Of a stretch of DNA of 64,000 bases, positions 1 through 64,000 are shown one piece after another. Below the pieces are notes generated by a model, which was not told the origin of the DNA, searched no databases, and saw only the letters and a program-made list of their open reading frames with translations. Positions within the stretch are counted from its first letter, which is position 1, and each line of letters opens with the position of its first letter. A program made the position numbers and the translations under genes. The stretch is from Paludibacteraceae bacterium (GTDB lineage: Bacteria; Bacteroidota; Bacteroidia; Bacteroidales; Paludibacteraceae), in the NCBI GenBank assembly GCA_016283095.1, contig JAEEMG010000073.1, positions 1 through 64,000 on the forward strand, in the 5' to 3' direction.

Positions 1-125
1 CAGTTTGGACAGATTCATCTTTGGTATTTTGTGACAACCAATATTGGATAATTGTACCTGATGAAAAAAATAACGAAGTTCATTGCACACTGCAATTGAC
101 CGATGAAGTATTGAAGTTGAAATGA
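1..125 (+). CDS. C-terminal end of an unknown protein (partial)
   Basis: Reading in the frame that starts at base 3 gives about 40 uninterrupted codons ending in TGA at 123-125. The peptide contains WTDSSLVFCDNQYWIIVPDE and ends LTDEVLKLK. A perfect terminator hairpin follows 9 bases after the stop, which supports this as a real gene end. The start lies outside the window and the family cannot be recognised from this fragment. Confidence 0.6.
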   Translation, partial: VWTDSSLVFCDNQYWIIVPDEKNNEVHCTLQLTDEVLKLK

Positions 126-133
126 TTTATAAA

Positions 134-168
134 TAGAGGAGAATCTGCAGATTCTCCTCTATTTTTTT
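134..168 (+). terminator. Rho-independent terminator after the partial gene
   Basis: A perfect palindrome (arm AGAGGAGAATCTG, mirrored as CAGATTCTCCTCT) is followed by a run of eight T. It sits just after the stop of the truncated first gene. Confidence 0.85.
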
Positions 169-330
169 TCAAGCAAGTAACCGGTAACAGCGTTTATAAC
201 ACAACTGAAAATGAATATTGTTAAGAATATTCCTCGGCGATCACACAAACAATCTCAGAGATACAAAGTTCACAGATAAAGTCTATGATTTTTAGGGAAA
301 ATAGGTGATCTTTGTTCAAGTGGTAAACCT

Positions 331-357
331 AAAAAAGACGGAGATTCCCCCGTCTTC
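331..357 (-). terminator. Terminator of the leftward gldA-like operon
   Basis: Read on the minus strand, GAAGACGG and CCGTCTTTTTT form a stem with an 8-base loop followed by a T run. It lies about 35 bases beyond the stop of the ABC ATPase gene. Bases 170-330 between the two terminators hold no gene or repeat that I can identify. Confidence 0.7.
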
Positions 358-390
358 ACAATATCATTTTGCATTACGCATTTATAATTT

Positions 391-1308
391 CTAATTTTTC
401 TTCGTATTTTCCAAAAAGACATCCTCCATACTCTTCTCATGCTTCTTAAGCGTCAGAAGTGCATTTTCTGTCTGCACCGCATAATTGAACACCTCACTTC
501 TGCTGTCGTGGTCGGAAGAGATAACCACCGTGTTCTTCGCTATCTCCTTCACCTCTGAATTGGAAATTTTCATCGCAAGGTCTTTTGTGTCGACGTCGCT
601 CATGAATTCCGCCTCTATCAGGAATTTGCTGTTGTCCTCGCTGACATTGGTGATGTGGGTTTCAGAATCATCCGCCACAATCTTTCCATTGTTGATGATG
701 ATCACTCTGTCGCAGATGGCAGACACCTCCTGCATGATATGTGTGGAGAGCATCACGGATTTCTCCTTGCCTACCTCTTTGATCAGATTACGCACCTCTA
801 TGATCTGGTTTGGATCAAGACCAGTGGTCGGCTCATCCAATATAAGCACTTTTGGATCCGGAATAAGTGCCGCCGCCAAACCTACACGCTGGCGGTATCC
901 CTTTGAAAGCTGACCTATACGCTTCTTATATTCACGTGTAAGACACGTTTTCTCTATCATCTCGTCGACTCTGTTCTTCGCGTCGGCTCCTGTCAAACCA
1001 TACACTCCAGCCACAAATGTGAGATACTCCTTCACATACTGCTCCGGATATATCGGATTATGCTCCGGCAAATAACCGATTAGGCCATGCACCTTCTTTG
1101 GATCCTTGTCAACGTCTATGCCACACACTCTGACATCTCCGGAATCTTTCGACAGATATCCGTTGATGATCCTCATCGTTGTGCTTTTTCCAGCACCGTT
1201 GTTGCCAAGGAATGCTACGATCTCACCGTCTCCTATTGAGAAGTTGATATCGTCGAGCACCAACTGGCTACCGTATGATTTACGTAAGTTCCTTACCTCA
1301 ATTGTCAT
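391..1308 (-). CDS. ABC transporter ATP-binding protein, GldA-like
   Basis: 305-residue ATPase subunit of an ABC transporter, expected at the cytoplasmic face. Visible motifs are Walker A GNNGAGKST (around residue 35), signature LSKGYRQRVGLAAALI, Walker B VLILDEPTTGLDP, and the H-loop in MLSTHIMQEV. The C-terminal 80 residues form the small extension typical of the GldA/NatA/CcmA type. In Bacteroidota this type is commonly annotated GldA, from the gliding-motility/ABC-2 family. No permease gene is next to it here, so the name rests on family resemblance. It is the last gene of a compact leftward run (argE-like, rnhA, this gene): the RNase H stop is 6 bases upstream of its start. A terminator follows at 331-357. 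Confidence 0.85.
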   Translation of the reverse strand: MTIEVRNLRKSYGSQLVLDDINFSIGDGEIVAFLGNNGAGKSTTMRIINGYLSKDSGDVRVCGIDVDKDPKKVHGLIGYLPEHNPIYPEQYVKEYLTFVAGVYGLTGADAKNRVDEMIEKTCLTREYKKRIGQLSKGYRQRVGLAAALIPDPKVLILDEPTTGLDPNQIIEVRNLIKEVGKEKSVMLSTHIMQEVSAICDRVIIINNGKIVADDSETHITNVSEDNSKFLIEAEFMSDVDTKDLAMKISNSEVKEIAKNTVVISSDHDSRSEVFNYAVQTENALLTLKKHEKSMEDVFLENTKKN

Positions 1309-1314
1309 AATAGA

Positions 1315-1941
1315 TCATTTTCTTCCAAAATCAGCAGGGATTTCGCCCCACTCTTTCGTATTCCACTTGTAGATTTTCACCTCTGGCCTTGGTGTTTTAA
1401 GCCAAGCTTCACTCTTGCGTATGAGTTCAAAAATCTCCCTGTTCTCTGCACATTCAGCAAGTTTGGTTTTACACTTGCCTGCCTTGATCCATGAAATGGC
1501 ATTCACACTGTCGGAATAAATCACCGTTTCAGGATTGGTTTTGAGCACAAGCCCTATTCCGTAGACGAGAGCAAGAAACTCACCGATATTATTGGTTCCC
1601 TTCTCATATGGTCCAAACCTAAACGCCTCTTTTCCTGTCGACACCCATACACCCCTGAATTCCATCTTCCCTGGGTTTCCGCTACATGCAGCGTCTACAG
1701 CCAAAGAATTTGCGATGATATTATCAGTAGAGACGGAAGGTTTCTTGGCTGAAAATATATTCAACGACGCTGGTGCTCCCTTTTCGTAGGCCGCTGTAGC
1801 TTCTGAAAGAGATGAGAATTTTTTGAATTTCGCACCATTGAACCCCTCCACCTGAGCTTTACATTGAGTCCAGTTGGTATAGATTCCCGGCTCTTTTCCA
1901 GCCCACACCACGTAGTATTTCTCTTTTACTTCGTCGCTCAT
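1315..1941 (-). CDS. rnhA: Viroplasmin-domain ribonuclease H
   Basis: 208-residue RNase H that degrades RNA in RNA-DNA hybrids in the cytoplasm. Residues about 8-52 (YYVVWAGKEPGIYTNW...) match the caulimovirus viroplasmin/hybrid-binding domain found in eukaryotic RNase H1 and many Bacteroidota enzymes. The catalytic domain follows with its acidic residues visible: D in VDAACSGNPG, E in NNIGEFLAL, D in IYSDSVNAISW and D near the C terminus in IPADFGRK. The start ATG overlaps the stop of the upstream argE-like gene by 4 bases (ATGA), indicating translational coupling. Assignment to the family is secure; the gene symbol follows common usage. Confidence 0.9.
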   Translation of the reverse strand: MSDEVKEKYYVVWAGKEPGIYTNWTQCKAQVEGFNGAKFKKFSSLSEATAAYEKGAPASLNIFSAKKPSVSTDNIIANSLAVDAACSGNPGKMEFRGVWVSTGKEAFRFGPYEKGTNNIGEFLALVYGIGLVLKTNPETVIYSDSVNAISWIKAGKCKTKLAECAENREIFELIRKSEAWLKTPRPEVKIYKWNTKEWGEIPADFGRK

Positions 1942-2999
1942 CCGATACTCAATCCATCAAGCAATTCTACATACATTTCAATCGCCTCCTCAATCTCACT
2001 TTCAAAGATAAACTCATCAGCAGTATGTGAACGTGAAGAGTCGCCAGGACCAAACTTGACGCTTGGAAAACGCATCAACGCTTGGTCGGAAAGAGTTGGT
2101 GATCCGAACAGATTCCTTCCCATACTCTTGATTTTCTTCACAATAGGATGCTCAACAGATATGGATGATGATGATAGACGGAATGATCTCGCCTTTATTT
2201 CCGACTGTAGTTTCGACTGCAGAATCTCAAAAATTTCCTCATTGGAATAGCACTCGTTGGAACGGATATCCACCACGAAAGAGCATGCGTCCGGAATGAC
2301 ATTATGCTGAGTGCCTGCGTTGATCATTGTGGTTGTCCACTTCACCGGACCAAGTAAATCTGTCTGTTTTGGCAACACGTTATCCTTGATCCACTCAATG
2401 TCCTTGATTGCTTTATAGATGGCATTGTCACCCTCGTTTCTTGCGGCATGACCAGCTTTTCCATGTGCGACGCAATCAAGCACCATCAAACCCTTTTCTG
2501 CCACAGCAGCATGCATGCCTGTAGGCTCGCCGACGATTGCCACATTAATCTTAGGTAGCACCGTCAACATTTTTTCCATTCCGTTTTTGCCAGAGACCTC
2601 CTCTTCTGCCGACGCGGCGTAGATAAGGTTGTAAGGCTGCTCCTTCTTGGATAACACAGAGAAAACGTAAAGCAACGAGACAAGTGAAGCACCGTCGTCG
2701 TTAGTGCCCAGACCATATATCTTGCCATCCTCGTGAGTATCTGTATGAGGCTCACGCTGCCAACCGTTGACTGGTTTGACAGTGTCGATATGAGCGTTCA
2801 ACAAAAGGGTCGGACGGTCGGCACGGAAATCAGCCGCCTGAATCCAGATATTATTATCAAGACGGTTGGTCTTGTATCCCATCGTCTTCTCTATATGCTG
2901 CTGCAAAAAGTCAGCCTTTGCCTTTTCATCTCTGCTGTATGCAGGAATGCGAACAAGTTGGCAAAGCAAATCAATTGCCTCTTTCTTTATTTTCTGCAT
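1938..2999 (-). CDS. argE: M20 family deacetylase, ArgE-like
   Basis: 353-residue M20 metallohydrolase. It most resembles the N-acetyl- or N-succinyl-ornithine deacetylase used for arginine synthesis in Bacteroidota. Two-metal-site motifs are present: H in LLLNAHIDTV, D in GTNDDGAS, the EE pair in ASAEEEVSG, E in IVGEPTG and H in SRSHTADEF. The length is usual for the family. A dipeptidase or DapE activity cannot be excluded from motifs alone. argH, the last step of the same pathway, is also in this window at 57265-58605, but far away and on the other strand. First gene of the run with rnhA and the gldA-like gene. A minus-strand TATATTTG box at 3020-3027 could be its -7 element. Confidence 0.8.
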   Translation of the reverse strand: MQKIKKEAIDLLCQLVRIPAYSRDEKAKADFLQQHIEKTMGYKTNRLDNNIWIQAADFRADRPTLLLNAHIDTVKPVNGWQREPHTDTHEDGKIYGLGTNDDGASLVSLLYVFSVLSKKEQPYNLIYAASAEEEVSGKNGMEKMLTVLPKINVAIVGEPTGMHAAVAEKGLMVLDCVAHGKAGHAARNEGDNAIYKAIKDIEWIKDNVLPKQTDLLGPVKWTTTMINAGTQHNVIPDACSFVVDIRSNECYSNEEIFEILQSKLQSEIKARSFRLSSSSISVEHPIVKKIKSMGRNLFGSPTLSDQALMRFPSVKFGPGDSSRSHTADEFIFESEIEEAIEMYVELLDGLSIG

Positions 3000-3101
3000 G
3001 ATGATTTTTATTTGCTATGCAAATATATAGAATTTTATTGAAAATGATATTTATGCGACGACGGTGCTTCCACTCTCAAACATTTTGATACACCGTCACC
3101 G

Positions 3102-3980
3102 TTATAATTTCTCAATCTCTTCTAAAGTGAGATTTGTCAACTTCGCAATAAGAGCCGAATCCAAACCTTCTTGTTTCATGCCTGTTGCAATCTGGATGGA
3201 TTTGTTACGTTCTCCCTCTTCTCGTCCTATTTCCTTGCCCTTCTCCATGCCTTCCTCCATGCCGATCTTGTATCCTAGCTCTTCCATGTCCACTTCATCC
3301 TCAAGGCGTTTCATGCTGGCCTCGTAGACGTCTCTCTCCTCATCGGTGAGCGCGGCCACTTTGGCCTTTTCCAGCAGACGCAGCAATCCCTCGTCTGCTC
3401 GCTCATATACTGATTGGTGTATATTGTCCATATCTCCTAGGTTTTTGAAGAAATTAATCCAGATATCTTTTGTTGTGATGTTTTCGGCATCAAACTTGAA
3501 TTTCGGCAAATTTATGAAATATTTTCGATGTCTGTCCCAAAATATCTCACCGGTTTTCACATTGCACTCCGCTGTGCATGTGATCGCATCGTTCAGTCCG
3601 GCCAAACTGTCTCCCATAATGAAGATGCCGATGATTCGTGTGATGTCGTTTTCCATTTTTCCCCATTCTATTCCACGTCTGATCTTCTTACTCATAAGAT
3701 TGAAAATGTAGAAGTTGGCACGTGTCTTGAAAAACTTTTGATACGAGTTCTGCATCTCTATCAGGATAGAGTCTCCTGTCTCTGTGGTGCAGTGGAGGTC
3801 GAACGTAACACCCCGCTGATTAATTGCATCTCGTGGCATCTCCACGTTTTCAAATGTCACACTTGTGATTTTCTCCACGTCTCCCTCTAAGAGAGCATTC
3901 AAAAATGATTTCATGATAATCGGGTCTGACATGCAGTACTTGAACCCGAAATCACATCGTAAGTCGATGTATTTTCCCAT
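3102..3980 (-). CDS. Rpn family PD-(D/E)XK nuclease / putative transposase
   Basis: 292-residue protein of the Rpn/PDDEXK nuclease-transposase family, which promotes RecA-independent recombination and is common in Bacteroidota. The N terminus MGKYIDLRCDFGFKY has the DFGFK signature. The nuclease core shows D in VTFDLHC, then ESxxQ-like IEMQNSYQKFFKTRANFY. The C terminus holds a Gly/Glu/Lys-rich linker (GMEEGMEKGKEIGREEGE) and a short helical tail typical of the family. The ATG at 3980 is preferred over one 12 codons upstream because MGKYI is the usual family start. Stand-alone gene with its own -7-like box (TATATTTG, 4048-4055 minus). Often a mobile-associated gene. It neighbours the repeat-bracketed island. 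Confidence 0.85.
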   Translation of the reverse strand: MGKYIDLRCDFGFKYCMSDPIIMKSFLNALLEGDVEKITSVTFENVEMPRDAINQRGVTFDLHCTTETGDSILIEMQNSYQKFFKTRANFYIFNLMSKKIRRGIEWGKMENDITRIIGIFIMGDSLAGLNDAITCTAECNVKTGEIFWDRHRKYFINLPKFKFDAENITTKDIWINFFKNLGDMDNIHQSVYERADEGLLRLLEKAKVAALTDEERDVYEASMKRLEDEVDMEELGYKIGMEEGMEKGKEIGREEGERNKSIQIATGMKQEGLDSALIAKLTNLTLEEIEKL

Positions 3981-4116
3981 TTTATTTTTGTTTTTAATTT
4001 GTACTGTTTTGTGCAATCTGATAGACTAAACAAAACTTTTTCAGATGCAAATATATAAAATTTTTCAAAACATCACATCATCTCGACATAATGGGTAATC
4101 AAACCATTGGTGATAG

Positions 4117-4198
4117 ATCCTTCTACCGATATCATACGTCTAGCGACGTATCTTTGGAATTTAAATTACAGATGTATTTCCCGACAATTATGAATTAC
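4117..4198 (+). repeat. Left copy of an island-flanking direct repeat
   Basis: About 82 bases are shared with 9913-10001 in the same orientation: the segment from TCCTTCTA through CGTCTAGCGACGTA, TAAATTACAGATG and TTTCCC to CAATTATGAATTA. It contains the inverted repeat ATACGTC-TAGC-GACGTAT in the right copy, with one C/T change at the left edge here. It borders the 3' end of the first LRR gene. Confidence 0.7.
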
Positions 4199-4203
4199 AT
4201 ATC

Positions 4204-4848
4204 TTACTTCCACGTCACAGATTTGCATCCCTCAAATGCATATTTTCCAATTTCTACATCTGCTCTATTATCAATCACAATATCTAATTTCTTGCAACCT
4301 TTAAATGCTAGCCATCCTATTTTTGTCACCGACGATGGTATTTCCACACTTGTTAATCCGCTACAGCCTGAAAATGCTCCATCTCCTATTTCTGTCACCG
4401 ACGTTGGTATTTCCACACTTGTTAATCCGCTACAACCAGAAAATGCTCCACCACCTATTTCTGTCACTGACGTTGGTATTTCTACGCTTGTTAATCCGCT
4501 ACAGCCTGAAAATGCTTCCCATCCTATTTTTGTCACTGATGATGGGATCTTCACGCTTGTCATTCCGCTACAGCCATGAAATGCATGCCATCTTATTGAA
4601 GTAACAGTAAAGAGATATCCACAACATATTGCTTTTTCTGGGATTATGATTGTTTTTTCTGTCTGACCTTCTTCAAATCCTGCCACTTGCACAGTAGATG
4701 TTCCTGTCACCCTATATTTTAATGAAGATGTCGCTTGTTCTCTCTCATCACTGAAATAATACCCGACTGTGGAAAACCACCTAGTACAGAATGGAATAGA
4801 TAGAACCATCAACGCTATTGCAATCGTTATCTTTATTGTTTTACCCAC
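4204..4848 (-). CDS. BspA-like leucine-rich repeat protein (LRR-A)
   Basis: 214-residue exported or membrane-anchored LRR_5/TpLRR protein. Residues about 5-25 form a hydrophobic signal-like segment after MGKTIKIT. At least four repeats of the type AFSGCSGLTSVEIPTSVTEI follow, ending in a capping segment with CKSVTWK. BspA-type LRR proteins are surface adhesins in Bacteroidota and other host-associated microbes; the ligand here is unknown. It is a close paralogue of LRR-B at 9097-9882: both share GYYFSD, IIPEKAICCGYL and TVTSI in the N-terminal part. It is divergent from the T6SS-like operon. An exact Bacteroidota promoter lies at 4871-4901. Confidence 0.85.
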   Translation of the reverse strand: MGKTIKITIAIALMVLSIPFCTRWFSTVGYYFSDEREQATSSLKYRVTGTSTVQVAGFEEGQTEKTIIIPEKAICCGYLFTVTSIRWHAFHGCSGMTSVKIPSSVTKIGWEAFSGCSGLTSVEIPTSVTEIGGGAFSGCSGLTSVEIPTSVTEIGDGAFSGCSGLTSVEIPSSVTKIGWLAFKGCKKLDIVIDNRADVEIGKYAFEGCKSVTWK

Positions 4849-4870
4849 GTCGCAAATGATTTATTTTTTG

Positions 4871-4901
4871 CAAAAATAAAAAGATAAGGTTGCAAATCAA
4901 A
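4871..4901 (-). promoter_or_regulatory. Promoter of LRR-A
   Basis: On the minus strand TTTG (4901-4898), exactly 19 bases, then TATTTTTG (4878-4871) match the Bacteroidota sigma consensus. The start codon is 23 bases downstream of the -7 box. The equivalent region of LRR-B keeps the -7 box but not the -33 element. Confidence 0.75.
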
Positions 4902-4977
4902 ATGATTTTGTCCGTTGGTTTCATATTATATGTTTTCACCGGATTTCTTTTTACATATCAATTTTGTTCCTGTTTTG

Positions 4978-5008
4978 TTTGAATGTAAATAAATTTGCAA
5001 TATCTTTG
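4978..5008 (+). promoter_or_regulatory. Promoter of the Hcp/effector/immunity operon
   Basis: TTTG at 4978-4981, exactly 19 bases, then TATCTTTG at 5001-5008 form a full match to the Bacteroidota consensus. The first start codon is at 5136, so the transcript should carry an AT-rich leader of about 120 bases. No other full promoter was found before the immunity genes. Confidence 0.75.
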
Positions 5009-5135
5009 CACCTGAATTTTACGGTAACTGAAAAAAACATCTTTTTATTGTTTGTTTTGAATGTGGTTGATTGTTTTTTGAATGTGGCGTATGTTTGGTT
5101 AATAAAAATATTAATGTTCTAATTTATAAACTTTT

Positions 5136-5543
5136 ATGTTTGGATATAAGACAGTACTACAATTTGCGTATGGAGGAGTTGTCAATTCAGCCTACGAGTT
5201 AGTGGATTTTTCTTATGATATTTATCAGCACATAGATGTGAAAGGAAAACCACAGAGTAATGTGTTTTTGGGTTCTATCCATTGTATTTATCCAGGTGTT
5301 CCTACTAAAGAATTGATTGACTATATGGTAAATCCATATCGTTACAAAGATGGATCAGTATCTGTCAGTGATAACGAAGGTAGGAAATTGCAGGAAATCT
5401 CTTTTTCCACAGGCACATGTGTAAAGCTAAAATTTGATTATAATCAAGCTGGGAAAGGGTACGTTTCCACAATTTTTGAGATAGCAGCAAAAGGCATCTC
5501 AATAGATAGTTTTTCTGTTGACAATAACTGGACAAACAAATAA
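5136..5543 (+). CDS. tssD: Type VI secretion tube protein TssD/Hcp, copy 1
   Basis: 135-residue protein matching the Bacteroidota (T6SS subtype iii) Hcp family. These proteins stack as hexameric rings to form the expelled tube and also carry effectors. The diagnostic stretch is DVKGKPQSNVFLGSIHCIY, followed by a MVNPYRYKDGSV region, an acidic-hydrophobic middle (ISFSTGTCVKLKF) and the C-terminal DNNW. The length fits the family (about 130). No sheath, baseplate or membrane-complex gene is in the window, so this is an orphan hcp that would have to use an apparatus encoded elsewhere. First gene of the operon; the second tssD starts 5 bases after its stop. The family call is from pattern recognition, not a search. 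Confidence 0.8.
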   Translation: MFGYKTVLQFAYGGVVNSAYELVDFSYDIYQHIDVKGKPQSNVFLGSIHCIYPGVPTKELIDYMVNPYRYKDGSVSVSDNEGRKLQEISFSTGTCVKLKFDYNQAGKGYVSTIFEIAAKGISIDSFSVDNNWTNK

Positions 5544-5548
5544 GAGCT

Positions 5549-5974
5549 ATGGATATACAAAACGCAATCAATTCTATATTTAAGCACCCTGATGGCAATG
5601 TCAACGTTTATTTCGAGTGCTTTGGGAAGCAGTATGAAGTCAAAGAGTTTTCCACATCTTTCTTCCAACCTACCGATGGTAAAGGAGAACCACAGAGCGA
5701 AGTGCATTCTGGGGTGTTGTCGCTTGTGCTCGCATCTATTCCAGATGCTAACATAGCGAGATGGGCCACAAATGATTATTTGCGTGTGAATGGGTCTGTT
5801 GTATTCAAAAATGAGACAGAAAGTCCTATTTTACGCATTGATTTTATCGAAGGAGTGTGTGTCGGATTACGTCAATCCATAAATTTGGGAACTGGCAGCA
5901 CCACATCTTTTTCCATTTCTTCTCCGACATTGAGAATAAATGATTTACTTATCGACAAAGACTGGGTGAAATAA
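5549..5974 (+). CDS. tssD: Type VI secretion tube protein TssD/Hcp, copy 2
   Basis: 141-residue paralogue of the preceding protein. It has the same family stretch DGKGEPQSEVHSGVLSLVL, a YLRVNGSVVFKNE strand pair, IDFIEGVCVGLRQS and a C-terminal DKDWVK. Identity to copy 1 is low outside the signature, so this is an old duplication rather than a recent one. Two different Hcp proteins side by side suggest a mixed tube, or one structural and one effector-carrying Hcp. Its stop is 1 base before the start of the putative effector gene, which implies that effector loading depends on this Hcp. Confidence 0.8.
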   Translation: MDIQNAINSIFKHPDGNVNVYFECFGKQYEVKEFSTSFFQPTDGKGEPQSEVHSGVLSLVLASIPDANIARWATNDYLRVNGSVVFKNETESPILRIDFIEGVCVGLRQSINLGTGSTTSFSISSPTLRINDLLIDKDWVK

Positions 5975-5975
5975 T

Positions 5976-7040
5976 ATGGCAGACAGAATAGCTAAATATA
6001 TCACAGAAAATGATTTCACCATATTGATGATGAATCACTGTAAATTCGATGGTTACGTCATAGGTGTAGGCTTGGCATTCACTAATGAACAGGCATTCTA
6101 TCAATATCTGGATCCATTTTTAAAAGTAAGAAAAATGGGAGAAAGCCAGTATCTTGACACATCATACGAACAATATGAGAAATCATTTAATTATGAAGAA
6201 TCACAGATTGTCACAGCAGATCAAATTTTGTATGGAAAGCTGCGTCAGGCACAGTCTGAAGAAAAAACAGAGATTCCTCAAAAACTGACAAAAGCCGAAA
6301 GAGAAAAAGAACGCGAATGTGTGGCAAATAAGAGTACCAACAACAGTAATTCTGTCAATAATATAAATAATGCTGTTCAATCCGTGCTTTCTACAGCTTC
6401 TTATTTCGGTGGTGAAAGATTGGAAAATATGGCATACGAACCATATAAAATGATCGATCAAAAACTTGTAAAAAGTTGGCAGAACATAAAACCCTTTGCA
6501 AAAATAGGTGTCAACAAAATGACTGATATGGATTTGATGAGAATCATTAGTAAAGATAATAATTTCCATAGTATATCCTATAGTCAACGCTACAACCCAT
6601 TAGCCGTAAAACGCAATGAGGTTTTAAGTGAATTCAGATCCATTCGTGGAGCTGACGCATCCAAAATCATAAGCAATACTACAGGAGGCATAGACAGAGA
6701 AGCTTTGAATATGGCAACTTATGGAGAAAAAACGGCTAGCAGAATACGTTTTATGAAGGGTGCTGGCAAAGCAACTGTTGTGATTCAAGGTGTTGTTAGT
6801 GGATTTTCAATATATGATGCTTATAAAAGAGACAGTTACAGAAAAGGTCGTGTATTGGTAAAAGGTGGTTTAGATATGGCTGTGGCTGCTGGTCTTTGTG
6901 TTTTAGGAGGACCTGTCGGCTGGGGAATTGGAATCGCATATATTGCAGGAGATGTTTTTGGTGTATGGGATAGTGCGATAGATGAAACATACTACTATTT
7001 CAATCCTGAACAAGAAGCAATAGACAAAAGAAAACGTTAA
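5976..7040 (+). CDS. Putative T6SS effector, membrane-acting
   Basis: 354-residue protein with no family I recognise. Residues 1-110 are mixed and lack a signal peptide. Residues about 115-132 are Asn/Ser-rich (NKSTNNSNSVNNINNAVQ), a likely linker. Residues about 297-329 form a hydrophobic, glycine-rich segment (GGLDMAVAAGLCVLGGPVGW then GIGIAYIAGDVFG) resembling glycine-zipper hairpins of pore-forming or translocating toxins. The charged end is EQEAIDKRKR. It follows two hcp genes with 1 base between and precedes five small membrane-protein genes, the classic Hcp-effector-immunity order. Inference: a toxin delivered to the periplasm that inserts into the inner membrane. A structural cargo adaptor role is possible. 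Confidence 0.6.
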   Translation: MADRIAKYITENDFTILMMNHCKFDGYVIGVGLAFTNEQAFYQYLDPFLKVRKMGESQYLDTSYEQYEKSFNYEESQIVTADQILYGKLRQAQSEEKTEIPQKLTKAEREKERECVANKSTNNSNSVNNINNAVQSVLSTASYFGGERLENMAYEPYKMIDQKLVKSWQNIKPFAKIGVNKMTDMDLMRIISKDNNFHSISYSQRYNPLAVKRNEVLSEFRSIRGADASKIISNTTGGIDREALNMATYGEKTASRIRFMKGAGKATVVIQGVVSGFSIYDAYKRDSYRKGRVLVKGGLDMAVAAGLCVLGGPVGWGIGIAYIAGDVFGVWDSAIDETYYYFNPEQEAIDKRKR

Positions 7041-7067
7041 TAAATAAAATGATAATTGTTAAATGAC

Positions 7068-7457
7068 ATGATATCAAAAATTCAAAAATTTTACAGATAT
7101 TTTGTTTACAGGATTTACCATATAAATAATAATGATCCTGAGATGAAAGTAATTTCATTTATTTTTATGGTACATAGTTCTCTTGTTTTGTCTTTTTTTA
7201 TCATATTGGACATTAATTTTGATATTTTTCCTCCTGGTTTTGATAAATCAGATATGTCCTTATTAGCTCTTTTATTCTTTGCTCTTCAATTCCTTATTTT
7301 CTTCCGTCCTAGTAAATGGAAGACATATTTTAAGGAGTTTGAGAATGAGTCGAAAGAGGAAAGACGGAAGGGTTCTTTTCTTGTGTGGGGTTACATAATA
7401 TTTACTTTGTCATTGCCTATACTTATTACTGTCATTTGGGATGCCTTTTTCAGATAA
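7068..7457 (+). CDS. Putative immunity membrane protein, paralogue 1
   Basis: 129 residues. A basic aromatic N terminus (MISKIQKFYRYFVYRIYH) is followed by helix 1 at about 27-50, helix 2 at about 62-78, a conserved basic loop FFRPSKWKTYFKEFENES, and helix 3 at about 104-125 ending TVIWDAFFR. Positive charges place the N terminus and loop 2 in the cytoplasm and loop 1 (DINFDIFPPGFDKSD) in the periplasm. The ATG at 7068 is preferred over a TTG four codons upstream because all five paralogues start MI(S/P)(K/R)I. Three-helix topology recalls immunity proteins of pore-forming colicins, which supports but does not prove the role. Confidence 0.65.
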   Translation: MISKIQKFYRYFVYRIYHINNNDPEMKVISFIFMVHSSLVLSFFIILDINFDIFPPGFDKSDMSLLALLFFALQFLIFFRPSKWKTYFKEFENESKEERRKGSFLVWGYIIFTLSLPILITVIWDAFFR

Positions 7458-7459
7458 AC

Positions 7460-7852
7460 ATGATATCAAGAATTCATAAATTTTATCGGTATTTTGTGTA
7501 CAGGATTTTTCACTTCAATAATGATAGCCCAGAAATTAATGTGATGGTCTTTTTAGGCATGGTACATGGTTCTATTGTTTTGGCTGTATTAATCATCTTG
7601 GACATATTATTTGATATTGGATTTCCACCTAATTTAGACAAATCGGAATGGTATCTATTGGCTCTTTTATTCTTTGCTCTTCAATTCCTTATTTTCTTCC
7701 GTCCTAGTAAATGGAAAACGTATTTTAAGGAGTTTGAAAATGAATCAAAAGAGGAAAAACGAAAGGGTACAATTCTTGTTTGGGGATATATTATTTTTAG
7801 TTCGTTTTCGCCTATATATATTCCTGTTATTTGGGATGCATATTTCAGATAA
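7460..7852 (+). CDS. Putative immunity membrane protein, paralogue 2
   Basis: 130 residues with the same three-helix plan as paralogue 1. It starts 2 bases after the previous stop. The N-terminal third (EINVMVFLGMVHGSIVL) resembles paralogue 3. The predicted periplasmic loop (DIGFPPNLDKSEW) groups with paralogue 5. The cytoplasmic loop RPSKWKTYFKEFENESKEE is the shared block. The C-terminal helix (IIFSSFSPIYIPVIWDAYFR) is its own version. The mixture indicates exchange between copies. Confidence 0.65.
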   Translation: MISRIHKFYRYFVYRIFHFNNDSPEINVMVFLGMVHGSIVLAVLIILDILFDIGFPPNLDKSEWYLLALLFFALQFLIFFRPSKWKTYFKEFENESKEEKRKGTILVWGYIIFSSFSPIYIPVIWDAYFR

Positions 7853-7854
7853 AC

Positions 7855-8244
7855 ATGATACCAAAAATTCAAAGATTTTATAGGTATTTTGTGTACAGGA
7901 TTTTTCATGTTAATAATCATGAACCAGAAATTAATGTGATGGTCATTTTGGGTATGATTCATGGTTCTTATGTTTTATCATGTTTGTTCATATTGTCGAT
8001 TATTTTTCCTTTTGATTATCCTGATTTGGACAAATCAGAAGTGTACATTTTGGCTCTTTTATTCTTTGCTACCCAATTCCTTATTTTCTTTCGTCCTAGT
8101 AAATGGAAAACGTATTTTAAGGAGTTTGAAAATGAATCAAAAGGAGAAAGGAGAAAAGGTTCTTTTCTTGTCTGGGGATATTTAATATTCAGTTTATCAC
8201 TACAAATATTAATCCCTGTCATTTGGGATGCTTTTTTCAAATAA
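7855..8244 (+). CDS. Putative immunity membrane protein, paralogue 3
   Basis: 129 residues, starting 2 bases after the previous stop (MIPKIQRFYRYFVYRIFH). Helix 1 resembles paralogue 2 (EINVMVILGMIHGSYVL). The first periplasmic loop switches to the SIIFPFDYPDLDKSEV type shared with paralogue 4. The conserved basic loop has ESKGERRKGSF, a single E-to-G change from the other copies. Three predicted membrane helices. Confidence 0.65.
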   Translation: MIPKIQRFYRYFVYRIFHVNNHEPEINVMVILGMIHGSYVLSCLFILSIIFPFDYPDLDKSEVYILALLFFATQFLIFFRPSKWKTYFKEFENESKGERRKGSFLVWGYLIFSLSLQILIPVIWDAFFK

Positions 8245-8246
8245 AT

Positions 8247-8636
8247 ATGATATCAAAAATTCAAAAATTTTATAGGTATTTTGTGTACAGGATTTACCAT
8301 ATAAACAATAATGATCCAGACATGAAAGTAATTTCTTTTATATTCATGGTTCATACTGCACATGCTATGTCTTGTCTGTTTATATTGTCTATAATTTTTT
8401 CTTTTGATTACTCTGGGCTTGACAAGTCAGAAGTATCTCTATTGGCTCTTTTATTCTGTCTTCTTCAACTCTTTATATTCTTCAAACCCAATAAATGGAA
8501 AACGTATTTTAAGGAGTTTGAGAATGAGTCGAAAGAGGAAAGACGGAAAGGTTCTTTTCTTGTGTGGAGTTACATAATCGTAAGTTTGGCATTACCTATG
8601 TTTCTACCAGTTATTTGGTTCACTTATTTCAAATAG
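8247..8636 (+). CDS. Putative immunity membrane protein, paralogue 4
   Basis: 129 residues, starting 2 bases after the previous stop. The N-terminal 36 residues are nearly identical to paralogue 1 (IYHINNNDPDMKVISFIFMV). Loop 1 is of the paralogue 3 type (SIIFSFDYSGLDKSEV). Helix 2 and the start of loop 2 are the most divergent of the set (LLQLFIFFKPNKWKTYF, with K and N replacing R and S). The stop is followed by a 21-base spacer, unlike the 2-base gaps between the earlier copies. Confidence 0.65.
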   Translation: MISKIQKFYRYFVYRIYHINNNDPDMKVISFIFMVHTAHAMSCLFILSIIFSFDYSGLDKSEVSLLALLFCLLQLFIFFKPNKWKTYFKEFENESKEERRKGSFLVWSYIIVSLALPMFLPVIWFTYFK

Positions 8637-8657
8637 GAATCATTATACCCATACATC

Positions 8658-9050
8658 ATGATATCAAAAATTCAAAGATTTTATAGGTATTTTGTGTACA
8701 GGATTTACCATATAAATAATAATGATCCTGAAATGAAAGTGATGATGTTTATATGTATAGTTCACAGTTCTCTTGTTTTGGCTAGTTTAATTATATTGGA
8801 TATAATATTTAACATAGGTTATCCTCATGATTTAGACAAATCAGAGTGGACCCTCTTAGTTCTTTTATTTTTTGCTCTTCAATTCCTTATTTTCTTCCGT
8901 CCAAGTAAATGGAAGACGTATTTTAAGGAGTTTGAGAATGAGTCGAAAGAGGAAAGACGAAAGGGCTCCTTTCTTGTGTGGGGTTATATAATATTTACTT
9001 TGTCTTTGCCTATACTTATTACTGTCATTTGGGATGCTTTTTTCAGATAA
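8658..9050 (+). CDS. Putative immunity membrane protein, paralogue 5
   Basis: 130 residues. The N terminus is MISKIQRFYRYFVYRIYHIN. Loop 1 is NIGYPHDLDKSEW, like paralogue 2. The C-terminal third (YIIFTLSLPILITVIWDAFF) is identical in protein sequence to paralogue 1. It is the last intact copy. Two bases after its stop a sixth copy begins but breaks off after about 15 bases. Confidence 0.65.
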   Translation: MISKIQRFYRYFVYRIYHINNNDPEMKVMMFICIVHSSLVLASLIILDIIFNIGYPHDLDKSEWTLLVLLFFALQFLIFFRPSKWKTYFKEFENESKEERRKGSFLVWGYIIFTLSLPILITVIWDAFFR

Positions 9051-9052
9051 AC

Positions 9053-9067
9053 ATGATATCAAGAATT
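9053..9067 (+). pseudogene. 5' remnant of a sixth immunity paralogue
   Basis: The bases ATGATATCAAGAATT, 2 bases after the stop of paralogue 5, are identical to the start of paralogue 2 (MISRI). The sequence then switches to unrelated DNA that leads into the 3' end of LRR-B. This marks a deletion or recombination breakpoint at the right end of the array. Confidence 0.7.
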
Positions 9068-9096
9068 TTTGATGTGGGATATCGCGATGGCTATTA

Positions 9097-9882
9097 TCAT
9101 TTCTTCCACTTCACAGATTTGCATCTCTCAAATGTTCTTTCTCCAACTTTTACGTTGTTTTTAGTATTATCAATCACTATATTTAAATTATAACAATTCT
9201 TAAACGTTTCATCCCCTATTTCTGTCACTGACGACGGGATTTCCACGCTTGTTAATCCAACACATCCATAAAACGCTCTACAATCTATTTCTGTGACAGA
9301 TAATGGCATTTCCATACTTGTTAATCCAATACATCCTTCAAAAACTCTATAACTTATTTTTTTCACTGATGACGGGATTTCAACACTTGTTAATCCGCTA
9401 CAGCCATAAAATGCTTCATGCCATATTTTTTTCACTGACGACGGGATTTCCACGCTTGTTAATCCGCTACAACCGAAAAATGCTCCTCTACCGATTTCTG
9501 TCACTGACGATGGTATTTCCACACTTGTTAATCCGCTACATCTATAAAATGCATAATCTCCTATTTCCGTCACTGATAATGGGATCTTCACGCTTGTCAT
9601 TCCGCTACAGCCAGAAAATGCTCCTCTACCGATTGAAGTAACTGTACAAAGATATCCACAACAAATTGCTTTTTCTGGGATTATGACTGTTTCTTTATTC
9701 TGGCCCTTTTTAAATCCTACCACTTCTACGGTTGTTCCTTTCAAACTGAATTCTAATGGTGATGACGCTTGTTCTCCCTTATCACTGAAATAATATCCGA
9801 CTGCAGATAACCATTTCATACATAAAGGTATAGACATAGCTATCACCGCTACTACAATCGTTATCTTTATTTTTTTACCCAC
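9097..9882 (-). CDS. BspA-like leucine-rich repeat protein (LRR-B)
   Basis: 261-residue paralogue of LRR-A with the same exported N terminus (MGKKIKITIVVAVIAMSIPL) and leader region (GYYFSD, IIPEKAICCGYL). It has about seven repeats of the form AFYGCSGLTSVEIPSSVTEI, roughly two more than LRR-A, and a C-terminal cap CKSVKWKK. Likely a surface-exposed protein; no ligand can be assigned. Homology to LRR-A upstream DNA continues through the start codon and -7 box (TATTTTTG, 9913-9906 minus) and stops there, so the -33 element is missing and expression may differ. It converges on the immunity array. Confidence 0.85.
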   Translation of the reverse strand: MGKKIKITIVVAVIAMSIPLCMKWLSAVGYYFSDKGEQASSPLEFSLKGTTVEVVGFKKGQNKETVIIPEKAICCGYLCTVTSIGRGAFSGCSGMTSVKIPLSVTEIGDYAFYRCSGLTSVEIPSSVTEIGRGAFFGCSGLTSVEIPSSVKKIWHEAFYGCSGLTSVEIPSSVKKISYRVFEGCIGLTSMEMPLSVTEIDCRAFYGCVGLTSVEIPSSVTEIGDETFKNCYNLNIVIDNTKNNVKVGERTFERCKSVKWKK

Positions 9883-9912
9883 GTCGCAAATGATTTATTT
9901 TTTTGCAAAAAT

Positions 9913-10001
9913 AATCCTTCTAGCGATATTATACGTCTAGCGACGTATTTTCCATCTTTGAAAATTAAATTACAGATGGATTTCCCAACAATTATGAATT
10001 A
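9913..10001 (+). repeat. Right copy of the island-flanking direct repeat
   Basis: Same orientation and about 85 per cent similar by eye to 4117-4198, with a small insertion near the centre. It contains the inverted repeat ATACGTC-TAGC-GACGTAT. It lies immediately upstream of LRR-B, whereas the left copy lies downstream of LRR-A. Confidence 0.7.
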
Positions 10002-10219
10002 TGAATTGCGAATTATGAATTATATGGACGACCACAAGGGATCGCCCCTACGGTCTAATTATAATTCTACAGATGGATTTCCCAACAATTATGAATTATG
10101 AATTGCGAATTATGAATTATAAGGGCGACCACAAGAGATCGCCCCTACGGTCTAATTATAATTCTACAGATGTATTTCCCGACAATTATGAATTGTGAAT
10201 TACGAATTATGAATTATAA
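9974..10219 (+). repeat. Tandem 96/97-base repeat, two full and one partial copy
   Basis: Units begin CAGATG(G/T)ATTTCCC at 9974, 10070 and 10167. Each contains AATTATGAATTATGAATT-type runs, and the first two also contain a palindromic block GGGATCGCCCCTACGGTC paired with GACGACC/GGGCGACC. The array fills the space between LRR-B and the efflux TolC gene and ends 1 base before its stop codon. No gene is present at 9883-10220. Confidence 0.8.
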
Positions 10220-10220
10220 A

Positions 10221-11366
10221 TCAATCCTCACAATACACAAACACTTTCAGCAATGATTTGTTGAATTCCTTCACCTGCTCAAGATAAACTTTGTTGTTGT
10301 TGTACCATGAGTCGAACAATGTGGTGTATTCTATTTCTGTGATTCGTCCGCTGTCCAATGTCTTTTTCAGCAGCTGCAATGTCTGATCGAACATGTCTTT
10401 GTCGTACATGCTCGTCAGCTTCACATACTCCTCCACTCTGTTAAGCTCATTGTTGAGAGAGACTTCCAGTTCTGCCGCACGCTGAGAAAGCTCAAGGTTG
10501 GAGACGGTGCTCTCCGCCTGCACCAACTGTTTTTTCCCTCTTGCCGAAAAAATCGGAATGGATGACCCGACAACAAATCCATGGGCTGTCTCTCCGGATT
10601 TCACCATCTTGTAGCCTGCCGACAAACTTGGATGCGACTCCGCTTTTGCCACTTTCATCTGCTGTGCGTTGATTTCAGCCTCAACAGCTATAAGTTCTTC
10701 CATAATAGTGCTCTTTCTGCTGCAGTCTTTCAGATTCTGCGGATACTCACGATCGTTGATCTTAAGTGCTGTGTTGTTGCCTGCCAACGCATTCAGCTGA
10801 AGAGTGTTTTCACTAAGTGAGCGACGTGTTTCGCTATAGTTGGAAAAAGCTGTTATCATACCTATCTGCCCCTCGTTGACTTCAAGGATGTTATATTTTC
10901 CCTCTTCCATTCCTCGCTTGAGTTTCTCGTAATTTACGCGGGACATTTCATAACGTATGGAATCCATCTCCAAAATCTGATTCAAATATATGATCTCCGC
11001 ACATATCTCATAAGCCGATGCGATCACCTCTTTACGTGTTAGCTCATATTCAAGTGAATCACGCTTATAGGCAAGTTTTTCCGCCTTCTTCATTCTGGCG
11101 TATTTTGTAGGGAACGCAAATTCCTGGCTCACCACAAGTTCCATATCATTGGCACTTCCTGGTGATAACAACAGATATTCGACTGACGGATCTTCAAGAT
11201 TACGCTCAGTTCGCATTGAATATTGATTGCTCTCAATTTTTGCTCTGGCAATCTGAATCTGAGGATTATAATTGTCGAGTGCCACAACTATCTCTTTGAA
11301 AGGCATTTCCTTAGCAAAAAGAGATGCTACAACAAAAGAAAAAACGGTTACAAAAAAAGATCTCAT
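10221..11366 (-). CDS. TolC family outer-membrane protein of the metal efflux system
   Basis: 381-residue outer-membrane efflux protein. A signal peptide (MRSFFVTVFSFVVASLFAKE) is followed by two long helical, Glu/Lys-rich halves (for example SRVNYEKLKRGMEEGKYNIL and STVSNLELSQRAAELEVSLN), as in TolC/CzcC proteins. It is slightly shorter than usual. It would form the outer-membrane duct for the RND pump encoded upstream. A repeat cluster separates it from the pump gene by 519 bases, and it has its own exact promoter at 11411-11441, so it can be transcribed on its own. Confidence 0.85.
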   Translation of the reverse strand: MRSFFVTVFSFVVASLFAKEMPFKEIVVALDNYNPQIQIARAKIESNQYSMRTERNLEDPSVEYLLLSPGSANDMELVVSQEFAFPTKYARMKKAEKLAYKRDSLEYELTRKEVIASAYEICAEIIYLNQILEMDSIRYEMSRVNYEKLKRGMEEGKYNILEVNEGQIGMITAFSNYSETRRSLSENTLQLNALAGNNTALKINDREYPQNLKDCSRKSTIMEELIAVEAEINAQQMKVAKAESHPSLSAGYKMVKSGETAHGFVVGSSIPIFSARGKKQLVQAESTVSNLELSQRAAELEVSLNNELNRVEEYVKLTSMYDKDMFDQTLQLLKKTLDSGRITEIEYTTLFDSWYNNNKVYLEQVKEFNKSLLKVFVYCED

Positions 11367-11410
11367 TGTTTTAGTTTTTGATACTTAAATTTGGGTATTT
11401 GTTACGACTG

Positions 11411-11441
11411 CAAAAGTATTGCGGTATTTTAACATACCAAA
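11411..11441 (-). promoter_or_regulatory. Promoter of the TolC-family gene
   Basis: On the minus strand TTTG (11441-11438), 19 bases, then TACTTTTG (11418-11411). This is an exact match to the Bacteroidota consensus, 45 bases upstream of the start codon. Confidence 0.75.
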
Positions 11442-11586
11442 TACCTAAAAATGATGATTAAGGAGCGACATTGGATATTTGCTGAAAATGCATTCACATA
11501 TATAAAAAGTTTTCATTAATAATGGAAACCTTTTTGACCTTTCACTCTGGCTATAATTTAAGAATTGTTCCAATCATGCTATAGAG

Positions 11587-11867
11587 TCGAGGATTGTTAA
11601 GGGCGGAACGCCCTAACCCCTCCTCCATAGTGCGAGCCGTAGGCGAGCACATATAAATACAGAGATTAAAGTTTTAAGAGAAAGTCTACAGATTTTTGAG
11701 GAAACAAAACGGAAATGCAATATCTATTGTATTGCCTTTCAGGCAAAATTTTATGATATTGCTGCACTTTCCCGAGACGTTGTCACGGGTTATTCTCGCT
11801 TTGCTCGGTAGCGTCTTTCAGACGAATCTCTCAGGTACCAGACAGGTTTGAAATTTGCCCCTACGAT
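11587..11867 (+). repeat. REP-like repeat cluster 1
   Basis: Three different hairpin elements lie in the 519-base gap between the pump and TolC genes. Element R (11587-11650) has GAGGATTGTTAAG, a GGGCG-GAA-CGCCC stem, CTAACCC and the GTGCGAGCCGTAGGCGAGCA hairpin. Element S (11732-11824) has TTGCC-TTTCA-GGCAA and CGTCTTTCAGACG hairpins with CCCGAGACGT between. Element T (11841-11867) is a decayed form of the GGGCAGGTTTGAAACCTGCC palindrome followed by CCTACGA. All three recur at 23 kb or 56 kb. No open gene is visible in 11442-11885. Confidence 0.75.
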
Positions 11868-11885
11868 CAAATGCTCGTTCTTTTC

Positions 11886-14800
11886 TTATTTTTTCTTCAT
11901 CCAATGATAAAGAATAGGTATCACCACCAACGACAATATGGTAGATGTGATGAGGCCTCCAAGTATTACCTGTGCCATCGGACATTGTATCTCCGCTCCT
12001 GGTTTGTCGCCAGCAATAATCATCGGTATCAATGCTAATGCTGAACTTAATGCTGTCATCAGGATTGGGTTGAGACGGGCTACACTACCCTCTACAATTA
12101 GTTTTTGCAACGTCTCCCCCTCTTTTTCTCGCTTCTCATATTCCGCGATAAGGAGCATTCCTCCACGTGTGGCTATACCGAAGAGCGAAATGAATCCGAT
12201 CACCGACGGAATGCTCACAACTCCACCTGTGAAGACAATAGACACGACTCCTCCCACCAATGCAAGTGGCAATGCACTCAATATCAATCCACACGTTTTC
12301 CAACTGTCAAACTGTTTTTTCAGAAGAAGCACGATTATTATCAACGAGATCATCAGCGTCGCACTCAATGTACGTGTCGCACGCTGCTGGTTTTCAAACT
12401 GTCCGCTATACTCTACCCAGTAGCCTTCAGGTAGCTCCACATTTTCAGACACCCTGCTCTTGATATCATTCACAATGGATTCAAGGTCACGTCCGTTCTG
12501 CTGGGCCGACACAATGATCCTGCGGCTTTCATTCTCACGGTTGATTGTAGACGGTGCTGATGTATAGCTGATGTTGCAGACGTATGAGAGCGGAATCATT
12601 CCTTTTGCCGACGGAATAAGCATATCTCCAATCTCTCCTGAATGTTTCTTCGACATCAGTTTGATTTCATAGTTTTTGTTTTCCTCTCTCACCATACCAA
12701 CCTCTTTGGCAGATAGCTTGACAGTTATAAACTCAGCCAACTCTTTCTGAGTGATGCCATACTCTGCGAGCATCTCCCTACGTGGTGTGATTTTCAATTG
12801 TGGACGGAAAGTCATCTGTTCTGAGTTGACGTCGGCTATTCCCTCCACTTCCTGCATCTCCTCTTTCACATACCCTGCTATCTGCTCAAGTTTGGGCAAT
12901 TCTGCACCAAAAATTTTCACCGCTATTGCCGACTGGCTTCCGGAAAGCATCGCGTCAATACGGTGAGATATAGGCTGACCTATCTCTACATTCGCACCTC
13001 GGATATGGCTCAATCTGTGTCGCACATCCTCTATCATCTCCTGTTTGCTTCTTTCTCCAAGACGATATGGCACCTCTATTTCCGACACGTTCGTTCCGAG
13101 TGCGTGCTCATCTTTCTCCGCACGGCCTGTTTTTCTGCTTACAGTGATCACCTCAGGAACCTCCATCAGCATCTTTTCCGCCTCCAGTCCTATTTCGTTG
13201 CTCACGTCGAGCGACGTGCCAGGAAGCGTGCTGATATTGATTGTAAGCGAACCTTCGTTGAACGGAGGAAGAAAATTGGATCCGAATGTGAACATCGCAA
13301 TGATCGCTGCGACGAGAGCGACACCCGAAAACGTTAGAATTATTCGTTTGCTGGCAAGTGCCCAATCGAGCAATTTAGCATATCCGTTTTTCAGACGTTG
13401 TGACAACCAACTCTCTTTTTGCTCACCATGTTTGCCATCTGTTTTGCCTTTTAACAAATAGCTACACAGCACAGGTGTCAATGTCAACGCTACAACTGTT
13501 GAGCTGGCAAGTGCCACAATAAACGCGATACCTAACGGAATAAGCATCTTCCCCTCCATTCCTGAAAGGAAAAACAGTGGCAGAAAACTTGCTATTATGA
13601 TCAATGTGGAATTGAGAATCGGTATACGCACCTCACTCGACGCCTCCTCTATCACACTGATTATGGATTTTTTATTAGCATCCGCATTAGGCACATTCAT
13701 ACGTCTCCACACATTCTCCACATCCACTATGGCATCATCCACAAGTGACCCGATAGCAATGGCTATACCTCCAAGACTCATCGTGTTGATTCCAAGATTC
13801 ATAAGTTTCAACACCAGAATGGAAGTCAGCACGGAGATTGGCAATGTGATCAAAGAAATCGCTGTTGTGCGGAGATTGGCAAGAAAAAGAATCAATACAA
13901 TCGCCACAAAAAAGATGCCTTCATAAAGTGAACTCTTCACATTATCTATGGCCCTGTTGATGAAATCCGAACTGCGGAAAATGTTTGTCTGCACCTTCAC
14001 ATCAGCTGGCAGAGAAAGTTTGGAAATCTCCAACGTCTTCTCAATCTCTTCAGTCAGATCAAGAGTTGACGCTCCCGGTTGTTTGGTGATAGTCAACAGC
14101 ACCGCATCACTACCCTTAATTGAGGCCCTTCCTATACGAGGAAAACGTGACGCTATCTGTATTTCAGCAATATCGGCAAGAGTGACGGAATAGTTTCCAC
14201 GCTTTGCAATGAATGCCGTACCAAGCATGGCCGTGTCACGCGTCGCACAAACACATCTCACAGCGTATTCTGTGCCATGACGAGTGGTCAGACCACCATT
14301 CACATTCTGGTTGATACCTTCTATTGCCTCAGTCACTTCAGCAATGGATATTCCGTAGTGCTGCATTTTCAGTTCATCAAGCACAATCTGGTATTCCTTC
14401 ACGTCTCCACCTATCACAGTGACACCAGCCACACCAGAAATAGACATCAAACGCGGACGGAGTTCAAAATCCGCTGCCGTACGTAAATCCATCAACGATG
14501 TGGAATCAGCCTGAAGACCGACAATAAAGATCTCTCCCATGATCGACGACTGGGGAGCCATCACAGGCTGTCCGACCTCAGCAGGAAGATTCGACGTCAA
14601 CTCAGGAAGTTTTTCCGAAATTGTCTGACGTGCCACAAGGACATCTGTATCCCAATCGAACTCAGCCCACACAATGGAAAGACCATCAGTGGATGTGCTT
14701 CTTATACGTCTGATTCCACTTGCTCCCGAAAGAGACGACTCTATAGGATAAGACACCAAAGCCTCAACATCCTCAGTGTTCATAGCTCCGCATTCCGTCA

Positions 14801-14948
14801 TCACAACGACAGTAGGAGCATTCAAATCAGGAAAAATATCTATCTCTGCTTCATGGGCGGAATATAGTCCGTAGACAGTCAGAGCCACCGCACAGATTAT
14901 GACAAATATTCTGTGAGTCAGTGATGAATGTATGATTTTTTCTAACAT
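11886..14948 (-). CDS. Heavy-metal efflux RND permease, CzcA/CusA family
   Basis: 1020-residue inner-membrane proton antiporter of the heavy-metal RND family. TM1 follows MLEKIIHSSLTHRIFVIICA. The porter domain has typical EIDIFPDLNAPTVVVMTE. The family TM4 motif appears as IGSLVDDAIVDVENVWRRM, with the acidic pair needed for proton relay. Two repeated halves each carry a six-helix bundle (NLRTTAISLITLPISVLTS and KKQFDSWKTCGLILSALPLA). The length is normal. Metal specificity (Zn/Co/Cd or Cu/Ag) is not decidable from motifs, though the His-rich adaptor fits a divalent cation. The adaptor gene ends 12 bases upstream. Confidence 0.92.
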   Translation of the reverse strand: MLEKIIHSSLTHRIFVIICAVALTVYGLYSAHEAEIDIFPDLNAPTVVVMTECGAMNTEDVEALVSYPIESSLSGASGIRRIRSTSTDGLSIVWAEFDWDTDVLVARQTISEKLPELTSNLPAEVGQPVMAPQSSIMGEIFIVGLQADSTSLMDLRTAADFELRPRLMSISGVAGVTVIGGDVKEYQIVLDELKMQHYGISIAEVTEAIEGINQNVNGGLTTRHGTEYAVRCVCATRDTAMLGTAFIAKRGNYSVTLADIAEIQIASRFPRIGRASIKGSDAVLLTITKQPGASTLDLTEEIEKTLEISKLSLPADVKVQTNIFRSSDFINRAIDNVKSSLYEGIFFVAIVLILFLANLRTTAISLITLPISVLTSILVLKLMNLGINTMSLGGIAIAIGSLVDDAIVDVENVWRRMNVPNADANKKSIISVIEEASSEVRIPILNSTLIIIASFLPLFFLSGMEGKMLIPLGIAFIVALASSTVVALTLTPVLCSYLLKGKTDGKHGEQKESWLSQRLKNGYAKLLDWALASKRIILTFSGVALVAAIIAMFTFGSNFLPPFNEGSLTINISTLPGTSLDVSNEIGLEAEKMLMEVPEVITVSRKTGRAEKDEHALGTNVSEIEVPYRLGERSKQEMIEDVRHRLSHIRGANVEIGQPISHRIDAMLSGSQSAIAVKIFGAELPKLEQIAGYVKEEMQEVEGIADVNSEQMTFRPQLKITPRREMLAEYGITQKELAEFITVKLSAKEVGMVREENKNYEIKLMSKKHSGEIGDMLIPSAKGMIPLSYVCNISYTSAPSTINRENESRRIIVSAQQNGRDLESIVNDIKSRVSENVELPEGYWVEYSGQFENQQRATRTLSATLMISLIIIVLLLKKQFDSWKTCGLILSALPLALVGGVVSIVFTGGVVSIPSVIGFISLFGIATRGGMLLIAEYEKREKEGETLQKLIVEGSVARLNPILMTALSSALALIPMIIAGDKPGAEIQCPMAQVILGGLITSTILSLVVIPILYHWMKKK

Positions 14949-14960
14949 ATCAGTCTGTTT

Positions 14961-16238
14961 TTAGTGGTTGTGAGTATGTGCTGGAATAGCGTTGGAAGAG
15001 GCTGCAAGATGTAGACGTGCGACGTCGGATACAGCTACAATATCACCCTTATGCAGACCATCTATTATCTCCGTACGTTCTCCATCCGTCTCACCAAGAG
15101 TGACAAACTGTTTTTTGAAAGCGTCTTCATGCTTTTTCACAAACACCTGGGCAACTCCTTGATCTTCCGCAATAGCACAGTTTGGAACAGTGATCACATT
15201 CTTTTTCTCTTTCGTCACCACATAACACTCCACACTTGTGCCCGACATGACATTGCTGATATTCTTGAACTCGAAAAGCAAAGGAATATAATAACCGCCA
15301 TCCGATGTTGTGATTGCCTGACTCACCTGTCTGCCTTCCATCTTATCAAGAGCAAACACTTCCGGAGCGTATGCTGTGCGGAATTTTACTGTCTTGATGC
15401 TCGACGCACTCTTCTGATAACGTTGAGGCAGTTTCACCTGAAGCATCAGTTTATCATTTTGAGAGACGACTGCAAGTTGTTCACCAGCGTTGACAAACTC
15501 ACCGTCTGAAACATTTATGCTTTTTACAAAACCAGATATCTGGCTTTTCGACATAGCCTTTCCGTAGGATATCTTTGATGCAAGATTGGCATGCTTGACC
15601 TTCGCCTGCTCATAACGTTCCCTACATTCATTGAGTTCCTTCTTCGACACGATCATCTCCTCGCTCAACTTGAGATCTCGTTCATATTCCTTGCGAGCCG
15701 CTTCAAGTTCAATAGTGGCTTTCTCCACCAGATCACTCTCCTCTCCCACATTCGTACTGATATTGAAAAGCACCTGACCTCCCTGCACTTTTCCTCCAAT
15801 CGTCACACCTGATGCGATAGAGACAATTCCTGAAAATGGAGCCACCACAGATGCCTCACCTTTGGTAGTTGGAAGAATTTCTCCCGTCGCCACAATGACA
15901 TGAGAAAACTCAGAAAACGCTGCTGTCTCTGTAGATATTTTCTTTATTTCAGCGGCCGACAAATGCACTTCACCCTCATGTTTCTTGTGACCTTCCTCAT
16001 CTTTACTATGAAAGTCCTCATTATGCGAATGTCCATTTGCAATATTCCTTTCATTATCTTCGCACTTATTTTCATAATGTTCATCATGGTCATGTTTGTC
16101 TTCCTCATCATGATGATGTTCATACTCCGAATGTTCGTGACCATCGTCATGTGAATGACCCGCATGACTGTGATTATTACATCCAACCAATACAGCTGAC
16201 AACAATAGAGAGATTGTTAGATAAACAGATTTACGCAT
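14961..16238 (-). CDS. Efflux RND periplasmic adaptor lipoprotein with His-rich domain
   Basis: 425-residue membrane-fusion protein linking the RND pump to the TolC duct. A lipoprotein signal (MRKSVYLTISLLLSAVLVGC) is followed by a strongly His/Asp/Glu-rich stretch of about 70 residues (for example HSHAGHSHDDGHEHSEYEHH), a likely metal-binding buffer. The barrel-sandwich/lipoyl and coiled-coil parts follow (SVVAPFSGIVSIASGVTIGG, ATIELEAARKEYERDLKLSE), then a beta-barrel with LMLQVKLPQRY. The ATG at 16238 is chosen because it opens a proper lipoprotein signal; an in-frame start 20 codons upstream would bury it. First gene of the efflux operon. Confidence 0.9.
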   Translation of the reverse strand: MRKSVYLTISLLLSAVLVGCNNHSHAGHSHDDGHEHSEYEHHHDEEDKHDHDEHYENKCEDNERNIANGHSHNEDFHSKDEEGHKKHEGEVHLSAAEIKKISTETAAFSEFSHVIVATGEILPTTKGEASVVAPFSGIVSIASGVTIGGKVQGGQVLFNISTNVGEESDLVEKATIELEAARKEYERDLKLSEEMIVSKKELNECRERYEQAKVKHANLASKISYGKAMSKSQISGFVKSINVSDGEFVNAGEQLAVVSQNDKLMLQVKLPQRYQKSASSIKTVKFRTAYAPEVFALDKMEGRQVSQAITTSDGGYYIPLLFEFKNISNVMSGTSVECYVVTKEKKNVITVPNCAIAEDQGVAQVFVKKHEDAFKKQFVTLGETDGERTEIIDGLHKGDIVAVSDVARLHLAASSNAIPAHTHNH

Positions 16239-16364
16239 GGTGAAAAAAATTTTTAGTTTATGCAAAAATAGACTAAAGTTTATGCAACCAAGTTGCAAAT
16301 CAATTACATTGTAACCATCCTCTCTGACTTCACAAAGGAAACATTCATCACTATACGATAAATA

Positions 16365-17411
16365 TTATTTTTTCACATACGCCGTACCTCTACCTGCACC
16401 AACTTTTTCTATATAGCCTTCTTCAAGAAGACTGCTCAATGCTCTTTCTATTGTAATCATGCTAATGTCAGGACAGGACTTCATAATGTCGGATTTTGTG
16501 ATCTTTCCTAACCTTTTATCAAATATAGCTCTTAAACGATCTTCCTTTGATAGCTTTCGGTATCTCAAATGTGCGACCCTGTCTTCAAATTCATTATATG
16601 CCTTGACAACAATACCTAACATATATTGGACGAACGAAGAGTAGTCATTTTTGTTTTCGTGCCATCCGACAGAACTGTTTAGCAAAGCTTCATAATATGT
16701 CTCTTTGGATTGCTCAATCAACATTTCCAGACTTATATACTTACCAACAATAAACCCTGCCCTATACAACAGCAGCAAAGTAAGCAAACGACTCATACGA
16801 CCATTACCATCATTAAACGGATGAATACAAAGGAAATCAAGCACAAACATTGGGATAAGAATGAGAGGGTCATACTTGGTTTCTGATAAAGCTTTGTTAA
16901 ACTCAGTACATAACTGCTCTATTGTATCTGGTATTTGAAATGCTGGAACAGGAAAGAAACGAACCTTCTGAACTCCATCTTTATCCTTTTCCGCTATCAC
17001 ATTGTCGGCATTCTTGAATGCTCCTCCAATATTACCGCCAGAATAAGAATAAAGATCCCTATGGAGCTGAAGAAGATTGTTAGTTTGAACCGCAATATAC
17101 TCATAACTTTCATGAATAGTTGCAAGTACCTCTCTATATCCTGCTATCTCCTCTTCTGAACGATTCTTTGGTTCTGCCTTTTCTTTAACAAGAGCTTCAA
17201 GGCGTTCATCAGAAGTATATATACCCTCAATTTGGTTTGATGCCTTTGTACTTTGAATTTTCGCAAGATCTAACAAAGAGAAAAGAATATCCGACTGTGC
17301 TTCAATATACAATTCTTGTCTGCCCTTTGATTCATGGATTGAAGTAATCAGAGAAACAACCTCAGGAGACAAAAGAGATAATGGAACGTTTATATAATCG
17401 TATTTATGCAT
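16365..17411 (-). CDS. Fic family protein with C-terminal winged helix
   Basis: 348-residue Fic-domain protein, expected to transfer AMP or another nucleotide to a target hydroxyl. The catalytic motif is HPFNDGNGRMSRLL (residues about 205-218). A class II-type inhibitory motif (S/T)xxxE(G/N) occurs near residue 58-63 as SNQIEG, so the enzyme is probably autoinhibited. The C-terminal 70 residues (ITKSDIMKSCPDISMITIER, then LLEEGYIEKVGAGRGTAY) form a winged helix, suggesting DNA binding. Iterated TTGCATCAT sites upstream (17461-17530) overlap where its promoter should lie, which suggests autoregulation. No antitoxin gene is adjacent. Stand-alone gene. Confidence 0.88.
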   Translation of the reverse strand: MHKYDYINVPLSLLSPEVVSLITSIHESKGRQELYIEAQSDILFSLLDLAKIQSTKASNQIEGIYTSDERLEALVKEKAEPKNRSEEEIAGYREVLATIHESYEYIAVQTNNLLQLHRDLYSYSGGNIGGAFKNADNVIAEKDKDGVQKVRFFPVPAFQIPDTIEQLCTEFNKALSETKYDPLILIPMFVLDFLCIHPFNDGNGRMSRLLTLLLLYRAGFIVGKYISLEMLIEQSKETYYEALLNSSVGWHENKNDYSSFVQYMLGIVVKAYNEFEDRVAHLRYRKLSKEDRLRAIFDKRLGKITKSDIMKSCPDISMITIERALSSLLEEGYIEKVGAGRGTAYVKK

Positions 17412-17460
17412 GTTTTATCTAAATAAATCGAATCAAAAGTACGAATATCTCTTCTATTTA

Positions 17461-17530
17461 ATTGCATCATCTATGAAAAATTGCATCATTTTTATATTAA
17501 ATGATGCAATTAAGTTTAATTTGATGCATA
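17461..17530. promoter_or_regulatory. Iterated TTGCATCAT operator upstream of fic
   Basis: ATTGCATCAT occurs at 17461-17470 and 17480-17489. The second extends to ATTGCATCATT, perfectly mirrored by AATGATGCAAT at 17500-17510 across a 9-base spacer. A further half-site TTGATGCAT is at 17521-17529. The fic -7-like box TACTTTTG is at 17441-17434 on the minus strand, so the sites cover its -33 region. The remainder of 17412-17851 is AT-rich and holds no gene. Confidence 0.7.
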
Positions 17531-17851
17531 TTTCTTCTTTTCTATCTAAATGATAAATCCATTTTGTTACAAATAATTACAATTATATAACCATACCTTC
17601 AAGTTTACCACATTAACACCGTCTTCTTTATTTTCTTTTCAAATAGCCAAAAAATTTATGTGAATTTGACAAATGTTGTGATGAACACAAATTATAATAT
17701 ATACCCTTTGTTATCACCAACAATTATGTGGTATAAATATTGATTAATTGAAACAAATTAAGTATTTTATCTATTATAAATAAAAATATAAAATACAAAT
17801 CGAATAAAACTAAATAATTCGTTACTTTTGCGGAAGATTAATAATATCGAT

Positions 17852-18928
17852 ATGGATTCTGTAAAAATTGGAGATTTGTCATTAAGAGTACCTATCATTC
17901 AAGGAGGAATGGGAGTGGGTATTTCTCTTTCTGGCTTGGCATCAGCAGTTGCCAATGAAGGTGGAGTAGGAGTTATTTCAAGCGCCGGGCTTGGACTAAT
18001 TTACAATAACTTTTCCAACAACTACATGAAAGCAAGCATTTATGGTTTGCAGGAGGAAATACGTAAAGCAAGAGAAAAATCAAATGGTATAATTGGTGTC
18101 AACGTGATGGTAGCTATGTCTAATTTCGCCGACATGGTGAAGACAGCTATTCAGGAGAAGGCTGACATCATTTTCTCTGGTGCTGGTCTGCCACTTAATA
18201 TGCCATCTTTTCTAACAGAAGGCAGCAAAACAAAGTTGGTTCCTATCGTATCTTCTGCACGTGCTGCAAAGATCATTTGCTCAAAATGGAAAAGTTTGTA
18301 CAACTACCTTCCAGACGCTATCGTTGTTGAAGGACCAAAAGCAGGTGGTCACCTTGGTTACAAGGAAGATCAGATCTTCGACGAGGCTTTCTCACTAGAG
18401 AAAACTGTTCCTGAGGTAGTATCAGTAGCTAAAGAGTATATTGAAGAAAAGAATATTCCAGTGTTTGCGGGTGGAGGTATCTACACAGGTGAGGATATGG
18501 CACGTATCATGAACTGTGGAGCATCCGGTGTACAGATGGGAACACGCTTCGTAACTACAGAAGAGTGTGACGCCTCAATGGAATTTAAAGAGTCGTATAT
18601 CAAGGCAGACGAAAAGGATATTGAGATTATCAAGAGTCCTGTTGGTATGCCAGGACGCGCTATTCACAACGATTTTATCGCACGTGTTAAGGAAGGTGAG
18701 ACTCAGCCAAAGAAATGTCTTTGCCACTGTATCAAGACATGTGATGTGAAAAACAGTCCTTATTGCATCGTCGCCGCTCTTTACAACGCTTTCCGTGGTG
18801 ATCTTAACCATGGTTACGCATTCTGCGGTTCAAACGCTTTCAGAGCTAATAAGATTGAAAAAGTAAAAGAAATCTTCAATAGCATCAAGGAAGAATTCAA
18901 CAACTATCAGAAAAAAGTTGTAGGATAA
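17852..18928 (+). CDS. Nitronate monooxygenase / FabK-like flavoprotein
   Basis: 358-residue FMN-binding TIM-barrel protein of the 2-nitropropane dioxygenase superfamily, which contains nitronate monooxygenases and the FabK enoyl-ACP reductases. Visible are VPIIQGGMGVGISLSGLASA at the start, IIFSGAGLPLNMP, VVEGPKAGGHLGY (the catalytic/FMN region with His) and FAGGGIYTGEDMARIMNCGA then VQMGTRFVTTEE (phosphate binding). The Cys-rich tail CLCHCIKTCDVKNSPYC is characteristic of the clostridial/Bacteroidales subgroup. The ATG at 17852 follows a TACTTTTG -7-like box at 17823-17830; a start 8 codons upstream would lie inside that box. True substrate unknown. Confidence 0.8.
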   Translation: MDSVKIGDLSLRVPIIQGGMGVGISLSGLASAVANEGGVGVISSAGLGLIYNNFSNNYMKASIYGLQEEIRKAREKSNGIIGVNVMVAMSNFADMVKTAIQEKADIIFSGAGLPLNMPSFLTEGSKTKLVPIVSSARAAKIICSKWKSLYNYLPDAIVVEGPKAGGHLGYKEDQIFDEAFSLEKTVPEVVSVAKEYIEEKNIPVFAGGGIYTGEDMARIMNCGASGVQMGTRFVTTEECDASMEFKESYIKADEKDIEIIKSPVGMPGRAIHNDFIARVKEGETQPKKCLCHCIKTCDVKNSPYCIVAALYNAFRGDLNHGYAFCGSNAFRANKIEKVKEIFNSIKEEFNNYQKKVVG

Positions 18929-18952
18929 TACGTGAAAATAAACATTATTTAT

Positions 18953-18986
18953 AGAGACGTGGCAAATTGCTGCGTCTCTTTTTACT
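18953..18986 (+). terminator. Terminator after the nitronate monooxygenase gene
   Basis: AGAGACG and CGTCTCT form a stem around a 13-base loop, followed by TTTTACTTTTT. It lies 25 bases after the stop. Confidence 0.7.
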
Positions 18987-19017
18987 TTTTCCACATTTCA
19001 TTTTTTTATTTTCACCA

Positions 19018-19626
19018 ATGTCATCATTTCTAAACTTAGACAATATTCAACGTTCCAACTCCATTGAGTATCATCCTCTTCTTCCATTCCTTCCTGAAAA
19101 CACAAAAATTCTGTTTTTAGGAAGTTTTCCGCCTCAACGCAAACGTTGGTGTATGGATTTCTTCTATCCAAATTTCATCAACGATCATTGGAGAATAATG
19201 GGATTGATTTTCTTTGGGGATAAAAATCATTTTGTGGATGTTAAGGAAAAAAGTTTCAACCTTGACCTGATTGTTGAATTTTTGCAAGAGAAGGGTATAG
19301 GTTATTACGACACTGCTGAAGCTGTTAAACGTTTGAAAGATAACGCATCCGATAAGTTTCTGGAGATAGTTGAATATACTGATATCAATGCAATATTGGA
19401 TAATATTCCTGATTGTAGGGTAGTGGTGACGACGGGAGAGAAGGCCACTGAGAATATTGTGAAGCAATTATCACTTTCTGAAATTCCGACGGTAGGAAAT
19501 TATATCACGTTGCGTGATGATATTCTATTATACCGTTTGCCATCATCATCACGTGCTTATCCTCTGAGTTTGGAAAAGAAAGCCGAGGCATATAGGAAGA
19601 TGTTTGAGAAGGCAGGAATACTATAG
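19018..19626 (+). CDS. Uracil-DNA glycosylase family protein
   Basis: 202-residue protein of the UDG/MUG-like superfamily, which removes uracil or mismatched bases from DNA. The N-terminal motif ILFLGSFPPQRKRW fits the superfamily motif 1 (G-x-x-P). The C-terminal LYRLPSSSRAYPLS fits the motif 2 region (LPS-type loop). The rest matches the Bacteroidota family annotated as uracil-DNA glycosylase family protein. The ATG at 19018 is chosen because the segment upstream is a hydrophobic stretch read from terminator DNA. Activity on a given lesion is unknown. Confidence 0.7.
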   Translation: MSSFLNLDNIQRSNSIEYHPLLPFLPENTKILFLGSFPPQRKRWCMDFFYPNFINDHWRIMGLIFFGDKNHFVDVKEKSFNLDLIVEFLQEKGIGYYDTAEAVKRLKDNASDKFLEIVEYTDINAILDNIPDCRVVVTTGEKATENIVKQLSLSEIPTVGNYITLRDDILLYRLPSSSRAYPLSLEKKAEAYRKMFEKAGIL

Positions 19627-19701
19627 ATTTAAGATGGAGAATGTTCCGTCCTTAACTTTCTTTTTTTCTCTGGTTTTCTATTTGAATATGATTTCTATTG
19701 C

Positions 19702-19730
19702 GGGCAGGTTTGAAACCTGCCCCTACGACC
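19702..19730 (+). repeat. Palindromic repeat, element T
   Basis: GGGCAGGTTTGAAACCTGCC, then CCTACGACC. The first 21 bases are a perfect palindrome around a central base. The same element is at 23503-23531, inverted at 56423-56447, and decayed at 11841-11867. Confidence 0.8.
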
Positions 19731-19793
19731 ATGGAATTGATTGAATTTTTTACATCCTCTAAAACATGTGTTCTTCGTCAAATTCACTTATAT

Positions 19794-22700
19794 TTAACAT
19801 TTCACATTTTCAATCTCACTCTTTTCCACATACCACAAATATCCTTCTACATTATTGTAGCCCATCTTCTTTATCAGATCAGCATATTCCTTGACCTGAT
19901 TTTTATACTTTTTGTTTTCCTCTCCAAATTTATAGTCGATGATGATGACTTTGTCGTTGACCATCACTATTCTGTCTGGACGTTTATTTTCAATGCTTAT
20001 CTTGCCCTCAGCATCTTTTTTCTTCATCAATATTGCTCGTTCATTGATGATTTTCGCCGATTTATCAAACCATTCTGACGGTACACTCTCAATTTTTTCT
20101 TTTATTGCAGACGTGTAATATTCCATCTCATCCTTTGATATGATTCCCGCATACACTTGCTTCTTCACTGCTTTTTCCACATCGTCAACAGAATGAATAT
20201 CGGAAAACAATGCGTGCATCACTTTTCCTTTCTCCATAAACTCATTCGTCGCTGGTTCAACTCTTGAATCATAATTTTCCGGATCTTTCAGGAATCTCTT
20301 GCTCATGTCTGACTGGCGGAACTGTATTGCTGATGGTTTATTACCGTCGCTCACTATCCTATAATTCACATAATCCAAATTTTCTTTTTCTGCCTCCTTT
20401 TTCAACTCATTTTCTGTCGTTTTGTCTTTGTCTTTTGGATTACTAAGCTCTCCATACTCAAACGTTAGTTCTTCCTCATTCCAATTTTCAGCCAACAGTT
20501 TTGTGACGTCGTCACTCATCAGATTAGACTTGTTAGTAAATATCTTCGACAAAAGAGAGTTTACCTTTTTTGCACCGTCGACATCACTCTTTGATGGTTC
20601 TGGTGAATAAACTATCAAATTCGCCTCCGCACGGGTGAATGCCACATAAAGAAGATTGATATTGTCAATCCACATCTGTGCCTTCTCTCTTTCATAATCT
20701 TCCTTGAAAATAGTGTTTTTCAGATTCTTACTGTAGTTGATAGGAAGCAATGGAATATCATTGTATGGCTCTTTGTTTGCCTCACACCAAAGAATATTGT
20801 CATTTTTTGTGTTCTCAATCTCCCAGTCAGCAAACGGAATAATCACCGTCTTAAACTCCAATCCTTTCGATTTGTGGATCGTGAGCACACGTATTCCATT
20901 GCTCTCATTGCTCGACGACAATGTAGCTCCACATAGTTTTTCATTCCAATAACTGATGAACGTGGTTAGATCAGAAGATTTTTTGTTGATGAAAGAGTTT
21001 ACCTTATCCAAAAACAACTGCATATAGACATCATTGTCTTTTATTTTCCCAAGCTCAAGTATGAAATAAATTTCTTCCATCATCTCATAGAGTGGGAGAG
21101 TGGATGTGTCAAACACTTTTTTCTTCACCTCTTCATAATTTTCGTCACTTCCATTATTTAAAGATATATAGTCAAGATATAGACGGTGCTCATACACATC
21201 ATTGTCTGGATCATTTATCAGACATAACGCATTGATAATTATGTTGACACTCAAAGAATTGTCGAGACGGAATGCTTCACTGGATACAATATTGAACTCA
21301 TTTTTTGGCAGTTTTCCTTCTTCCTTCATATCCGACAAAAACTTTGCTATTTTTGCAGTCTCATTATTGGTACGTACCAAAATGGCAATATTCTTCTCCT
21401 CTATACCTATACTCTTCAACTCTTTAATCTGCTCTACCATCACTTCAAGGATTCTGTCATCAGAATTTTCATTCTCCTCTTTCCTCACAATCTGATACTT
21501 CACATATCCTTCACCTTTGTTTATAAACTTCTGACCAGACTCCTCGTAGATATTCTGTATCTGTTCGCCAATTGCAGCGTCGCCACTAGGAATAAAAGAA
21601 ATACAACTTTTGAAAATTGCGTTGTTGAACTTTATCACATTGTTGAAACTTCTGTAATTGGTGTCCATCGACACATTGCCTGGATAAAGTTCACTATAAT
21701 TCTTTACATTCTCAATGATACTATAATCTCCATTTCGCCAACGATAAATTGACTGTTTTGGATCTCCCACAATAAGATTTGAACCACCGTTTGCCACTGA
21801 ATCCGACAACAACGGTACAAAATTTTTCCACTGTATTTTGGATGTATCCTGAAACTCATCTATCATGATATGACGCAAAGTTGTGCCTATCTTTTCATAG
21901 ATAAATGGAGCTGTGCTTTCATCAATTATCTCATTCAAAAGAATAGCTGTATCCCCTAGCAAAAATTTTCCAGTCATGTCATTGTTGCGACGTACAATGC
22001 TCTCTATATCATACAACAATCCTATATTGTTGATATTCTTCAGCACCGTCTCACAAGTTGACATCTCCTCAAGATGATCTGAACGATATTTCTCTGTTTT
22101 GTTGAGATGATCATACACCCACGTCGCATCCACATTTGAATTTTTTTTATTCGACTCTATGTTTTCCAATGCTTCCAACGACTTTTTCACATAACTGTTA
22201 GGCATATTATCATCCATGTATACTCCATTATTTATTTTCACGAAGTATCCCCACAAACCTTTTGAACCGTAATAGAAATTCTCTGGAACAGCATTCCATC
22301 CATCTGTCTTGATGAAAAATTCCTCTGCAAAATTCTTTAATTTGCTTAGATGTCCCTTCAGTATACTATCTATATTTCTTTTATAAGCAGTCAGTTTATC
22401 GATAGTATATATATCATCTTTTTTCTTTTTTGTTAAGAAATCTTCGTTGAATATATTGGTAGAGAATTTTTCCACTTTGCTGTTTACTCTCCAGCTTTTT
22501 CCATTCTTTATATTCTCCACAGAAAAGTCTGTCAACCATTTCAACAACTGTTTCTTGTCATCCTCATGCAGACTGTTCATCATATCATTTACAGCCTCAT
22601 GAATAACAGAAGCGTTATCAAGTTCAAGATTGACGATGGCTCCAATCTCAAGTTCATGTACAAGATTACGCAATACACTTTGGAAAAAAGAGTCTATCGT

Positions 22701-23039
22701 CTCAATTCTGAAATGTGAATAATCATGAATGATCGCAGATATAGCTTCTCCTGCCTTTTCAGAAATTTTTTCCGCATTCCAACCTGGACCAAGTTCTTCT
22801 ATCAACTTATCTCTATAATTGTCGGAATCTTTATAACCACGATGCAGACCAAAAAGTTCATACAAAATTCTCTCCTTCATCTCTGCAGTAGCCTTATTTG
22901 TAAAAGTCACAGCAAGGATGGATTTAAAAGCGTTTTTATCTTTTAATATAAGTTTTAGATATTCCACAGCCAAACGGAAAGTCTTACCACTTCCTGCCGA
23001 TGCCTTGTATATTTTAGTTTTTTCTATGTTGTTTTGCAT
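19794..23039 (-). CDS. UvrD/RecB-like helicase-nuclease (AddA-like)
   Basis: 1081-residue superfamily 1A helicase with a C-terminal nuclease, expected to process double-strand DNA ends for recombination. Motifs: ASAGSGKTFRLAVEYLKLI (Walker A), MIDEFQDTSKIQW (Walker B), VGDPKQSIYRWRNGDY (III), TIHKSKGLEFKTVIIPF (V), LLYVAFTRAEANLIVY (VI). Near the end IIIDYKFGEENKKYKNQV is the PD-(D/E)XK nuclease active site (D, then YK). The length fits AddA. Its usual partner AddB is not adjacent here, so it either works alone or with a product encoded elsewhere. The start MQNNIEKTKIYKASAG is supported by the Walker A motif beginning at residue 13. Confidence 0.88.
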   Translation of the reverse strand: MQNNIEKTKIYKASAGSGKTFRLAVEYLKLILKDKNAFKSILAVTFTNKATAEMKERILYELFGLHRGYKDSDNYRDKLIEELGPGWNAEKISEKAGEAISAIIHDYSHFRIETIDSFFQSVLRNLVHELEIGAIVNLELDNASVIHEAVNDMMNSLHEDDKKQLLKWLTDFSVENIKNGKSWRVNSKVEKFSTNIFNEDFLTKKKKDDIYTIDKLTAYKRNIDSILKGHLSKLKNFAEEFFIKTDGWNAVPENFYYGSKGLWGYFVKINNGVYMDDNMPNSYVKKSLEALENIESNKKNSNVDATWVYDHLNKTEKYRSDHLEEMSTCETVLKNINNIGLLYDIESIVRRNNDMTGKFLLGDTAILLNEIIDESTAPFIYEKIGTTLRHIMIDEFQDTSKIQWKNFVPLLSDSVANGGSNLIVGDPKQSIYRWRNGDYSIIENVKNYSELYPGNVSMDTNYRSFNNVIKFNNAIFKSCISFIPSGDAAIGEQIQNIYEESGQKFINKGEGYVKYQIVRKEENENSDDRILEVMVEQIKELKSIGIEEKNIAILVRTNNETAKIAKFLSDMKEEGKLPKNEFNIVSSEAFRLDNSLSVNIIINALCLINDPDNDVYEHRLYLDYISLNNGSDENYEEVKKKVFDTSTLPLYEMMEEIYFILELGKIKDNDVYMQLFLDKVNSFINKKSSDLTTFISYWNEKLCGATLSSSNESNGIRVLTIHKSKGLEFKTVIIPFADWEIENTKNDNILWCEANKEPYNDIPLLPINYSKNLKNTIFKEDYEREKAQMWIDNINLLYVAFTRAEANLIVYSPEPSKSDVDGAKKVNSLLSKIFTNKSNLMSDDVTKLLAENWNEEELTFEYGELSNPKDKDKTTENELKKEAEKENLDYVNYRIVSDGNKPSAIQFRQSDMSKRFLKDPENYDSRVEPATNEFMEKGKVMHALFSDIHSVDDVEKAVKKQVYAGIISKDEMEYYTSAIKEKIESVPSEWFDKSAKIINERAILMKKKDAEGKISIENKRPDRIVMVNDKVIIIDYKFGEENKKYKNQVKEYADLIKKMGYNNVEGYLWYVEKSEIENVKC

Positions 23040-23218
23040 AATTCATCAGTTATTTATGAATGTGGAATATGTTCTTTTCTCTGCAAATTTATAACATTTA
23101 GATTATTATCTCCATTCAAAATAAAAAATAAGAGGCGACGTAAAACTTTTCCAAACTTGTGTAGTGATTTGGCATAGTGAAGATAATAAATTTGCTTTTT
23201 CATTTATAAAATGATTTA

Positions 23219-23278
23219 CGAGGATTGTTAAGGGCAGAATGCCCTAACCCATCCTAATGTGCGAGCCGTAGGCGAGCA
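23219..23278 (+). repeat. REP-like element R, copy 2
   Basis: GAGGATTGTTAAG, stem GGGCA-GAA-TGCCC, CTAACCC, then GTGCGAGCCGTAGGCGAGCA. Compared with copy 1, the inner G-C pair of the first stem is A-T, a compensatory change. Confidence 0.8.
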
Positions 23279-23376
23279 TTTTTTTACCACAGAGAATGGG
23301 AGTTTAAAGAGAAAGTCTTCGACTTTTTATGAGGAAAAGAGAATAAACCTATATTTCTTTACTTTGTTCTATAAAT

Positions 23377-23434
23377 GAGGATTGTTAAGGGCGGAACGCC
23401 CTAACCCAACCACTGTGCGAGCCGTAGGCGAGCA
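23377..23434 (+). repeat. REP-like element R, copy 3
   Basis: GAGGATTGTTAAG, GGGCG-GAA-CGCCC (23389-23401), CTAACCC, and GTGCGAGCCGTAGGCGAGCA (23415-23434), in the same orientation as copies 1 and 2. Confidence 0.8.
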
Positions 23435-23502
23435 TTTTAAAAAAAATGTAGTTTAAAGACATTTTACTCTACATAATCTTTCAAACTAATAATTCAAACA
23501 AC

Positions 23503-23531
23503 GGGCAGGTTTGAAACCTGCCCCTACGACC
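23503..23531 (+). repeat. Palindromic repeat, element T, copy 3
   Basis: Identical in its 29 bases to the element at 19702-19730. Confidence 0.8.
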
Positions 23532-24067
23532 ACAATTAGATTAATTTAAATTTTTAATAATTCATGTGCATTTTTCTACAAGTAATTTTGCTTTTTCTTC
23601 CATCAACAATTTGGCTTTTCGCTGTTGATAACCCACTGATTTCACACCCTTCTATTGTCAAGAATCCACGCTAAAAATGTTGAAAACTTCAAGAAAACAA
23701 ATAATAACTATTGCCATGATTTTGAAAAACTATTTTAAGCCGACCGTCAGCAGATATTTCCAAATTTATTCCACATTTTTTTTTATAAACTTATCAAGAT
23801 ACTTTTTACAAAATTTAGCACTTTAATAACATATATGATTTCAACTTAGCAAAAGTTAAATTATATTTGCATTGTTGTTAATTTTGTTGATAAATTCAGT
23901 CTTTAATCAATCATTCAGTAAGTTAGAGATGACGGAATTGTTAATCAACTCTTGATTATAATTGATTACTTTTTCTCTCTCTTTTTATCAACATAACCAA
24001 CACTCTATTATTGTTATATTTTAGAGATTTTAAACTAGTATTTTCTTATATCAACATATAATATATA

Positions 24068-25012
24068 ATGGAAAAAGAGTTTTTGATTTCTGAAATCAAC
24101 CGTTTGAAAAAGGAGAAAAATGCCATAATAATGGCACACTATTATCAGGACGGTGACATTCAGGATATAGCAGATTTTGTTGGAGACAGTTTGGCTTTGG
24201 CACAATGGGCTGCTAAAACAGATGCGGATATAATAATGCTTTGTGGAGTTCATTTCATGGGTGAGACTGCAAAGATCCTTTCGCCAAATAAGAAGGTGCT
24301 TGTTCCAGACATGGCAGCTGGATGTTCCCTTGCTGACAGTTGTCCGGCAGATGAGTTTGAAAAATTCATTAAGGAGCATCCTGGACATAAAGTTATTTCT
24401 TACGTCAACACTACAGCAGCTGTTAAAGCTTTGACAGATGTTGTTGTGACAAGTACTAACGCAAAGCAGATTGTGGATAGTTTTCCAAAAGACGAGAAGA
24501 TCATATTTGGTCCAGACAAGAATCTAGGCAACTATATCAACAGCATCACAGGCAGAAATATGGTGCTTTGGAATGGAGCATGCCACGTGCATGAGAAATT
24601 CTCTGTACGTAAAGTGCTTGATTTGAAGAAGGAATACCCAGACGCACAGGTGCTAGTTCATCCAGAGTGTAAGGATGTTATAGTTCGTTTGGCTGACAAA
24701 GTTGGTTCAACAGCTGGACTTTTGAAATATGCTATTGCATCTGATTGCAAAAGATTCTTGGTTGCGACAGAGAGCGGTATTCTTCATGAGATGCAGAAAT
24801 CAGCTCCAGACAAAGTGTTTATTCCTATTCCACCAGAAGATTCAACATGTGCTTGCAACAATTGCAGCTATATGCGTCTTAACACACTTGAGAAGGTTTA
24901 TGAGGTTTTGAAGAATGAGTCACCTGAAGTTGAAGTGTCAGATGAATTGCGTGAGAAGGCAGTTAAACCTATCTTGAAGATGTTGGAAATAAGTGCAAAA
25001 CTTGGATTATAA
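24068..25012 (+). CDS. nadA: Quinolinate synthase NadA
   Basis: 314-residue [4Fe-4S] enzyme that condenses iminoaspartate with dihydroxyacetone phosphate to quinolinate for NAD synthesis in the cytoplasm. Signature features are IIMAHYYQDGDIQDIADFVG, the cluster cysteines in IMLCGVHFMGETA, WNGACHVHEKF and STCACNNCSYM, and VHPECKDVI. The length is normal for the bacterial enzyme. nadB and nadC are not in the window. Its stop overlaps the start of mazG by one base (TAATG), so the two are co-translated. Confidence 0.96.
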   Translation: MEKEFLISEINRLKKEKNAIIMAHYYQDGDIQDIADFVGDSLALAQWAAKTDADIIMLCGVHFMGETAKILSPNKKVLVPDMAAGCSLADSCPADEFEKFIKEHPGHKVISYVNTTAAVKALTDVVVTSTNAKQIVDSFPKDEKIIFGPDKNLGNYINSITGRNMVLWNGACHVHEKFSVRKVLDLKKEYPDAQVLVHPECKDVIVRLADKVGSTAGLLKYAIASDCKRFLVATESGILHEMQKSAPDKVFIPIPPEDSTCACNNCSYMRLNTLEKVYEVLKNESPEVEVSDELREKAVKPILKMLEISAKLGL

Positions 25013-25347
25013 TGCAGGATCTTACACTTAAAGATATTCAGCACACCGTAGACGATTGGATCAAGCGTTACGGTGTGCGCTATTTTTCTGAACTTACCAA
25101 TACTGCCTGTCTAATGGAGGAGGTAGGAGAGTTGGCCCGTCTTATGGCCCGAACTTATGGTGATCAGAGTTTTAAGGATAAAGAGAAGGAGTCTTCCATT
25201 GCAGACGAGATGGCAGATATACTTTGGGTTTTGACTTGTTTGGCCAACCAGACAGGTGTGGATTTGAATGAGGCTTTTCATAAAAACATAGAGAAGAAGA
25301 CGAAACGAGACAAGGATCGTCATATCAACAATGAAAAATTAAAGTAA
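25012..25347 (+). CDS. MazG-like nucleotide pyrophosphohydrolase
   Basis: 111-residue single-domain MazG-type pyrophosphatase that hydrolyses nucleoside triphosphates to monophosphates. Metal-binding acidic motifs are visible: CLMEEVGELARLMAR (EExxE) and IADEMADILWVLTCLA (ExxD). Members of this short type remove non-canonical or excess dNTPs; the exact substrate is unknown. It sits between nadA (1-base overlap) and deoC (4-base gap), forming a three-gene operon. A mazG-like/deoC pair close to uvrC is, as far as I recall, a common arrangement in Bacteroidales. Confidence 0.88.
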   Translation: MQDLTLKDIQHTVDDWIKRYGVRYFSELTNTACLMEEVGELARLMARTYGDQSFKDKEKESSIADEMADILWVLTCLANQTGVDLNEAFHKNIEKKTKRDKDRHINNEKLK

Positions 25348-25351
25348 AAAG

Positions 25352-26233
25352 ATGAATAATATTTTTGAATTGTTTTCCAAGTATTCAATTGGTAAAAACG
25401 AGCGTGAGGTTGAAATGGCTGTAGACACTCTTCTACATTCATCATTTGAAAGAAACAATACAAGAGCTATTTACTGCAAACTTCTTGAGAATATCGATCT
25501 TACAACACTCAAATCAACAGATAATAACGATTCTGTCACTGCATTTGTTGATAAGATTAACAATTTCGACTCAAAGTTTGATATATTGCCTTTGCCAGCA
25601 GGAATTTGTGTATATCCTGCTTTTGTGCCAACAGTAAAAGAGACATTGTTGGAAGATGTTGATATAGTTGCTGTTGCAGGTGGTTTTCCACATTCTCAAA
25701 CATTTATGGAGGTTAAGTTGGCAGAAGTTGGTTTGGCTATAGCATCAGGAGCGACAGAAATTGACATTGTTTTTCCAGTAGGAAAGTATTTAGCTGGAGA
25801 ATACGATGATATCTATGATGAGATATCAGAAATCAAGGCATACTGTAAGGATGATGTAAAGTTGAAGGTTATACTTGAGGTATCATTGTTGAAAACTGTT
25901 GAAAACATTGAAAAGGCTGCAATCATTTCTATCAATGCTGGAGCTGACTTTATTAAGACAAGCACAGGAAAAGACGGAAGTGTAGCTAATTTTATGGCTG
26001 CATACGTTATGTGTGAAGTTATTAACAAGATGGAACCAGAAATAGGCAGAAATGTAGGTTTTAAGGCCGCTGGAGGCATTTCTACGTCTGCAGATGCTGT
26101 CAAGTACTATTCGATAGTAGAAAGTGTCTTAGGCGTCGATCATACGGATAAATCACTTTTCAGAATAGGAGCAAGCAGTTTGGCAAACAATCTTCTTTCT
26201 GATATAGCAGGAGAGAAAGTTTCTTATTTCTAA
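25352..26233 (+). CDS. deoC: Deoxyribose-phosphate aldolase
   Basis: 293-residue class I aldolase that splits 2-deoxyribose 5-phosphate into acetaldehyde and glyceraldehyde 3-phosphate in deoxynucleoside catabolism. Visible are GICVYPAFVPTVKETL, VAVAGGFPHSQTFMEVKLAE, ATEIDIVFPVGKYLAGEYDD, and the Schiff-base lysine in ADFIKTSTGKDGSVA; GFKAAGGISTSADAV supplies the second lysine region. It belongs to the longer DeoC subgroup of Bacteroidota. Third gene of the nadA operon and followed by a strong terminator. Confidence 0.94.
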   Translation: MNNIFELFSKYSIGKNEREVEMAVDTLLHSSFERNNTRAIYCKLLENIDLTTLKSTDNNDSVTAFVDKINNFDSKFDILPLPAGICVYPAFVPTVKETLLEDVDIVAVAGGFPHSQTFMEVKLAEVGLAIASGATEIDIVFPVGKYLAGEYDDIYDEISEIKAYCKDDVKLKVILEVSLLKTVENIEKAAIISINAGADFIKTSTGKDGSVANFMAAYVMCEVINKMEPEIGRNVGFKAAGGISTSADAVKYYSIVESVLGVDHTDKSLFRIGASSLANNLLSDIAGEKVSYF

Positions 26234-26253
26234 TTTATAAGTAAAAGACAAAG

Positions 26254-26284
26254 AAAAAAGACGCGATTGCTCGCGTCTTTTTTT
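26254..26284. terminator. Bidirectional terminator between deoC and the prenyl synthase gene
   Basis: AAGACGCGA-TTGC-TCGCGTCTT is flanked by A and T runs, so it can end both the rightward deoC transcript and the leftward prenyl synthase transcript that stops at 26291. Confidence 0.9.
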
Positions 26285-26290
26285 ATAGAT

Positions 26291-27268
26291 TTAATTTTCT
26301 CTTACAATTGTATAATTGAGTAGCATCAGTAATGCTTTTTTTGCTTCTGAATCAGGAATAGAATCCAAACATTTTATTCCTTCTTGTTCAAATTCTTTCA
26401 TTTTTTTAGAAGCGTATTCTATTCCACCCATTTCAATAGTGAAATTGATAAGTTGTTCGACCTCTTTGTTTGTTTTGTTTTCTTTTCTTAGAGTGTCGAT
26501 TATTTCATCTCTTTTTGTACCTGAAATGTTGTTAATAGCGTATATAAGTGGAAGTGTTGCTTTACCTTCACGGATATCATTTCCTACTGGTTTTCCTATC
26601 TCTTTTTCTGTTGATAAGTAGTCGAAAATGTCGTCTCTGATTTGAAAACAGATGCCAAAAATTGTTCCGAATTCAACAAGAGAATCTATCATTTGTTGAT
26701 TATTACTTACGCTCTTAGCACCTATAAAACAAGCAGTTGAGAATAATACAGCAGTTTTCTTTTTGATAACATTATAGTAAATATCCTCGTTGAATGTTCT
26801 GTTTTTTGAGTTGTAAAGTTGGATTAATTCACCGTCTGTCAATTTTTTTCCTACTTTACAAATTGACTTGATTATATCCAAAGAGTCAGTTTGTGATGCA
26901 ACATTTAATGCTTGTGAAAGAAGATAATCACCAACCAAAACAGACACTTTGTTTTGCCATACATTGTTAATGGATTTCTGACCACGACGTGAATCAGCTT
27001 CATCCACAATGTCGTCATGGATGAGGCTTGCTGTATGTAGCATCTCTATTGCTGTCGCTCCGTCGTAGCTTGAATCATTCACGTCTCCAAGACATTTGGC
27101 AGCAAGCAGAGCCATGATCGGTCTGATCTGTTTTCCTTTTTTCTGAAGTATGTAATTGTTTACAGCTGACAACAATTCATTGTCTGACGAAAAATATTCG
27201 TCAAACTTCTTAGAGAAGATTTCGAACTCTTTTTCTATTGCTTTTTTAGCTGTATCTAATGTTGACAT
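26291..27268 (-). CDS. Polyprenyl diphosphate synthase
   Basis: 325-residue trans-isoprenyl diphosphate synthase that extends farnesyl diphosphate with isopentenyl diphosphate, probably for the menaquinone side chain. The first Asp-rich motif is HDDIVDEADSRRG, the second CFQIRDDIFDYLS; KGKQIRPIMALLAAKCLG is the substrate-binding region. Family resemblance is to octaprenyl/heptaprenyl synthases (IspB/HepT); chain length cannot be read from the sequence with certainty. The ATG at 27268 (MSTLDTAKKAIEKEF) is preferred to one 5 codons upstream on the basis of typical N termini. It is divergent from polA, with 70 bases between the start codons. Confidence 0.9.
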   Translation of the reverse strand: MSTLDTAKKAIEKEFEIFSKKFDEYFSSDNELLSAVNNYILQKKGKQIRPIMALLAAKCLGDVNDSSYDGATAIEMLHTASLIHDDIVDEADSRRGQKSINNVWQNKVSVLVGDYLLSQALNVASQTDSLDIIKSICKVGKKLTDGELIQLYNSKNRTFNEDIYYNVIKKKTAVLFSTACFIGAKSVSNNQQMIDSLVEFGTIFGICFQIRDDIFDYLSTEKEIGKPVGNDIREGKATLPLIYAINNISGTKRDEIIDTLRKENKTNKEVEQLINFTIEMGGIEYASKKMKEFEQEGIKCLDSIPDSEAKKALLMLLNYTIVREN

Positions 27269-27289
27269 CCGTAATTCAATCAAAAATTT

Positions 27290-27320
27290 TTTGCGAATTT
27301 AATAAATGTAAGTAAGTTTG
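27290..27320 (+). promoter_or_regulatory. Promoter of polA
   Basis: TTTG at 27290-27293, 19 bases, then TAAGTTTG at 27313-27320 match the Bacteroidota consensus exactly. The box overlaps a possible upstream TTG start at 27318 and so supports the ATG at 27339. Confidence 0.75.
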
Positions 27321-27338
27321 AGAAATGAATTTAAAAAA

Positions 27339-30089
27339 ATGGATAATAGACTTGTTTTAATTGATGCTTATCCCATCATTTTTGGCTCATATTATGCCTT
27401 GATGAATAAGCCTATGAAAAATTCAAAGGGTGAAAACACCTCGATTGTTTATGGATTTGTTAATAAGTTGGAGATGATTCTTAAGGATTATTCTCCTTCA
27501 CATATTGCTGTTGTTTTTGATTCTGCTGCGAAGACTTTCCGTCATGAGATGTATCCAGAATATAAAGCTCAACGTCAGGCAACTCCTGAAGAGATCCATG
27601 CTTCTGTTCCTTTGATTAAGAAAATTGTTGATGCTTACAATATTCCTCAATTTGCAATTGATGGATATGAGGCGGATGATATTGTAGGAACATTAGCCAA
27701 ACGTGGAGCTGCTGAAGGACTTGAGGTTTTTATGGTTACACCAGATAAGGATTATGCTCAGCTTGTCGATGATAATATCAAGATGCTTCGTATCACTCAT
27801 GGAAACGGATTGGAGTTGATGGATAAGAAAATGGTTTGTGAAAAATGGGGAATAGATGATCCTTCAAAAATCATAGACCTTCTTGCTCTTATGGGTGACG
27901 CGAGTGATAACATTCCAGGATGTAAAGGTGTTGGAGAAAAAACTGCAGTCAAGTTGTTGCAGGAATTTGGATCAGTAGAATCTGTTATTGAAAATTCTGA
28001 ATCAATAAAGGGAGCATTGAAGACAAAAGTGCAAGAGAGTGTAGAAATGATTAAATTTTCAAAGATTCTTGTAACAATATGTACTGATGTTCCGATTGAG
28101 ACTCCTATTTCTGATCTTGCTATCAAGGAGAAGAAAGTTGATGAAATGTTGAAAATATTTAATGATCTTGAATTAAAAAGTTTCATCACTAAATATACCC
28201 AAAAATCTGCCCCTGTTCAACTCTCTCTATTTGATAATTTCAGTACAATTACACAGGCTGAAGAAAAATATTCAAGTCTCAGCGAGTTAACTTCCGTCTC
28301 TCACGACTATAAATTGATTGAAAATCAAGAAGATATTAGCCAATTTTTGGCTAAAATTTCTACTCAGGATTTTTTCTGTTTTGACACGGAAACGACGTCA
28401 ACAGACGTATTTTCTGCTGATTTAGTGGGAATGAGCTTCTGTTGGAAGAAAAATGAGGCATTTTTCGTTCTTTTACCTGAAAATCGTGATGATGCTCAAA
28501 AAATTGTTGATCAGTTCAGACCATTGTTTGAAAATGATAAAATTATCAAGATTGGTCAAAATCTTAAGTTTGACGTGTTGATGCTCAAACAGTATGGGGT
28601 AGAGGTAAAAGGTGAATTGTTCGACACAATGATCGCCCATTATCTTATCCAACCAGAGTTGAGACATGGAATGGATGCTTTGGCAGAACAATATCTGAAA
28701 TATAAAACTGTTACATACGAAGAGCTAACGACAGAGAATGGCAAAAAGAATCTTCCGTTGAGAAGTGTTGACAAGAACAGACTTGCTGATTATGCTGCTG
28801 AGGATGCGGACATCACTTTCCAACTTTATGAAATTTTCAAGGAAGAGTTAGTGAAGAACAATCTTGATAAGTTGTTTAAAACTATTGAGATGCCTTTGAT
28901 GCATGTTCTTTGCGAAATGGAAAATGCCGGAGTGACAATTGATGAAAAGAGTTTGAAAGAATCATCTGTTAAGATGACGGCGGAGATGGATAACATTGCA
29001 AATGAAATTTATAGTCTTGCTGGTCACTCTTTCAATATATCTTCACCTAAACAGGTAGGAGAGGTAATCTATAATGAGTTGAATCTTGTAGAGAAAGTAA
29101 AGAAAACCAAAGGTGGACAGATGTCGACAAGTGAAGATGTGTTGATTTCTTTGAAAAGCAAACATCCTATTATAGAGAAGATTCTTGATTACCGAGGAGT
29201 TAAAAAATTGTTGAGCACTTATATTGATGCTCTTCCTGAGATTGTTAATTCTCATACAGGCAAAATACATACATCCTTTAATCAGACTGTCACTTCTACA
29301 GGACGATTGAGTTCAAGCAATCCTAATTTGCAGAACATTCCTGTGCGAGATAACATGGGAAGAGAAATACGTAGATGTTTCGTAGCCTCTGATGATTGCG
29401 TCTTCTTATCAGCGGATTATTCTCAGATTGAATTGAGAGTCATGGCACATGTCTCTGAAGATGAAGGATTGATATCATCGTTTTTATCTGGTTTTGATTT
29501 TCATCAGGATACAGCCTCTAAGATTTTCAAGGTTCCGACAGAAGAGGTAACAAAAGAAATGCGTAGTAAAGCGAAGACTGCAAACTTTGGTATACTTTAT
29601 GGAATATCAGCATTTGGTCTTGCTGAAAGATTGTCAATTTCCAGAGATGAGGCAAAGCAGATGATAGAAAGTTATTTTGAGGCTTTTCCAAAAGTTTATG
29701 ACTTTCTTGAAAAAACAAAGGCATTTGCACATGAGCATGAATATGTGGAGACATTGTTTGGAAGACGACGTTTTATCCAAGATATAAATTCACGTAATGG
29801 ATCGTTGAGACAGAATGCTGAAAGAAATGCTATTAATGCTCCTATTCAGGGAACAGCGGCAGACATCATCAAGATGGCAATGATCAATATCCAAAGAGAA
29901 ATAGAAAGTAGAGGATTAAAGTCAAGAATGATTATCCAGGTACACGACGAATTGAATTTCAACGTACTTAAATCTGAAGAAGATATAATGCGTGAGATAG
30001 TAAAGAGTGAGATGGAGAATGTGTTCAAGATGAAAGTACCTCTAAAAGTAGAATTATCTGTTGCATCAAATTGGTTGGATGCTCATTAA
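27339..30089 (+). CDS. polA: DNA polymerase I
   Basis: 916-residue replication/repair polymerase. Residues 1-300 are the 5'-3' exonuclease (FLAP) domain (RLVLIDAYPIIFGSYY, IDGYEADDIVGTLAKRG, LMGDASDNIPGCKGVGEKTA). The middle is a 3'-5' proofreading domain with intact acidic residues in CFDTETTSTD, IGQNLKFDVLML and YAAEDADITF. The C-terminal polymerase has SADYSQIELRVMAHVSEDE, RSKAKTANFGILYGISAFGL, NAPIQGTAADIIKMAM and the VHDELNF catalytic carboxylate. All three activities appear intact. Start and promoter are discussed at 27290-27320. Confidence 0.97.
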   Translation: MDNRLVLIDAYPIIFGSYYALMNKPMKNSKGENTSIVYGFVNKLEMILKDYSPSHIAVVFDSAAKTFRHEMYPEYKAQRQATPEEIHASVPLIKKIVDAYNIPQFAIDGYEADDIVGTLAKRGAAEGLEVFMVTPDKDYAQLVDDNIKMLRITHGNGLELMDKKMVCEKWGIDDPSKIIDLLALMGDASDNIPGCKGVGEKTAVKLLQEFGSVESVIENSESIKGALKTKVQESVEMIKFSKILVTICTDVPIETPISDLAIKEKKVDEMLKIFNDLELKSFITKYTQKSAPVQLSLFDNFSTITQAEEKYSSLSELTSVSHDYKLIENQEDISQFLAKISTQDFFCFDTETTSTDVFSADLVGMSFCWKKNEAFFVLLPENRDDAQKIVDQFRPLFENDKIIKIGQNLKFDVLMLKQYGVEVKGELFDTMIAHYLIQPELRHGMDALAEQYLKYKTVTYEELTTENGKKNLPLRSVDKNRLADYAAEDADITFQLYEIFKEELVKNNLDKLFKTIEMPLMHVLCEMENAGVTIDEKSLKESSVKMTAEMDNIANEIYSLAGHSFNISSPKQVGEVIYNELNLVEKVKKTKGGQMSTSEDVLISLKSKHPIIEKILDYRGVKKLLSTYIDALPEIVNSHTGKIHTSFNQTVTSTGRLSSSNPNLQNIPVRDNMGREIRRCFVASDDCVFLSADYSQIELRVMAHVSEDEGLISSFLSGFDFHQDTASKIFKVPTEEVTKEMRSKAKTANFGILYGISAFGLAERLSISRDEAKQMIESYFEAFPKVYDFLEKTKAFAHEHEYVETLFGRRRFIQDINSRNGSLRQNAERNAINAPIQGTAADIIKMAMINIQREIESRGLKSRMIIQVHDELNFNVLKSEEDIMREIVKSEMENVFKMKVPLKVELSVASNWLDAH

Positions 30090-30118
30090 AAAAGACGGGT
30101 TTTATCCCGTCTTTTTTA
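30088..30118. terminator. Bidirectional terminator between polA and dus
   Basis: AAAAAAGACGGG-TTTTAT-CCCGTCTTTTTT is symmetric, so it serves both polA and the converging dus gene, whose stop codon overlaps its T run. Confidence 0.9.
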
Positions 30119-31117
30119 TTGCTGGTTTCTTGCTTCCTCAATCAGAGGTTCAGTAGAGTCAATTATATCGAACAGATCTTTTCTGACTTCTGTACGAAGC
30201 ATCTCTATTCTTGTTTTTCTGAAATTATCTATTCCTTTGAAGATAGGAGTAGAAGCAAGATGGCGACGTGTATGAGTTATACCTTTTCTTTCGTCTCCAT
30301 CGAACATTTCGATATTTTCATCAATCATCTGTTTAAGAATATTCAGGCAATCATGAGTATGAAGTTTTTCTGATTCTTTACCTTGAATATAATCTTTACA
30401 CTCTTTGAAAATCCATGGTCTTCCGAAAGTAGCTCTACCTATCATCACAGCGTCAACACCATATTTATCGAAACATTCTTTTGCTCTTTCTGGAGTAGTG
30501 ACGTCACCATTACCGATAATCGGAATATGAATACGTGGATTATTTTTTACCTCACCTATCAGTGTCCAGTCTGCTTCACCTGTATACATTTGGGCACGTG
30601 TTCTTCCATGGATTGCCAACGCCTGTGCACCGCAATCTTGAATTTGTTCGGCAAGAGTAGTGATGATAAGATTGTTGCTATCCCAACCTAATCGAGTTTT
30701 AACAGTTACAGGAAGTTTCACTGCTTTCACCACTTCACGAGTTATCTCCAAAAGTTTAGGAATATCACGCAACAAACCAGCCCCACCTCCTTTACCAGCG
30801 ATTTTTTTAACTGGACAACCGAAGTTTATATCAATGATATCAGGTTTAGCGGCTTCAGCAATTTTAGCAGCTTCCACTATTGTGTCGGTATCTTTTCCGT
30901 AGAGTTGGATGACGGTAGGACGTTCACTGTCATCAATTGTCATCTTATCTTCTGTTCGTTGTATGTTTCTGATAAGTGCGTCGGCTGATACAAATTCAGT
31001 GTAGACCAAATCGGCACCGAATTTTTTACACATTTTTCTGAATGATATATCTGTAACGTCTTCCATAGGAGCGAGGAAGAGAGGGTATTCAGAAAATTCT
31101 ATATTGCCTATTTTCAT
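30116..31117 (-). CDS. dusB: tRNA-dihydrouridine synthase (DusB type)
   Basis: 333-residue FMN-dependent enzyme that reduces uridine to dihydrouridine in tRNA. It has FLAPMEDVTDISFRKMCKKF at the FMN site, IIDINFGCPVKKIAGKGGGA with the catalytic cysteine, LAIHGRTRAQMYTGEADW, and IPIIGNGDVTTPERAKECF plus VMIGRATFGRPWIF for phosphate binding. The length and the CPVKK sequence fit the ancestral DusB group. It converges on polA and is divergent from trhP. Confidence 0.93.
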   Translation of the reverse strand: MKIGNIEFSEYPLFLAPMEDVTDISFRKMCKKFGADLVYTEFVSADALIRNIQRTEDKMTIDDSERPTVIQLYGKDTDTIVEAAKIAEAAKPDIIDINFGCPVKKIAGKGGGAGLLRDIPKLLEITREVVKAVKLPVTVKTRLGWDSNNLIITTLAEQIQDCGAQALAIHGRTRAQMYTGEADWTLIGEVKNNPRIHIPIIGNGDVTTPERAKECFDKYGVDAVMIGRATFGRPWIFKECKDYIQGKESEKLHTHDCLNILKQMIDENIEMFDGDERKGITHTRRHLASTPIFKGIDNFRKTRIEMLRTEVRKDLFDIIDSTEPLIEEARNQQ

Positions 31118-31135
31118 CAGTTGTGCTTTTAGTTA

Positions 31136-31153
31136 TAACTTTGTGCAAAGTTA
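31136..31153. promoter_or_regulatory. Interlocked divergent -7 boxes of dusB and trhP
   Basis: TAACTTTG at 31136-31143 reads rightwards to trhP. Two bases later CAAAGTTA at 31146-31153 is the same box reading leftwards to dusB. Together they form an 8-base inverted repeat around TG. Neither has a clean -33 element at 19 bases, so the call rests on the -7 boxes and their positions. Confidence 0.45.
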
Positions 31154-31164
31154 ATTAAAGCATT

Positions 31165-32421
31165 ATGGATTTGAAAAGAACAGATTTTGAAATTATGGCT
31201 CCAGTCGGCAGTTATGAAAGTTTAGCTGCTGCCATTCAGGCGGGTGCCAATTCCGTCTATTTTGGTATTGGTAAGTTGAATATGAGATCACATTCAGCCA
31301 ATAATTTCACTGTCGATGATCTTAAGAATATAGCAAGCATTTGTACAGAGAATGGTTTGAAAAGTTATCTCACTCTTAACACAGTTATGTATGACACAGA
31401 TCTGACAGATATGCGTTCATATGTTGACGCTGCAAAAGAGAGTGGGGTATCGGCAATCATTGCGTCTGATATGTCTGTTATTCTTTACGCAGTTTCAATA
31501 GGAGTAGAAGTTCATTTGTCGACACAGTTGAACATTTCTAATATTGAGGCATTGAAATTTTATTCTCAGTTTGCTGATGTTGTTGTATTGGCAAGAGAGT
31601 TGAATATGGATCAAGTATCAGAAATTCACAAGCAGATAATAGATCAGAATATATGTGGACCAAAAGGTGGCCAAATAAAAATTGAAATGTTCTGTCATGG
31701 TGCATTGTGTATGGCAATTTCTGGCAAATGCTATATGAGTTTGCATGAATTGAATAGTTCTGCCAATCGTGGTGCATGTTTCCAGGTTTGTCGTCATTCA
31801 TATAGATTGTTTGATGATGAACGTGATATCGAAATCAAGGTTGATGATAAATATTTAATGTCTCCGAAAGATCTAAAAACAATCCACTTCTTGAATAAAC
31901 TTGTCGATTCAGGAGTAAGAGTCTTTAAGATTGAAGGACGTGCAAGAAGTGCCGAATATGTCAAGACAGTTGTCTCTTGTTATAATGAAGCTTTGAATTC
32001 AATCATTGATGGATCATATTCTGAATCAAAAATTGCAGAATGGGATGAACAGTTAAAAACAGTATTCAACAGAGGTTTCTGGAATGGCTATTATTTAGGA
32101 CAGAGATTAGGAGAATGGAGCAACGTTTATGGTTCGGAAGCAACAGAAAGAAAAGTTTACGTTGCAAAAACAATACGCTATTATTCTAATATTGGTGTAG
32201 CCGAATTTTTACAAGAAACCAATGCTGGTATCAATAAAGGAGATAAACTTTTAATCATTGGACCAACTACAGGAGTAATCGAAGTTATAGCAGACAAACT
32301 AATTGTTGATGATAAAGAAGTTGATTTTGTTCCACGTGGAACAAAATTCACATTAAAGGTTCCATGTAAAGTTCGACCATCAGATAAAGTTTATAAGATG
32401 GAACAAGTAAATAAAGAATAA
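31165..32421 (+). CDS. trhP: U32 peptidase-family protein TrhP-like (tRNA hydroxylation)
   Basis: 418-residue member of the peptidase U32 family. The best-understood relatives, TrhP and RlhA, take part in prephenate-dependent hydroxylation of tRNA U34 or of 23S rRNA, and carry an iron-sulfur cluster. Visible are EIMAPVGSYESLAAAIQAGA, IASDMSVILYAVSIGVEVHL, the cysteine cluster CHGALCMAISGKC and GACFQVCRHSY, and FKIEGRARSAEYVKTVV. The C-terminal 90 residues form the small beta-barrel of the TrhP type. A parS-like palindrome lies inside its last 35 codons without breaking the frame. Confidence 0.85.
   Translation: MDLKRTDFEIMAPVGSYESLAAAIQAGANSVYFGIGKLNMRSHSANNFTVDDLKNIASICTENGLKSYLTLNTVMYDTDLTDMRSYVDAAKESGVSAIIASDMSVILYAVSIGVEVHLSTQLNISNIEALKFYSQFADVVVLARELNMDQVSEIHKQIIDQNICGPKGGQIKIEMFCHGALCMAISGKCYMSLHELNSSANRGACFQVCRHSYRLFDDERDIEIKVDDKYLMSPKDLKTIHFLNKLVDSGVRVFKIEGRARSAEYVKTVVSCYNEALNSIIDGSYSESKIAEWDEQLKTVFNRGFWNGYYLGQRLGEWSNVYGSEATERKVYVAKTIRYYSNIGVAEFLQETNAGINKGDKLLIIGPTTGVIEVIADKLIVDDKEVDFVPRGTKFTLKVPCKVRPSDKVYKMEQVNKE
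32329..32342. other. parS-like site 1 (inside trhP)
   Basis: GTTCCACGTGGAAC, the centre of a perfect 24-base palindrome at 32324-32347. It matches the core known for chromosomal parS sites bound by ParB. Confidence 0.65.
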
Positions 32422-32423
32422 AA

Positions 32424-32460
32424 AATAGAGTCACATTAAATATGTGACTCTATTTTTTTT
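32424..32460 (+). terminator. Terminator of trhP
   Basis: TAGAGTCACAT-TAAAT-ATGTGACTCTA, followed by eight T. It starts 3 bases after the trhP stop. Confidence 0.9.
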
Positions 32461-32474
32461 GTTCCACGTGGAAC
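32461..32474. other. parS-like site 2
   Basis: GTTCCACGTGGAAC, flanked by T and A to give a 16-base palindrome. It begins right after the trhP terminator, in the untranscribed gap before the uvrC terminator. Confidence 0.7.
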
Positions 32475-32500
32475 ACTATCGTAAAACTAAATATAAAGTT

Positions 32501-32514
32501 GTTCCACGTGGAAC
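32501..32514. other. parS-like site 3
   Basis: GTTCCACGTGGAAC, 40 bases start-to-start from site 2, in the same convergent gap. Confidence 0.7.
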
Positions 32515-32546
32515 GTAAAGTCAAAACAATAAAATGAATGTTGAAT

Positions 32547-32574
32547 AAAAAAAGACGCAGGTGGCTACGTCTTT
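32547..32574 (-). terminator. Terminator of the uvrC operon
   Basis: On the minus strand AAGACG-TAG-CCACC-TG-CGTCTT, followed by a T run, 39 bases after the uvrC stop. Confidence 0.75.
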
Positions 32575-32612
32575 GTAAAGTGAATTGAATAAGAATCTTC
32601 GATGAAAATGAT

Positions 32613-34424
32613 TTAGTTTTTGTGAAGACTGTCGAATAATATTTTTGCTTTAGCTTTTCCAATAACGTTAGCTAACTCTTCTTCGGATTGTTCTTTTATT
32701 CTTTTGACGCTCTTGTATTTTTTTATCAGAGTGTCTTTAGTCTTTTCTCCAATACCATTGATATCATCAAGAGCAGAATGAATTTGACTTTTGCTTCGTT
32801 TGTTACGATGAAAACTGATAGCAAATCTATGTACTTCATCCTGAATTCCTGCCAAAAAACGAAATAGAGAATGATTAGGTTGTATCTCTACGTGGAGTGG
32901 AGGAAAACCGTATAGCAATTCTTTTGTGTGATGTTTGTCGTCTTTAGCCAAACCTGCGATGGGTATGTATAGATTTAACTTGTCTTCAATCACTTCTCTC
33001 ACACATTCCATCTGTCCGACACCACCGTCGACAATGATCAAATTAGGTAGTTTTTCTCCTTCATTAATCAATCTGCTGTAACGTCGGTAAACAACCTCTT
33101 GCATTGAACCGTAGTCATCTGGTCCTTCAACAGTTTTTATATTGTAAGTGCGATAATCTTTTTTTGATGGTTTTGCATTTTTGTAAACCACACATCCAGC
33201 GACTGCATCACTTCCTGAAATGTTGGAGTTATCAAAACATTCAATCTGATGAGGAACTTCTTTGAGTCCAAGTACTTTCTGAAGCTCAGTCAGAAGTTTC
33301 ATGGCACGTTGTTCTGGATTGAATTTTTCTGCTTGTTTGACTCTATCAAATCTGTATTGCTTTACATTTTTGATGGATAAATCAAGAAGTTTCTTTTTGT
33401 CACCTTTTTGTGGAACTGTAATGGTGACGTTTTCAAGTTCGAAAGAAATAGGGTAGGGTACAATGATTTCTCTTGACATACTCTGAAATTTTTGACGCAT
33501 TTCCACAATGGCAGATGCCAAAATTTCACTCTCTTCCTCTTCTGTCTGTATTTTGTATTCGAATGTGTAAGCTTGAGAAATTGTTCCTTCCATCACTTTC
33601 AAAAAATTGATGTAGGCGTTATTATCGTCAATTTCTATTGAGAAGACGTCGATGTTGGTTAAAATAGGACTGACAATTGTGTTTTTACTTTTATATTGAG
33701 ATAGAAGAAGCATTTTTTCTTTCATCTTTTGTGCATCTTCAAATCTCATTTCTTCTGCTGCTTTACCCATTTCACCGAGAATATAGTTTTCTAAAGTGCT
33801 CATCTCACCTTTAAGAATGAGCTTGATTTCCTTTATGTTTTCTCTATATTCTTCTTCTGTTTGATAACCTTCACAACATCCTTTGCATTTTTTGATGTGA
33901 TAGTCCAAGCAAACTTTATATTTTCCGCTTTTGATTGCATCATCAGTCAGTTTATTGTTACAGGTGCGGATTCCATAAATGTTGTGAATCAAATCAAGCA
34001 CCGTTTTCATTGCTGGAAGATATGTGTATGGACCATAATAAAGAGATCCATCATGAACAAAACGGCGAGTGTAGAAAACACGAGGAAAAGGCTCGTTTTT
34101 GATGCAAATCCACGGATAAGTTTTATCATCCTTTAGTAGAATGTTGTATCTGGGTTGATGCTTTTTGATCAGACTGTTTTCAAGAAGCAAAGCATCTTGT
34201 TCGCTCGGAACAACAATATATTTGATGTCTGCAATTTGTTTTACGAGTGCACGAACCTTATTTGATGTCTGATATTTGTTGAAGTATGAAGAGACTCGTC
34301 TTTTGAGGTTCACAGCTTTGCCTACATAGATGATTTCATCTTCTTTGTTGACATATTGGTAAACTCCTGGACTTTCAGGAAGTGAAAGAACGATTTGTTT
34401 TAACTGTGAAATCTCTTTTTCCAT
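32613..34424 (-). CDS. uvrC: Excinuclease ABC subunit C
   Basis: 603-residue nuclease that makes both incisions in nucleotide excision repair. Residues about 15-95 are the GIY-YIG domain (SPGVYQYVNKEDEIIYVGKA). A Cys cluster (DYHIKKCKGCCEG) and a UVR motif (AAEEMRFEDAQKMKEKMLLL) for UvrB contact follow. The RNase H-like domain has IECFDNSNISGSDAVAGCVV and LIIVDGGVGQMECVREVI. Two helix-hairpin-helix motifs close the protein (LDDINGIGEKTKDTLIKKYK). The length is standard. Last gene of a four-gene leftward operon; the DnaJ-domain gene ends 12 bases upstream. Confidence 0.97.
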   Translation of the reverse strand: MEKEISQLKQIVLSLPESPGVYQYVNKEDEIIYVGKAVNLKRRVSSYFNKYQTSNKVRALVKQIADIKYIVVPSEQDALLLENSLIKKHQPRYNILLKDDKTYPWICIKNEPFPRVFYTRRFVHDGSLYYGPYTYLPAMKTVLDLIHNIYGIRTCNNKLTDDAIKSGKYKVCLDYHIKKCKGCCEGYQTEEEYRENIKEIKLILKGEMSTLENYILGEMGKAAEEMRFEDAQKMKEKMLLLSQYKSKNTIVSPILTNIDVFSIEIDDNNAYINFLKVMEGTISQAYTFEYKIQTEEEESEILASAIVEMRQKFQSMSREIIVPYPISFELENVTITVPQKGDKKKLLDLSIKNVKQYRFDRVKQAEKFNPEQRAMKLLTELQKVLGLKEVPHQIECFDNSNISGSDAVAGCVVYKNAKPSKKDYRTYNIKTVEGPDDYGSMQEVVYRRYSRLINEGEKLPNLIIVDGGVGQMECVREVIEDKLNLYIPIAGLAKDDKHHTKELLYGFPPLHVEIQPNHSLFRFLAGIQDEVHRFAISFHRNKRSKSQIHSALDDINGIGEKTKDTLIKKYKSVKRIKEQSEEELANVIGKAKAKILFDSLHKN

Positions 34425-34436
34425 CGTGTTTTTAGC

Positions 34437-35189
34437 TTAAATGCCTATGCTCTCAAAGTAGTTGTTAAGTAGGAAATTGTATGCCTCTACAATTTCCTGC
34501 ATTTTTTGGGTTGCCTCTAATTTGCTGTATTCATCGGCTGATTCGTACCTGTCTGGATGATATTTCATTGAAAGTTTTCTCCATTGACGTTTCAGTTCTT
34601 TCAATGAACAGTTGTAATCCAATTCCATTGTTTTAAAGGCTTTTTTAGTTTTTTCATTCAATGATTCCTCTAAATTTTCCTCATCATTTACAATGTAGCC
34701 TCTATACATGGTCCATAAATTTTCTTTGTCGATAGAGTTTATTCTCATGTGTTTCATGATTTTTTCTATCAGTTCACGCTCACTTCTGCATATACCTTTT
34801 CCGCATGTACTTATACACATGAGCATATTTAGCAGTTGAACTCTATTGTCATATTTGAATGTACGGTTTGCATTTAAACACAGTATATTCACCGACAAAT
34901 TATCATTATAGAGGTATGTTTTCAGATACTCAAGAGTCTGCTTGGCATATATCGGATTCATCTTACGATCAAGATAATTTTTGACGATTTCAATCTGAGA
35001 CTTCGTTCTCACTGTGTTTGCTTTCATCATCACTGCACTAAGTCCAGCCACCGTCTTCATTATCTGTTCCCTACGTTGCTCTTTGCGTTTGAGTGTGTCT
35101 CTTTCATTTTTTACTTTCCTTTTTTCCTTGAATTGCAGAGCAACAACAATGATGAATATTACGGTTATGAGTGTAGCTATTATCACCAT
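34437..35189 (-). CDS. Membrane-anchored DnaJ-domain protein (DjlA-like)
   Basis: 250 residues. One N-terminal membrane helix (VIIATLITVIFIIVVALQF) is followed by a charged stretch, then a helical middle (residues about 60-150) resembling a TerB-like module. The C-terminal J domain (CSLKELKRQWRKLSMKYHPD, continuing RYESADEYSKL) has the HPD motif that stimulates DnaK. This order matches DjlA-type co-chaperones, in which the J domain is cytoplasmic. It lies between an outer-membrane barrel gene (42-base gap) and uvrC (12-base gap). Confidence 0.8.
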   Translation of the reverse strand: MVIIATLITVIFIIVVALQFKEKRKVKNERDTLKRKEQRREQIMKTVAGLSAVMMKANTVRTKSQIEIVKNYLDRKMNPIYAKQTLEYLKTYLYNDNLSVNILCLNANRTFKYDNRVQLLNMLMCISTCGKGICRSERELIEKIMKHMRINSIDKENLWTMYRGYIVNDEENLEESLNEKTKKAFKTMELDYNCSLKELKRQWRKLSMKYHPDRYESADEYSKLEATQKMQEIVEAYNFLLNNYFESIGI

Positions 35190-35231
35190 TTTCTTGAAAT
35201 TTGAGAGTAAAAAAATGAACTGATTTCTAAC

Positions 35232-37001
35232 TTAGAAAGTTAGTGTTAAGCCAAGTAAAAAGTTGAATCCCTGCGATGGATAACCATACCAAACTTCGCT
35301 TCTTTGGTTCAAAATATTGTTGAAACGAGCGAATACATCGAGAAAACTCATCAACTTATAGTTTGCACCCAAGCTGATGTCGTTGAAGTTCTTAAGGTCG
35401 ACGGAGGTATCTTTTCCTAACTTAGCTTTTCTTCCTGCCTCAAGATCATAATTGATGTTGAAACGAAGATAATCAGTTGGCACGTAGCTGACTCCAAGTC
35501 CAATTTGTGCTGCAGGAAGCATCCATGCTTCGGCTTGTTTTTCAAGTGACCATTTGTTGTAGCCAATCTTAAATGAAAAATCAACTTTCTCGCGGAAATT
35601 ATAGTTTACTGCGGCTCCACAGTTGAATTGTCCGACATTTTTATCGTATACTACATCAAATGTGTTTTTCATACCGGTTGAGTCAGACTTGTTGATGTAG
35701 AAATACTGGTTGTTAATGATTTTGTATCCTACATGGATATCTGTATTAACGCTTTTGCCAATATTGAGTTTTGTTCCCAAATAGATGTCAAGAGGAATGT
35801 ATGTATCTTCAGGACGAGCATCTGGTGAAAGGTAGATGTTTTCGTTTGCAAGAGAACGAAGAGTATTCACTTTATAGTCACCAGTTACTCCGGCATAGAC
35901 ATACCAAATATTGTCGATTACACGAACTTGTCCTGTAATATCCGGTGAAAATGCGGTATTTTTTCCTTGATTGATACCAAATGACGCTTTCAAACCAAGA
36001 TTTAGTCTTCCTACTTCAGAAACGAAACTGTAGTATGGATTAAACTTCAAAACAGTGAAATTTTTGAAGTTTTGTGCATTACTGAAATCAATAGGTCCAT
36101 CTTCAGGAGTAGAAACAAACACATTATACATCTGGAATTTCAGCGACAAAATAGATTCTTGCATTCTGTAAGAAGCTGCCACATCTGTGAAAATTGTATT
36201 TTCAGCAACGTTGAAATGTGTTTTAAGAAGACGCCAGTTAGTTTGCAAGTCATATTTCCACTGTTCTATATAATCTTTTGAACGGAAGCGAAAGTTTAAA
36301 GCTGCGGTCAAATGGGAGTTTTTCTGATCATCATTCTTGTATTCAGGTTCTTCTTTGTCTTTGTTCTGTTCAGAAAAAGCAATCATGTCACTATTAAGTC
36401 CATAGTAGTTGAAACGATTGTATCCAAATTCTCCGAAAGCACTGATTTCACGTATTCTGATGCTTCTTAGGAAAGAAATCCTTGCTTTATTATCGTTGTA
36501 AAGACCTTTACTCAAAACATCATTTGAAAGAACTTCATAATTGTCTTTTTTTAGTGTGACGTTACCGAAAGATGAATTGTGTTTCAAATAAAAGTCAAAA
36601 AGAGCAATATCACTATTGTAGATAGGAGTATAAAGTTCACCAAGGAAAGATTTGTAGTTTCCTCCACCTAATCTCAAAAAGCCTTCACGGCTATATTTGT
36701 TTTCTTCTTGTGAAGCAAGAGCGTAATCAAGAGAAGGAATAATATCTGTTTTTGGTTTGTAGGTTGATGTCCAAACCTTGTAATCAACATCTATCTTTTT
36801 GGTATTCACATCTTTAAGTTCTGGCATTGTGTTTATTTTACCAGCTTCTTTAATGACGGGAGTATAATCTCTTACCACTTCGATATTTCGTTTGATTGTT
36901 GTATCGGTGGCAGATGCGGTATTTGTGGAATCAGATGCGTTTTGAGCACTGACTATTGAAAATGCCGAAAGTAGAGCAATATTAAAAACTATTCTTTTCA
37001 T
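35232..37001 (-). CDS. Outer-membrane beta-barrel protein, TonB-receptor-like without plug
   Basis: 589 residues. A signal peptide ends at SIVSAQ, followed by a Ser/Thr-rich segment, then a conserved-looking box VVRDYTPVIKEAGKINTMPE. The rest is built of alternating strands typical of TonB-dependent barrels and ends LLGLTLTF with the terminal aromatic residue needed for BAM insertion. No carboxypeptidase-like domain or plug is visible, so it is either a reduced receptor or a different porin class. It is 11 bases downstream of the large TPR gene, which suggests that the two work together at the envelope. Function unknown. Confidence 0.75.
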   Translation of the reverse strand: MKRIVFNIALLSAFSIVSAQNASDSTNTASATDTTIKRNIEVVRDYTPVIKEAGKINTMPELKDVNTKKIDVDYKVWTSTYKPKTDIIPSLDYALASQEENKYSREGFLRLGGGNYKSFLGELYTPIYNSDIALFDFYLKHNSSFGNVTLKKDNYEVLSNDVLSKGLYNDNKARISFLRSIRIREISAFGEFGYNRFNYYGLNSDMIAFSEQNKDKEEPEYKNDDQKNSHLTAALNFRFRSKDYIEQWKYDLQTNWRLLKTHFNVAENTIFTDVAASYRMQESILSLKFQMYNVFVSTPEDGPIDFSNAQNFKNFTVLKFNPYYSFVSEVGRLNLGLKASFGINQGKNTAFSPDITGQVRVIDNIWYVYAGVTGDYKVNTLRSLANENIYLSPDARPEDTYIPLDIYLGTKLNIGKSVNTDIHVGYKIINNQYFYINKSDSTGMKNTFDVVYDKNVGQFNCGAAVNYNFREKVDFSFKIGYNKWSLEKQAEAWMLPAAQIGLGVSYVPTDYLRFNINYDLEAGRKAKLGKDTSVDLKNFNDISLGANYKLMSFLDVFARFNNILNQRSEVWYGYPSQGFNFLLGLTLTF

Positions 37002-37012
37002 CGTGATTTTCT

Positions 37013-40000
37013 TTACTCCTTAATTTTATTTTTCTCTCTTGATTCAATGTCATCAAGACGTGATTTGATTTCAAGAGCTATATCATCTTTACCTTTATAG
37101 TTTTCTCTTACGCTGAGCAGATATTGTTTTGCTTCAAATTCACGGTCCATTGATACGTAGATATCAGCCAATAACACAAAACTCTTTGCCAACCAGTATT
37201 GGTGAGGAGTGTTTTGTTCGATGAATTCGAAGATTATCTTCTCTGCTGTCTCTTTATTACCGTCGTGGAAAGCATATTCAGCTGTTTTGTATTTTGCCTC
37301 TGCACCAAACTCATCCAGACAGTTTGAAGAAAGTGTTTTGTAATCTGCGATAGCATAGTTGGTTTCACCTTTTTGCTCATAACATTTTGCACGAGTATAA
37401 AGAGCTTCACGGTAAAGATTTGGATCAAGTTTGTCTCCTTTGATCACATTATCACATGCAGAGATTGTTTCGTCGATTTTGCCAAGTTTGCTGTAGCTAC
37501 GCATGATCTGCAGTTTGGCTTTTTCTTTGTTCTCTACATTTTGTGTTATTTCCACCATCTTTTCAAGGTGTTCCACGACCTGCTCATAATTTTCTTTCTT
37601 ATACTCTATGTCGGCAAGTAGAAGCAGAGCTTGCTCTGCGTGTACAGAACCAAGTTGTTGTGCTGTAAGCGACAATTCCTTTTTTGCCAAGTCGTATTCT
37701 TTAATGTTATAATAGCTGTTACCCAAGTTGAAGTGAGCACTTTCATTGAAAATGCTGTTTGGAAATTTGTCAAGATATTTGTTGAAACTGTTGATTGCTT
37801 CCTGGTATTTTTCCTGAAGATATAGTTTTTCAGCAGCAAGATAAGTCAAAGAATCTTGTTCAGAAATTTCAAATTTGGCGATTCCACCGAGACTTTCAAC
37901 ATATTCTGCATATCCTGACACGTTGTTTTGATCAAAATATATTCGTTTCAAGCCTTCAAGTGACGTTTTTGCCTCTTCACTGGAAGGGAACATATCAACT
38001 ATGCTCTTGTATATTTTGGTACTTTGGTCAAAATCACCCATTTTATCGTAAAGCATGGCTGTCTGTAGTTTACCTTTACGACTCAAAGGACTGTGAAAAT
38101 ATGATTTTGACAGTTTGTCATAAGTAGTGATTGCGGATTTGTAATCGTTAAGCATAACGTATGAACGACCAATCTCGTACATTGCGTCAGCAATATATTC
38201 TGAGTTAGGAAATTTCGAGATCAGACGATTCAAAGTGGCGATTTTTCCGTTGTAATTTTTTTGAAGTCCTTGAACGAAACCTTGCTGGAAACAAGCGTAA
38301 TCTGCTCCTGAACCTTTCAATGCATATACTTTTGAATAGCTTTTCTCCGCATTTTCAAAATCATGGTTGATGAAGTAACAGTCACCTATACGGTTGTTAG
38401 CGTCGGCAATGAGTGTTTTGTTGTTATCTTCAAGATTGGTGAATTTTCTGAACCATGTCAAAGCTGAAGTATAGCTCTTATTATTGAAGTAACAATATCC
38501 GAGATTGTAGTGAGCAAGATTGTATACGTCACTATGGCGTGCTCCCGTCGTATTTATAAACGAAAGATAATCTTGCTGTGCTTCAGAAGGTTTGTTGAGA
38601 CGGAAATTTGCCTCACCACGCCAAAAATAAGCTAGTGATTCGGTATTGTAGTTATATTGTTTGTCAATGAGTGACTTGGTAAAATATTCCTTGGCTTTAT
38701 CATAATCTCCATCTGTAAAACTCTGAATACCAAGACAATAAAGTATTCTTTGGCGAGCCTCTAAGATACTAGGATTATTTGTATTTAATTTTTGTATCGA
38801 CGCGTATGCTGCTTCATAGTTTTTTGTAGTCATGTAGACGTTGAGCAAGAAGTCGTAGATACGGTTCTTATAGTTCGACTTAGGAAATTTTTCCAAGAAA
38901 GTCTCAAATGTAGTTACCGACTCATCAAAAGGCGAATAACTCTGGTCGTACACCACAAGAGCGTAATTGAACATAGCCTCTTCCTGCACCTCTTTATCAA
39001 ACTCCATCTTTGATGCTTGTGCAAAGCACATTCTTGCGTTGGTTTTGTCGCCAACTTTCAAATATGAATTTCCGAGGTTCAAATAGGCATTCTGACTCAA
39101 TTCGTCATTTTCGGTAGTTACTTTCTGCAGATTCTCAATTGCGTTTTTCCAATCCTGGGTTTTACAATATGAAGTACCCAGCATATAGATATTGTTACGC
39201 ATAATCTGATCCGTCGTCTTTGCGTATTCAGAAAGATATTTGATAGTCTGTTTATAGTCGTTCTTTTTGAAGTAGCATTCGCCGATTATACGGTAGATTT
39301 CAGAATTACTCTTATTATTCGGATATTTTTCAATTATGGAGTGTCCGTATTCGAACACTTTTTCGTCCATATTTTTGTAGTAGTATATCTGAGCAATATA
39401 GTATGGCACTATTGACTCATATTCGCTGTCGTTCTGCAAACTGATGAAAGTTGGAAGAGCAGCGTCGTAATTCTTTTTCAAATAGTCGATATAGGCAAGA
39501 TAATATTTGCCGGATTTTTGATAATTATCGTTGTTAAGGTCACAAAGAGTAGTGAAAGAAGAATGTGCCTTATCGTAATCCTGAAGTTGGAGATTGCAGT
39601 AGCCGTGACGGAAGAAATAGTCAGCTTTCTCCTTTTTGCTAAGTTTACGTGGGTCTACTTTACAGAAATATTGATCTAGAGCCTCTTTGTATTTACCTTT
39701 TTGGAAAAAGATAGATCCTTGCAAAAAGTGAATTCTGCTTATATGCGACGAGTGGGGATTATTTGCAACGAATCTTTCCAAACGTCCACGTGTATCCTTT
39801 CTGTCCATTTCGTAGGCACAGCAGGCAAGTAGATATTCTGCTTCAGCGTAATATTCCTCTCTATCCACATCCTTATCTTGTAGATATTCGTCAAGATAAC
39901 GAAAAGCAGTGTTGTACTGCTTGAGGTCGTACATCTCTTTTCCTTCAAAGTACAGACGTTCAGCAGTAGTATAAGTTTTAGTTTTTTGAGCGTTGACACT

Positions 40001-40045
40001 GCCTATCGACAGAGCCATAGCCATCATAATAAGTTCTTTTTTCAT
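37013..40045 (-). CDS. Large exported TPR-repeat protein
   Basis: 1010 residues. Signal peptide MKKELIMMAMALSIGSVNAQ, then tetratricopeptide repeats along nearly the whole length (for example QNAYLNLGNSYLKVGDKTNA, AHFNLGNSYYNIKEYDLAKK, LYTRAKCYEQKGETNYAIAD), with a charged tail SRLDDIESREKNKIKE. At least 15 repeats can be counted by eye. Such proteins act as periplasmic or outer-membrane scaffolds; the BamD-like spacing and the adjacent barrel gene suggest an envelope assembly role, but the partner is unknown. First gene of the operon TPR, barrel, DnaJ-domain protein, uvrC. A minus-strand TATATTTG box is at 40085-40078. Confidence 0.85.
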   Translation of the reverse strand: MKKELIMMAMALSIGSVNAQKTKTYTTAERLYFEGKEMYDLKQYNTAFRYLDEYLQDKDVDREEYYAEAEYLLACCAYEMDRKDTRGRLERFVANNPHSSHISRIHFLQGSIFFQKGKYKEALDQYFCKVDPRKLSKKEKADYFFRHGYCNLQLQDYDKAHSSFTTLCDLNNDNYQKSGKYYLAYIDYLKKNYDAALPTFISLQNDSEYESIVPYYIAQIYYYKNMDEKVFEYGHSIIEKYPNNKSNSEIYRIIGECYFKKNDYKQTIKYLSEYAKTTDQIMRNNIYMLGTSYCKTQDWKNAIENLQKVTTENDELSQNAYLNLGNSYLKVGDKTNARMCFAQASKMEFDKEVQEEAMFNYALVVYDQSYSPFDESVTTFETFLEKFPKSNYKNRIYDFLLNVYMTTKNYEAAYASIQKLNTNNPSILEARQRILYCLGIQSFTDGDYDKAKEYFTKSLIDKQYNYNTESLAYFWRGEANFRLNKPSEAQQDYLSFINTTGARHSDVYNLAHYNLGYCYFNNKSYTSALTWFRKFTNLEDNNKTLIADANNRIGDCYFINHDFENAEKSYSKVYALKGSGADYACFQQGFVQGLQKNYNGKIATLNRLISKFPNSEYIADAMYEIGRSYVMLNDYKSAITTYDKLSKSYFHSPLSRKGKLQTAMLYDKMGDFDQSTKIYKSIVDMFPSSEEAKTSLEGLKRIYFDQNNVSGYAEYVESLGGIAKFEISEQDSLTYLAAEKLYLQEKYQEAINSFNKYLDKFPNSIFNESAHFNLGNSYYNIKEYDLAKKELSLTAQQLGSVHAEQALLLLADIEYKKENYEQVVEHLEKMVEITQNVENKEKAKLQIMRSYSKLGKIDETISACDNVIKGDKLDPNLYREALYTRAKCYEQKGETNYAIADYKTLSSNCLDEFGAEAKYKTAEYAFHDGNKETAEKIIFEFIEQNTPHQYWLAKSFVLLADIYVSMDREFEAKQYLLSVRENYKGKDDIALEIKSRLDDIESREKNKIKE

Positions 40046-40263
40046 CGACTAATTTACATATACTTCAAATGTGCAAACAAATATACTATTTTTTTTCAAC
40101 AATTGATCCAATTTTTTTAACTCTCTTATTTAATTTACAATATGTTATTGCCTGTATGGATAGAATGATTATTGTAAAACTAAGAAATTATCCGATGAAA
40201 AGGGAAATATAATGATTTGCTATAGCATAAATAAGTATAGACAACGTGTAATTTATTTTCATG

Positions 40264-40304
40264 AAAAAACCGGTTTTTGCAAATACAGCAAAAACCGGTT
40301 TTTA
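40264..40304. terminator. Strong hairpin terminator
   Basis: AAAACCGGTTTTTGC-AAATACA-GCAAAAACCGGTTTT, with A and T runs on both sides. It lies 37 bases beyond the 3' end of the leftward gene at 40341 and so shields the TPR operon. Bases 40086-40263 hold nothing recognisable. Confidence 0.85.
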
Positions 40305-40340
40305 TGTTGTTGTGTAGACGAAGTTGCTATTGTCTACAGC

Positions 40341-43300
40341 TTATTCTTTAGTTATCTTGAAATTGATAACGCTTCCGTTTTCCAGGTATTGTCGCTCAAT
40401 AATAAGACCTTTTGTATTGCTATTTACTCTTTGACCAGCAAAGTTGTAATATTCAGTCTTAATTACCTTTTCTGAGTTAGAAACTAAAGATTCAACGTCA
40501 GTCAATGGACAATTCTTAGACATTGCAACAATATGAATATCAGATATAGAAACTAAAGAGTAGGCATTAGTATCCATGTATTCCTTAATGTTATCAATAT
40601 CACCAACAACAACTCTGAAATAGAACAAAGTGTCGTGAGTGTCGAATAATAAACAGTTTTCTTTATTCAACTGAATAGAGGATTCGTTTGAAGGCTCGTT
40701 AATGTTTTTCCAAATTTCATTCGTTCTAAATGGAAATTTAGAAGGATCTTGTGTTGTATATTGGAAAACATACATTGGATTATTGAATGCACTTTTAGAA
40801 CTTTCTGTCATTAAAGTTTTTAACTTCAGTGAATCATACTGACATAAATCAAGAGCCTCTTCTGAAGAAATTGTAGATTCAATAGCAATATCAGGCATTG
40901 CGCAATATTCCATGTGGACATTATCGATAGCAAAATCACCTTGAGAAGTAAGATAATAATCTTTACTGTTTACAATTTCAAAAGTTATATCGTTGCATGT
41001 AGCAACAAAATTTTTTTCTGCTTCTAACCAACCTTCAGTTCCATTTAATTTGATGTTAGTTATAGAATCAATAACTTGGTTGGTCTTTGCGTCGCGAATA
41101 AAAATAGCTAATTCAGCAATTCCATCACGATCGTTATTTATAGCTCCAAAGAAAGCACCATATTTTAATTCTGTTCCTTTTGCTATTCTGTTGACAGTAC
41201 GTCTATAAATGACCAAATCTTTCAATGGCATTTCATTTATTTTATCGCCTGACAAATCTACAATTAGCATACCTCCTCTGCCTGTGCCGTCTACGTCAGC
41301 AGTAATTCCAGGATTATAAGGATTAATATTTGAAATTGCCCAACTGTCATTCATACTACCTGTTTTGCTTGAACCTATGATGTATGGTACACTTGCATCT
41401 TTTTGCAAAGTATTGACACAACGTTTTATGTCACCATTACCAAATATTCCGTTTGTAGGTATAGTATGTTTTGTACCGTCAGATTCAGTGTATGTGTATT
41501 CTGTGTTATCTGTTGAAAATTCGCCGAAATCATCGAAGAAAATGTATGATATAGGCAATGGAGTACCGTCAGCAGTATAGCATTTATGATTGTCAATAGG
41601 ACCACAATTAATGCTGCTAGCAACAATATGGTTTGAAATAGACACTTTATCAGAACCTACATTTCCATTTTCGAAACCTATAAGATTTAAAGAGTCTGCA
41701 GCAACAATTCGGAAATATACATTCTTACCGATGAATTTGTCAAAGAAACATGGGTTGTTCTTCTCATTAAGAGTGAAAGAATCATTTGACTGATTATGGA
41801 ATAATGTGATCCATTTTATTGTGTCAGAAGAATACTGAAGCAAGAATTTTAGACTTTCGTAGATAGATGTCAAAGGCTTTGGAACAATGGCAGACAATGT
41901 CAGTTCATCATTTTTACAAAGTTTTTTGATATCTTCTGCATCAGTTTGATATTTAATGGAAAGAGCAGGAATTACAACAGAAGTATCTTTCTGATCTTTA
42001 CAATAACTCATAACTACATTGTCGATGGCGATATCACCTTGATGTGCACCATAGTAATCTGCCGCATTTATAATTTCGACAGTTAATTTGTTAGATGGTG
42101 AAACAAAGTTATAATCTACAGAAATCCAACCTTCGTTTCCAATAAGTGTTATATCTTTTGAGAAAATGGTATCGTTATTTCCATCTTTTATGATTGTTAA
42201 TAGATTTGCTTGTGTAACTTCAGAATCATAATTGATAGTTCCTAAGTTACATCCAAAATTGATATTTTTATCTTTTAATTCACCATTAACTTCACGTCTG
42301 TAAACAACATTATTTTTTTTGTCACCAGACATATCCAGAATAAGCATACCACCTCTACCTGTGCCGGAAACGTCTCCATTAACACCAGGAGTGTAAGGGT
42401 TAACATTGGTAATCATCCAACTGTTAATTGGGTCATCATTGTTTGCTGCTGGGAAATCAGGAACACTTGCACCATTTGGCAAAATTGTAGTGAATGGTTG
42501 TTCTGGATTAGAAAAAATACCATTAGTAACAGGTATAGTTTGTTTGATTCCGTTAGAATCAATATAGGTATACTCTGTGTTGTCGTTTGAGAATTCTCCA
42601 AAATCATCGAAGAAAATGTCTATTGTTTCTAATGGTTTACCATCTGCGGTAGAACAGCATTCTTTTGTATCAACAGTTAAAGATGCAGTTCCAGATGAAC
42701 ATCCGTTAGCTTCAATGGTACATTCAACTTTGTATGATTTATTGATGTCATCAAAAATTGCGGAAAATGTTTTATCATTTGAAGTTTCAGAATTACATTT
42801 CCAGCTGTAAGTGACACTATCCAATATGTTTTCTACCTCGAAATTTACAGGAAAAGCGGGGCAAACTGGTAAATTCTTCGAACAAATGATTTTTGGTTGA
42901 GCCTCTCCATCTATTTTGATATTGTCAATTCCTATAGGAGCAGATGAAGACGGTTCCATTTTAAAATAGAATGTTATTTCTCCATTTTTATCGGCTTTTG
43001 TTTTTAATTGTATATTTTCAGAATTTCCATAATTGGCTTTTGTAGAAACTTTATCACCATCAGCTTGACCAAATAAAAGAGCAGTACTTACACTGAGTTT
43101 TGGGGAGTTGCCATTGATCCTGCCACTACCGGCTGTTAATGTGGAACCCATACTTTGCATCATAAAAACCATATTACCAGGAAGACTTATTTCTCTGATA
43201 AGATTTCTGCCATTATTTTCATTGATGGCAATCAGGTATTCTTCCATATTTTCAATAGAATACAGATTATACGCATCAAAAGAGAGAGTAACATTAGAAC

Positions 43301-43757
43301 CTGGTTTTAGGTTGCTAAGTTTGTAGGTCATGAAAGGAATATTTGGTCCAAATCCAGCAGTAACAATCATGTTTCCGCTTTTTGTATCCATTATATATGG
43401 AGAAAGTGTGCGTGGATTTCCAACTATTCCTAAATAACCTATGGCATCACCAGAGGGGTTGCTGATTGTTTTTGTTAGAGAATCAAAAGTAATACTGTTT
43501 GAAAATTTGATATTTGCACGGATCATACCACCTTGCTTAACGTGGTCGATAGTTGTTTCCTTCTCACCGGTGCATGCTGCATTGCGGATACTGTCTGAAT
43601 ACCATCCATCCAAATCATTGGTCAAATCAGGATTACAAAGCTTAATATCTGTGTCAAAATTTGTGTGATTTATTAAGCAGTTTTCGGCAAAAGCCGATAT
43701 GCAAAACATTGATAATGCAACCACACAAATTCGATTAAAATTAAATATTTTATTCAT
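40341..43757 (-). CDS. Large secreted modular protein with duplicated domains
   Basis: 1138 residues with signal peptide MNKIFNFNRICVVALSMFCI. Two related modules of about 210 residues are visible, each with FFDDFGEFS(N/T)DNTEYTY, then SW.I.N.NPY.PG, GTGRGGMLI(L/V)D(M/L)SGDK and QGD(I/F)AIDNV, ending in a YC. An Ig/PKD-like segment (CPAFPVNFEVENILDSVTYS) precedes them. The C terminus (YYNFAGQRVNSNTKGLIIER) resembles a Bacteroidota type IX secretion sorting tail. Function unknown; probably a cell-surface or adhesion protein. The ATG at 43757 is preferred over one 21 codons upstream since it opens the signal peptide directly. Confidence 0.8.
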   Translation of the reverse strand: MNKIFNFNRICVVALSMFCISAFAENCLINHTNFDTDIKLCNPDLTNDLDGWYSDSIRNAACTGEKETTIDHVKQGGMIRANIKFSNSITFDSLTKTISNPSGDAIGYLGIVGNPRTLSPYIMDTKSGNMIVTAGFGPNIPFMTYKLSNLKPGSNVTLSFDAYNLYSIENMEEYLIAINENNGRNLIREISLPGNMVFMMQSMGSTLTAGSGRINGNSPKLSVSTALLFGQADGDKVSTKANYGNSENIQLKTKADKNGEITFYFKMEPSSSAPIGIDNIKIDGEAQPKIICSKNLPVCPAFPVNFEVENILDSVTYSWKCNSETSNDKTFSAIFDDINKSYKVECTIEANGCSSGTASLTVDTKECCSTADGKPLETIDIFFDDFGEFSNDNTEYTYIDSNGIKQTIPVTNGIFSNPEQPFTTILPNGASVPDFPAANNDDPINSWMITNVNPYTPGVNGDVSGTGRGGMLILDMSGDKKNNVVYRREVNGELKDKNINFGCNLGTINYDSEVTQANLLTIIKDGNNDTIFSKDITLIGNEGWISVDYNFVSPSNKLTVEIINAADYYGAHQGDIAIDNVVMSYCKDQKDTSVVIPALSIKYQTDAEDIKKLCKNDELTLSAIVPKPLTSIYESLKFLLQYSSDTIKWITLFHNQSNDSFTLNEKNNPCFFDKFIGKNVYFRIVAADSLNLIGFENGNVGSDKVSISNHIVASSINCGPIDNHKCYTADGTPLPISYIFFDDFGEFSTDNTEYTYTESDGTKHTIPTNGIFGNGDIKRCVNTLQKDASVPYIIGSSKTGSMNDSWAISNINPYNPGITADVDGTGRGGMLIVDLSGDKINEMPLKDLVIYRRTVNRIAKGTELKYGAFFGAINNDRDGIAELAIFIRDAKTNQVIDSITNIKLNGTEGWLEAEKNFVATCNDITFEIVNSKDYYLTSQGDFAIDNVHMEYCAMPDIAIESTISSEEALDLCQYDSLKLKTLMTESSKSAFNNPMYVFQYTTQDPSKFPFRTNEIWKNINEPSNESSIQLNKENCLLFDTHDTLFYFRVVVGDIDNIKEYMDTNAYSLVSISDIHIVAMSKNCPLTDVESLVSNSEKVIKTEYYNFAGQRVNSNTKGLIIERQYLENGSVINFKITKE

Positions 43758-44002
43758 ATGTTGTAAGTTTAAATTAATTGCAAATATAGTAATAGATATA
43801 ATTACTAAAGCTAAATACAAAGATTAAATGGTAGAATCAAACGGTTTTTTTAACTTTTTGTTAACCATTTCAATTTTATTGTTAACTGTCAATGCCCGTG
43901 TTTGATACGTTTGTCTATCAGCCTATATTCTAAATAGATATACTTTTGCTGGTGAGAAATGTGTGTGCAAAGTCACCGCAATTAATATAATACCTACATA
44001 CT

Positions 44003-45955
44003 ATGAAGACTAGACTATTTACTTTATTGGCACTTGCATGCTCGACTTTAACGTATGCAGCCGACTTTAATCTGAAAGTTGATCTTGGCGACAGTATTCG
44101 CCCTGTGACTCATGTGGCTTCTGGTTCACTTTATGGACTGACGGAGTCGCTTCCAGCGGATATAGCTGCTCACGTCGCTCCATTGAAACCAAATGCTTTT
44201 CTTAATCCTGCTGTGTCGGGCAGTGGACGTCAACAACCTATCGGCGATGCCTTCAAAGCTGCAGAGAGAATAAAGAATACTACTGGTAAGGTTCATATTC
44301 GTCTTGCTGATATTCTTCCTGGCTGGCCTTATAATTGGAAAGGATGGAGCTATTGGGAGCAGGAGGTGACAACGATCGTGAATAAAAGAAAGAATTCTAA
44401 TCTTAATTTTGACGGTTACGAAATATGGAATGAGCCTTATGGCACTTGGAAAGACGCGAATGGAAGATACCATGAGGATTTATGGAAACCAACTTATGAT
44501 CTTTTGCGACGTCTGGATCCTGGCTGCAGAATCATAGGTCCTTCTTTTGCATTTTATAGTTCATCACGAATGGAAGCATTTGTAAAGTTCTGTTCTCAAA
44601 ACAACTGTATGCCCGACGTGATCAGTTGGCACCAGTGGGGTTCTGGCGGATTTGTGGATGCTCTCAACCATTATCGCAGTTTGGAGAAAAAATATAATGT
44701 CTCTCCACGTAAAATCAGTATCAATGAATATTGTGCTGGATCAGATGCAGCAAACCAAAAATATGAGGGATGTCCGGGATATTCAGTCCCTTTCATCGCC
44801 AAATTTGAGCGTCATGGTGTGGAAAGTGCGATGATTTCGTGGTGGTTCACCAACCTTCCAGGACGTTTGGGAAGTTTGCTAACATCGCAAAATGAGAAGG
44901 GTGGAGGATGGCATCTCTACAAATGGTACGGAGATATGGAAGGCTACATGGCATCAGTCACACCACCAAACGATAAAAGCGATGGATTGGACGGTTTTGC
45001 CGCAGTCAACAGACAAATGCGTGAGGCAAGTGTAGTGTTGGGAGGATCAAGTGTAGGTTCTGTCGACGTTACTATCAATGGTATTCCTTCATGGATGGGA
45101 AGTGAGGTTGAGGTGACAACTGAGGTTGTGACTTGGGAGAATAAAGATAAGGCAGTGGCAGGTCCACAAACGTTGGCCACAAAAGTATATACTGTCGACA
45201 ATGGAAAAATAGTGGTGCCTGTGAATGTAACAAGCAAGTTGTACGCTTATCGCCTTTATATTACACCAGGTGAGACAACTCCAAAATCTCCATTCTTGGG
45301 TCATGCGTTATCCATTCCTGGAACAATTGAGGCAGAGCATTTCGATAATGGAAGCGATGGAATTTCCTATCACGACAAAGACAGGCAAAACCGTGGTGAA
45401 GGATATCGTTTGGAGACGGGAGTGGATGTTTACGCTTTGAAGGATAAACCCGATGAATACGCTGTTGGTTATGCCCAGAAAGAAGAATGGCTTGAGTATA
45501 CTGTCAACATTGAAAATGAGGCTTACTATGATATTTCTGCAATTTTGTCATCGGGTGGAGAAAATTCAGGAATCCAGCTACTCCTTGATGGCGAAACCAT
45601 CACGGATATGTTGCAGACAACGCCAAACGATAATGATTGGGAAAGTTATATCGAAACGACAACACGCAGTTTGACTAAACTTCCTCAGGGCAAACATACA
45701 TTGCGTATGAATATAGTCGGTGACTGGATCAACATTGATAAATTCCTCTTCACTGAATATGATCCTACTTATGTGGGCAATATAGACGCAGAAGACATCC
45801 AAACATTCGAAATATTCGATGTGAACGGTGAAAATTATGGAAAAATAGTGTCAAATCAGCACCGTCTTCCATATATTTTGCGAGAAAAAGGATATGCAAG
45901 GGGAGTATATGTGGCAAAATCTGCAAAGAAGGTAATAAAAGTAATTGTAGAGTAG
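44003..45955 (+). CDS. Secreted glycoside hydrolase (clan GH-A type) with CBM6-like module
   Basis: 650 residues. Signal peptide MKTRLFTLLALACSTLTYAA. The catalytic TIM-barrel part (about 25-340) has GYEIWNEPYGTWKDANGRYH, with the acid/base Glu after Asn, and KISINEYCAGSD, with a second Glu consistent with a retaining clan GH-A nucleophile. A GH39-like family is my best guess. A beta-sandwich is followed by a CBM6-like module (about 440-595: IPGTIEAEHFDNGSDGISYH, VNIENEAYYDISAILSSGGE, WINIDKFLF). The C-terminal 45 residues look like a type IX sorting tail. Substrate unknown; no polysaccharide-utilisation SusC/SusD pair is adjacent. Confidence 0.75.
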   Translation: MKTRLFTLLALACSTLTYAADFNLKVDLGDSIRPVTHVASGSLYGLTESLPADIAAHVAPLKPNAFLNPAVSGSGRQQPIGDAFKAAERIKNTTGKVHIRLADILPGWPYNWKGWSYWEQEVTTIVNKRKNSNLNFDGYEIWNEPYGTWKDANGRYHEDLWKPTYDLLRRLDPGCRIIGPSFAFYSSSRMEAFVKFCSQNNCMPDVISWHQWGSGGFVDALNHYRSLEKKYNVSPRKISINEYCAGSDAANQKYEGCPGYSVPFIAKFERHGVESAMISWWFTNLPGRLGSLLTSQNEKGGGWHLYKWYGDMEGYMASVTPPNDKSDGLDGFAAVNRQMREASVVLGGSSVGSVDVTINGIPSWMGSEVEVTTEVVTWENKDKAVAGPQTLATKVYTVDNGKIVVPVNVTSKLYAYRLYITPGETTPKSPFLGHALSIPGTIEAEHFDNGSDGISYHDKDRQNRGEGYRLETGVDVYALKDKPDEYAVGYAQKEEWLEYTVNIENEAYYDISAILSSGGENSGIQLLLDGETITDMLQTTPNDNDWESYIETTTRSLTKLPQGKHTLRMNIVGDWINIDKFLFTEYDPTYVGNIDAEDIQTFEIFDVNGENYGKIVSNQHRLPYILREKGYARGVYVAKSAKKVIKVIVE

Positions 45956-45962
45956 ATAAAAT

Positions 45963-45999
45963 AAGGAAGACGGAAAAGTAATTCCGTCTTTCCTTTTAT
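45963..45999 (+). terminator. Terminator of the glycosidase gene
   Basis: AAGGAAGACGGAA pairs with TTCCGTCTTTCCTT, followed by a T-rich tail, 8 bases after the stop. Confidence 0.8.
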
Positions 46000-46044
46000 T
46001 TGAAAAAAACGAAACAGCAAAAAATCACTTTTTTTAATTCATTT

Positions 46045-46075
46045 TTGATTATTTTTCTAAAACCTTTAATTTTGT
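46045..46075 (+). promoter_or_regulatory. Promoter of mscL
   Basis: TTTG at 46045-46048, 19 bases, then TAATTTTG at 46068-46075: exact Bacteroidota spacing, 34 bases before the start codon. Confidence 0.75.
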
Positions 46076-46109
46076 ATAAAAATTAAAGACTAACAAAAAT
46101 TTTTTAGAG

Positions 46110-46535
46110 ATGAGTCTAATTAGTGAATTTAAGGATTTCGCCATGAAAGGCAACGTTGTCGACATGGCAATTGGTGTGATCATCGGTGGTGCATTCGGTA
46201 AGATAGTTACTTCAATGGTATCTGACATCATGATGCCAATTCTTGGCTATGTTATTGGTGGTGTTAACTTTACTGATTTTAAGCTAACATTGAAGGACGC
46301 TGTTCCTGCAACAGATACAACACCGGCAGTTGAAGCTGTCACTTTGAACTATGGAAATTTCCTACAGGTGACATTTGATTTCTTGATTGTTGCAATCTGT
46401 ATCTTCGCAGCAATTCGTTTGGTTTCAAACTTTACTAAGAAGAAAAAGGATGAGGCTCCAGCTCCAGAACCGCCAGCACCAAGCAAGGAGGAGGTTCTTC
46501 TCACAGAGATCAGAGATTTGTTGAAAAACAAATAA
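46110..46535 (+). CDS. mscL: Large-conductance mechanosensitive channel
   Basis: 141-residue inner-membrane channel that opens under membrane tension to release solutes on osmotic downshock. It has the conserved N-terminal helix and TM1 ([20 protein letters not shown], then [20 protein letters not shown]), a periplasmic loop, TM2 ([20 protein letters not shown]) and a charged C-terminal helix ([15 protein letters not shown]). The proline-rich linker [12 protein letters not shown] is longer than in E. coli but normal for the phylum. Monocistronic, with its own promoter and terminator. Confidence 0.97.
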
Positions 46536-46542
46536 AACATAC

Positions 46543-46572
46543 AAAAGGATGTCAATTTTGACATCCTTTTTT
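46543..46572 (+). terminator. Terminator of mscL
   Basis: AAAGGATGTCAA-TT-TTGACATCCTTTTTT, 7 bases after the stop. Confidence 0.9.
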
Positions 46573-46701
46573 GTTGTGAATTAAAGACAACATCATCTTC
46601 GTATTTTTATTAGTGCGTGTTATTGGGTGTAGAAAATAATATAGTTTACAGTACGGATATTACATATTCATAATCATTGCATAGATTTTGCAATATGAAA
46701 T

Positions 46702-46732
46702 TTTGTTTTATAATTTAGAATTTTTATTTTTG
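46702..46732 (+). promoter_or_regulatory. Promoter of higBA
   Basis: TTTG at 46702-46705, 19 bases, then TATTTTTG at 46725-46732. The higB ATG begins only 6 bases after the -7 box, so transcription should start at or very near the start codon. Confidence 0.7.
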
Positions 46733-46737
46733 TATTT

Positions 46738-47031
46738 ATGAGGATATTTACAGAACAGGCAATAAAAGAATATTCGGAAATGGTGCCAGAAAGTAAAGTT
46801 GCTTTACAAGATTGGGTATCAAAAGTAAAGAAATCTAAGTGGAGTTGTTTCGCTGATATAAAAAAAACGTTTAATAGTGTAGATAATGTTGGAAATCAAC
46901 ATTATGTATTCAATATAAAGGGAAATAATTATCGTTTGGTAGTAGTTATCAAGTTTGTGATAGGATTCGTTTATGTACGATTTATAGGTACACATTCGGA
47001 ATATGACAAGATAGATTGTAGAAACATTTAA
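46738..47031 (+). CDS. higB: HigB family mRNA-interferase toxin
   Basis: 97 residues of the RelE-superfamily HigB group, a ribosome-dependent mRNA endonuclease. The family pattern is clear: KVKKSKWSCFADIKKTFNSV, QHYVFNIKGNNYRLVVVIKF and VYVRFIGTHSEYDKID. Basic residues in the first and the RL segment are those expected at the active site. The toxin precedes the antitoxin, as in other higBA loci, with 13 bases between. Very close promoter suggests a leaderless message. Confidence 0.9.
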   Translation: MRIFTEQAIKEYSEMVPESKVALQDWVSKVKKSKWSCFADIKKTFNSVDNVGNQHYVFNIKGNNYRLVVVIKFVIGFVYVRFIGTHSEYDKIDCRNI

Positions 47032-47044
47032 TTAATATGGAGTT

Positions 47045-47410
47045 ATGACAAAGATAGAAACAAAAGAACAATATAAATGGGCGGTTGCTAAAGTAGAGGA
47101 ACTATTGCCATTAGTTGACGATAATACTCCAGAAAATGATCCTAATTTGATAGAACTTAATTTATTGTCCAATCTTGTTGCAGATTATTCTGATGAACAT
47201 TTTTCGATTGGAGAACCATCATTAGCAGATGTATTAAAATTAAGAATGTATGAAATGGGACTTTCTCAAAAAGCTTTATCTGAACTACTTGGTGTGAGTC
47301 CTTCACGACTTAGTAATTTTCTTACTGGGAAAAGTGAACCAACATTGCAGGTGGCAAGGACAATATGCAAACGATTAAATATTGATGCGAATATAGTGTT
47401 AGGTGTATAA
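47045..47410 (+). CDS. higA: HigA family antitoxin
   Basis: 121 residues. The acidic N-terminal half probably wraps the toxin. Residues about 65-118 form an XRE-type helix-turn-helix (LRMYEMGLSQKALSELLGVS, PSRLSNFLTGKSEPTLQVAR). It neutralises HigB and should repress the shared promoter at 46702-46732. No obvious palindromic operator was seen there. Confidence 0.9.
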   Translation: MTKIETKEQYKWAVAKVEELLPLVDDNTPENDPNLIELNLLSNLVADYSDEHFSIGEPSLADVLKLRMYEMGLSQKALSELLGVSPSRLSNFLTGKSEPTLQVARTICKRLNIDANIVLGV

Positions 47411-47506
47411 AAACTAACGACGATGCTGCTGCCTTTTTTTGTCATTACCTAGCAAAATCACATAATTTTTTGTAAGTTTGTCTTTGAACAAATTATATGC
47501 TTTTAT

Positions 47507-48232
47507 ATGAAATCAGTAGTGGATCTACATACTCATACAATCGTCAGTGGACATGCTTACAGTACTCTTGCTGAAATGATTGATGCCGCACAAAAAAAGG
47601 GTCTCAAACTTTTTGGTGTGACGGAACATGGGCCAATGATGCCTGGATCATGTCATTCTATCTACTACCGTAATCTTAGTGTTATTCCACGTCAGTATGG
47701 TGATATGCGTTTGATGATGGGGTCTGAAATGAACATCATCGATTTTGCCGGAAATGTGGATTTGAAGCCAAGCATCACTAAAACATTGGATATCCGTATA
47801 GCAGGTCTGCATAGTCGTGCGTTTACTAATGGCACCGTTGCAGAAAATACAGATGCTATAATAAATGCGATGAAAAGGCCTGATATAGATATAATTTCTC
47901 ATCCTGTCGACGGTACTGCTGATCTCGATATCAGGGCTATAGTGCAGTGTAGTGCTGAGACTAAAACTTTGCTGGAGCTAAACAATAGCAGTCTCCGTCC
48001 TGGACGTGATAAACCAAAAGCAAAATCTAATTTTATTGAAATGTTGGGATATTGTAAGGAGTTGAATGTTCCTATAATTATGGGAAGTGATGCCCATATC
48101 ACTTATGATGTCGCCAACCATACTTATGCCTATGCATTGGCGAAGGAGATAGGTTTTCCAGATGAACTGATTTTAAATGGTGACGATACTAGATTCTTAA
48201 ACCATCTTGCAGAAATAAGAGAATCAAAATAA
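47507..48232 (+). CDS. PHP-domain phosphoesterase, YcdX-like
   Basis: 241-residue polymerase-and-histidinol-phosphatase (PHP) family metalloenzyme. The metal-binding pattern is present: VDLHTHTIVSGHAYSTLAEM (HxH), LFGVTEHGPMMPGSC, GSEMNIIDFAG, ISHPVDGT and IIMGSDAHITYDV. This sequence pattern is that of the trinuclear zinc YcdX group, whose physiological substrate is unsettled. A TAAGTTTG -7-like box lies at 47473-47480. It converges on the next gene with 2 bases between the stop codons. Confidence 0.88.
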   Translation: MKSVVDLHTHTIVSGHAYSTLAEMIDAAQKKGLKLFGVTEHGPMMPGSCHSIYYRNLSVIPRQYGDMRLMMGSEMNIIDFAGNVDLKPSITKTLDIRIAGLHSRAFTNGTVAENTDAIINAMKRPDIDIISHPVDGTADLDIRAIVQCSAETKTLLELNNSSLRPGRDKPKAKSNFIEMLGYCKELNVPIIMGSDAHITYDVANHTYAYALAKEIGFPDELILNGDDTRFLNHLAEIRESK

Positions 48233-48234
48233 AC

Positions 48235-49095
48235 TTAATCTCTCATCACTCTTGTGCTCCATTCCACGTATTCACCGCCGAATTCCTTTGCAAGGTTCAT
48301 CACTTCATTGGTGACGGTGGTGATAGATTCTATATCTGTTTTGGATTTCTTCGAGAAAACAACTTTCACCACTCCCTCTTCTTCCTCCACTTGGTCAACA
48401 TAATATTTCCATGTTTTGGCTTTGGCAGCAAGGTTGTTGGCTTCTTCTTTCTTGTCTAAAGGGAATGAGATGAAATGAGACACGATGTGAAGCTTTGTAT
48501 TCACGTCTCCTTTTGCTTGAAGATCTTCTATTATACGTTGGTTTTGTATCTTCTGGTAATTCCACTGGTCTGGGAAAAGTTCATTTTGATATATCTTCCA
48601 GTTTTTGTCGATCATGGAAGAAATGTTCATATTATCACCGATTTTACCGATTAATTTGGATTTTTTTATTTCTTTTCCTAATTCGTCTGGTTTGTAGGTG
48701 TAGGCATATATTTCAAGTTTTCTGCTATCTAGAGTTGCGGCAACGTAAGCAGATTTGTTGCTTTTGTCATTAACCAATGCAACAATGGCAGGTTTGACTT
48801 TTGATTCGAGAATCGTCTTTGCCTCTTCTTCATTTTTACATCCTTGTCCGTTAAAGGTAACAGTAAGACAATGGATTCCTTCTGATGGTTCGACAGCACT
48901 CAATATTGCCATGTCGATGAGAATAAATCTACCGTCTTCACTCTTATAGAATCCCCAATCATCACGATAACCATGTCCTACGATTGTTTCATCGGAGGTT
49001 TTGTTTTCAAACATGTGCTTGAAAAAAAGTTGGTTTTGGGCAGACGCACACAGCATCGTCGCCATTATAGCAAATGATGTAAAAACTCTTTTCAT
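48235..49095 (-). CDS. Exported DUF695/RraB-like two-domain protein
   Basis: 286 residues with signal peptide MKRVFTSFAIMATMLCASAQ. The N-terminal part (DDWGFYKSEDGRFILIDMAI) resembles DUF695. The C-terminal part (HIVSHFISFPLDKKEEANNL, then VVKVVFSKKSKTD and EFGGEYVEWSTRV) resembles the RraB fold. RraB itself inhibits cytoplasmic RNase E, but this copy is predicted to be exported and Bacteroidota lack a classical enterobacterial-type degradosome, so a different binding role is likely. A minus-strand TATATTTG box is at 49117-49110. Function unknown. Confidence 0.65.
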   Translation of the reverse strand: MKRVFTSFAIMATMLCASAQNQLFFKHMFENKTSDETIVGHGYRDDWGFYKSEDGRFILIDMAILSAVEPSEGIHCLTVTFNGQGCKNEEEAKTILESKVKPAIVALVNDKSNKSAYVAATLDSRKLEIYAYTYKPDELGKEIKKSKLIGKIGDNMNISSMIDKNWKIYQNELFPDQWNYQKIQNQRIIEDLQAKGDVNTKLHIVSHFISFPLDKKEEANNLAAKAKTWKYYVDQVEEEEGVVKVVFSKKSKTDIESITTVTNEVMNLAKEFGGEYVEWSTRVMRD

Positions 49096-49171
49096 TATCT
49101 TCTTTTTTGCAAATATACCTAATTTTTGAAAAAGAGATATAACTTTGCGTTCTCATTACACAACAAATATA

Positions 49172-50422
49172 ATGGACGGAGAAAACAAACGAGTCATAAA
49201 GAATGCGGCATGGATGACAGTGTTTCAGGCTGCCAACTATATTATACCGATCATTCTTATCCCTATTGTCAGTAGAATACTTGGGGTTGATAGTTTTGGT
49301 AAAGTGACTTATCTGCAGACTATCGCTCAGTATGCCACAATCTTCATTAATTTCGGTTTTGAATATACATCAACAAGAGCTATCGCTGTCAACAGGGATA
49401 ATCCGGAAAAACTACGTTCTATTTTCTGGGGAACCATTTATGCAAAACTATTGTTGACGCTGGTTTCTCTTCTCGTCTACCTTCCATATTCCTACGCTCA
49501 TAGCCAATCCACCGAGGAATTTGTGATGTATGCGGCAGCATGGATGATTAATGTTGGATGGTGGTTGTATCCGTCGTGGTATTTCCAAGGAGTTGAGAAA
49601 ATCAACATTATGAGTGTCGCCAACTTCTTGATCAAAGCGGCAGGAGCTATTTTGGTGATTATTTGTGTGCGTGACGCGTCAGATAGTGTCAACTATCTTG
49701 CTTCATTCTCTTTCTCATATATCGCAGGTGGAGTGATCACAGTTGTTTATTGTGTGAAGATTGAGAAAATGAAATACATTAGGGTGACAAAGGAAACGGT
49801 GATGACATTGCTTGGAGATTCTTTCCCTATTTTCATAGCATCTGTGTTCTCTTCGATTACTCAAGCTTTTGCTATCACCTATCTAGGAGCGGGACACGCC
49901 ACAGAACATGATCTTGGAATCTATTCGGGAGCGTTTAAATTAGTGTTTGCTGCGGTGGCAATGTGTAATTTACCAATATCAATGGCGATTTTTCCGAAAG
50001 TATCGAGAGAATACGAAAAGGATAGGGAAGGAGGAATCAGGTATTTCTACAAGACTTTGAAAATTGTGATATTGATTTCAACATGTTTCAGTGTGGGAAT
50101 GTACATTTTTTCTCCGTTGGCGGTTTCCCTATTACTTGGAAAAGAATTTGCAGAATCGACGGAATTGTTGAGATACTACTCCATTTGTCCGCTTCTTTGC
50201 ACAACATCCCTCTATCTCACGGTGCAAGGATTATATGCAATACAGCGACAGAAGTTTGCCACAATTGTGGAGAGCATCGCTTTATTGGTATGTATCGTGT
50301 CGACGATAGTGTTTAATGATATTTACGGAGTCAAGGGAGCAGTTTGGGCATTTGATCTCACAGTCTTGACAGAGATTATATTGTCGTTCTCTGTGATAAC
50401 AGTGATGAATAGGAAGAAATAA
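49172..50422 (+). CDS. Polysaccharide flippase, Wzx/RfbX type
   Basis: 416-residue integral membrane protein of the MOP superfamily that would move lipid-linked oligosaccharides across the inner membrane. The start NKRVIKNAAWMTVFQAANYI and IPIVSRILGVDSFGKVTYLQ are typical. About twelve hydrophobic helices can be counted. It stands alone, without glycosyltransferases nearby, which is unusual for Wzx. The ATG at 49172 follows a TAACTTTG -7-like box at 49140-49147; a start 9 codons upstream would overlap that box. Confidence 0.85.
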   Translation: MDGENKRVIKNAAWMTVFQAANYIIPIILIPIVSRILGVDSFGKVTYLQTIAQYATIFINFGFEYTSTRAIAVNRDNPEKLRSIFWGTIYAKLLLTLVSLLVYLPYSYAHSQSTEEFVMYAAAWMINVGWWLYPSWYFQGVEKINIMSVANFLIKAAGAILVIICVRDASDSVNYLASFSFSYIAGGVITVVYCVKIEKMKYIRVTKETVMTLLGDSFPIFIASVFSSITQAFAITYLGAGHATEHDLGIYSGAFKLVFAAVAMCNLPISMAIFPKVSREYEKDREGGIRYFYKTLKIVILISTCFSVGMYIFSPLAVSLLLGKEFAESTELLRYYSICPLLCTTSLYLTVQGLYAIQRQKFATIVESIALLVCIVSTIVFNDIYGVKGAVWAFDLTVLTEIILSFSVITVMNRKK

Positions 50423-50445
50423 CAGGTTTACAAACCGAAAAAATC

Positions 50446-50474
50446 GTAGAGACGCCACAATGTGACGTCTCTAC
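50446..50474 (+). terminator. Hairpin terminator after the flippase gene
   Basis: GTAGAGACGCCACA-A-TGTGACGTCTCTAC has 14-base arms with one mismatch, then a T-rich tail. Related arms recur at 51713-51734 and, decayed, near 54838-54870. Confidence 0.7.
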
Positions 50475-50485
50475 TTGTTTTATTT

Positions 50486-50539
50486 TTCGTTGTATCGAAA
50501 AAATATTTTATATTTGTATGTTCATTACGATATAACGAA
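50486..50539 (+). promoter_or_regulatory. Promoter with flanking operator-like inverted repeats
   Basis: TATATTTG (50509-50516) is centred between TTCGTTGTATCGAA (50486-50499) and TACGATATAACGAA (50526-50539). The two arms are inverted copies with 12 of 14 positions alike. It precedes the ATPase remnant. Confidence 0.55.
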
Positions 50540-50551
50540 AAAAACTTTATT

Positions 50552-50749
50552 ATGGAAAAAGTCAGGAAATTTGTTTCTGTGACATCTGTTATTAAGTATT
50601 TGAAAAACGAGAAACGCAATTTGTCTACGGAAACCCTTTATAATTATTTAGATTTCTGCAAATCAGTTTATTTGTTTCTTTTAGCCTTTATTATGATATA
50701 TGAGTCTATCGCTGATTTTCCACGTAATTTAGAGACGTTAATAAAATAA
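50552..50749 (+). pseudogene. Remnant of a DUF4143-type AAA ATPase gene
   Basis: A 65-codon frame begins MEKVRKFVSVTSVIKYLKNE and continues KRNLSTETLYNYLDFC. This segment matches my recollection of the middle winged-helix region of Bacteroidales AAA ATPases with a DUF4143 domain (normally about 380 residues): an FxxxSIxKYLK helix followed by the SxETxYNYL helix. Both the ATPase core and the C-terminal nuclease-like domain are missing. The frame then runs into the 3' end of the opposite-strand gene. An intact-looking promoter remains upstream. Probably a deletion derivative. Confidence 0.55.
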
Positions 50750-51645
50750 TCGTAAATATCTCCATTAACATTTGCTATAGTGGATATATACCATGTTTTT
50801 GCTTTTCTTTCTTTATTGTCGTCTTTATAGTAAAATATTAAAGTGTCTCTTTCCCCTGTAATAAATTCGATATTACTGATATTTTCCCATGATACAAAAG
50901 ATATGTCGTGTTTGTGATATATAGTAATTCCTGCTGCATCAAACACAAGATCGTCTTTACTATAGTTATAGTTAATTGTGCATAAAAGGATAAGCAAATA
51001 AAAAGCAGAAAAGCATAAAGCCATTTTCATCGGAAATATAAGGAAGAATCCGACAATCAATGTTGAAAAAATCAGAGCAATTAGAATATTGCTTTTCCTT
51101 TGCAAAATATATGATTCACTTTTGATATATGGTTTGTATGTTGTCAATTTATTCGTGTGGTTTTCTTCTAAGTTGAGATAACCTGAATTGAATTTAGAAA
51201 TAAAAGAGTCAAGATGTGAAAAAAATTTCTCCTTTTCTTTATTATCCCAATATCGCTTAATAAATAGTTGGAGTGGAAGAAAAATAGTGGTGGAATCAAA
51301 TTTAGTCTCAATCTCTAAACAATTGACACCTTCTTTTGAATAGTTAATGCGTTTTATGTCTCCCCACGTAAGTTGAATTTTTGTTTTTCCATCTTTCATT
51401 GTTACACCTTTCTCTTCAATTATGAGTGAGTGTCTATAACGTATTAAAATCAATAAAAGTATCCAAGAAATTGATAAAATAACAAGAACAAATGAGAGTA
51501 TTTTTTTGATTTCTTGTTCTGACAATCCTAATTTGCTATACAAAAAACAAATAATTACTGCTATAAAAAAAATGAATAGTAAACTGGGTAAAACAGGAAT
51601 TTTCCATCCTGAATAAGATAATTTCAAAGGTTCAATTTCTTTCAT
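50668..51645 (-). CDS. Membrane protein with PH-like segments, unknown
   Basis: 325 residues. Two adjacent N-terminal helices (IPVLPSLLFIFFIAVIICFL and ILSFVLVILSISWILLLILI) are followed by a beta-rich segment (HSLIIEEKGVTMKDGKTKIQ, LTWGDIKRINYS) of bacterial PH-domain type. Later come a second helix pair (ILIALIFSTLIVGFFLIFPM) and a second similar beta segment (LVFDAAGITIYHKHDISFVS, WENISNIEF). So it is a tandem duplicated helix-pair/PH-like protein. The ATG at 51645 (MKEIEPLKLSYSGWK) is preferred because the in-frame extension upstream is translated repeat DNA. Function unknown. Confidence 0.65.
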   Translation of the reverse strand: MKEIEPLKLSYSGWKIPVLPSLLFIFFIAVIICFLYSKLGLSEQEIKKILSFVLVILSISWILLLILIRYRHSLIIEEKGVTMKDGKTKIQLTWGDIKRINYSKEGVNCLEIETKFDSTTIFLPLQLFIKRYWDNKEKEKFFSHLDSFISKFNSGYLNLEENHTNKLTTYKPYIKSESYILQRKSNILIALIFSTLIVGFFLIFPMKMALCFSAFYLLILLCTINYNYSKDDLVFDAAGITIYHKHDISFVSWENISNIEFITGERDTLIFYYKDDNKERKAKTWYISTIANVNGDIYDYFINVSKLRGKSAIDSYIIIKAKRNK

Positions 51646-51712
51646 ATTTCCAAAATAAAAAAAGAGACGTGGTATAAAAAGGAGACGTGGTGCACCAAAA
51701 AAAAATAAAAAG

Positions 51713-51734
51713 GAGACGTGGCACGCCACGTCTC
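51713..51734 (-). terminator. Terminator of the MFS/M28 operon
   Basis: GAGACGTGGC-AC-GCCACGTCTC is a perfect hairpin. On the minus strand it is followed by CCTTTTTATTTTTTTTT, 8 bases after the M28 stop. Two truncated arms (GAGACGTGG) repeat just to the left at 51664-51690. Confidence 0.85.
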
Positions 51735-51742
51735 TACATTTA

Positions 51743-52738
51743 TTATTCTTTAGCCAAAACAGTCATTAACGTTTCTCCTACAGCTTTCAGAGTGTTTTTG
51801 CTGATATTGCCGATTACATCCTGATGTGTGTGCCATGTCTCTGGAAAACCTCTTTCTGCGGTGAAATCGATGATATCCACAGTCGGAATATTCGCATATT
51901 GGTTCACGTATACGTGATCATCTATGATTGAACCGCTCTCACGCATCTCAAAGATATTGTCATAGCCTAGATTTTTGGCTGTCTGCCAAATCTTGGTCAC
52001 TGCTATACTTGCCAATCTTCCAGAAGTAAAGTCGATATGGAATTTTGCGTTTGCATCGCCCACCATATCGAGAAGTATACCGAATTTTGGTTTGGCGATG
52101 GAGTCGGCTTTATAATTCTGTGCCCAGTATTGTGAACCAAGACACCAAGAGTCGTTGTTTCCTCTGCCTCCTGTGATGAATGTCGGTTCACCCAAGTCTT
52201 CAGCGTCGAAGAATACCACGTCGAGACCTGTTTTCATATCAGAATTTTTATACTGACGTGCGATCTCCAAAATCACACCGACACCACTTGCACCGTCGTT
52301 TGCACCGTCGATAGGAGTTTTTCGCGTCTTCTCATTGCCATCTTGATCCGCCCATGGGCGAGAATCCCAATGTGAGAAAAGAATAACTCTCTTTTTTGCC
52401 GACGGATTGAAATGAGCGATGATATTCTCTGCTTTGCGTGTCTTCTTTTCCCAATCCACCACATCGCATTTCTGCACCTCCACAATATCCGCACCGTGTC
52501 GACGCAATTCACTTGTCAGGTAGTCGACGCAATTATCATGAGCTTTGCTTTCCAGAACACGTGGACCAAATTCACATTGTTTGGCGATGTAGCTGTATGC
52601 ACTGTCGGCATTGAAATCTACCTTTATCTCCTTTTTAGTCGAAACTTTTGGCGTATTCTCCGCTTTTTTCTCTTGTGAGAAACAAGAAGGCAACCCTAAT
52701 GCTAGGGTTGCCACAATTATGAATTTATTAATTTTCAT
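51743..52738 (-). CDS. M28 family peptidase lipoprotein (glutaminyl cyclase-like)
   Basis: 331 residues. The lipoprotein signal MKINKFIIVATLALGLPSCF carries the lipobox LPSC. The zinc-hydrolase core shows FSHWDSRPWADQDGN, GANDGASGVGVILEIARQ, VVFFDAEDLGE and DDHVYVNQYANIPTVDIIDF, giving the H/D/E ligand set. Its sequence is close to the M28 group that includes glutaminyl-peptide cyclotransferases and aminopeptidases in Bacteroidota; activity cannot be separated by motifs. The start overlaps the 3' end of the MFS gene by 11 bases, so the two are coupled. Confidence 0.88.
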   Translation of the reverse strand: MKINKFIIVATLALGLPSCFSQEKKAENTPKVSTKKEIKVDFNADSAYSYIAKQCEFGPRVLESKAHDNCVDYLTSELRRHGADIVEVQKCDVVDWEKKTRKAENIIAHFNPSAKKRVILFSHWDSRPWADQDGNEKTRKTPIDGANDGASGVGVILEIARQYKNSDMKTGLDVVFFDAEDLGEPTFITGGRGNNDSWCLGSQYWAQNYKADSIAKPKFGILLDMVGDANAKFHIDFTSGRLASIAVTKIWQTAKNLGYDNIFEMRESGSIIDDHVYVNQYANIPTVDIIDFTAERGFPETWHTHQDVIGNISKNTLKAVGETLMTVLAKE

Positions 52739-54344
52739 CGTTTATTGTTAAGTCTTTTGATTCGTCTTTAATTATTGGAGCAGTTGTTTCTGCGACGGAG
52801 GTGATCGGATAGAAAGACATCACGAATGTGAATGCCAAGCAGATCACTGCAGGGATCCAACTCATAAGGTTGATGATTCCAGGCACGGCATTTTGGATTG
52901 CTGATGAATCTTGTCCGTCATAACCGTACATTCCAAGCACAGCACCGATGATTGCACCTGCGATACCACCACCGAATTTTGTCGCAAAACTTCCGGCTGA
53001 GTAAACAAGTCCAGTGGCACGGCGTCCAAACATCTTTTCTCCGTAGTCGGCAGCGTCTCCAAGCATTCCAAAGAACAGGGTAGGGAGGATAGCTGCGAAA
53101 AGTTCAGATGTGATTCCGACTGCGAAAATCATAAGAATCTGAGTTGGTCCGAAGAAGTAAAGCAAAGAGTTGACAATGGATGTCGCTATCATTGAACCGA
53201 TGAAAACGTTCTTTTTACCGAATTTTTCACTCAATGAAGGAGTGATCATTGCTGCTACGATACTGATAAGCATCAAAGCTATAAAATATATTCCTGCAAG
53301 TGCCGCGTTGCCCACATAGTGGGTGAAGTAGATGGCGATGATACCTGTTTTCAAATTGTTGTAGATATTGAATCCGAGACCGACAACAAGAAGAATAAAC
53401 CAAGGCTTGTTTCTAACAAGGTCTTTCAAATCTTGCAAAAGGTTATCCTCCTGTTTTTCGTCTGGAGCCACACGCTCTCTTGTTCCCCAGAATGTCAGGA
53501 ACATACATAGTGCAAGGATTGCACTCATGATATACATACTGTTGCTGTAACCTGTGCTTTGGTTGATAAGTGAGATGTTATCTTTAGTCAGGTCGCTTTC
53601 GCCAGTGATTGTGAAAGTATATTTCTCACCAGCTTTCATTTCAAAACTTTTTCCAAGTGTTGGAGCCGCTGTGTCTCCTTCCATCTGGAATTTAGCGACG
53701 CTACCGAACAGACCATGCTGAGTGCTGATTTTTGCATTCTTCACGTTTTCAGGCGACGAGACTGTCACCACATATTCTGTTTCTGCTTTTTGTTCCAAAT
53801 CGATAGTCGGGTTGACGTTGCCGAAATATGCCACTAACGCAAGAAGCGATCCTTGTACGAGCATACCACCTGTGAAAGCACCGATCATACGGAAAGAACC
53901 AAGTGATGTGCGCTCATTTTCATTAGGAGTCATCACGGCCATCAAAGCACCATATGGGATATTGTTGGCAGTATAGATCAGAGTAAAGAGGATATAAGTA
54001 GTGTATGCGTAGACGAGTTTCATTTCGTAGCTCCAGTCTGGTGCGGTAAACAATAAAGAAAGAATCACACCAAGAGGAATGGCTGTCCAAAGTATCCAAG
54101 GACGGAAATGACCATATTTGGATTTTGTCATGTCGCCAATCATACCCATGGCGACGTCGCTCACACCGTCGCTGAAACGACAGATAAGCATTAACAAACC
54201 GACAGAAGCAGGAGTAAGACCGAAAACATCGGTGTAATAGATTGTAAGGAAGGCAGCGACACCTCTCCATGCGATGTTTGCACTCGCGTCTCCAAGTGCG
54301 AAACAGAGTTTCTCTTTAAACGAGCAATAACTAGTGTTTTCCAT
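52728..54344 (-). CDS. GPH-family sugar:cation symporter with internal insertion
   Basis: 538-residue MFS transporter of the glycoside-pentoside-hexuronide type (MelB/XylP-like). It has KEKLCFALGDASANIAWRGV, FSDGVSDVAMGMIGDMTKSK and the MTPNENERTSLGSFRMIGAF loop. Family members have about 450-480 residues. The excess here is a hydrophilic insertion of about 85 residues between helices 6 and 7 (YVVTVSSPENVKNAKISTQH ... KYTFTITGESDLTKDNIS) that looks like a small beta-sandwich. The ATG at 54344 (MENTSYCSFKEKLCF) is chosen because it begins the conserved family start. The substrate is probably a glycoside or uronide. First gene of an operon with the M28 peptidase. Confidence 0.85.
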   Translation of the reverse strand: MENTSYCSFKEKLCFALGDASANIAWRGVAAFLTIYYTDVFGLTPASVGLLMLICRFSDGVSDVAMGMIGDMTKSKYGHFRPWILWTAIPLGVILSLLFTAPDWSYEMKLVYAYTTYILFTLIYTANNIPYGALMAVMTPNENERTSLGSFRMIGAFTGGMLVQGSLLALVAYFGNVNPTIDLEQKAETEYVVTVSSPENVKNAKISTQHGLFGSVAKFQMEGDTAAPTLGKSFEMKAGEKYTFTITGESDLTKDNISLINQSTGYSNSMYIMSAILALCMFLTFWGTRERVAPDEKQEDNLLQDLKDLVRNKPWFILLVVGLGFNIYNNLKTGIIAIYFTHYVGNAALAGIYFIALMLISIVAAMITPSLSEKFGKKNVFIGSMIATSIVNSLLYFFGPTQILMIFAVGITSELFAAILPTLFFGMLGDAADYGEKMFGRRATGLVYSAGSFATKFGGGIAGAIIGAVLGMYGYDGQDSSAIQNAVPGIINLMSWIPAVICLAFTFVMSFYPITSVAETTAPIIKDESKDLTINDEN

Positions 54345-54878
54345 ATTATTATAATTATTGATACAAATGTAAAAAAAAATGCTAAATGCTAAATGAGGAA
54401 TGCTAAATAATAACGACACGCATGTCCGTGTGTTTCCGCTAAAGGTGTAAAAAAAAGCAGACCGCCAAAACAATTGGGGATCTGCCTAAACCTAAAATAT
54501 GATAACTTAGATATGAAGATCTTGATTAGAACATAAAAAGTGGTCAAAACGACTTGTTTTATGTTTTACGACACAAAAATATATCTTTTTTAGAAAATGA
54601 CAAAACAAAAAGCAGAAATTCTAACAAAAAGTTAAAATTCCTGCTTTTTACTATCATAGATAGCATAAAAGGATTTAATATTAGGACTAAACTACAAATT
54701 ACCGATTCACATCGTCACTATATTAACTACAAAAACTGTGCCAACTATGCCAATATTCGTAAAGAAATTTCAAAAAAGTTTATATAATATTGAAAATTAG
54801 CGAAATAAAATTTTATGTTGGTTTTTGTTCCTGTTTGTAGAGACATCACAATGTGGAGTCTTTACATGGTGTGGCGAT
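54345..54878. other. Intergenic region without a gene
   Basis: It carries a minus-strand TACATTTG box (54371-54364) for the MFS gene and a long imperfect hairpin at 54607-54650 (AAAAAGCAG ... CTGCTTTTT) that may end the leftward LRR-C transcript. A decayed copy of the GTAGAGAC repeat lies near 54838. Small frames here have no family resemblance and are not called. Confidence 0.5.
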
Positions 54879-55823
54879 TTATTTCAAAAACTTGACAGAT
54901 TTGCAATCATTAAAAGCACCATATCCTATTATGACATTCTGCTTCTTATTATCTATTACAACATCAAGATTTTTACAACCTTCAAACGCCCAGTCTCCGA
55001 TGTTCGTCACACCCTTCGGAATCGTGATATTCGTCAGGGAGCCACACTCATAAAATGCCCAGTCTCCGATGCTTGTCACTCCCTTTGGAATAGTTACCTC
55101 AATACACTTTGATTTATCACCTACCCATCCGTAGCACTTTGTGCCTTTGTTATAAACAAGAAGATGCGGTGGCAGTGCATCACAGCCATAAAACACCAAG
55201 CCTCCGATGCTCGTCACACTTTCCGGGATTGTGATGTCAGTCAGTGAACCACAGCCTCCAAACGCCCAGTCTCCGATGCTCGTTACACCCTCCGGGATAT
55301 AAACGCTCGTCAGGGAGCTACATTTAGAAAACGCACTCCTTCTAATGCTCGTCACACTCTTTGGAATAGTTACCTCAATACACTTTGATTTATCACCTAC
55401 CCATCCATAACACTTTGTGCCATTATCATAAACAAGAAGATGTGGTGGCAGTTCATCACAGCCATAAAAAGCATCATCTCCGATGCTTGTCACACTCTCC
55501 GGAATAGAGATGCTTTTCAAGGAACGACATCTAGCAAACGCATCCTCACCAATTATCTTCACATTATATACCTTGCCATCAATTTTCACTTTGCTGGGAA
55601 TATCGATAGAGGTCGGATTTTCCTCCTTGTATCCTGTCACCTTAGCGGAATCGTCTCCCAACGGAGAAAATTTGAGAATTGATGTTGATGCATCGACGAT
55701 GGCAGCGTCTATGTTAGAGGTGATGGTTTCGTTTTTCTTCTGATTATTACCATCTTTTGCGACAGCAAGCAACTCTGTACCGACGGCGATCGCCATAATC
55801 ACTACAAGTAGTTTCCTTTTCAT
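54879..55823 (-). CDS. BspA-like leucine-rich repeat protein (LRR-C)
   Basis: 314 residues with signal peptide MKRKLLVVIMAIAVGTELLA. LRR_5 repeats such as SVTSIGDDAFYGCDELPPHL and GVTSIGDWAFGGCGSLTDIT. A longer internal unit (LPPHLLVYDNGTKCYGWVGD, then KSKCIEVTIPK) occurs twice, 101 residues apart, so a block of about 100 residues has been duplicated. Less related to LRR-A and LRR-B than those are to each other. Likely surface protein. Confidence 0.85.
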   Translation of the reverse strand: MKRKLLVVIMAIAVGTELLAVAKDGNNQKKNETITSNIDAAIVDASTSILKFSPLGDDSAKVTGYKEENPTSIDIPSKVKIDGKVYNVKIIGEDAFARCRSLKSISIPESVTSIGDDAFYGCDELPPHLLVYDNGTKCYGWVGDKSKCIEVTIPKSVTSIRRSAFSKCSSLTSVYIPEGVTSIGDWAFGGCGSLTDITIPESVTSIGGLVFYGCDALPPHLLVYNKGTKCYGWVGDKSKCIEVTIPKGVTSIGDWAFYECGSLTNITIPKGVTNIGDWAFEGCKNLDVVIDNKKQNVIIGYGAFNDCKSVKFLK

Positions 55824-55919
55824 AACATCTGTTGTCTCCGAATTTTATATAGGTATTGTTATAGCAGTAGATTCGTCAAAGTCTAATGATTCCCCCTTTA
55901 GCTCCTAGCTTTTAGTTCT

Positions 55920-56303
55920 TTACCTTCTATACAAATAAGCGACAGCAGCGTCGATCTCATCCCACAGCATGAGGTTGAAATCCTCCACTTCACGAAGAGT
56001 AGGCAGTGCACCGTCTTTTTTGATACGGTTGAGCGCGGCGAATCTCGACATAATTTTATCGGAGCATATCACTTTAGCAATGTATGCCTTCTCCTCATTA
56101 TCAATAAGGAGGACGTCGGGATACCAATTTGAAAGCTGATACCAGTTGTTCTCAATCCAACCTTGGTTGCGGAAGTAGTTGCGGTTAGCTTCTGCGATCT
56201 GCTGCAGACCGTTGTCGTAGCGGTTTTGGTCGAAACCTTGTGCGGAGATAGAAGCAAGTCCGCAAAACAAAGTAAGTATCAATAAAACTATACCTTTTTT
56301 CAT
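55920..56303 (-). CDS. Small exported protein of unknown function
   Basis: 127 residues. Signal peptide MKKGIVLLILTLFCGLASIS ending AQG. The mature part is rich in aromatic and charged residues (NRYDNGLQQIAEANRNYFRN, LSNWYPDVLLIDNEEKAYIA) and ends AVAYLYRR. No family recognised. The ATG at 56303 opens the signal peptide; an in-frame codon 35 residues upstream is rejected. Confidence 0.6.
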   Translation of the reverse strand: MKKGIVLLILTLFCGLASISAQGFDQNRYDNGLQQIAEANRNYFRNQGWIENNWYQLSNWYPDVLLIDNEEKAYIAKVICSDKIMSRFAALNRIKKDGALPTLREVEDFNLMLWDEIDAAVAYLYRR

Positions 56304-56587
56304 AGCAGTAAAATTTACGTTTTCCAAATCTTCTGCAAAGTAAAGAAAAATAGTGCAGAGAGAAATCAGATTTAGTTTTTTTAACCTTATTATAACATAA
56401 TTATACAATTCATTCCATGATCGTAGGGGCAGGTTTCAAACCTGGCCACTTCCATTTTTTCCGTCTGAAAGACGTTACCGAGCAAAGCGAGAGAAACCCG
56501 TGACGAAGTCTCGGGAAGAGATGACGATGATACAAAAAACTTTGCCTGAAAGGCAATACCATAAGTATTGCTTTCTGTGTTTTATAT

Positions 56588-56666
56588 GTGCTCGCCTTAC
56601 GGCTCGCACTCTGGAATGGGGTTAGGGCCAATATCAATCAAACATGGGCCCTTAACAATCCTCGAC
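56588..56666 (-). repeat. REP-like element R, copy 4
   Basis: In reverse orientation: GAGGATTGTTAAG, stem GGGCC with a 17-base loop, GGCCC, CTAACCCC, then the GTGCGAGCCGTAAGGCGAGC hairpin with one extra loop base. It differs from copies 1-3 by the expanded first loop. Confidence 0.75.
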
Positions 56667-56839
56667 TCTATAACCAAATATCTAAATTAAAGTCAATTTG
56701 ACGAATTGTAAATTGCAAATTTGCAATAACGAACAATCATAAATTTCCACATTATGATTGAATTCTTACCTCTTTTTCATCAAAAGGCGTAGTCCTTTCT
56801 CTGTTGACTTTGTGTCTCTGTGGTTTTATTAAATTCTAT

Positions 56840-56912
56840 GTGCTCGCCTACGGCTCGCACTCTGGAATGGGGTTAGGGCCAATATCAATCAAACATGGGC
56901 CCTTAACAATCC
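56840..56912 (-). repeat. REP-like element R, copy 5
   Basis: Nearly identical to copy 4, including the expanded loop (ATGTTTGATTGATATT), 252 bases away, with the GTGCGAGCCGTAGGCGAGCA hairpin at 56840-56860. Confidence 0.75.
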
Positions 56913-57055
56913 TTTTTTATAACCATTAGAACAAACTATTCCGCATTTTGCATTTCGAATTTTTAATTTTACTTACATTTTTGGGCATATACTTTTGTTA
57001 TAAACAAAAAATTATGCGTAATTTGCAGTATAATTGTGTATAATAAGATAATAAT

Positions 57056-57238
57056 ATGGATCAATTGAAGAGAAGCCTAGGGGCTATTTTGGTTTTATTG
57101 GGAGTTGTTCTATTGGCTATTTACAGCATAGCTGAATTGACAAACAACGCTATTTTGGTGATCGCAGCTATTTTGTTTGTTGCAGGTATCGGATCTTACA
57201 TCTTCCTTAATAAGAAATTCATCGGAAACGGTAAGTAA
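57056..57238 (+). CDS. Small two-helix membrane protein
   Basis: 60 residues: a short basic start (MDQLKRSLG), helix 1 (AILVLLGVVLLAIYSIAEL), a brief polar turn (TNNA), helix 2 (ILVIAAILFVAGIGSYIFL) and a basic end (NKKFIGNGK). Proteins of this shape are common and uncharacterised in Bacteroidota. It lies 26 bases upstream of argH in the same direction. Confidence 0.7.
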   Translation: MDQLKRSLGAILVLLGVVLLAIYSIAELTNNAILVIAAILFVAGIGSYIFLNKKFIGNGK

Positions 57239-57264
57239 TATCACCTCCCTTTTAAATTACGGAT

Positions 57265-58605
57265 ATGGCTACAAAGTTGTGGGACAAAGGCAAGGCTACA
57301 AACGCAGAGATTGAGAAGTTTACGGTTGGCAAAGACCGTGAGATGGATTTGTATTTGGCCGAGTGTGATGTGCTGGGATCGATGGCACATATCACAATGT
57401 TGGAATCGATTGGCTTGATCGCCAAGGACGAACTTCCTGTGTTGCTTGCGGAGCTGAAGAATATTTATTTGGCTGCACACCGTGGAGAATTTGTAATTGA
57501 AGAGGGAATAGAGGATGTTCATTCTCAGGTGGAGCTTATGCTTACACGTAAGCTTGGCGACTTGGGAAAGAAGATTCACAGTGGTCGTTCGCGTAACGAT
57601 CAGGTGCTTGTCGACATGAAATTGTGGACAAGAGAGCAGATCAAGAGTGTGGTTGAGGCTGTTGAGGGTCTGTTTAATGTGTTGATTCAGCAGAGTGAGA
57701 AGTATAAGAATGTGCTTCTTCCAGGTTACACCCATCTGCAGATCGCAATGCCTTCATCGTTCGGATTATGGTTTGGCGCATACGCAGAGAGTCTTGCCGA
57801 CGATATGGAACTTCTACTTTCGGCATGGAAGGTGACTAACAGAAATCCTCTGGGATCAGCAGCAGGTTATGGTTCGTCGTTCCCTTTGAACCGTCAGATG
57901 ACGACAGAGTTGTTGGGATTTGACACTATGGACTATAATGTGGTGTACGCTCAGATGTGTCGTGGTAAGATGGAGAAGACTGTGTCATTCGCATTGGCAG
58001 GTATAGCAGCCACTCTATCAAAATTGGCTTTCGACGCTTGTATGTTCACGTCGCAGAATTTTGGATTCATCAAACTTCCAGACGAGTGCACAACAGGATC
58101 AAGCATCATGCCACACAAGAAGAATCCAGACGTATTTGAGTTGACTCGTGCTAAATGCAACAAAATCCAGAGTCTACCTCAGCAGATAATGATGCTTATC
58201 AATAATCTACCAAGCGGATATTTCCGTGACTTGCAGATTATTAAAGAGGTGTTCATGCCATCATTCGGCGAATTGTTGGATTGTATCAAGATGACCACAC
58301 ATATCATGTCTGATGTGAAAATCAACGAGCATATTCTTGATGATCCAAAATATGATTTCATTTTCAGTGTGGAAGAGGTCAACCGTTTGGCTCTTGAAGG
58401 AATGCCATTCAGAGACGCTTACAAGAAAGTGGGATTGCAATGTGAGGCTGGAGAGTTCAAGCCAAACAAGAATATCCACCACACTCATCAGGGTAGCATA
58501 GGAAACCTTTGCAACGACGGAATTACAGCACTTATGAACAAGACTATTTCGGAGTTCAATTTTGACAAGGTGGAAGAGGCAAAAGAGAAATTATTGGCAA
58601 TATAA
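57265..58605 (+). CDS. argH: Argininosuccinate lyase
   Basis: 446-residue enzyme that cleaves argininosuccinate to arginine and fumarate, the final step of arginine synthesis. It has the fumarase-superfamily signature GSSIMPHKKNPDVFELTRAK with the catalytic serine, an intact HSGRSRNDQVLVDMKLW region, and PGYTHLQIAMPSSFGLWFGA with the catalytic His. The length is usual. It is the first of three closely spaced genes (rsfS 12 bases downstream, ftsH 5 bases after that). The argE-like gene at 1938-2999 may act in the same pathway. Confidence 0.97.
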   Translation: MATKLWDKGKATNAEIEKFTVGKDREMDLYLAECDVLGSMAHITMLESIGLIAKDELPVLLAELKNIYLAAHRGEFVIEEGIEDVHSQVELMLTRKLGDLGKKIHSGRSRNDQVLVDMKLWTREQIKSVVEAVEGLFNVLIQQSEKYKNVLLPGYTHLQIAMPSSFGLWFGAYAESLADDMELLLSAWKVTNRNPLGSAAGYGSSFPLNRQMTTELLGFDTMDYNVVYAQMCRGKMEKTVSFALAGIAATLSKLAFDACMFTSQNFGFIKLPDECTTGSSIMPHKKNPDVFELTRAKCNKIQSLPQQIMMLINNLPSGYFRDLQIIKEVFMPSFGELLDCIKMTTHIMSDVKINEHILDDPKYDFIFSVEEVNRLALEGMPFRDAYKKVGLQCEAGEFKPNKNIHHTHQGSIGNLCNDGITALMNKTISEFNFDKVEEAKEKLLAI

Positions 58606-58617
58606 ACAAAGAATTTA

Positions 58618-58980
58618 ATGACAGTAGACACAAAGACTATTATTCAGAAGATAGTTGAGGGAATGCAGGAACGAAAGGCTAAGAAAATCGTTACTGTAGA
58701 TATGACTGAGTTGGAAAACTACAGCTGTCCGTACTTCGTGATTTGTGAAGGTAATTCGACCACTCACGTCGTCAGCATCGCTGATTCCGTGAAACATTAT
58801 GTTAGAAGTGAGTTGAAGGTTCATTTTATTGTAGCGGATGGTTATGAGAATGGTCAGTGGATTGCCATCGATTATGGAGAAATCATTGTTCACGTTATGC
58901 TTCCGGAAATGCGTGAGTTTTATCGCATAGAGGAGCTATGGGAAGACGCGAAGATAACAGAAATACCTGATTTAGATTAA
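58618..58980 (+). CDS. rsfS: Ribosomal silencing factor RsfS
   Basis: 120 residues. RsfS binds L14 on the 50S subunit and blocks joining to 30S during starvation. Family features: KIVTVDMTELENYSCPYFVI, CEGNSTTHVVSIADSVKHYV, WIAIDYGEIIVHVMLPEMRE and FYRIEELWEDA. The family is recognised with high confidence. It precedes ftsH by 5 bases, an order often seen in Bacteroidota. Confidence 0.95.
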   Translation: MTVDTKTIIQKIVEGMQERKAKKIVTVDMTELENYSCPYFVICEGNSTTHVVSIADSVKHYVRSELKVHFIVADGYENGQWIAIDYGEIIVHVMLPEMREFYRIEELWEDAKITEIPDLD

Positions 58981-58985
58981 ATTAT

Positions 58986-61034
58986 ATGGCCCAAGAAAGT
59001 AACAATAAACCAAAGATGCCAAATTTCAAGTCATCATCAGGCCTTTATTGGCTGTATGGCTTGGTGGCGATCTTTTTGGTTGGAATTTATTTTTCAGACG
59101 ACAATCATTCAGCAAAGGAGATTGGCTACAACGAGATCAAGTATCTTGTGGAAACCAATTCTGTCTCTAAAATCACCGTCATCACAAACGACAAATATGC
59201 TGAGGCTACAGTAAAGGAGGGCAAGATGCGTAACGCATTCGGTTCCGACTCTACAAAATATGCCGCTAATCCTAAGGTTCATGTGAAAATACCTTCAGCA
59301 GATCGTTTCACGGAGGATTTGACAGAGTGGCAGAAAGAGGATGGAGTCGAAAAGGTAGACCTTACATTTACGGAAGACAGCAGTATGTTTGAGGGATTCC
59401 TTTACACATTCGGTCCGTTCATCTTGCTTATATTCTTCTGGATGTTCATCATGCAAAGAATGGGTGGCGGAGGAGCAGGTCCTGGTGGCGTGTTCAACGT
59501 AGGAAAGAGTAAGGCCCAACTATTTGATAAAGGAAACAATCCTAACAAGGTGACTTTCAAAGATGTAGCTGGATTAAGTGAGGCTAAACAGGAGGTCGAG
59601 GAGATTGTGGAATTCCTTAAGAATCCAGCCCGCTATACAGAACTTGGAGGTAAGATTCCAAAAGGAGCTATCCTTGTTGGCCCTCCGGGAACAGGTAAGA
59701 CTCTTCTTGCAAAGGCTGTGGCTGGTGAGGCTGATGTGCCATTCTTCTCTCTATCAGGTTCTGATTTTGTGGAGATGTTTGTCGGTGTGGGAGCAAGCCG
59801 TGTAAGAGATTTGTTCCGTCAGGCAAAAGAGAAGGCTCCATGTATCATATTTATCGACGAGATTGATGCCATCGGTAGAGCTCGAGGCAAGAATGCAAGC
59901 ATGGGCGGTGGCAACGATGAGCGTGAAAGCACTCTTAACCAGTTGCTTACAGAGATGGATGGATTCGGCACAAACTCTGGTGTCATCCTATTGGCTGCGA
60001 CAAACCGCGTCGACATTCTTGATAAGGCATTGGTCCGTGCCGGACGTTTCGACCGTCAGATTCATGTTGATCTTCCGGATGTTCATGATAGAAAGGCAAT
60101 TTTCAATGTCCATTTGTCAAAATTGAAACTTGCGGATGATATTGATGTTGATTTCTTGTCACGTCAGACACCAGGATTCAGCGGTGCGGATATTGCCAAC
60201 GTCTGCAATGAGGCAGCTTTGATAGCAGCTCGTCGCAACAAGACACGTGTAGATAAGGAAGATTTCTTGAGTGCCGTCGACAGAATTATCGGTGGATTGG
60301 AGAAGAAAAATAAAATCACCACTCGTTCTGAAAAATGGTCTATTGCAGTGCATGAGGCAGGACATGCAACAATCAGTTGGATGCTTCAGTATGCTGATCC
60401 ATTGGTGAAAGTGACAATCGTTCCGCGTGGAATGGCATTAGGAGCCGCATGGTATTTGCCAGAAGAACGACAGTTGATCACTAAAGAGAATCTTCTCGAC
60501 AAAATGTGTTCTCTTCTTGGAGGACGTGCTGCCGAAGAGTTGGTTTTGGGTACAATCGGTACAGGAGCCATTAATGATTTGGAGCGAAGCACTAAGCAGG
60601 CATACGCAATGGTGGCATATTATGGTATGAGCGACAAGCTTACGAACTTGTGCTACTATGATTCTCAGGCTGACTATTCATTTACGAAACCATATTCTGA
60701 AGAGACGGCAAAACTAATAGATGATGAAGTCAAAACGTTGATTAACAGTCAGTATGAGCGAGCAAAACAGGTGCTGCGTGAAAATGCTGAAGGACATCGT
60801 AAGTTGGCGGAACTTCTTGTTGAGCGTGAGGTGATATTTGCTGATGATCTTGAACAAATCTTTGGCAAACGTAAGTGGGAATCACGTAATGAGGAACTTA
60901 TGCGTGAGAACGAGAATGCCAAGACTGAAAAAAAAGAAGACGCTTCTGTATCTATATCTGAGGGATCTCAAGACAATGAAAACAAGGAAAAGGATATTCC
61001 TGAAGTAGACGTAGAGAAACCAAAAGAAGATTAA
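58986..61034 (+). CDS. ftsH: ATP-dependent zinc metalloprotease FtsH
   Basis: 682-residue inner-membrane AAA protease that degrades misassembled membrane proteins and short-lived regulators. TM1 ([18 protein letters not shown]), a periplasmic domain of about 100 residues, TM2 ([20 protein letters not shown]), AAA module with [36 protein letters not shown], and [14 protein letters not shown], then the zinc site [10 protein letters not shown] and the third ligand region in [20 protein letters not shown]. The acidic C-terminal tail ([14 protein letters not shown] ...) is disordered, as in other Bacteroidota FtsH proteins. Confidence 0.97.
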
Positions 61035-61039
61035 TAATT

Positions 61040-61075
61040 AGTGCGTACGCTTTTAATAGCGTATGCACTTTTTTA
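61040..61075 (+). terminator. Terminator of the argH-rsfS-ftsH operon
   Basis: AGTGCGTACGCT-TTTAAT-AGCGTATGCACTTTTTT, 5 bases after the ftsH stop, with one G-T pair. Confidence 0.9.
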
Positions 61076-61141
61076 TAGATGCTTGTTAAGGACTGAACAA
61101 AAGAAGATTTATATAATACAAACAACGAACATTTATTTTCT

Positions 61142-63676
61142 ATGACAATAAAAAAAATTCTTTCACTTTTATTCTATCTATCAAGTCTTTTGAGTGCGGT
61201 GGCGCAGGGCTACACTATCAAGGGTAGGGTTGTGGACGCCAAGACTGGAGAAACAATACCATTCGCGAATGTGGAATTGAAATCAGCAGACGGGTCAAAG
61301 GTAGAGCATGGCTTGTTTACTGGTGATGACGGACGTTTCGTGATGGAAAATGTAGCTGAAAATAATTATCAGCTTGTCATCTCCTTTATGGGATATAATG
61401 ATTATAACGGAAAAATCACACCTGAAATTCTAAAACGTAAGGGTGGAGCCCATTTCACAATCAAATTGCGTGAAGACGTTGCTCTTTTGAGTCAGGTGGA
61501 GATTGTCGGTAACCGCTCGCAAATGCAGATGGATGTTGACAAGAAAACATTTTTGGTCAATGAAGGTGCTGCTTCTGTAGGAGTGTCAGCTACCGACGTA
61601 CTTCGTGATATCCCTACTGTGGATGTGGATATGGAAGGAAATATCTCTTTACGTAATAATGAGAATGTGGAGGTGTTCATCAACGGAAGAAGTGTCGGCC
61701 TTTCTGGTGATGCTCAGGGAGAGTTGCTTGAACAGTTTCCAGCTGGAAGTATTGAAAAAATCGAGGTTATCACCAATCCATCATCTAAATATTCAGCTGA
61801 AGGATCTGCGGGAATCATTAATATTGTGATGAAACAGGACGTTCCAGCAGGAGTGTTTGGAAATGTTACAGCCGGACTTTCATATCCGTCTGAGGGAAAA
61901 TTGGGAGGTAATCTTGGAGCTTCTGTAAATATCACAAAAAACAAGTGGACTATTCTGTCTTCATTAGGATACCAGCGTCGTACATTCAGAGGTACTTCTG
62001 ATATTGATCGTGAACAATATTTGAACAGGGGCACTGAAATCGATAGTGTCTACAATGTGACAGAAGGTGGAAGAGACTTTGTTATGAATTCATATTTTGC
62101 CCGACTTGGTCTGGATTACAAGATAAATGATAAAAACAGAGTGGGATTCTCAGGCGTCTTATCTCTTGGAAAAAACAGAAGAAACGAAGACTTTGATTAT
62201 AATTTCGGTAGAATAGAGAATGGAGAAAGAATAGATACATCGTATTCGAGAAGAACAGCGTCGGCACAAAGCCCTCGAAACATGTATACGTTGAAGTTTG
62301 ATTACACACATACATTCAGAGAAAATACAGAACTTACATTCCTTGCACAGACGTCGTGCAATAGCCAGAATCACGATGTGACTTACTATCAGTCACGTTA
62401 CGATATGTCGAACCAACTTTTGAACTATTCAGAGCAGAATCAGACAAATGACCGCTCAATACGCAAGAATCAGTTTGCGATTGATTATACTTCACCTGTA
62501 GGAAAATTAAGCAAATTGGAATTGGGTATCAATATCGACATGACAAATGAGAGAAACAACGCTATGAGTTTTCATCGTAGTGACAAAGCGGATCCATTTG
62601 TGGAGCAGGAGAATCTGACAAATGATTTCGAGTACATTCAGAATGTGTATGCGTGGTATGGAATGTGGAGTGGAAAAGTGAAAAGACTGGGATATAAGGT
62701 AGGATTACGTGGTGAATTGTCGGACATCTCATGGAAGCAACACAATACAGGAGCTTATGATGATCTTGACTTGTATGGAAATTTGTTCCCATCATTGTTC
62801 CTATCATACAGTATTACAGAAAATGACGAGTTGCAATTCAGTGCGATTCGAAGAATATCACGTCCGCGAGGATTCCGATTAAATCCTAATCCTAATATGT
62901 CGGATTCAACAAACATCAGTTACGGTAACCCAGATTTGCATCCGGAGGAGGCTTTTTCTGGTGAGATGAATTATCTTCACACCACTGAGAAAGGACACGT
63001 TTATACTGTTTCCGCTTATTATAAGTTCACAGATGATGTGGTGGAGCAATATAGTTGGACAGAGGTGTCGGACAATACGGCGATATTGAAAAGCACATTT
63101 GCCAATCTGAACCGTTCTCATTCGACGGGATTGGAATTTATCGCAAAAAACAAATTTAAGGCGGTTACCTTTACAACCAATGTGAATTTCTATTACTACA
63201 ATCTTGTAGGAGGAGAATCATCAATAGAAATAGCCGATTCAGAAGGTGTATTGAAGAAAAGAATGTTGACATTGAAACAGCGTAACGGATTCAGTTGGGA
63301 TTTGAAGGAAGGAATAGATTTCCGTTTGCCTAAGGCAATTACAGGACAGTTTACATTCAATTACCGTTCACCAAGAGTTGCGGCTCAGGGAAAGAATATG
63401 AACACATTCTTCATGAACATAGGATTTAAGAAACAGTTCATGGACAACAGATTATCGTTGTCGTTCAACGTTAGAGATATTCTCAATTCCAACAAGCGAA
63501 AGAGAGAGACATGGTCTGATTCTTTCTATCAGGTGTCAAAAACCACTCGTAATGGAAGAACATTTAATTTGACTGCTTCTTATTCATTCGGAAACAATCA
63601 TCACAAGAGTGGCAAAAAGAAGGGCAAAGATGGAAAAGTAGACATGGATGACGATATGAATTTTGAAGATTTTTAA
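61142..63676 (+). CDS. TonB-dependent receptor-like outer-membrane protein
   Basis: 844 residues. A signal peptide (MTIKKILSLLFYLSSLLSAV, ends VAQG) is followed by a carboxypeptidase-regulatory-like domain (YTIKGRVVDAKTGETIPFAN), a plug (VEIVGNRSQMQMDVDKKTFL, NPSSKYSAEGSAGIINIVMK) and a large beta-barrel of the outer-membrane beta-barrel family 3 type. The protein ends with an unusual hydrophilic tail of about 30 residues (GKKKGKDGKVDMDDDMNFED) after the expected terminal strand. Substrate unknown; no SusD-like partner follows. Confidence 0.88.
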   Translation: MTIKKILSLLFYLSSLLSAVAQGYTIKGRVVDAKTGETIPFANVELKSADGSKVEHGLFTGDDGRFVMENVAENNYQLVISFMGYNDYNGKITPEILKRKGGAHFTIKLREDVALLSQVEIVGNRSQMQMDVDKKTFLVNEGAASVGVSATDVLRDIPTVDVDMEGNISLRNNENVEVFINGRSVGLSGDAQGELLEQFPAGSIEKIEVITNPSSKYSAEGSAGIINIVMKQDVPAGVFGNVTAGLSYPSEGKLGGNLGASVNITKNKWTILSSLGYQRRTFRGTSDIDREQYLNRGTEIDSVYNVTEGGRDFVMNSYFARLGLDYKINDKNRVGFSGVLSLGKNRRNEDFDYNFGRIENGERIDTSYSRRTASAQSPRNMYTLKFDYTHTFRENTELTFLAQTSCNSQNHDVTYYQSRYDMSNQLLNYSEQNQTNDRSIRKNQFAIDYTSPVGKLSKLELGINIDMTNERNNAMSFHRSDKADPFVEQENLTNDFEYIQNVYAWYGMWSGKVKRLGYKVGLRGELSDISWKQHNTGAYDDLDLYGNLFPSLFLSYSITENDELQFSAIRRISRPRGFRLNPNPNMSDSTNISYGNPDLHPEEAFSGEMNYLHTTEKGHVYTVSAYYKFTDDVVEQYSWTEVSDNTAILKSTFANLNRSHSTGLEFIAKNKFKAVTFTTNVNFYYYNLVGGESSIEIADSEGVLKKRMLTLKQRNGFSWDLKEGIDFRLPKAITGQFTFNYRSPRVAAQGKNMNTFFMNIGFKKQFMDNRLSLSFNVRDILNSNKRKRETWSDSFYQVSKTTRNGRTFNLTASYSFGNNHHKSGKKKGKDGKVDMDDDMNFEDF

Positions 63677-63689
63677 TTCCGTCGGAGAA

Positions 63690-64000
63690 ATGAATATAGA
63701 GATAGAGAGGAAATTCTTAATGGCAGACGACTCCTGGCGTGCTGAAGCAGGCAAGGGCGTGCATTATGCCCAGGGATACCTCAACAAGAAAGGCAACACA
63801 GTGAGGGTGCGAGTTGCCGGAGAGAAAGGATACTTGACGATCAAGAGCAAGACACAGAGTTTCAGCCGTCTGGAGTTTGAGTATCAGATACCCCTTGGCG
63901 ACGCGAATGCCATGTTGGAGCTGAGCCAGACGCCGATAGTGGAGAAGTACCGTTATAAGATAAAGCGAGGCAATCACACGTGGGAGATAGACGAGTTTCT
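63690..64000 (+). CDS. CYTH domain protein (partial)
   Basis: 103 codons to the window edge. It starts MNIEIERKFLMADDSWRAEA, with the ExExK signature of the CYTH/triphosphate tunnel family, followed by YLNKKGNTVRVRVAGEKGYL and TIKSKTQSFSRLEFEYQIPL. The 3' end is beyond the window. In Bacteroidota this family includes inorganic triphosphatases and adenylate-cyclase-like proteins; activity cannot be stated. Confidence 0.85.
   Translation, partial: MNIEIERKFLMADDSWRAEAGKGVHYAQGYLNKKGNTVRVRVAGEKGYLTIKSKTQSFSRLEFEYQIPLGDANAMLELSQTPIVEKYRYKIKRGNHTWEIDEF

What the first reader, a model, noticed from the sequence alone, without database searches (positions are those of the whole stretch)
7068..9050. 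The five membrane paralogues are mosaics with a variable outward loop
Seen by eye: copies 1 and 4 share the first 36 residues, but copy 4 has the loop 1 of copy 3 (FDY..LDKSEV). Copies 2 and 5 share another loop 1 (IG.P..LDKSEW) while copy 2 shares helix 1 with copy 3. Copies 1 and 5 share the whole C-terminal third. The basic loop (RPSKWKTYFKEFENES) is almost invariant. Basic residues put that loop in the cytoplasm and the variable loop in the periplasm. Inferred: gene conversion shuffles recognition loops on a fixed frame, like a small library of immunity specificities.
Basis: partly seen in the sequence, partly recalled or inferred. Interest (0 to 1): 0.7.

Follow-up and report, generated by a model that had tools for sequence, protein, structure and literature searches.

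The report
Mosaic immunity array against T6SS toxins
Five side-by-side membrane proteins in an uncultured Bacteroidales bacterium look like one antidote to its own injected toxin plus four kept antidotes, three of which match different versions of that toxin found elsewhere in the same genome or in sister species, with their genes partly shuffled by recombination.

Summary
In detail: five tandem 129-130-aa, 3-TM paralogues (7068-9050) are mosaics. A single tree is rejected for the five alone (two-tree gain 23.5 lnL; maximum 15.7 in 30 null simulations) and overwhelmingly with seven relatives (139.8 vs 22.5; AU tests). They lie behind two Hcp/TssD genes and a 354-aa effector, a distant homologue of Bacteroides fragilis Bfe1; the five are distant homologues of its immunity protein Bfi1. 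TM1+loop1 segments fall into discrete types. Copy 1 (A) adjoins its own effector; copy 4 (D) equals, over 39/39 residues, the sole immunity protein behind a second effector in the same genome; copies 5 (E) and 2 (B) match sole immunity genes of two sister species; copy 3 (C) has no known partner. A sister species with a nearly identical locus shows a sharply bounded ~700-nt replacement of effector tip plus first immunity gene. So this is an orphan-immunity array, probably built by such swaps. Corrections: loops were not recently dealt out among the five; the basic loop is fixed by purifying selection (dN/dS 0.05); dN/dS is below 1 throughout the immunity gene. The kind is known; this allelic, mosaic form in this family appears new.

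The parts
5136..5543 (+). TssD (Hcp) paralogue 1 of the unit
   Evidence: Pfam PF17642 TssD E 4e-30
5549..5974 (+). TssD (Hcp) paralogue 2 of the unit
   Evidence: Pfam PF17642 TssD E 1e-26
5976..7040 (+). T6SS effector, 354 aa, distant homologue of Bfe1
   Evidence: NCBIfam NF053698 bfe1_fam E 1.4e-7, 31 bits vs cut-off 315, residues 5-331
6750..7040 (+). variable tip of the effector (aa 259-354): hydrophobic, glycine-rich C-terminal domain; left edge of the replaced tract near 6711-6751
   Evidence: W vs G006: 10 differences in 5136-6750, 161 in 6751-7457; hydropathy
7068..7457 (+). immunity copy 1, type A: presumed cognate of the window effector
   Evidence: NF053699 bfi_fam E 0.005; first gene after effector; type A also in G001, whose effector tip is nearest to this one
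7460..7852 (+). immunity copy 2, type B: orphan; matches the immunity gene behind the G003 effector, and orphans in G001 and G006
   Evidence: bfi_fam E 2e-4; TM1+loop 90% to G003, 97% to G006 second copy
7855..8244 (+). immunity copy 3, type C: orphan, no partner effector found
   Evidence: bfi_fam E 0.006; no TM1+loop match above 61%
8247..8636 (+). immunity copy 4, type D: orphan; matches the sole immunity gene behind the second effector in this genome (contig C28)
   Evidence: TM1+loop 39/39 aa identical, 10 synonymous and 0 nonsynonymous differences
8658..9050 (+). immunity copy 5, type E: orphan; matches the immunity gene behind the G002 effector, but with the C-terminal part of copy 1
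   Evidence: TM1+loop 87% to G002; codons 68-130 94-96% nt identical to copy 1 vs 81% to G002
9054..9069 (+). remnant of a further copy (first five codons, MISRI), shared with G006
   Evidence: tail 99.2% identical in G006

Best explanation
The locus is a type VI secretion cargo unit: two divergent Hcp/TssD proteins, a Bfe1-like effector with a conserved N-terminal part and an exchangeable hydrophobic C-terminal tip, and an array of membrane immunity proteins. Copy 1 protects against the cell's own effector. Copies 2-5 are orphan immunity genes, each most probably protecting against a different allelic version of the same effector carried by sister lineages. Inferred mechanism: the tip acts in or on the inner membrane from the periplasm, and the 3-TM immunity protein meets it there through TM1, loop 1 and TM3, which set specificity, while the amphipathic N-terminus and the basic cytoplasmic loop form a constant frame. 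Inferred history: homologous recombination brings in an effector tip together with its immunity gene, with crossovers in the conserved effector body and in conserved parts of the immunity genes; it either replaces copy 1 (seen between this genome and G006) or pushes the old immunity gene downstream. Crossovers inside immunity genes leave mosaics. Shown by computation: gene order, homology, mosaicism, discrete types, tip-plus-immunity replacement, purifying selection on an orphan's specificity segment. Inferred: pore formation, contact surface, cross-protection.
For: Gene order and families. Second unit in the same genome with an 85% identical effector and a single immunity gene of type D. One complete unit in each of four same-genus genomes: G001, G002, G003, G006. 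Discrete types: at least 82% identity in TM1+loop within a type, at most 67% between. Copy 4 vs C28, codons 29-67: 10 synonymous, 0 nonsynonymous changes, P=4e-7 if neutral, so the segment is held by selection. W vs G006: 10 differences in 1615 nt of hcp-hcp-effector body, then 161 in 707 nt covering effector tip and copy 1, then 98% identity again between copy 2 and the second G006 copy. Effector-tip distances track immunity distances in the five unambiguous pairs (r=0.64, 4 of 120 permutations), whereas effector-body distances do not track whole-immunity distances (r=-0.05). Effector variation is concentrated at residues 256-300. T6SS apparatus genes (TssR, TssN, TssF, TssG, ClpV-like AAA) on contig C12 of the same genome. 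The G006 second copy is copy 2 up to about codon 106-122 and carries copy 5's four 3'-most distinguishing bases and the same tail, as expected for unequal recombination between array members. Periplasmic Bfe1 kills Bacteroides (PMC6692515).
Against: No experiment on any of these proteins. Only six effector-immunity units are known, so the tip-immunity correlation has little power, and in G001 the type that fits the effector tip is the second gene, not the adjacent one. Type C has no effector partner. Copy 5 pairs a type E loop with copy 1's TM3, so its specificity may be altered. The AF2 model of the effector failed (pLDDT 36), so pore formation rests on hydropathy only. Bfe1/Bfi1 homology is distant and far below the curated cut-offs. 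The genomes appear to be metagenome assemblies (four sister records are titled MAG), in which repeats can be mis-joined.
Confidence: 0.8

Rival explanations
1. Tandem duplication with gene conversion inside the array: the five arose by local duplication of one gene, and conversion now shuffles loops to generate new specificities.
For: Intra-array tracts exist: copies 1-2 codons 68-83 (global p=0.002); the two G006 copies share every variable site from nt 317 to 389 (global p=0.001); copies 1 and 5 share codons 68-130 at 94-96% nt identity.
Against: In TM1+loop, same-array copies are no more alike (66.7% nt) than unrelated ones (66.0%), while same-type copies in other arrays are 90.6% (types were defined on this segment, so the contrast is partly circular, but the 39/39 match of copy 4 to C28 is not). 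Types occur singly beside their own effectors.
Confidence: 0.12
2. The extra copies are decaying leftovers of displaced modules without present function.
For: Truncated remnants end the arrays (9054-9069; first 86-95 nt of a copy in G001, G002, G003).
Against: All five frames are intact; same-type pairs show dN/dS well below 1 over the whole gene (for example copy 4 vs C28: dN 0.034, dS 0.50, P=6e-13).
Confidence: 0.05
3. The mosaics are assembly chimaeras of similar repeats.
For: Draft assembly in 103 contigs; near-identical repeats are hard to assemble.
Against: The same types and mosaic junctions occur in independent assemblies (UBA3743, UBA3844, RUG12804, SIG116); copy 4 and C28 differ at 40 sites, 10 of them synonymous in a segment with no amino-acid change.
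Confidence: 0.03

Closest known systems
Bfe1-Bfi1 effector-immunity pair of Bacteroides fragilis T6SS (NCBIfam NF053698/NF053699; PMC6692515)
   Same: T6SS effector followed by a short membrane-protein gene; homology over nearly the whole length of both proteins; Hcp/TssD genes adjacent here
   Different: Far below the curated cut-offs (31 vs 315 bits; 17-21 vs 100 bits). Published bfi1 is found only in B. fragilis strains as part of bfe1-containing clusters and absent from immunity islands (PMC6692515); here a five-gene allelic array
Vibrio cholerae T6SS immunity gene arrays (PMC5361080)
   Same: Cognate immunity gene first, orphan immunity genes behind it, explained by sequential displacement of effector or effector domain; mosaic genes reported
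   Different: There arrays mix different immunity types that arrive with new modules; here all five are alleles of one family, matched to tip variants of one effector
Acquired interbacterial defence (AID-1, rAID) arrays of Bacteroidales (PMC12247911)
   Same: Bacteroidales orphan T6SS immunity genes, co-oriented, short, AT-rich
   Different: rAID arrays carry a tyrosine recombinase and stand apart from the effector; this array is directly behind its effector and no recombinase was seen beside it
Rhs/CdiA C-terminal displacement with orphan tip-immunity modules
   Same: Toxin tip and immunity gene exchanged together on a constant body (cited in PMC5361080)
   Different: Small 354-aa Hcp-linked effector; tips are alleles of one fold (about 53-78% identical), not unrelated toxin domains

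Membership tests
Bfe1 family T6SS effector (NF053698) | score above the curated cut-off (315 bits) | tested here: not met
   31.3 bits, E 1.4e-7 over residues 5-331: distant homologue, not a member
Bfi1 family immunity protein (NF053699) | score above the curated cut-off (100 bits) | tested here: not met
   16.6-21.2 bits, E 2e-4 to 6e-3 for the five copies
T6SS cargo effector-immunity module | effector gene next to Hcp/VgrG-type carrier genes with immunity gene downstream, in a genome with a T6SS | tested here: met
   TssD pair, effector, array; TssR/N/F/G and ClpV-like on C12; secretion itself not tested
Orphan immunity gene array (Kirchberger type) | extra immunity genes whose nearest relatives sit beside other effectors | tested here: met
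   copies 2, 4, 5 match G003, C28, G002; copy 3 unmatched
Orphan immunity gene array (Kirchberger type) | protection against the foreign effectors | not testable with these tools
   needs expression and competition assays
rAID | tyrosine recombinase next to the array | tested here: inconclusive
   neighbours at 3102-5122 and 9097-11366 show no recombinase by inspection of ORFs; no dedicated recombinase search was made
Pore-forming toxin immunity (colicin E1-like) | small polytopic inner-membrane protein recognising the toxin's hydrophobic part | tested here: inconclusive
   three predicted TM helices, N-in, basic loop inside; no fold match in PDB; interaction untested

The most novel reading that the evidence does not exclude
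The array is a recombining allelic library: a single family of membrane immunity proteins whose TM1/loop/TM3 segments form a specificity code read by the effector's hydrophobic tip, with intragenic recombination making hybrid specificities (for example copy 5: type E loop with type A TM3) that protect against tips not matched by either parent.
Probability: 0.2. Interest if true: 0.75.

Novelty: new variant of a known kind. Interest (0 to 1): 0.5.

Why it matters
How Bacteroidales arrays come to hold several homologous orphan immunity genes (duplication or repeated acquisition) is stated as unresolved for rAID (PMC12247911). Here near-identical loci in two species show a bounded effector-tip-plus-immunity replacement, and three of four orphans can be matched to effectors that still exist. 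That gives predicted who-protects-against-whom pairs and six natural effector tips with which to map specificity in a membrane immunity family.

Tried and rejected
Fold search of the immunity model against PDB: nothing (best E 1.9). AF2 of the effector: pLDDT 36, not used. Viral contigs: no relatives. Genome-contig scan: only the same four sister genomes. Pfam: no family above cut-off for effector or immunity; weak AgrB, CCB1 and DUF hits rejected as below cut-off. Positive selection: not found; dN/dS below 1 in all immunity windows; the only window above 1 is the last nine effector codons, too short to trust. GENECONV-like test on third positions of the five copies: nothing globally significant, so claims about individual intra-array conversion tracts are kept modest. 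PHI at 100-150 nt windows for the five copies alone: not significant. Assembly artefact considered and rejected (see rivals).

Full report
What is there. Five ORFs of 129-130 codons lie head to tail at 7068-9050 on the + strand. Upstream, in the same direction, are two TssD (Hcp) genes (5136-5543, 5549-5974; Pfam TssD) and a 354-aa gene (5976-7040) that is a distant homologue of the Bfe1 T6SS effector; the five small proteins are distant homologues of its immunity protein Bfi1. Both lie far below the curated cut-offs, so this is homology, not membership. The genome holds T6SS apparatus genes on another contig (TssR, TssN, TssF, TssG, ClpV-like) and nine TssD genes. Sister records are titled Bacteroidales MAGs.

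Mosaicism. A single tree is rejected: PHI p=0.0002 for the five copies at 50 nt (not at 100-150 nt) and at every window for twelve sequences; the best two-tree model gains 199 AICc units with a breakpoint near codon 72, and AU rejects most exchanges of trees between segments; in parametric bootstraps the observed gain exceeds all null replicates for the five (23.5 vs at most 15.7, n=30) and for the twelve (139.8 vs at most 22.5, n=16). The twelve are the five plus the immunity gene on contig C28 and six genes from G001, G002, G003 and G006.

Types. The stretch TM1 plus loop 1 (codons 29-67) falls into discrete types: A (copy 1, G001 second), B (copy 2, G003, G001 first, G006 second), C (copy 3), D (copy 4, C28), E (copy 5, G002), F (G006 first). 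Identity is at least 82% within and at most 67% between types. In this stretch copies in the same array are no more alike than unrelated ones, whereas in TM2 plus basic loop they are slightly more alike (86.9% vs 82.0%; label permutation p=0.03).

Matching effectors. There are six full-length effectors in all: window, C28 (85% identical; same genome), and one each in G001, G002, G003, G006. Three of them (C28, G002, G003) are followed by a single intact immunity gene, of type D, E and B. These are three of the four extra types in the window array. Effector variation is concentrated at residues 256-300. Tip distances track immunity distances for the five unambiguous pairs (r=0.64, 4 of 120 permutations), while effector-body distances do not track whole-immunity distances (r=-0.05). 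For G001 the second gene (type A) fits its effector tip, which is closest to the window's; with that choice r=0.82 (1 of 720), but the choice was made after seeing the data. Many region pairs were tried, so these p-values are descriptive.

A natural replacement. Between the window and G006, the hcp-hcp-effector body differs at 10 of 1615 positions, then from 6751 to 7457 at 161 of 707, and copy 2 matches the second G006 copy at 98%. The replaced tract is the effector tip plus the whole first immunity gene. The downstream tail is 99% identical. The G006 second copy carries copy 5's bases at its last four differences from copy 2 (nt 321, 369, 381, 383) and is followed by the same tail, which fits loss (or gain) of copies 3-5 by unequal recombination.

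Selection. The basic loop is conserved in protein but not in DNA (dN 0.05, dS 0.9-1.2), so purifying selection, not recent conversion, fixes it. TM1+loop has dN/dS of about 0.3; no immunity window exceeds 1. Copy 4 and the C28 gene differ by 10 synonymous and no nonsynonymous changes in codons 29-67 (P=4e-7 if neutral): the orphan's specificity segment is maintained.

Topology. Three hydrophobic segments (about 28-46, 61-80, 105-123); 4-5 K/R in the N-terminal 28 residues and 8 K/R in residues 80-104 against 1 in loop 1; AF2 (11 sequences, pLDDT 84) gives helices 4-17, 24-53, 60-78, 81-92, 96-127. By the positive-inside rule the N-terminus and basic loop are cytoplasmic, loop 1 and the C-terminus periplasmic. 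This is prediction. No fold match in PDB.

Mechanism proposed. The effector is delivered to the periplasm (Bfe1 kills when sent there; PMC6692515), its hydrophobic glycine-rich tip enters or attacks the inner membrane, and a type-matched immunity protein blocks it there. An array of types lets a cell survive neighbours that carry other tips. Arrays grow and change because incoming tip-plus-immunity fragments recombine in conserved sequence. Pore formation and the contact surface are inference; membrane location of immunity proteins is the rule for pore-forming toxins (PMC9558359).

Known context. Sequential displacement of effectors leaving immunity arrays is described for Vibrio cholerae, with mosaic genes (PMC5361080). 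Bacteroidales AID and rAID arrays are known, and how a rAID array comes to hold two homologous copies is stated as unclear (PMC12247911). What differs here is an allelic series of one membrane immunity family, matched to tip alleles of one effector, with crossovers inside the immunity genes. Bfi-family arrays occur elsewhere in the order: G321 has three tandem matches and G344 two.

Limits. No function was tested. Six effectors only. Draft assemblies. Copy 3 is unmatched, and copy 5 has a type E loop but copy 1's TM3.

Noticed in passing
L020 (G000 contig C12) 2918-8720, - strand: A parallel unit at the main T6SS locus: TssD pair, a 503-aa effector with a Bfe1-like N-terminus (NF053698 E 3e-6, residues 9-129) and at least seven tandem immunity-like paralogues in two groups, again with near-identical ends and divergent middles (for example 96% falling to 45% nt identity).
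   Followed up: partly
L040 6178-6987 (-), L020 7212-8720 (-), window 5976-7040: The N-terminal ~100 residues of Bfe1-like effectors recur on effectors with different C-termini, always behind a TssD pair: a likely delivery domain.
   Followed up: partly
L041 1540-7927 and 11172-12340: A 1993-aa protein ends in an 84-aa stretch like the effector tip (39% identical) and is followed by a Bfi-like gene; a 256-aa protein nearby does the same. The tip-immunity module is not confined to Hcp-linked effectors.
   Followed up: partly
window 11596-11618, 23227-23249, 23384-23406; L019, L036, L037, L039 at array ends: A dispersed short element with the palindrome GTTAAGGGCGGAACGCCCTAACC (0 expected by chance) sits just after truncated immunity starts in several sister arrays, in either orientation; it may help array breakage or growth.
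   Followed up: no
window 4204-4848 and 9097-9882, - strand: Two related leucine-rich-repeat (BspA-like) genes flank the T6SS unit as a large inverted-context repeat; they could provide homology for moving the unit.
   Followed up: no
window 9971-10261: Three 97-nt tandem repeats in the intergenic region (97% and 61% identity).
   Followed up: no
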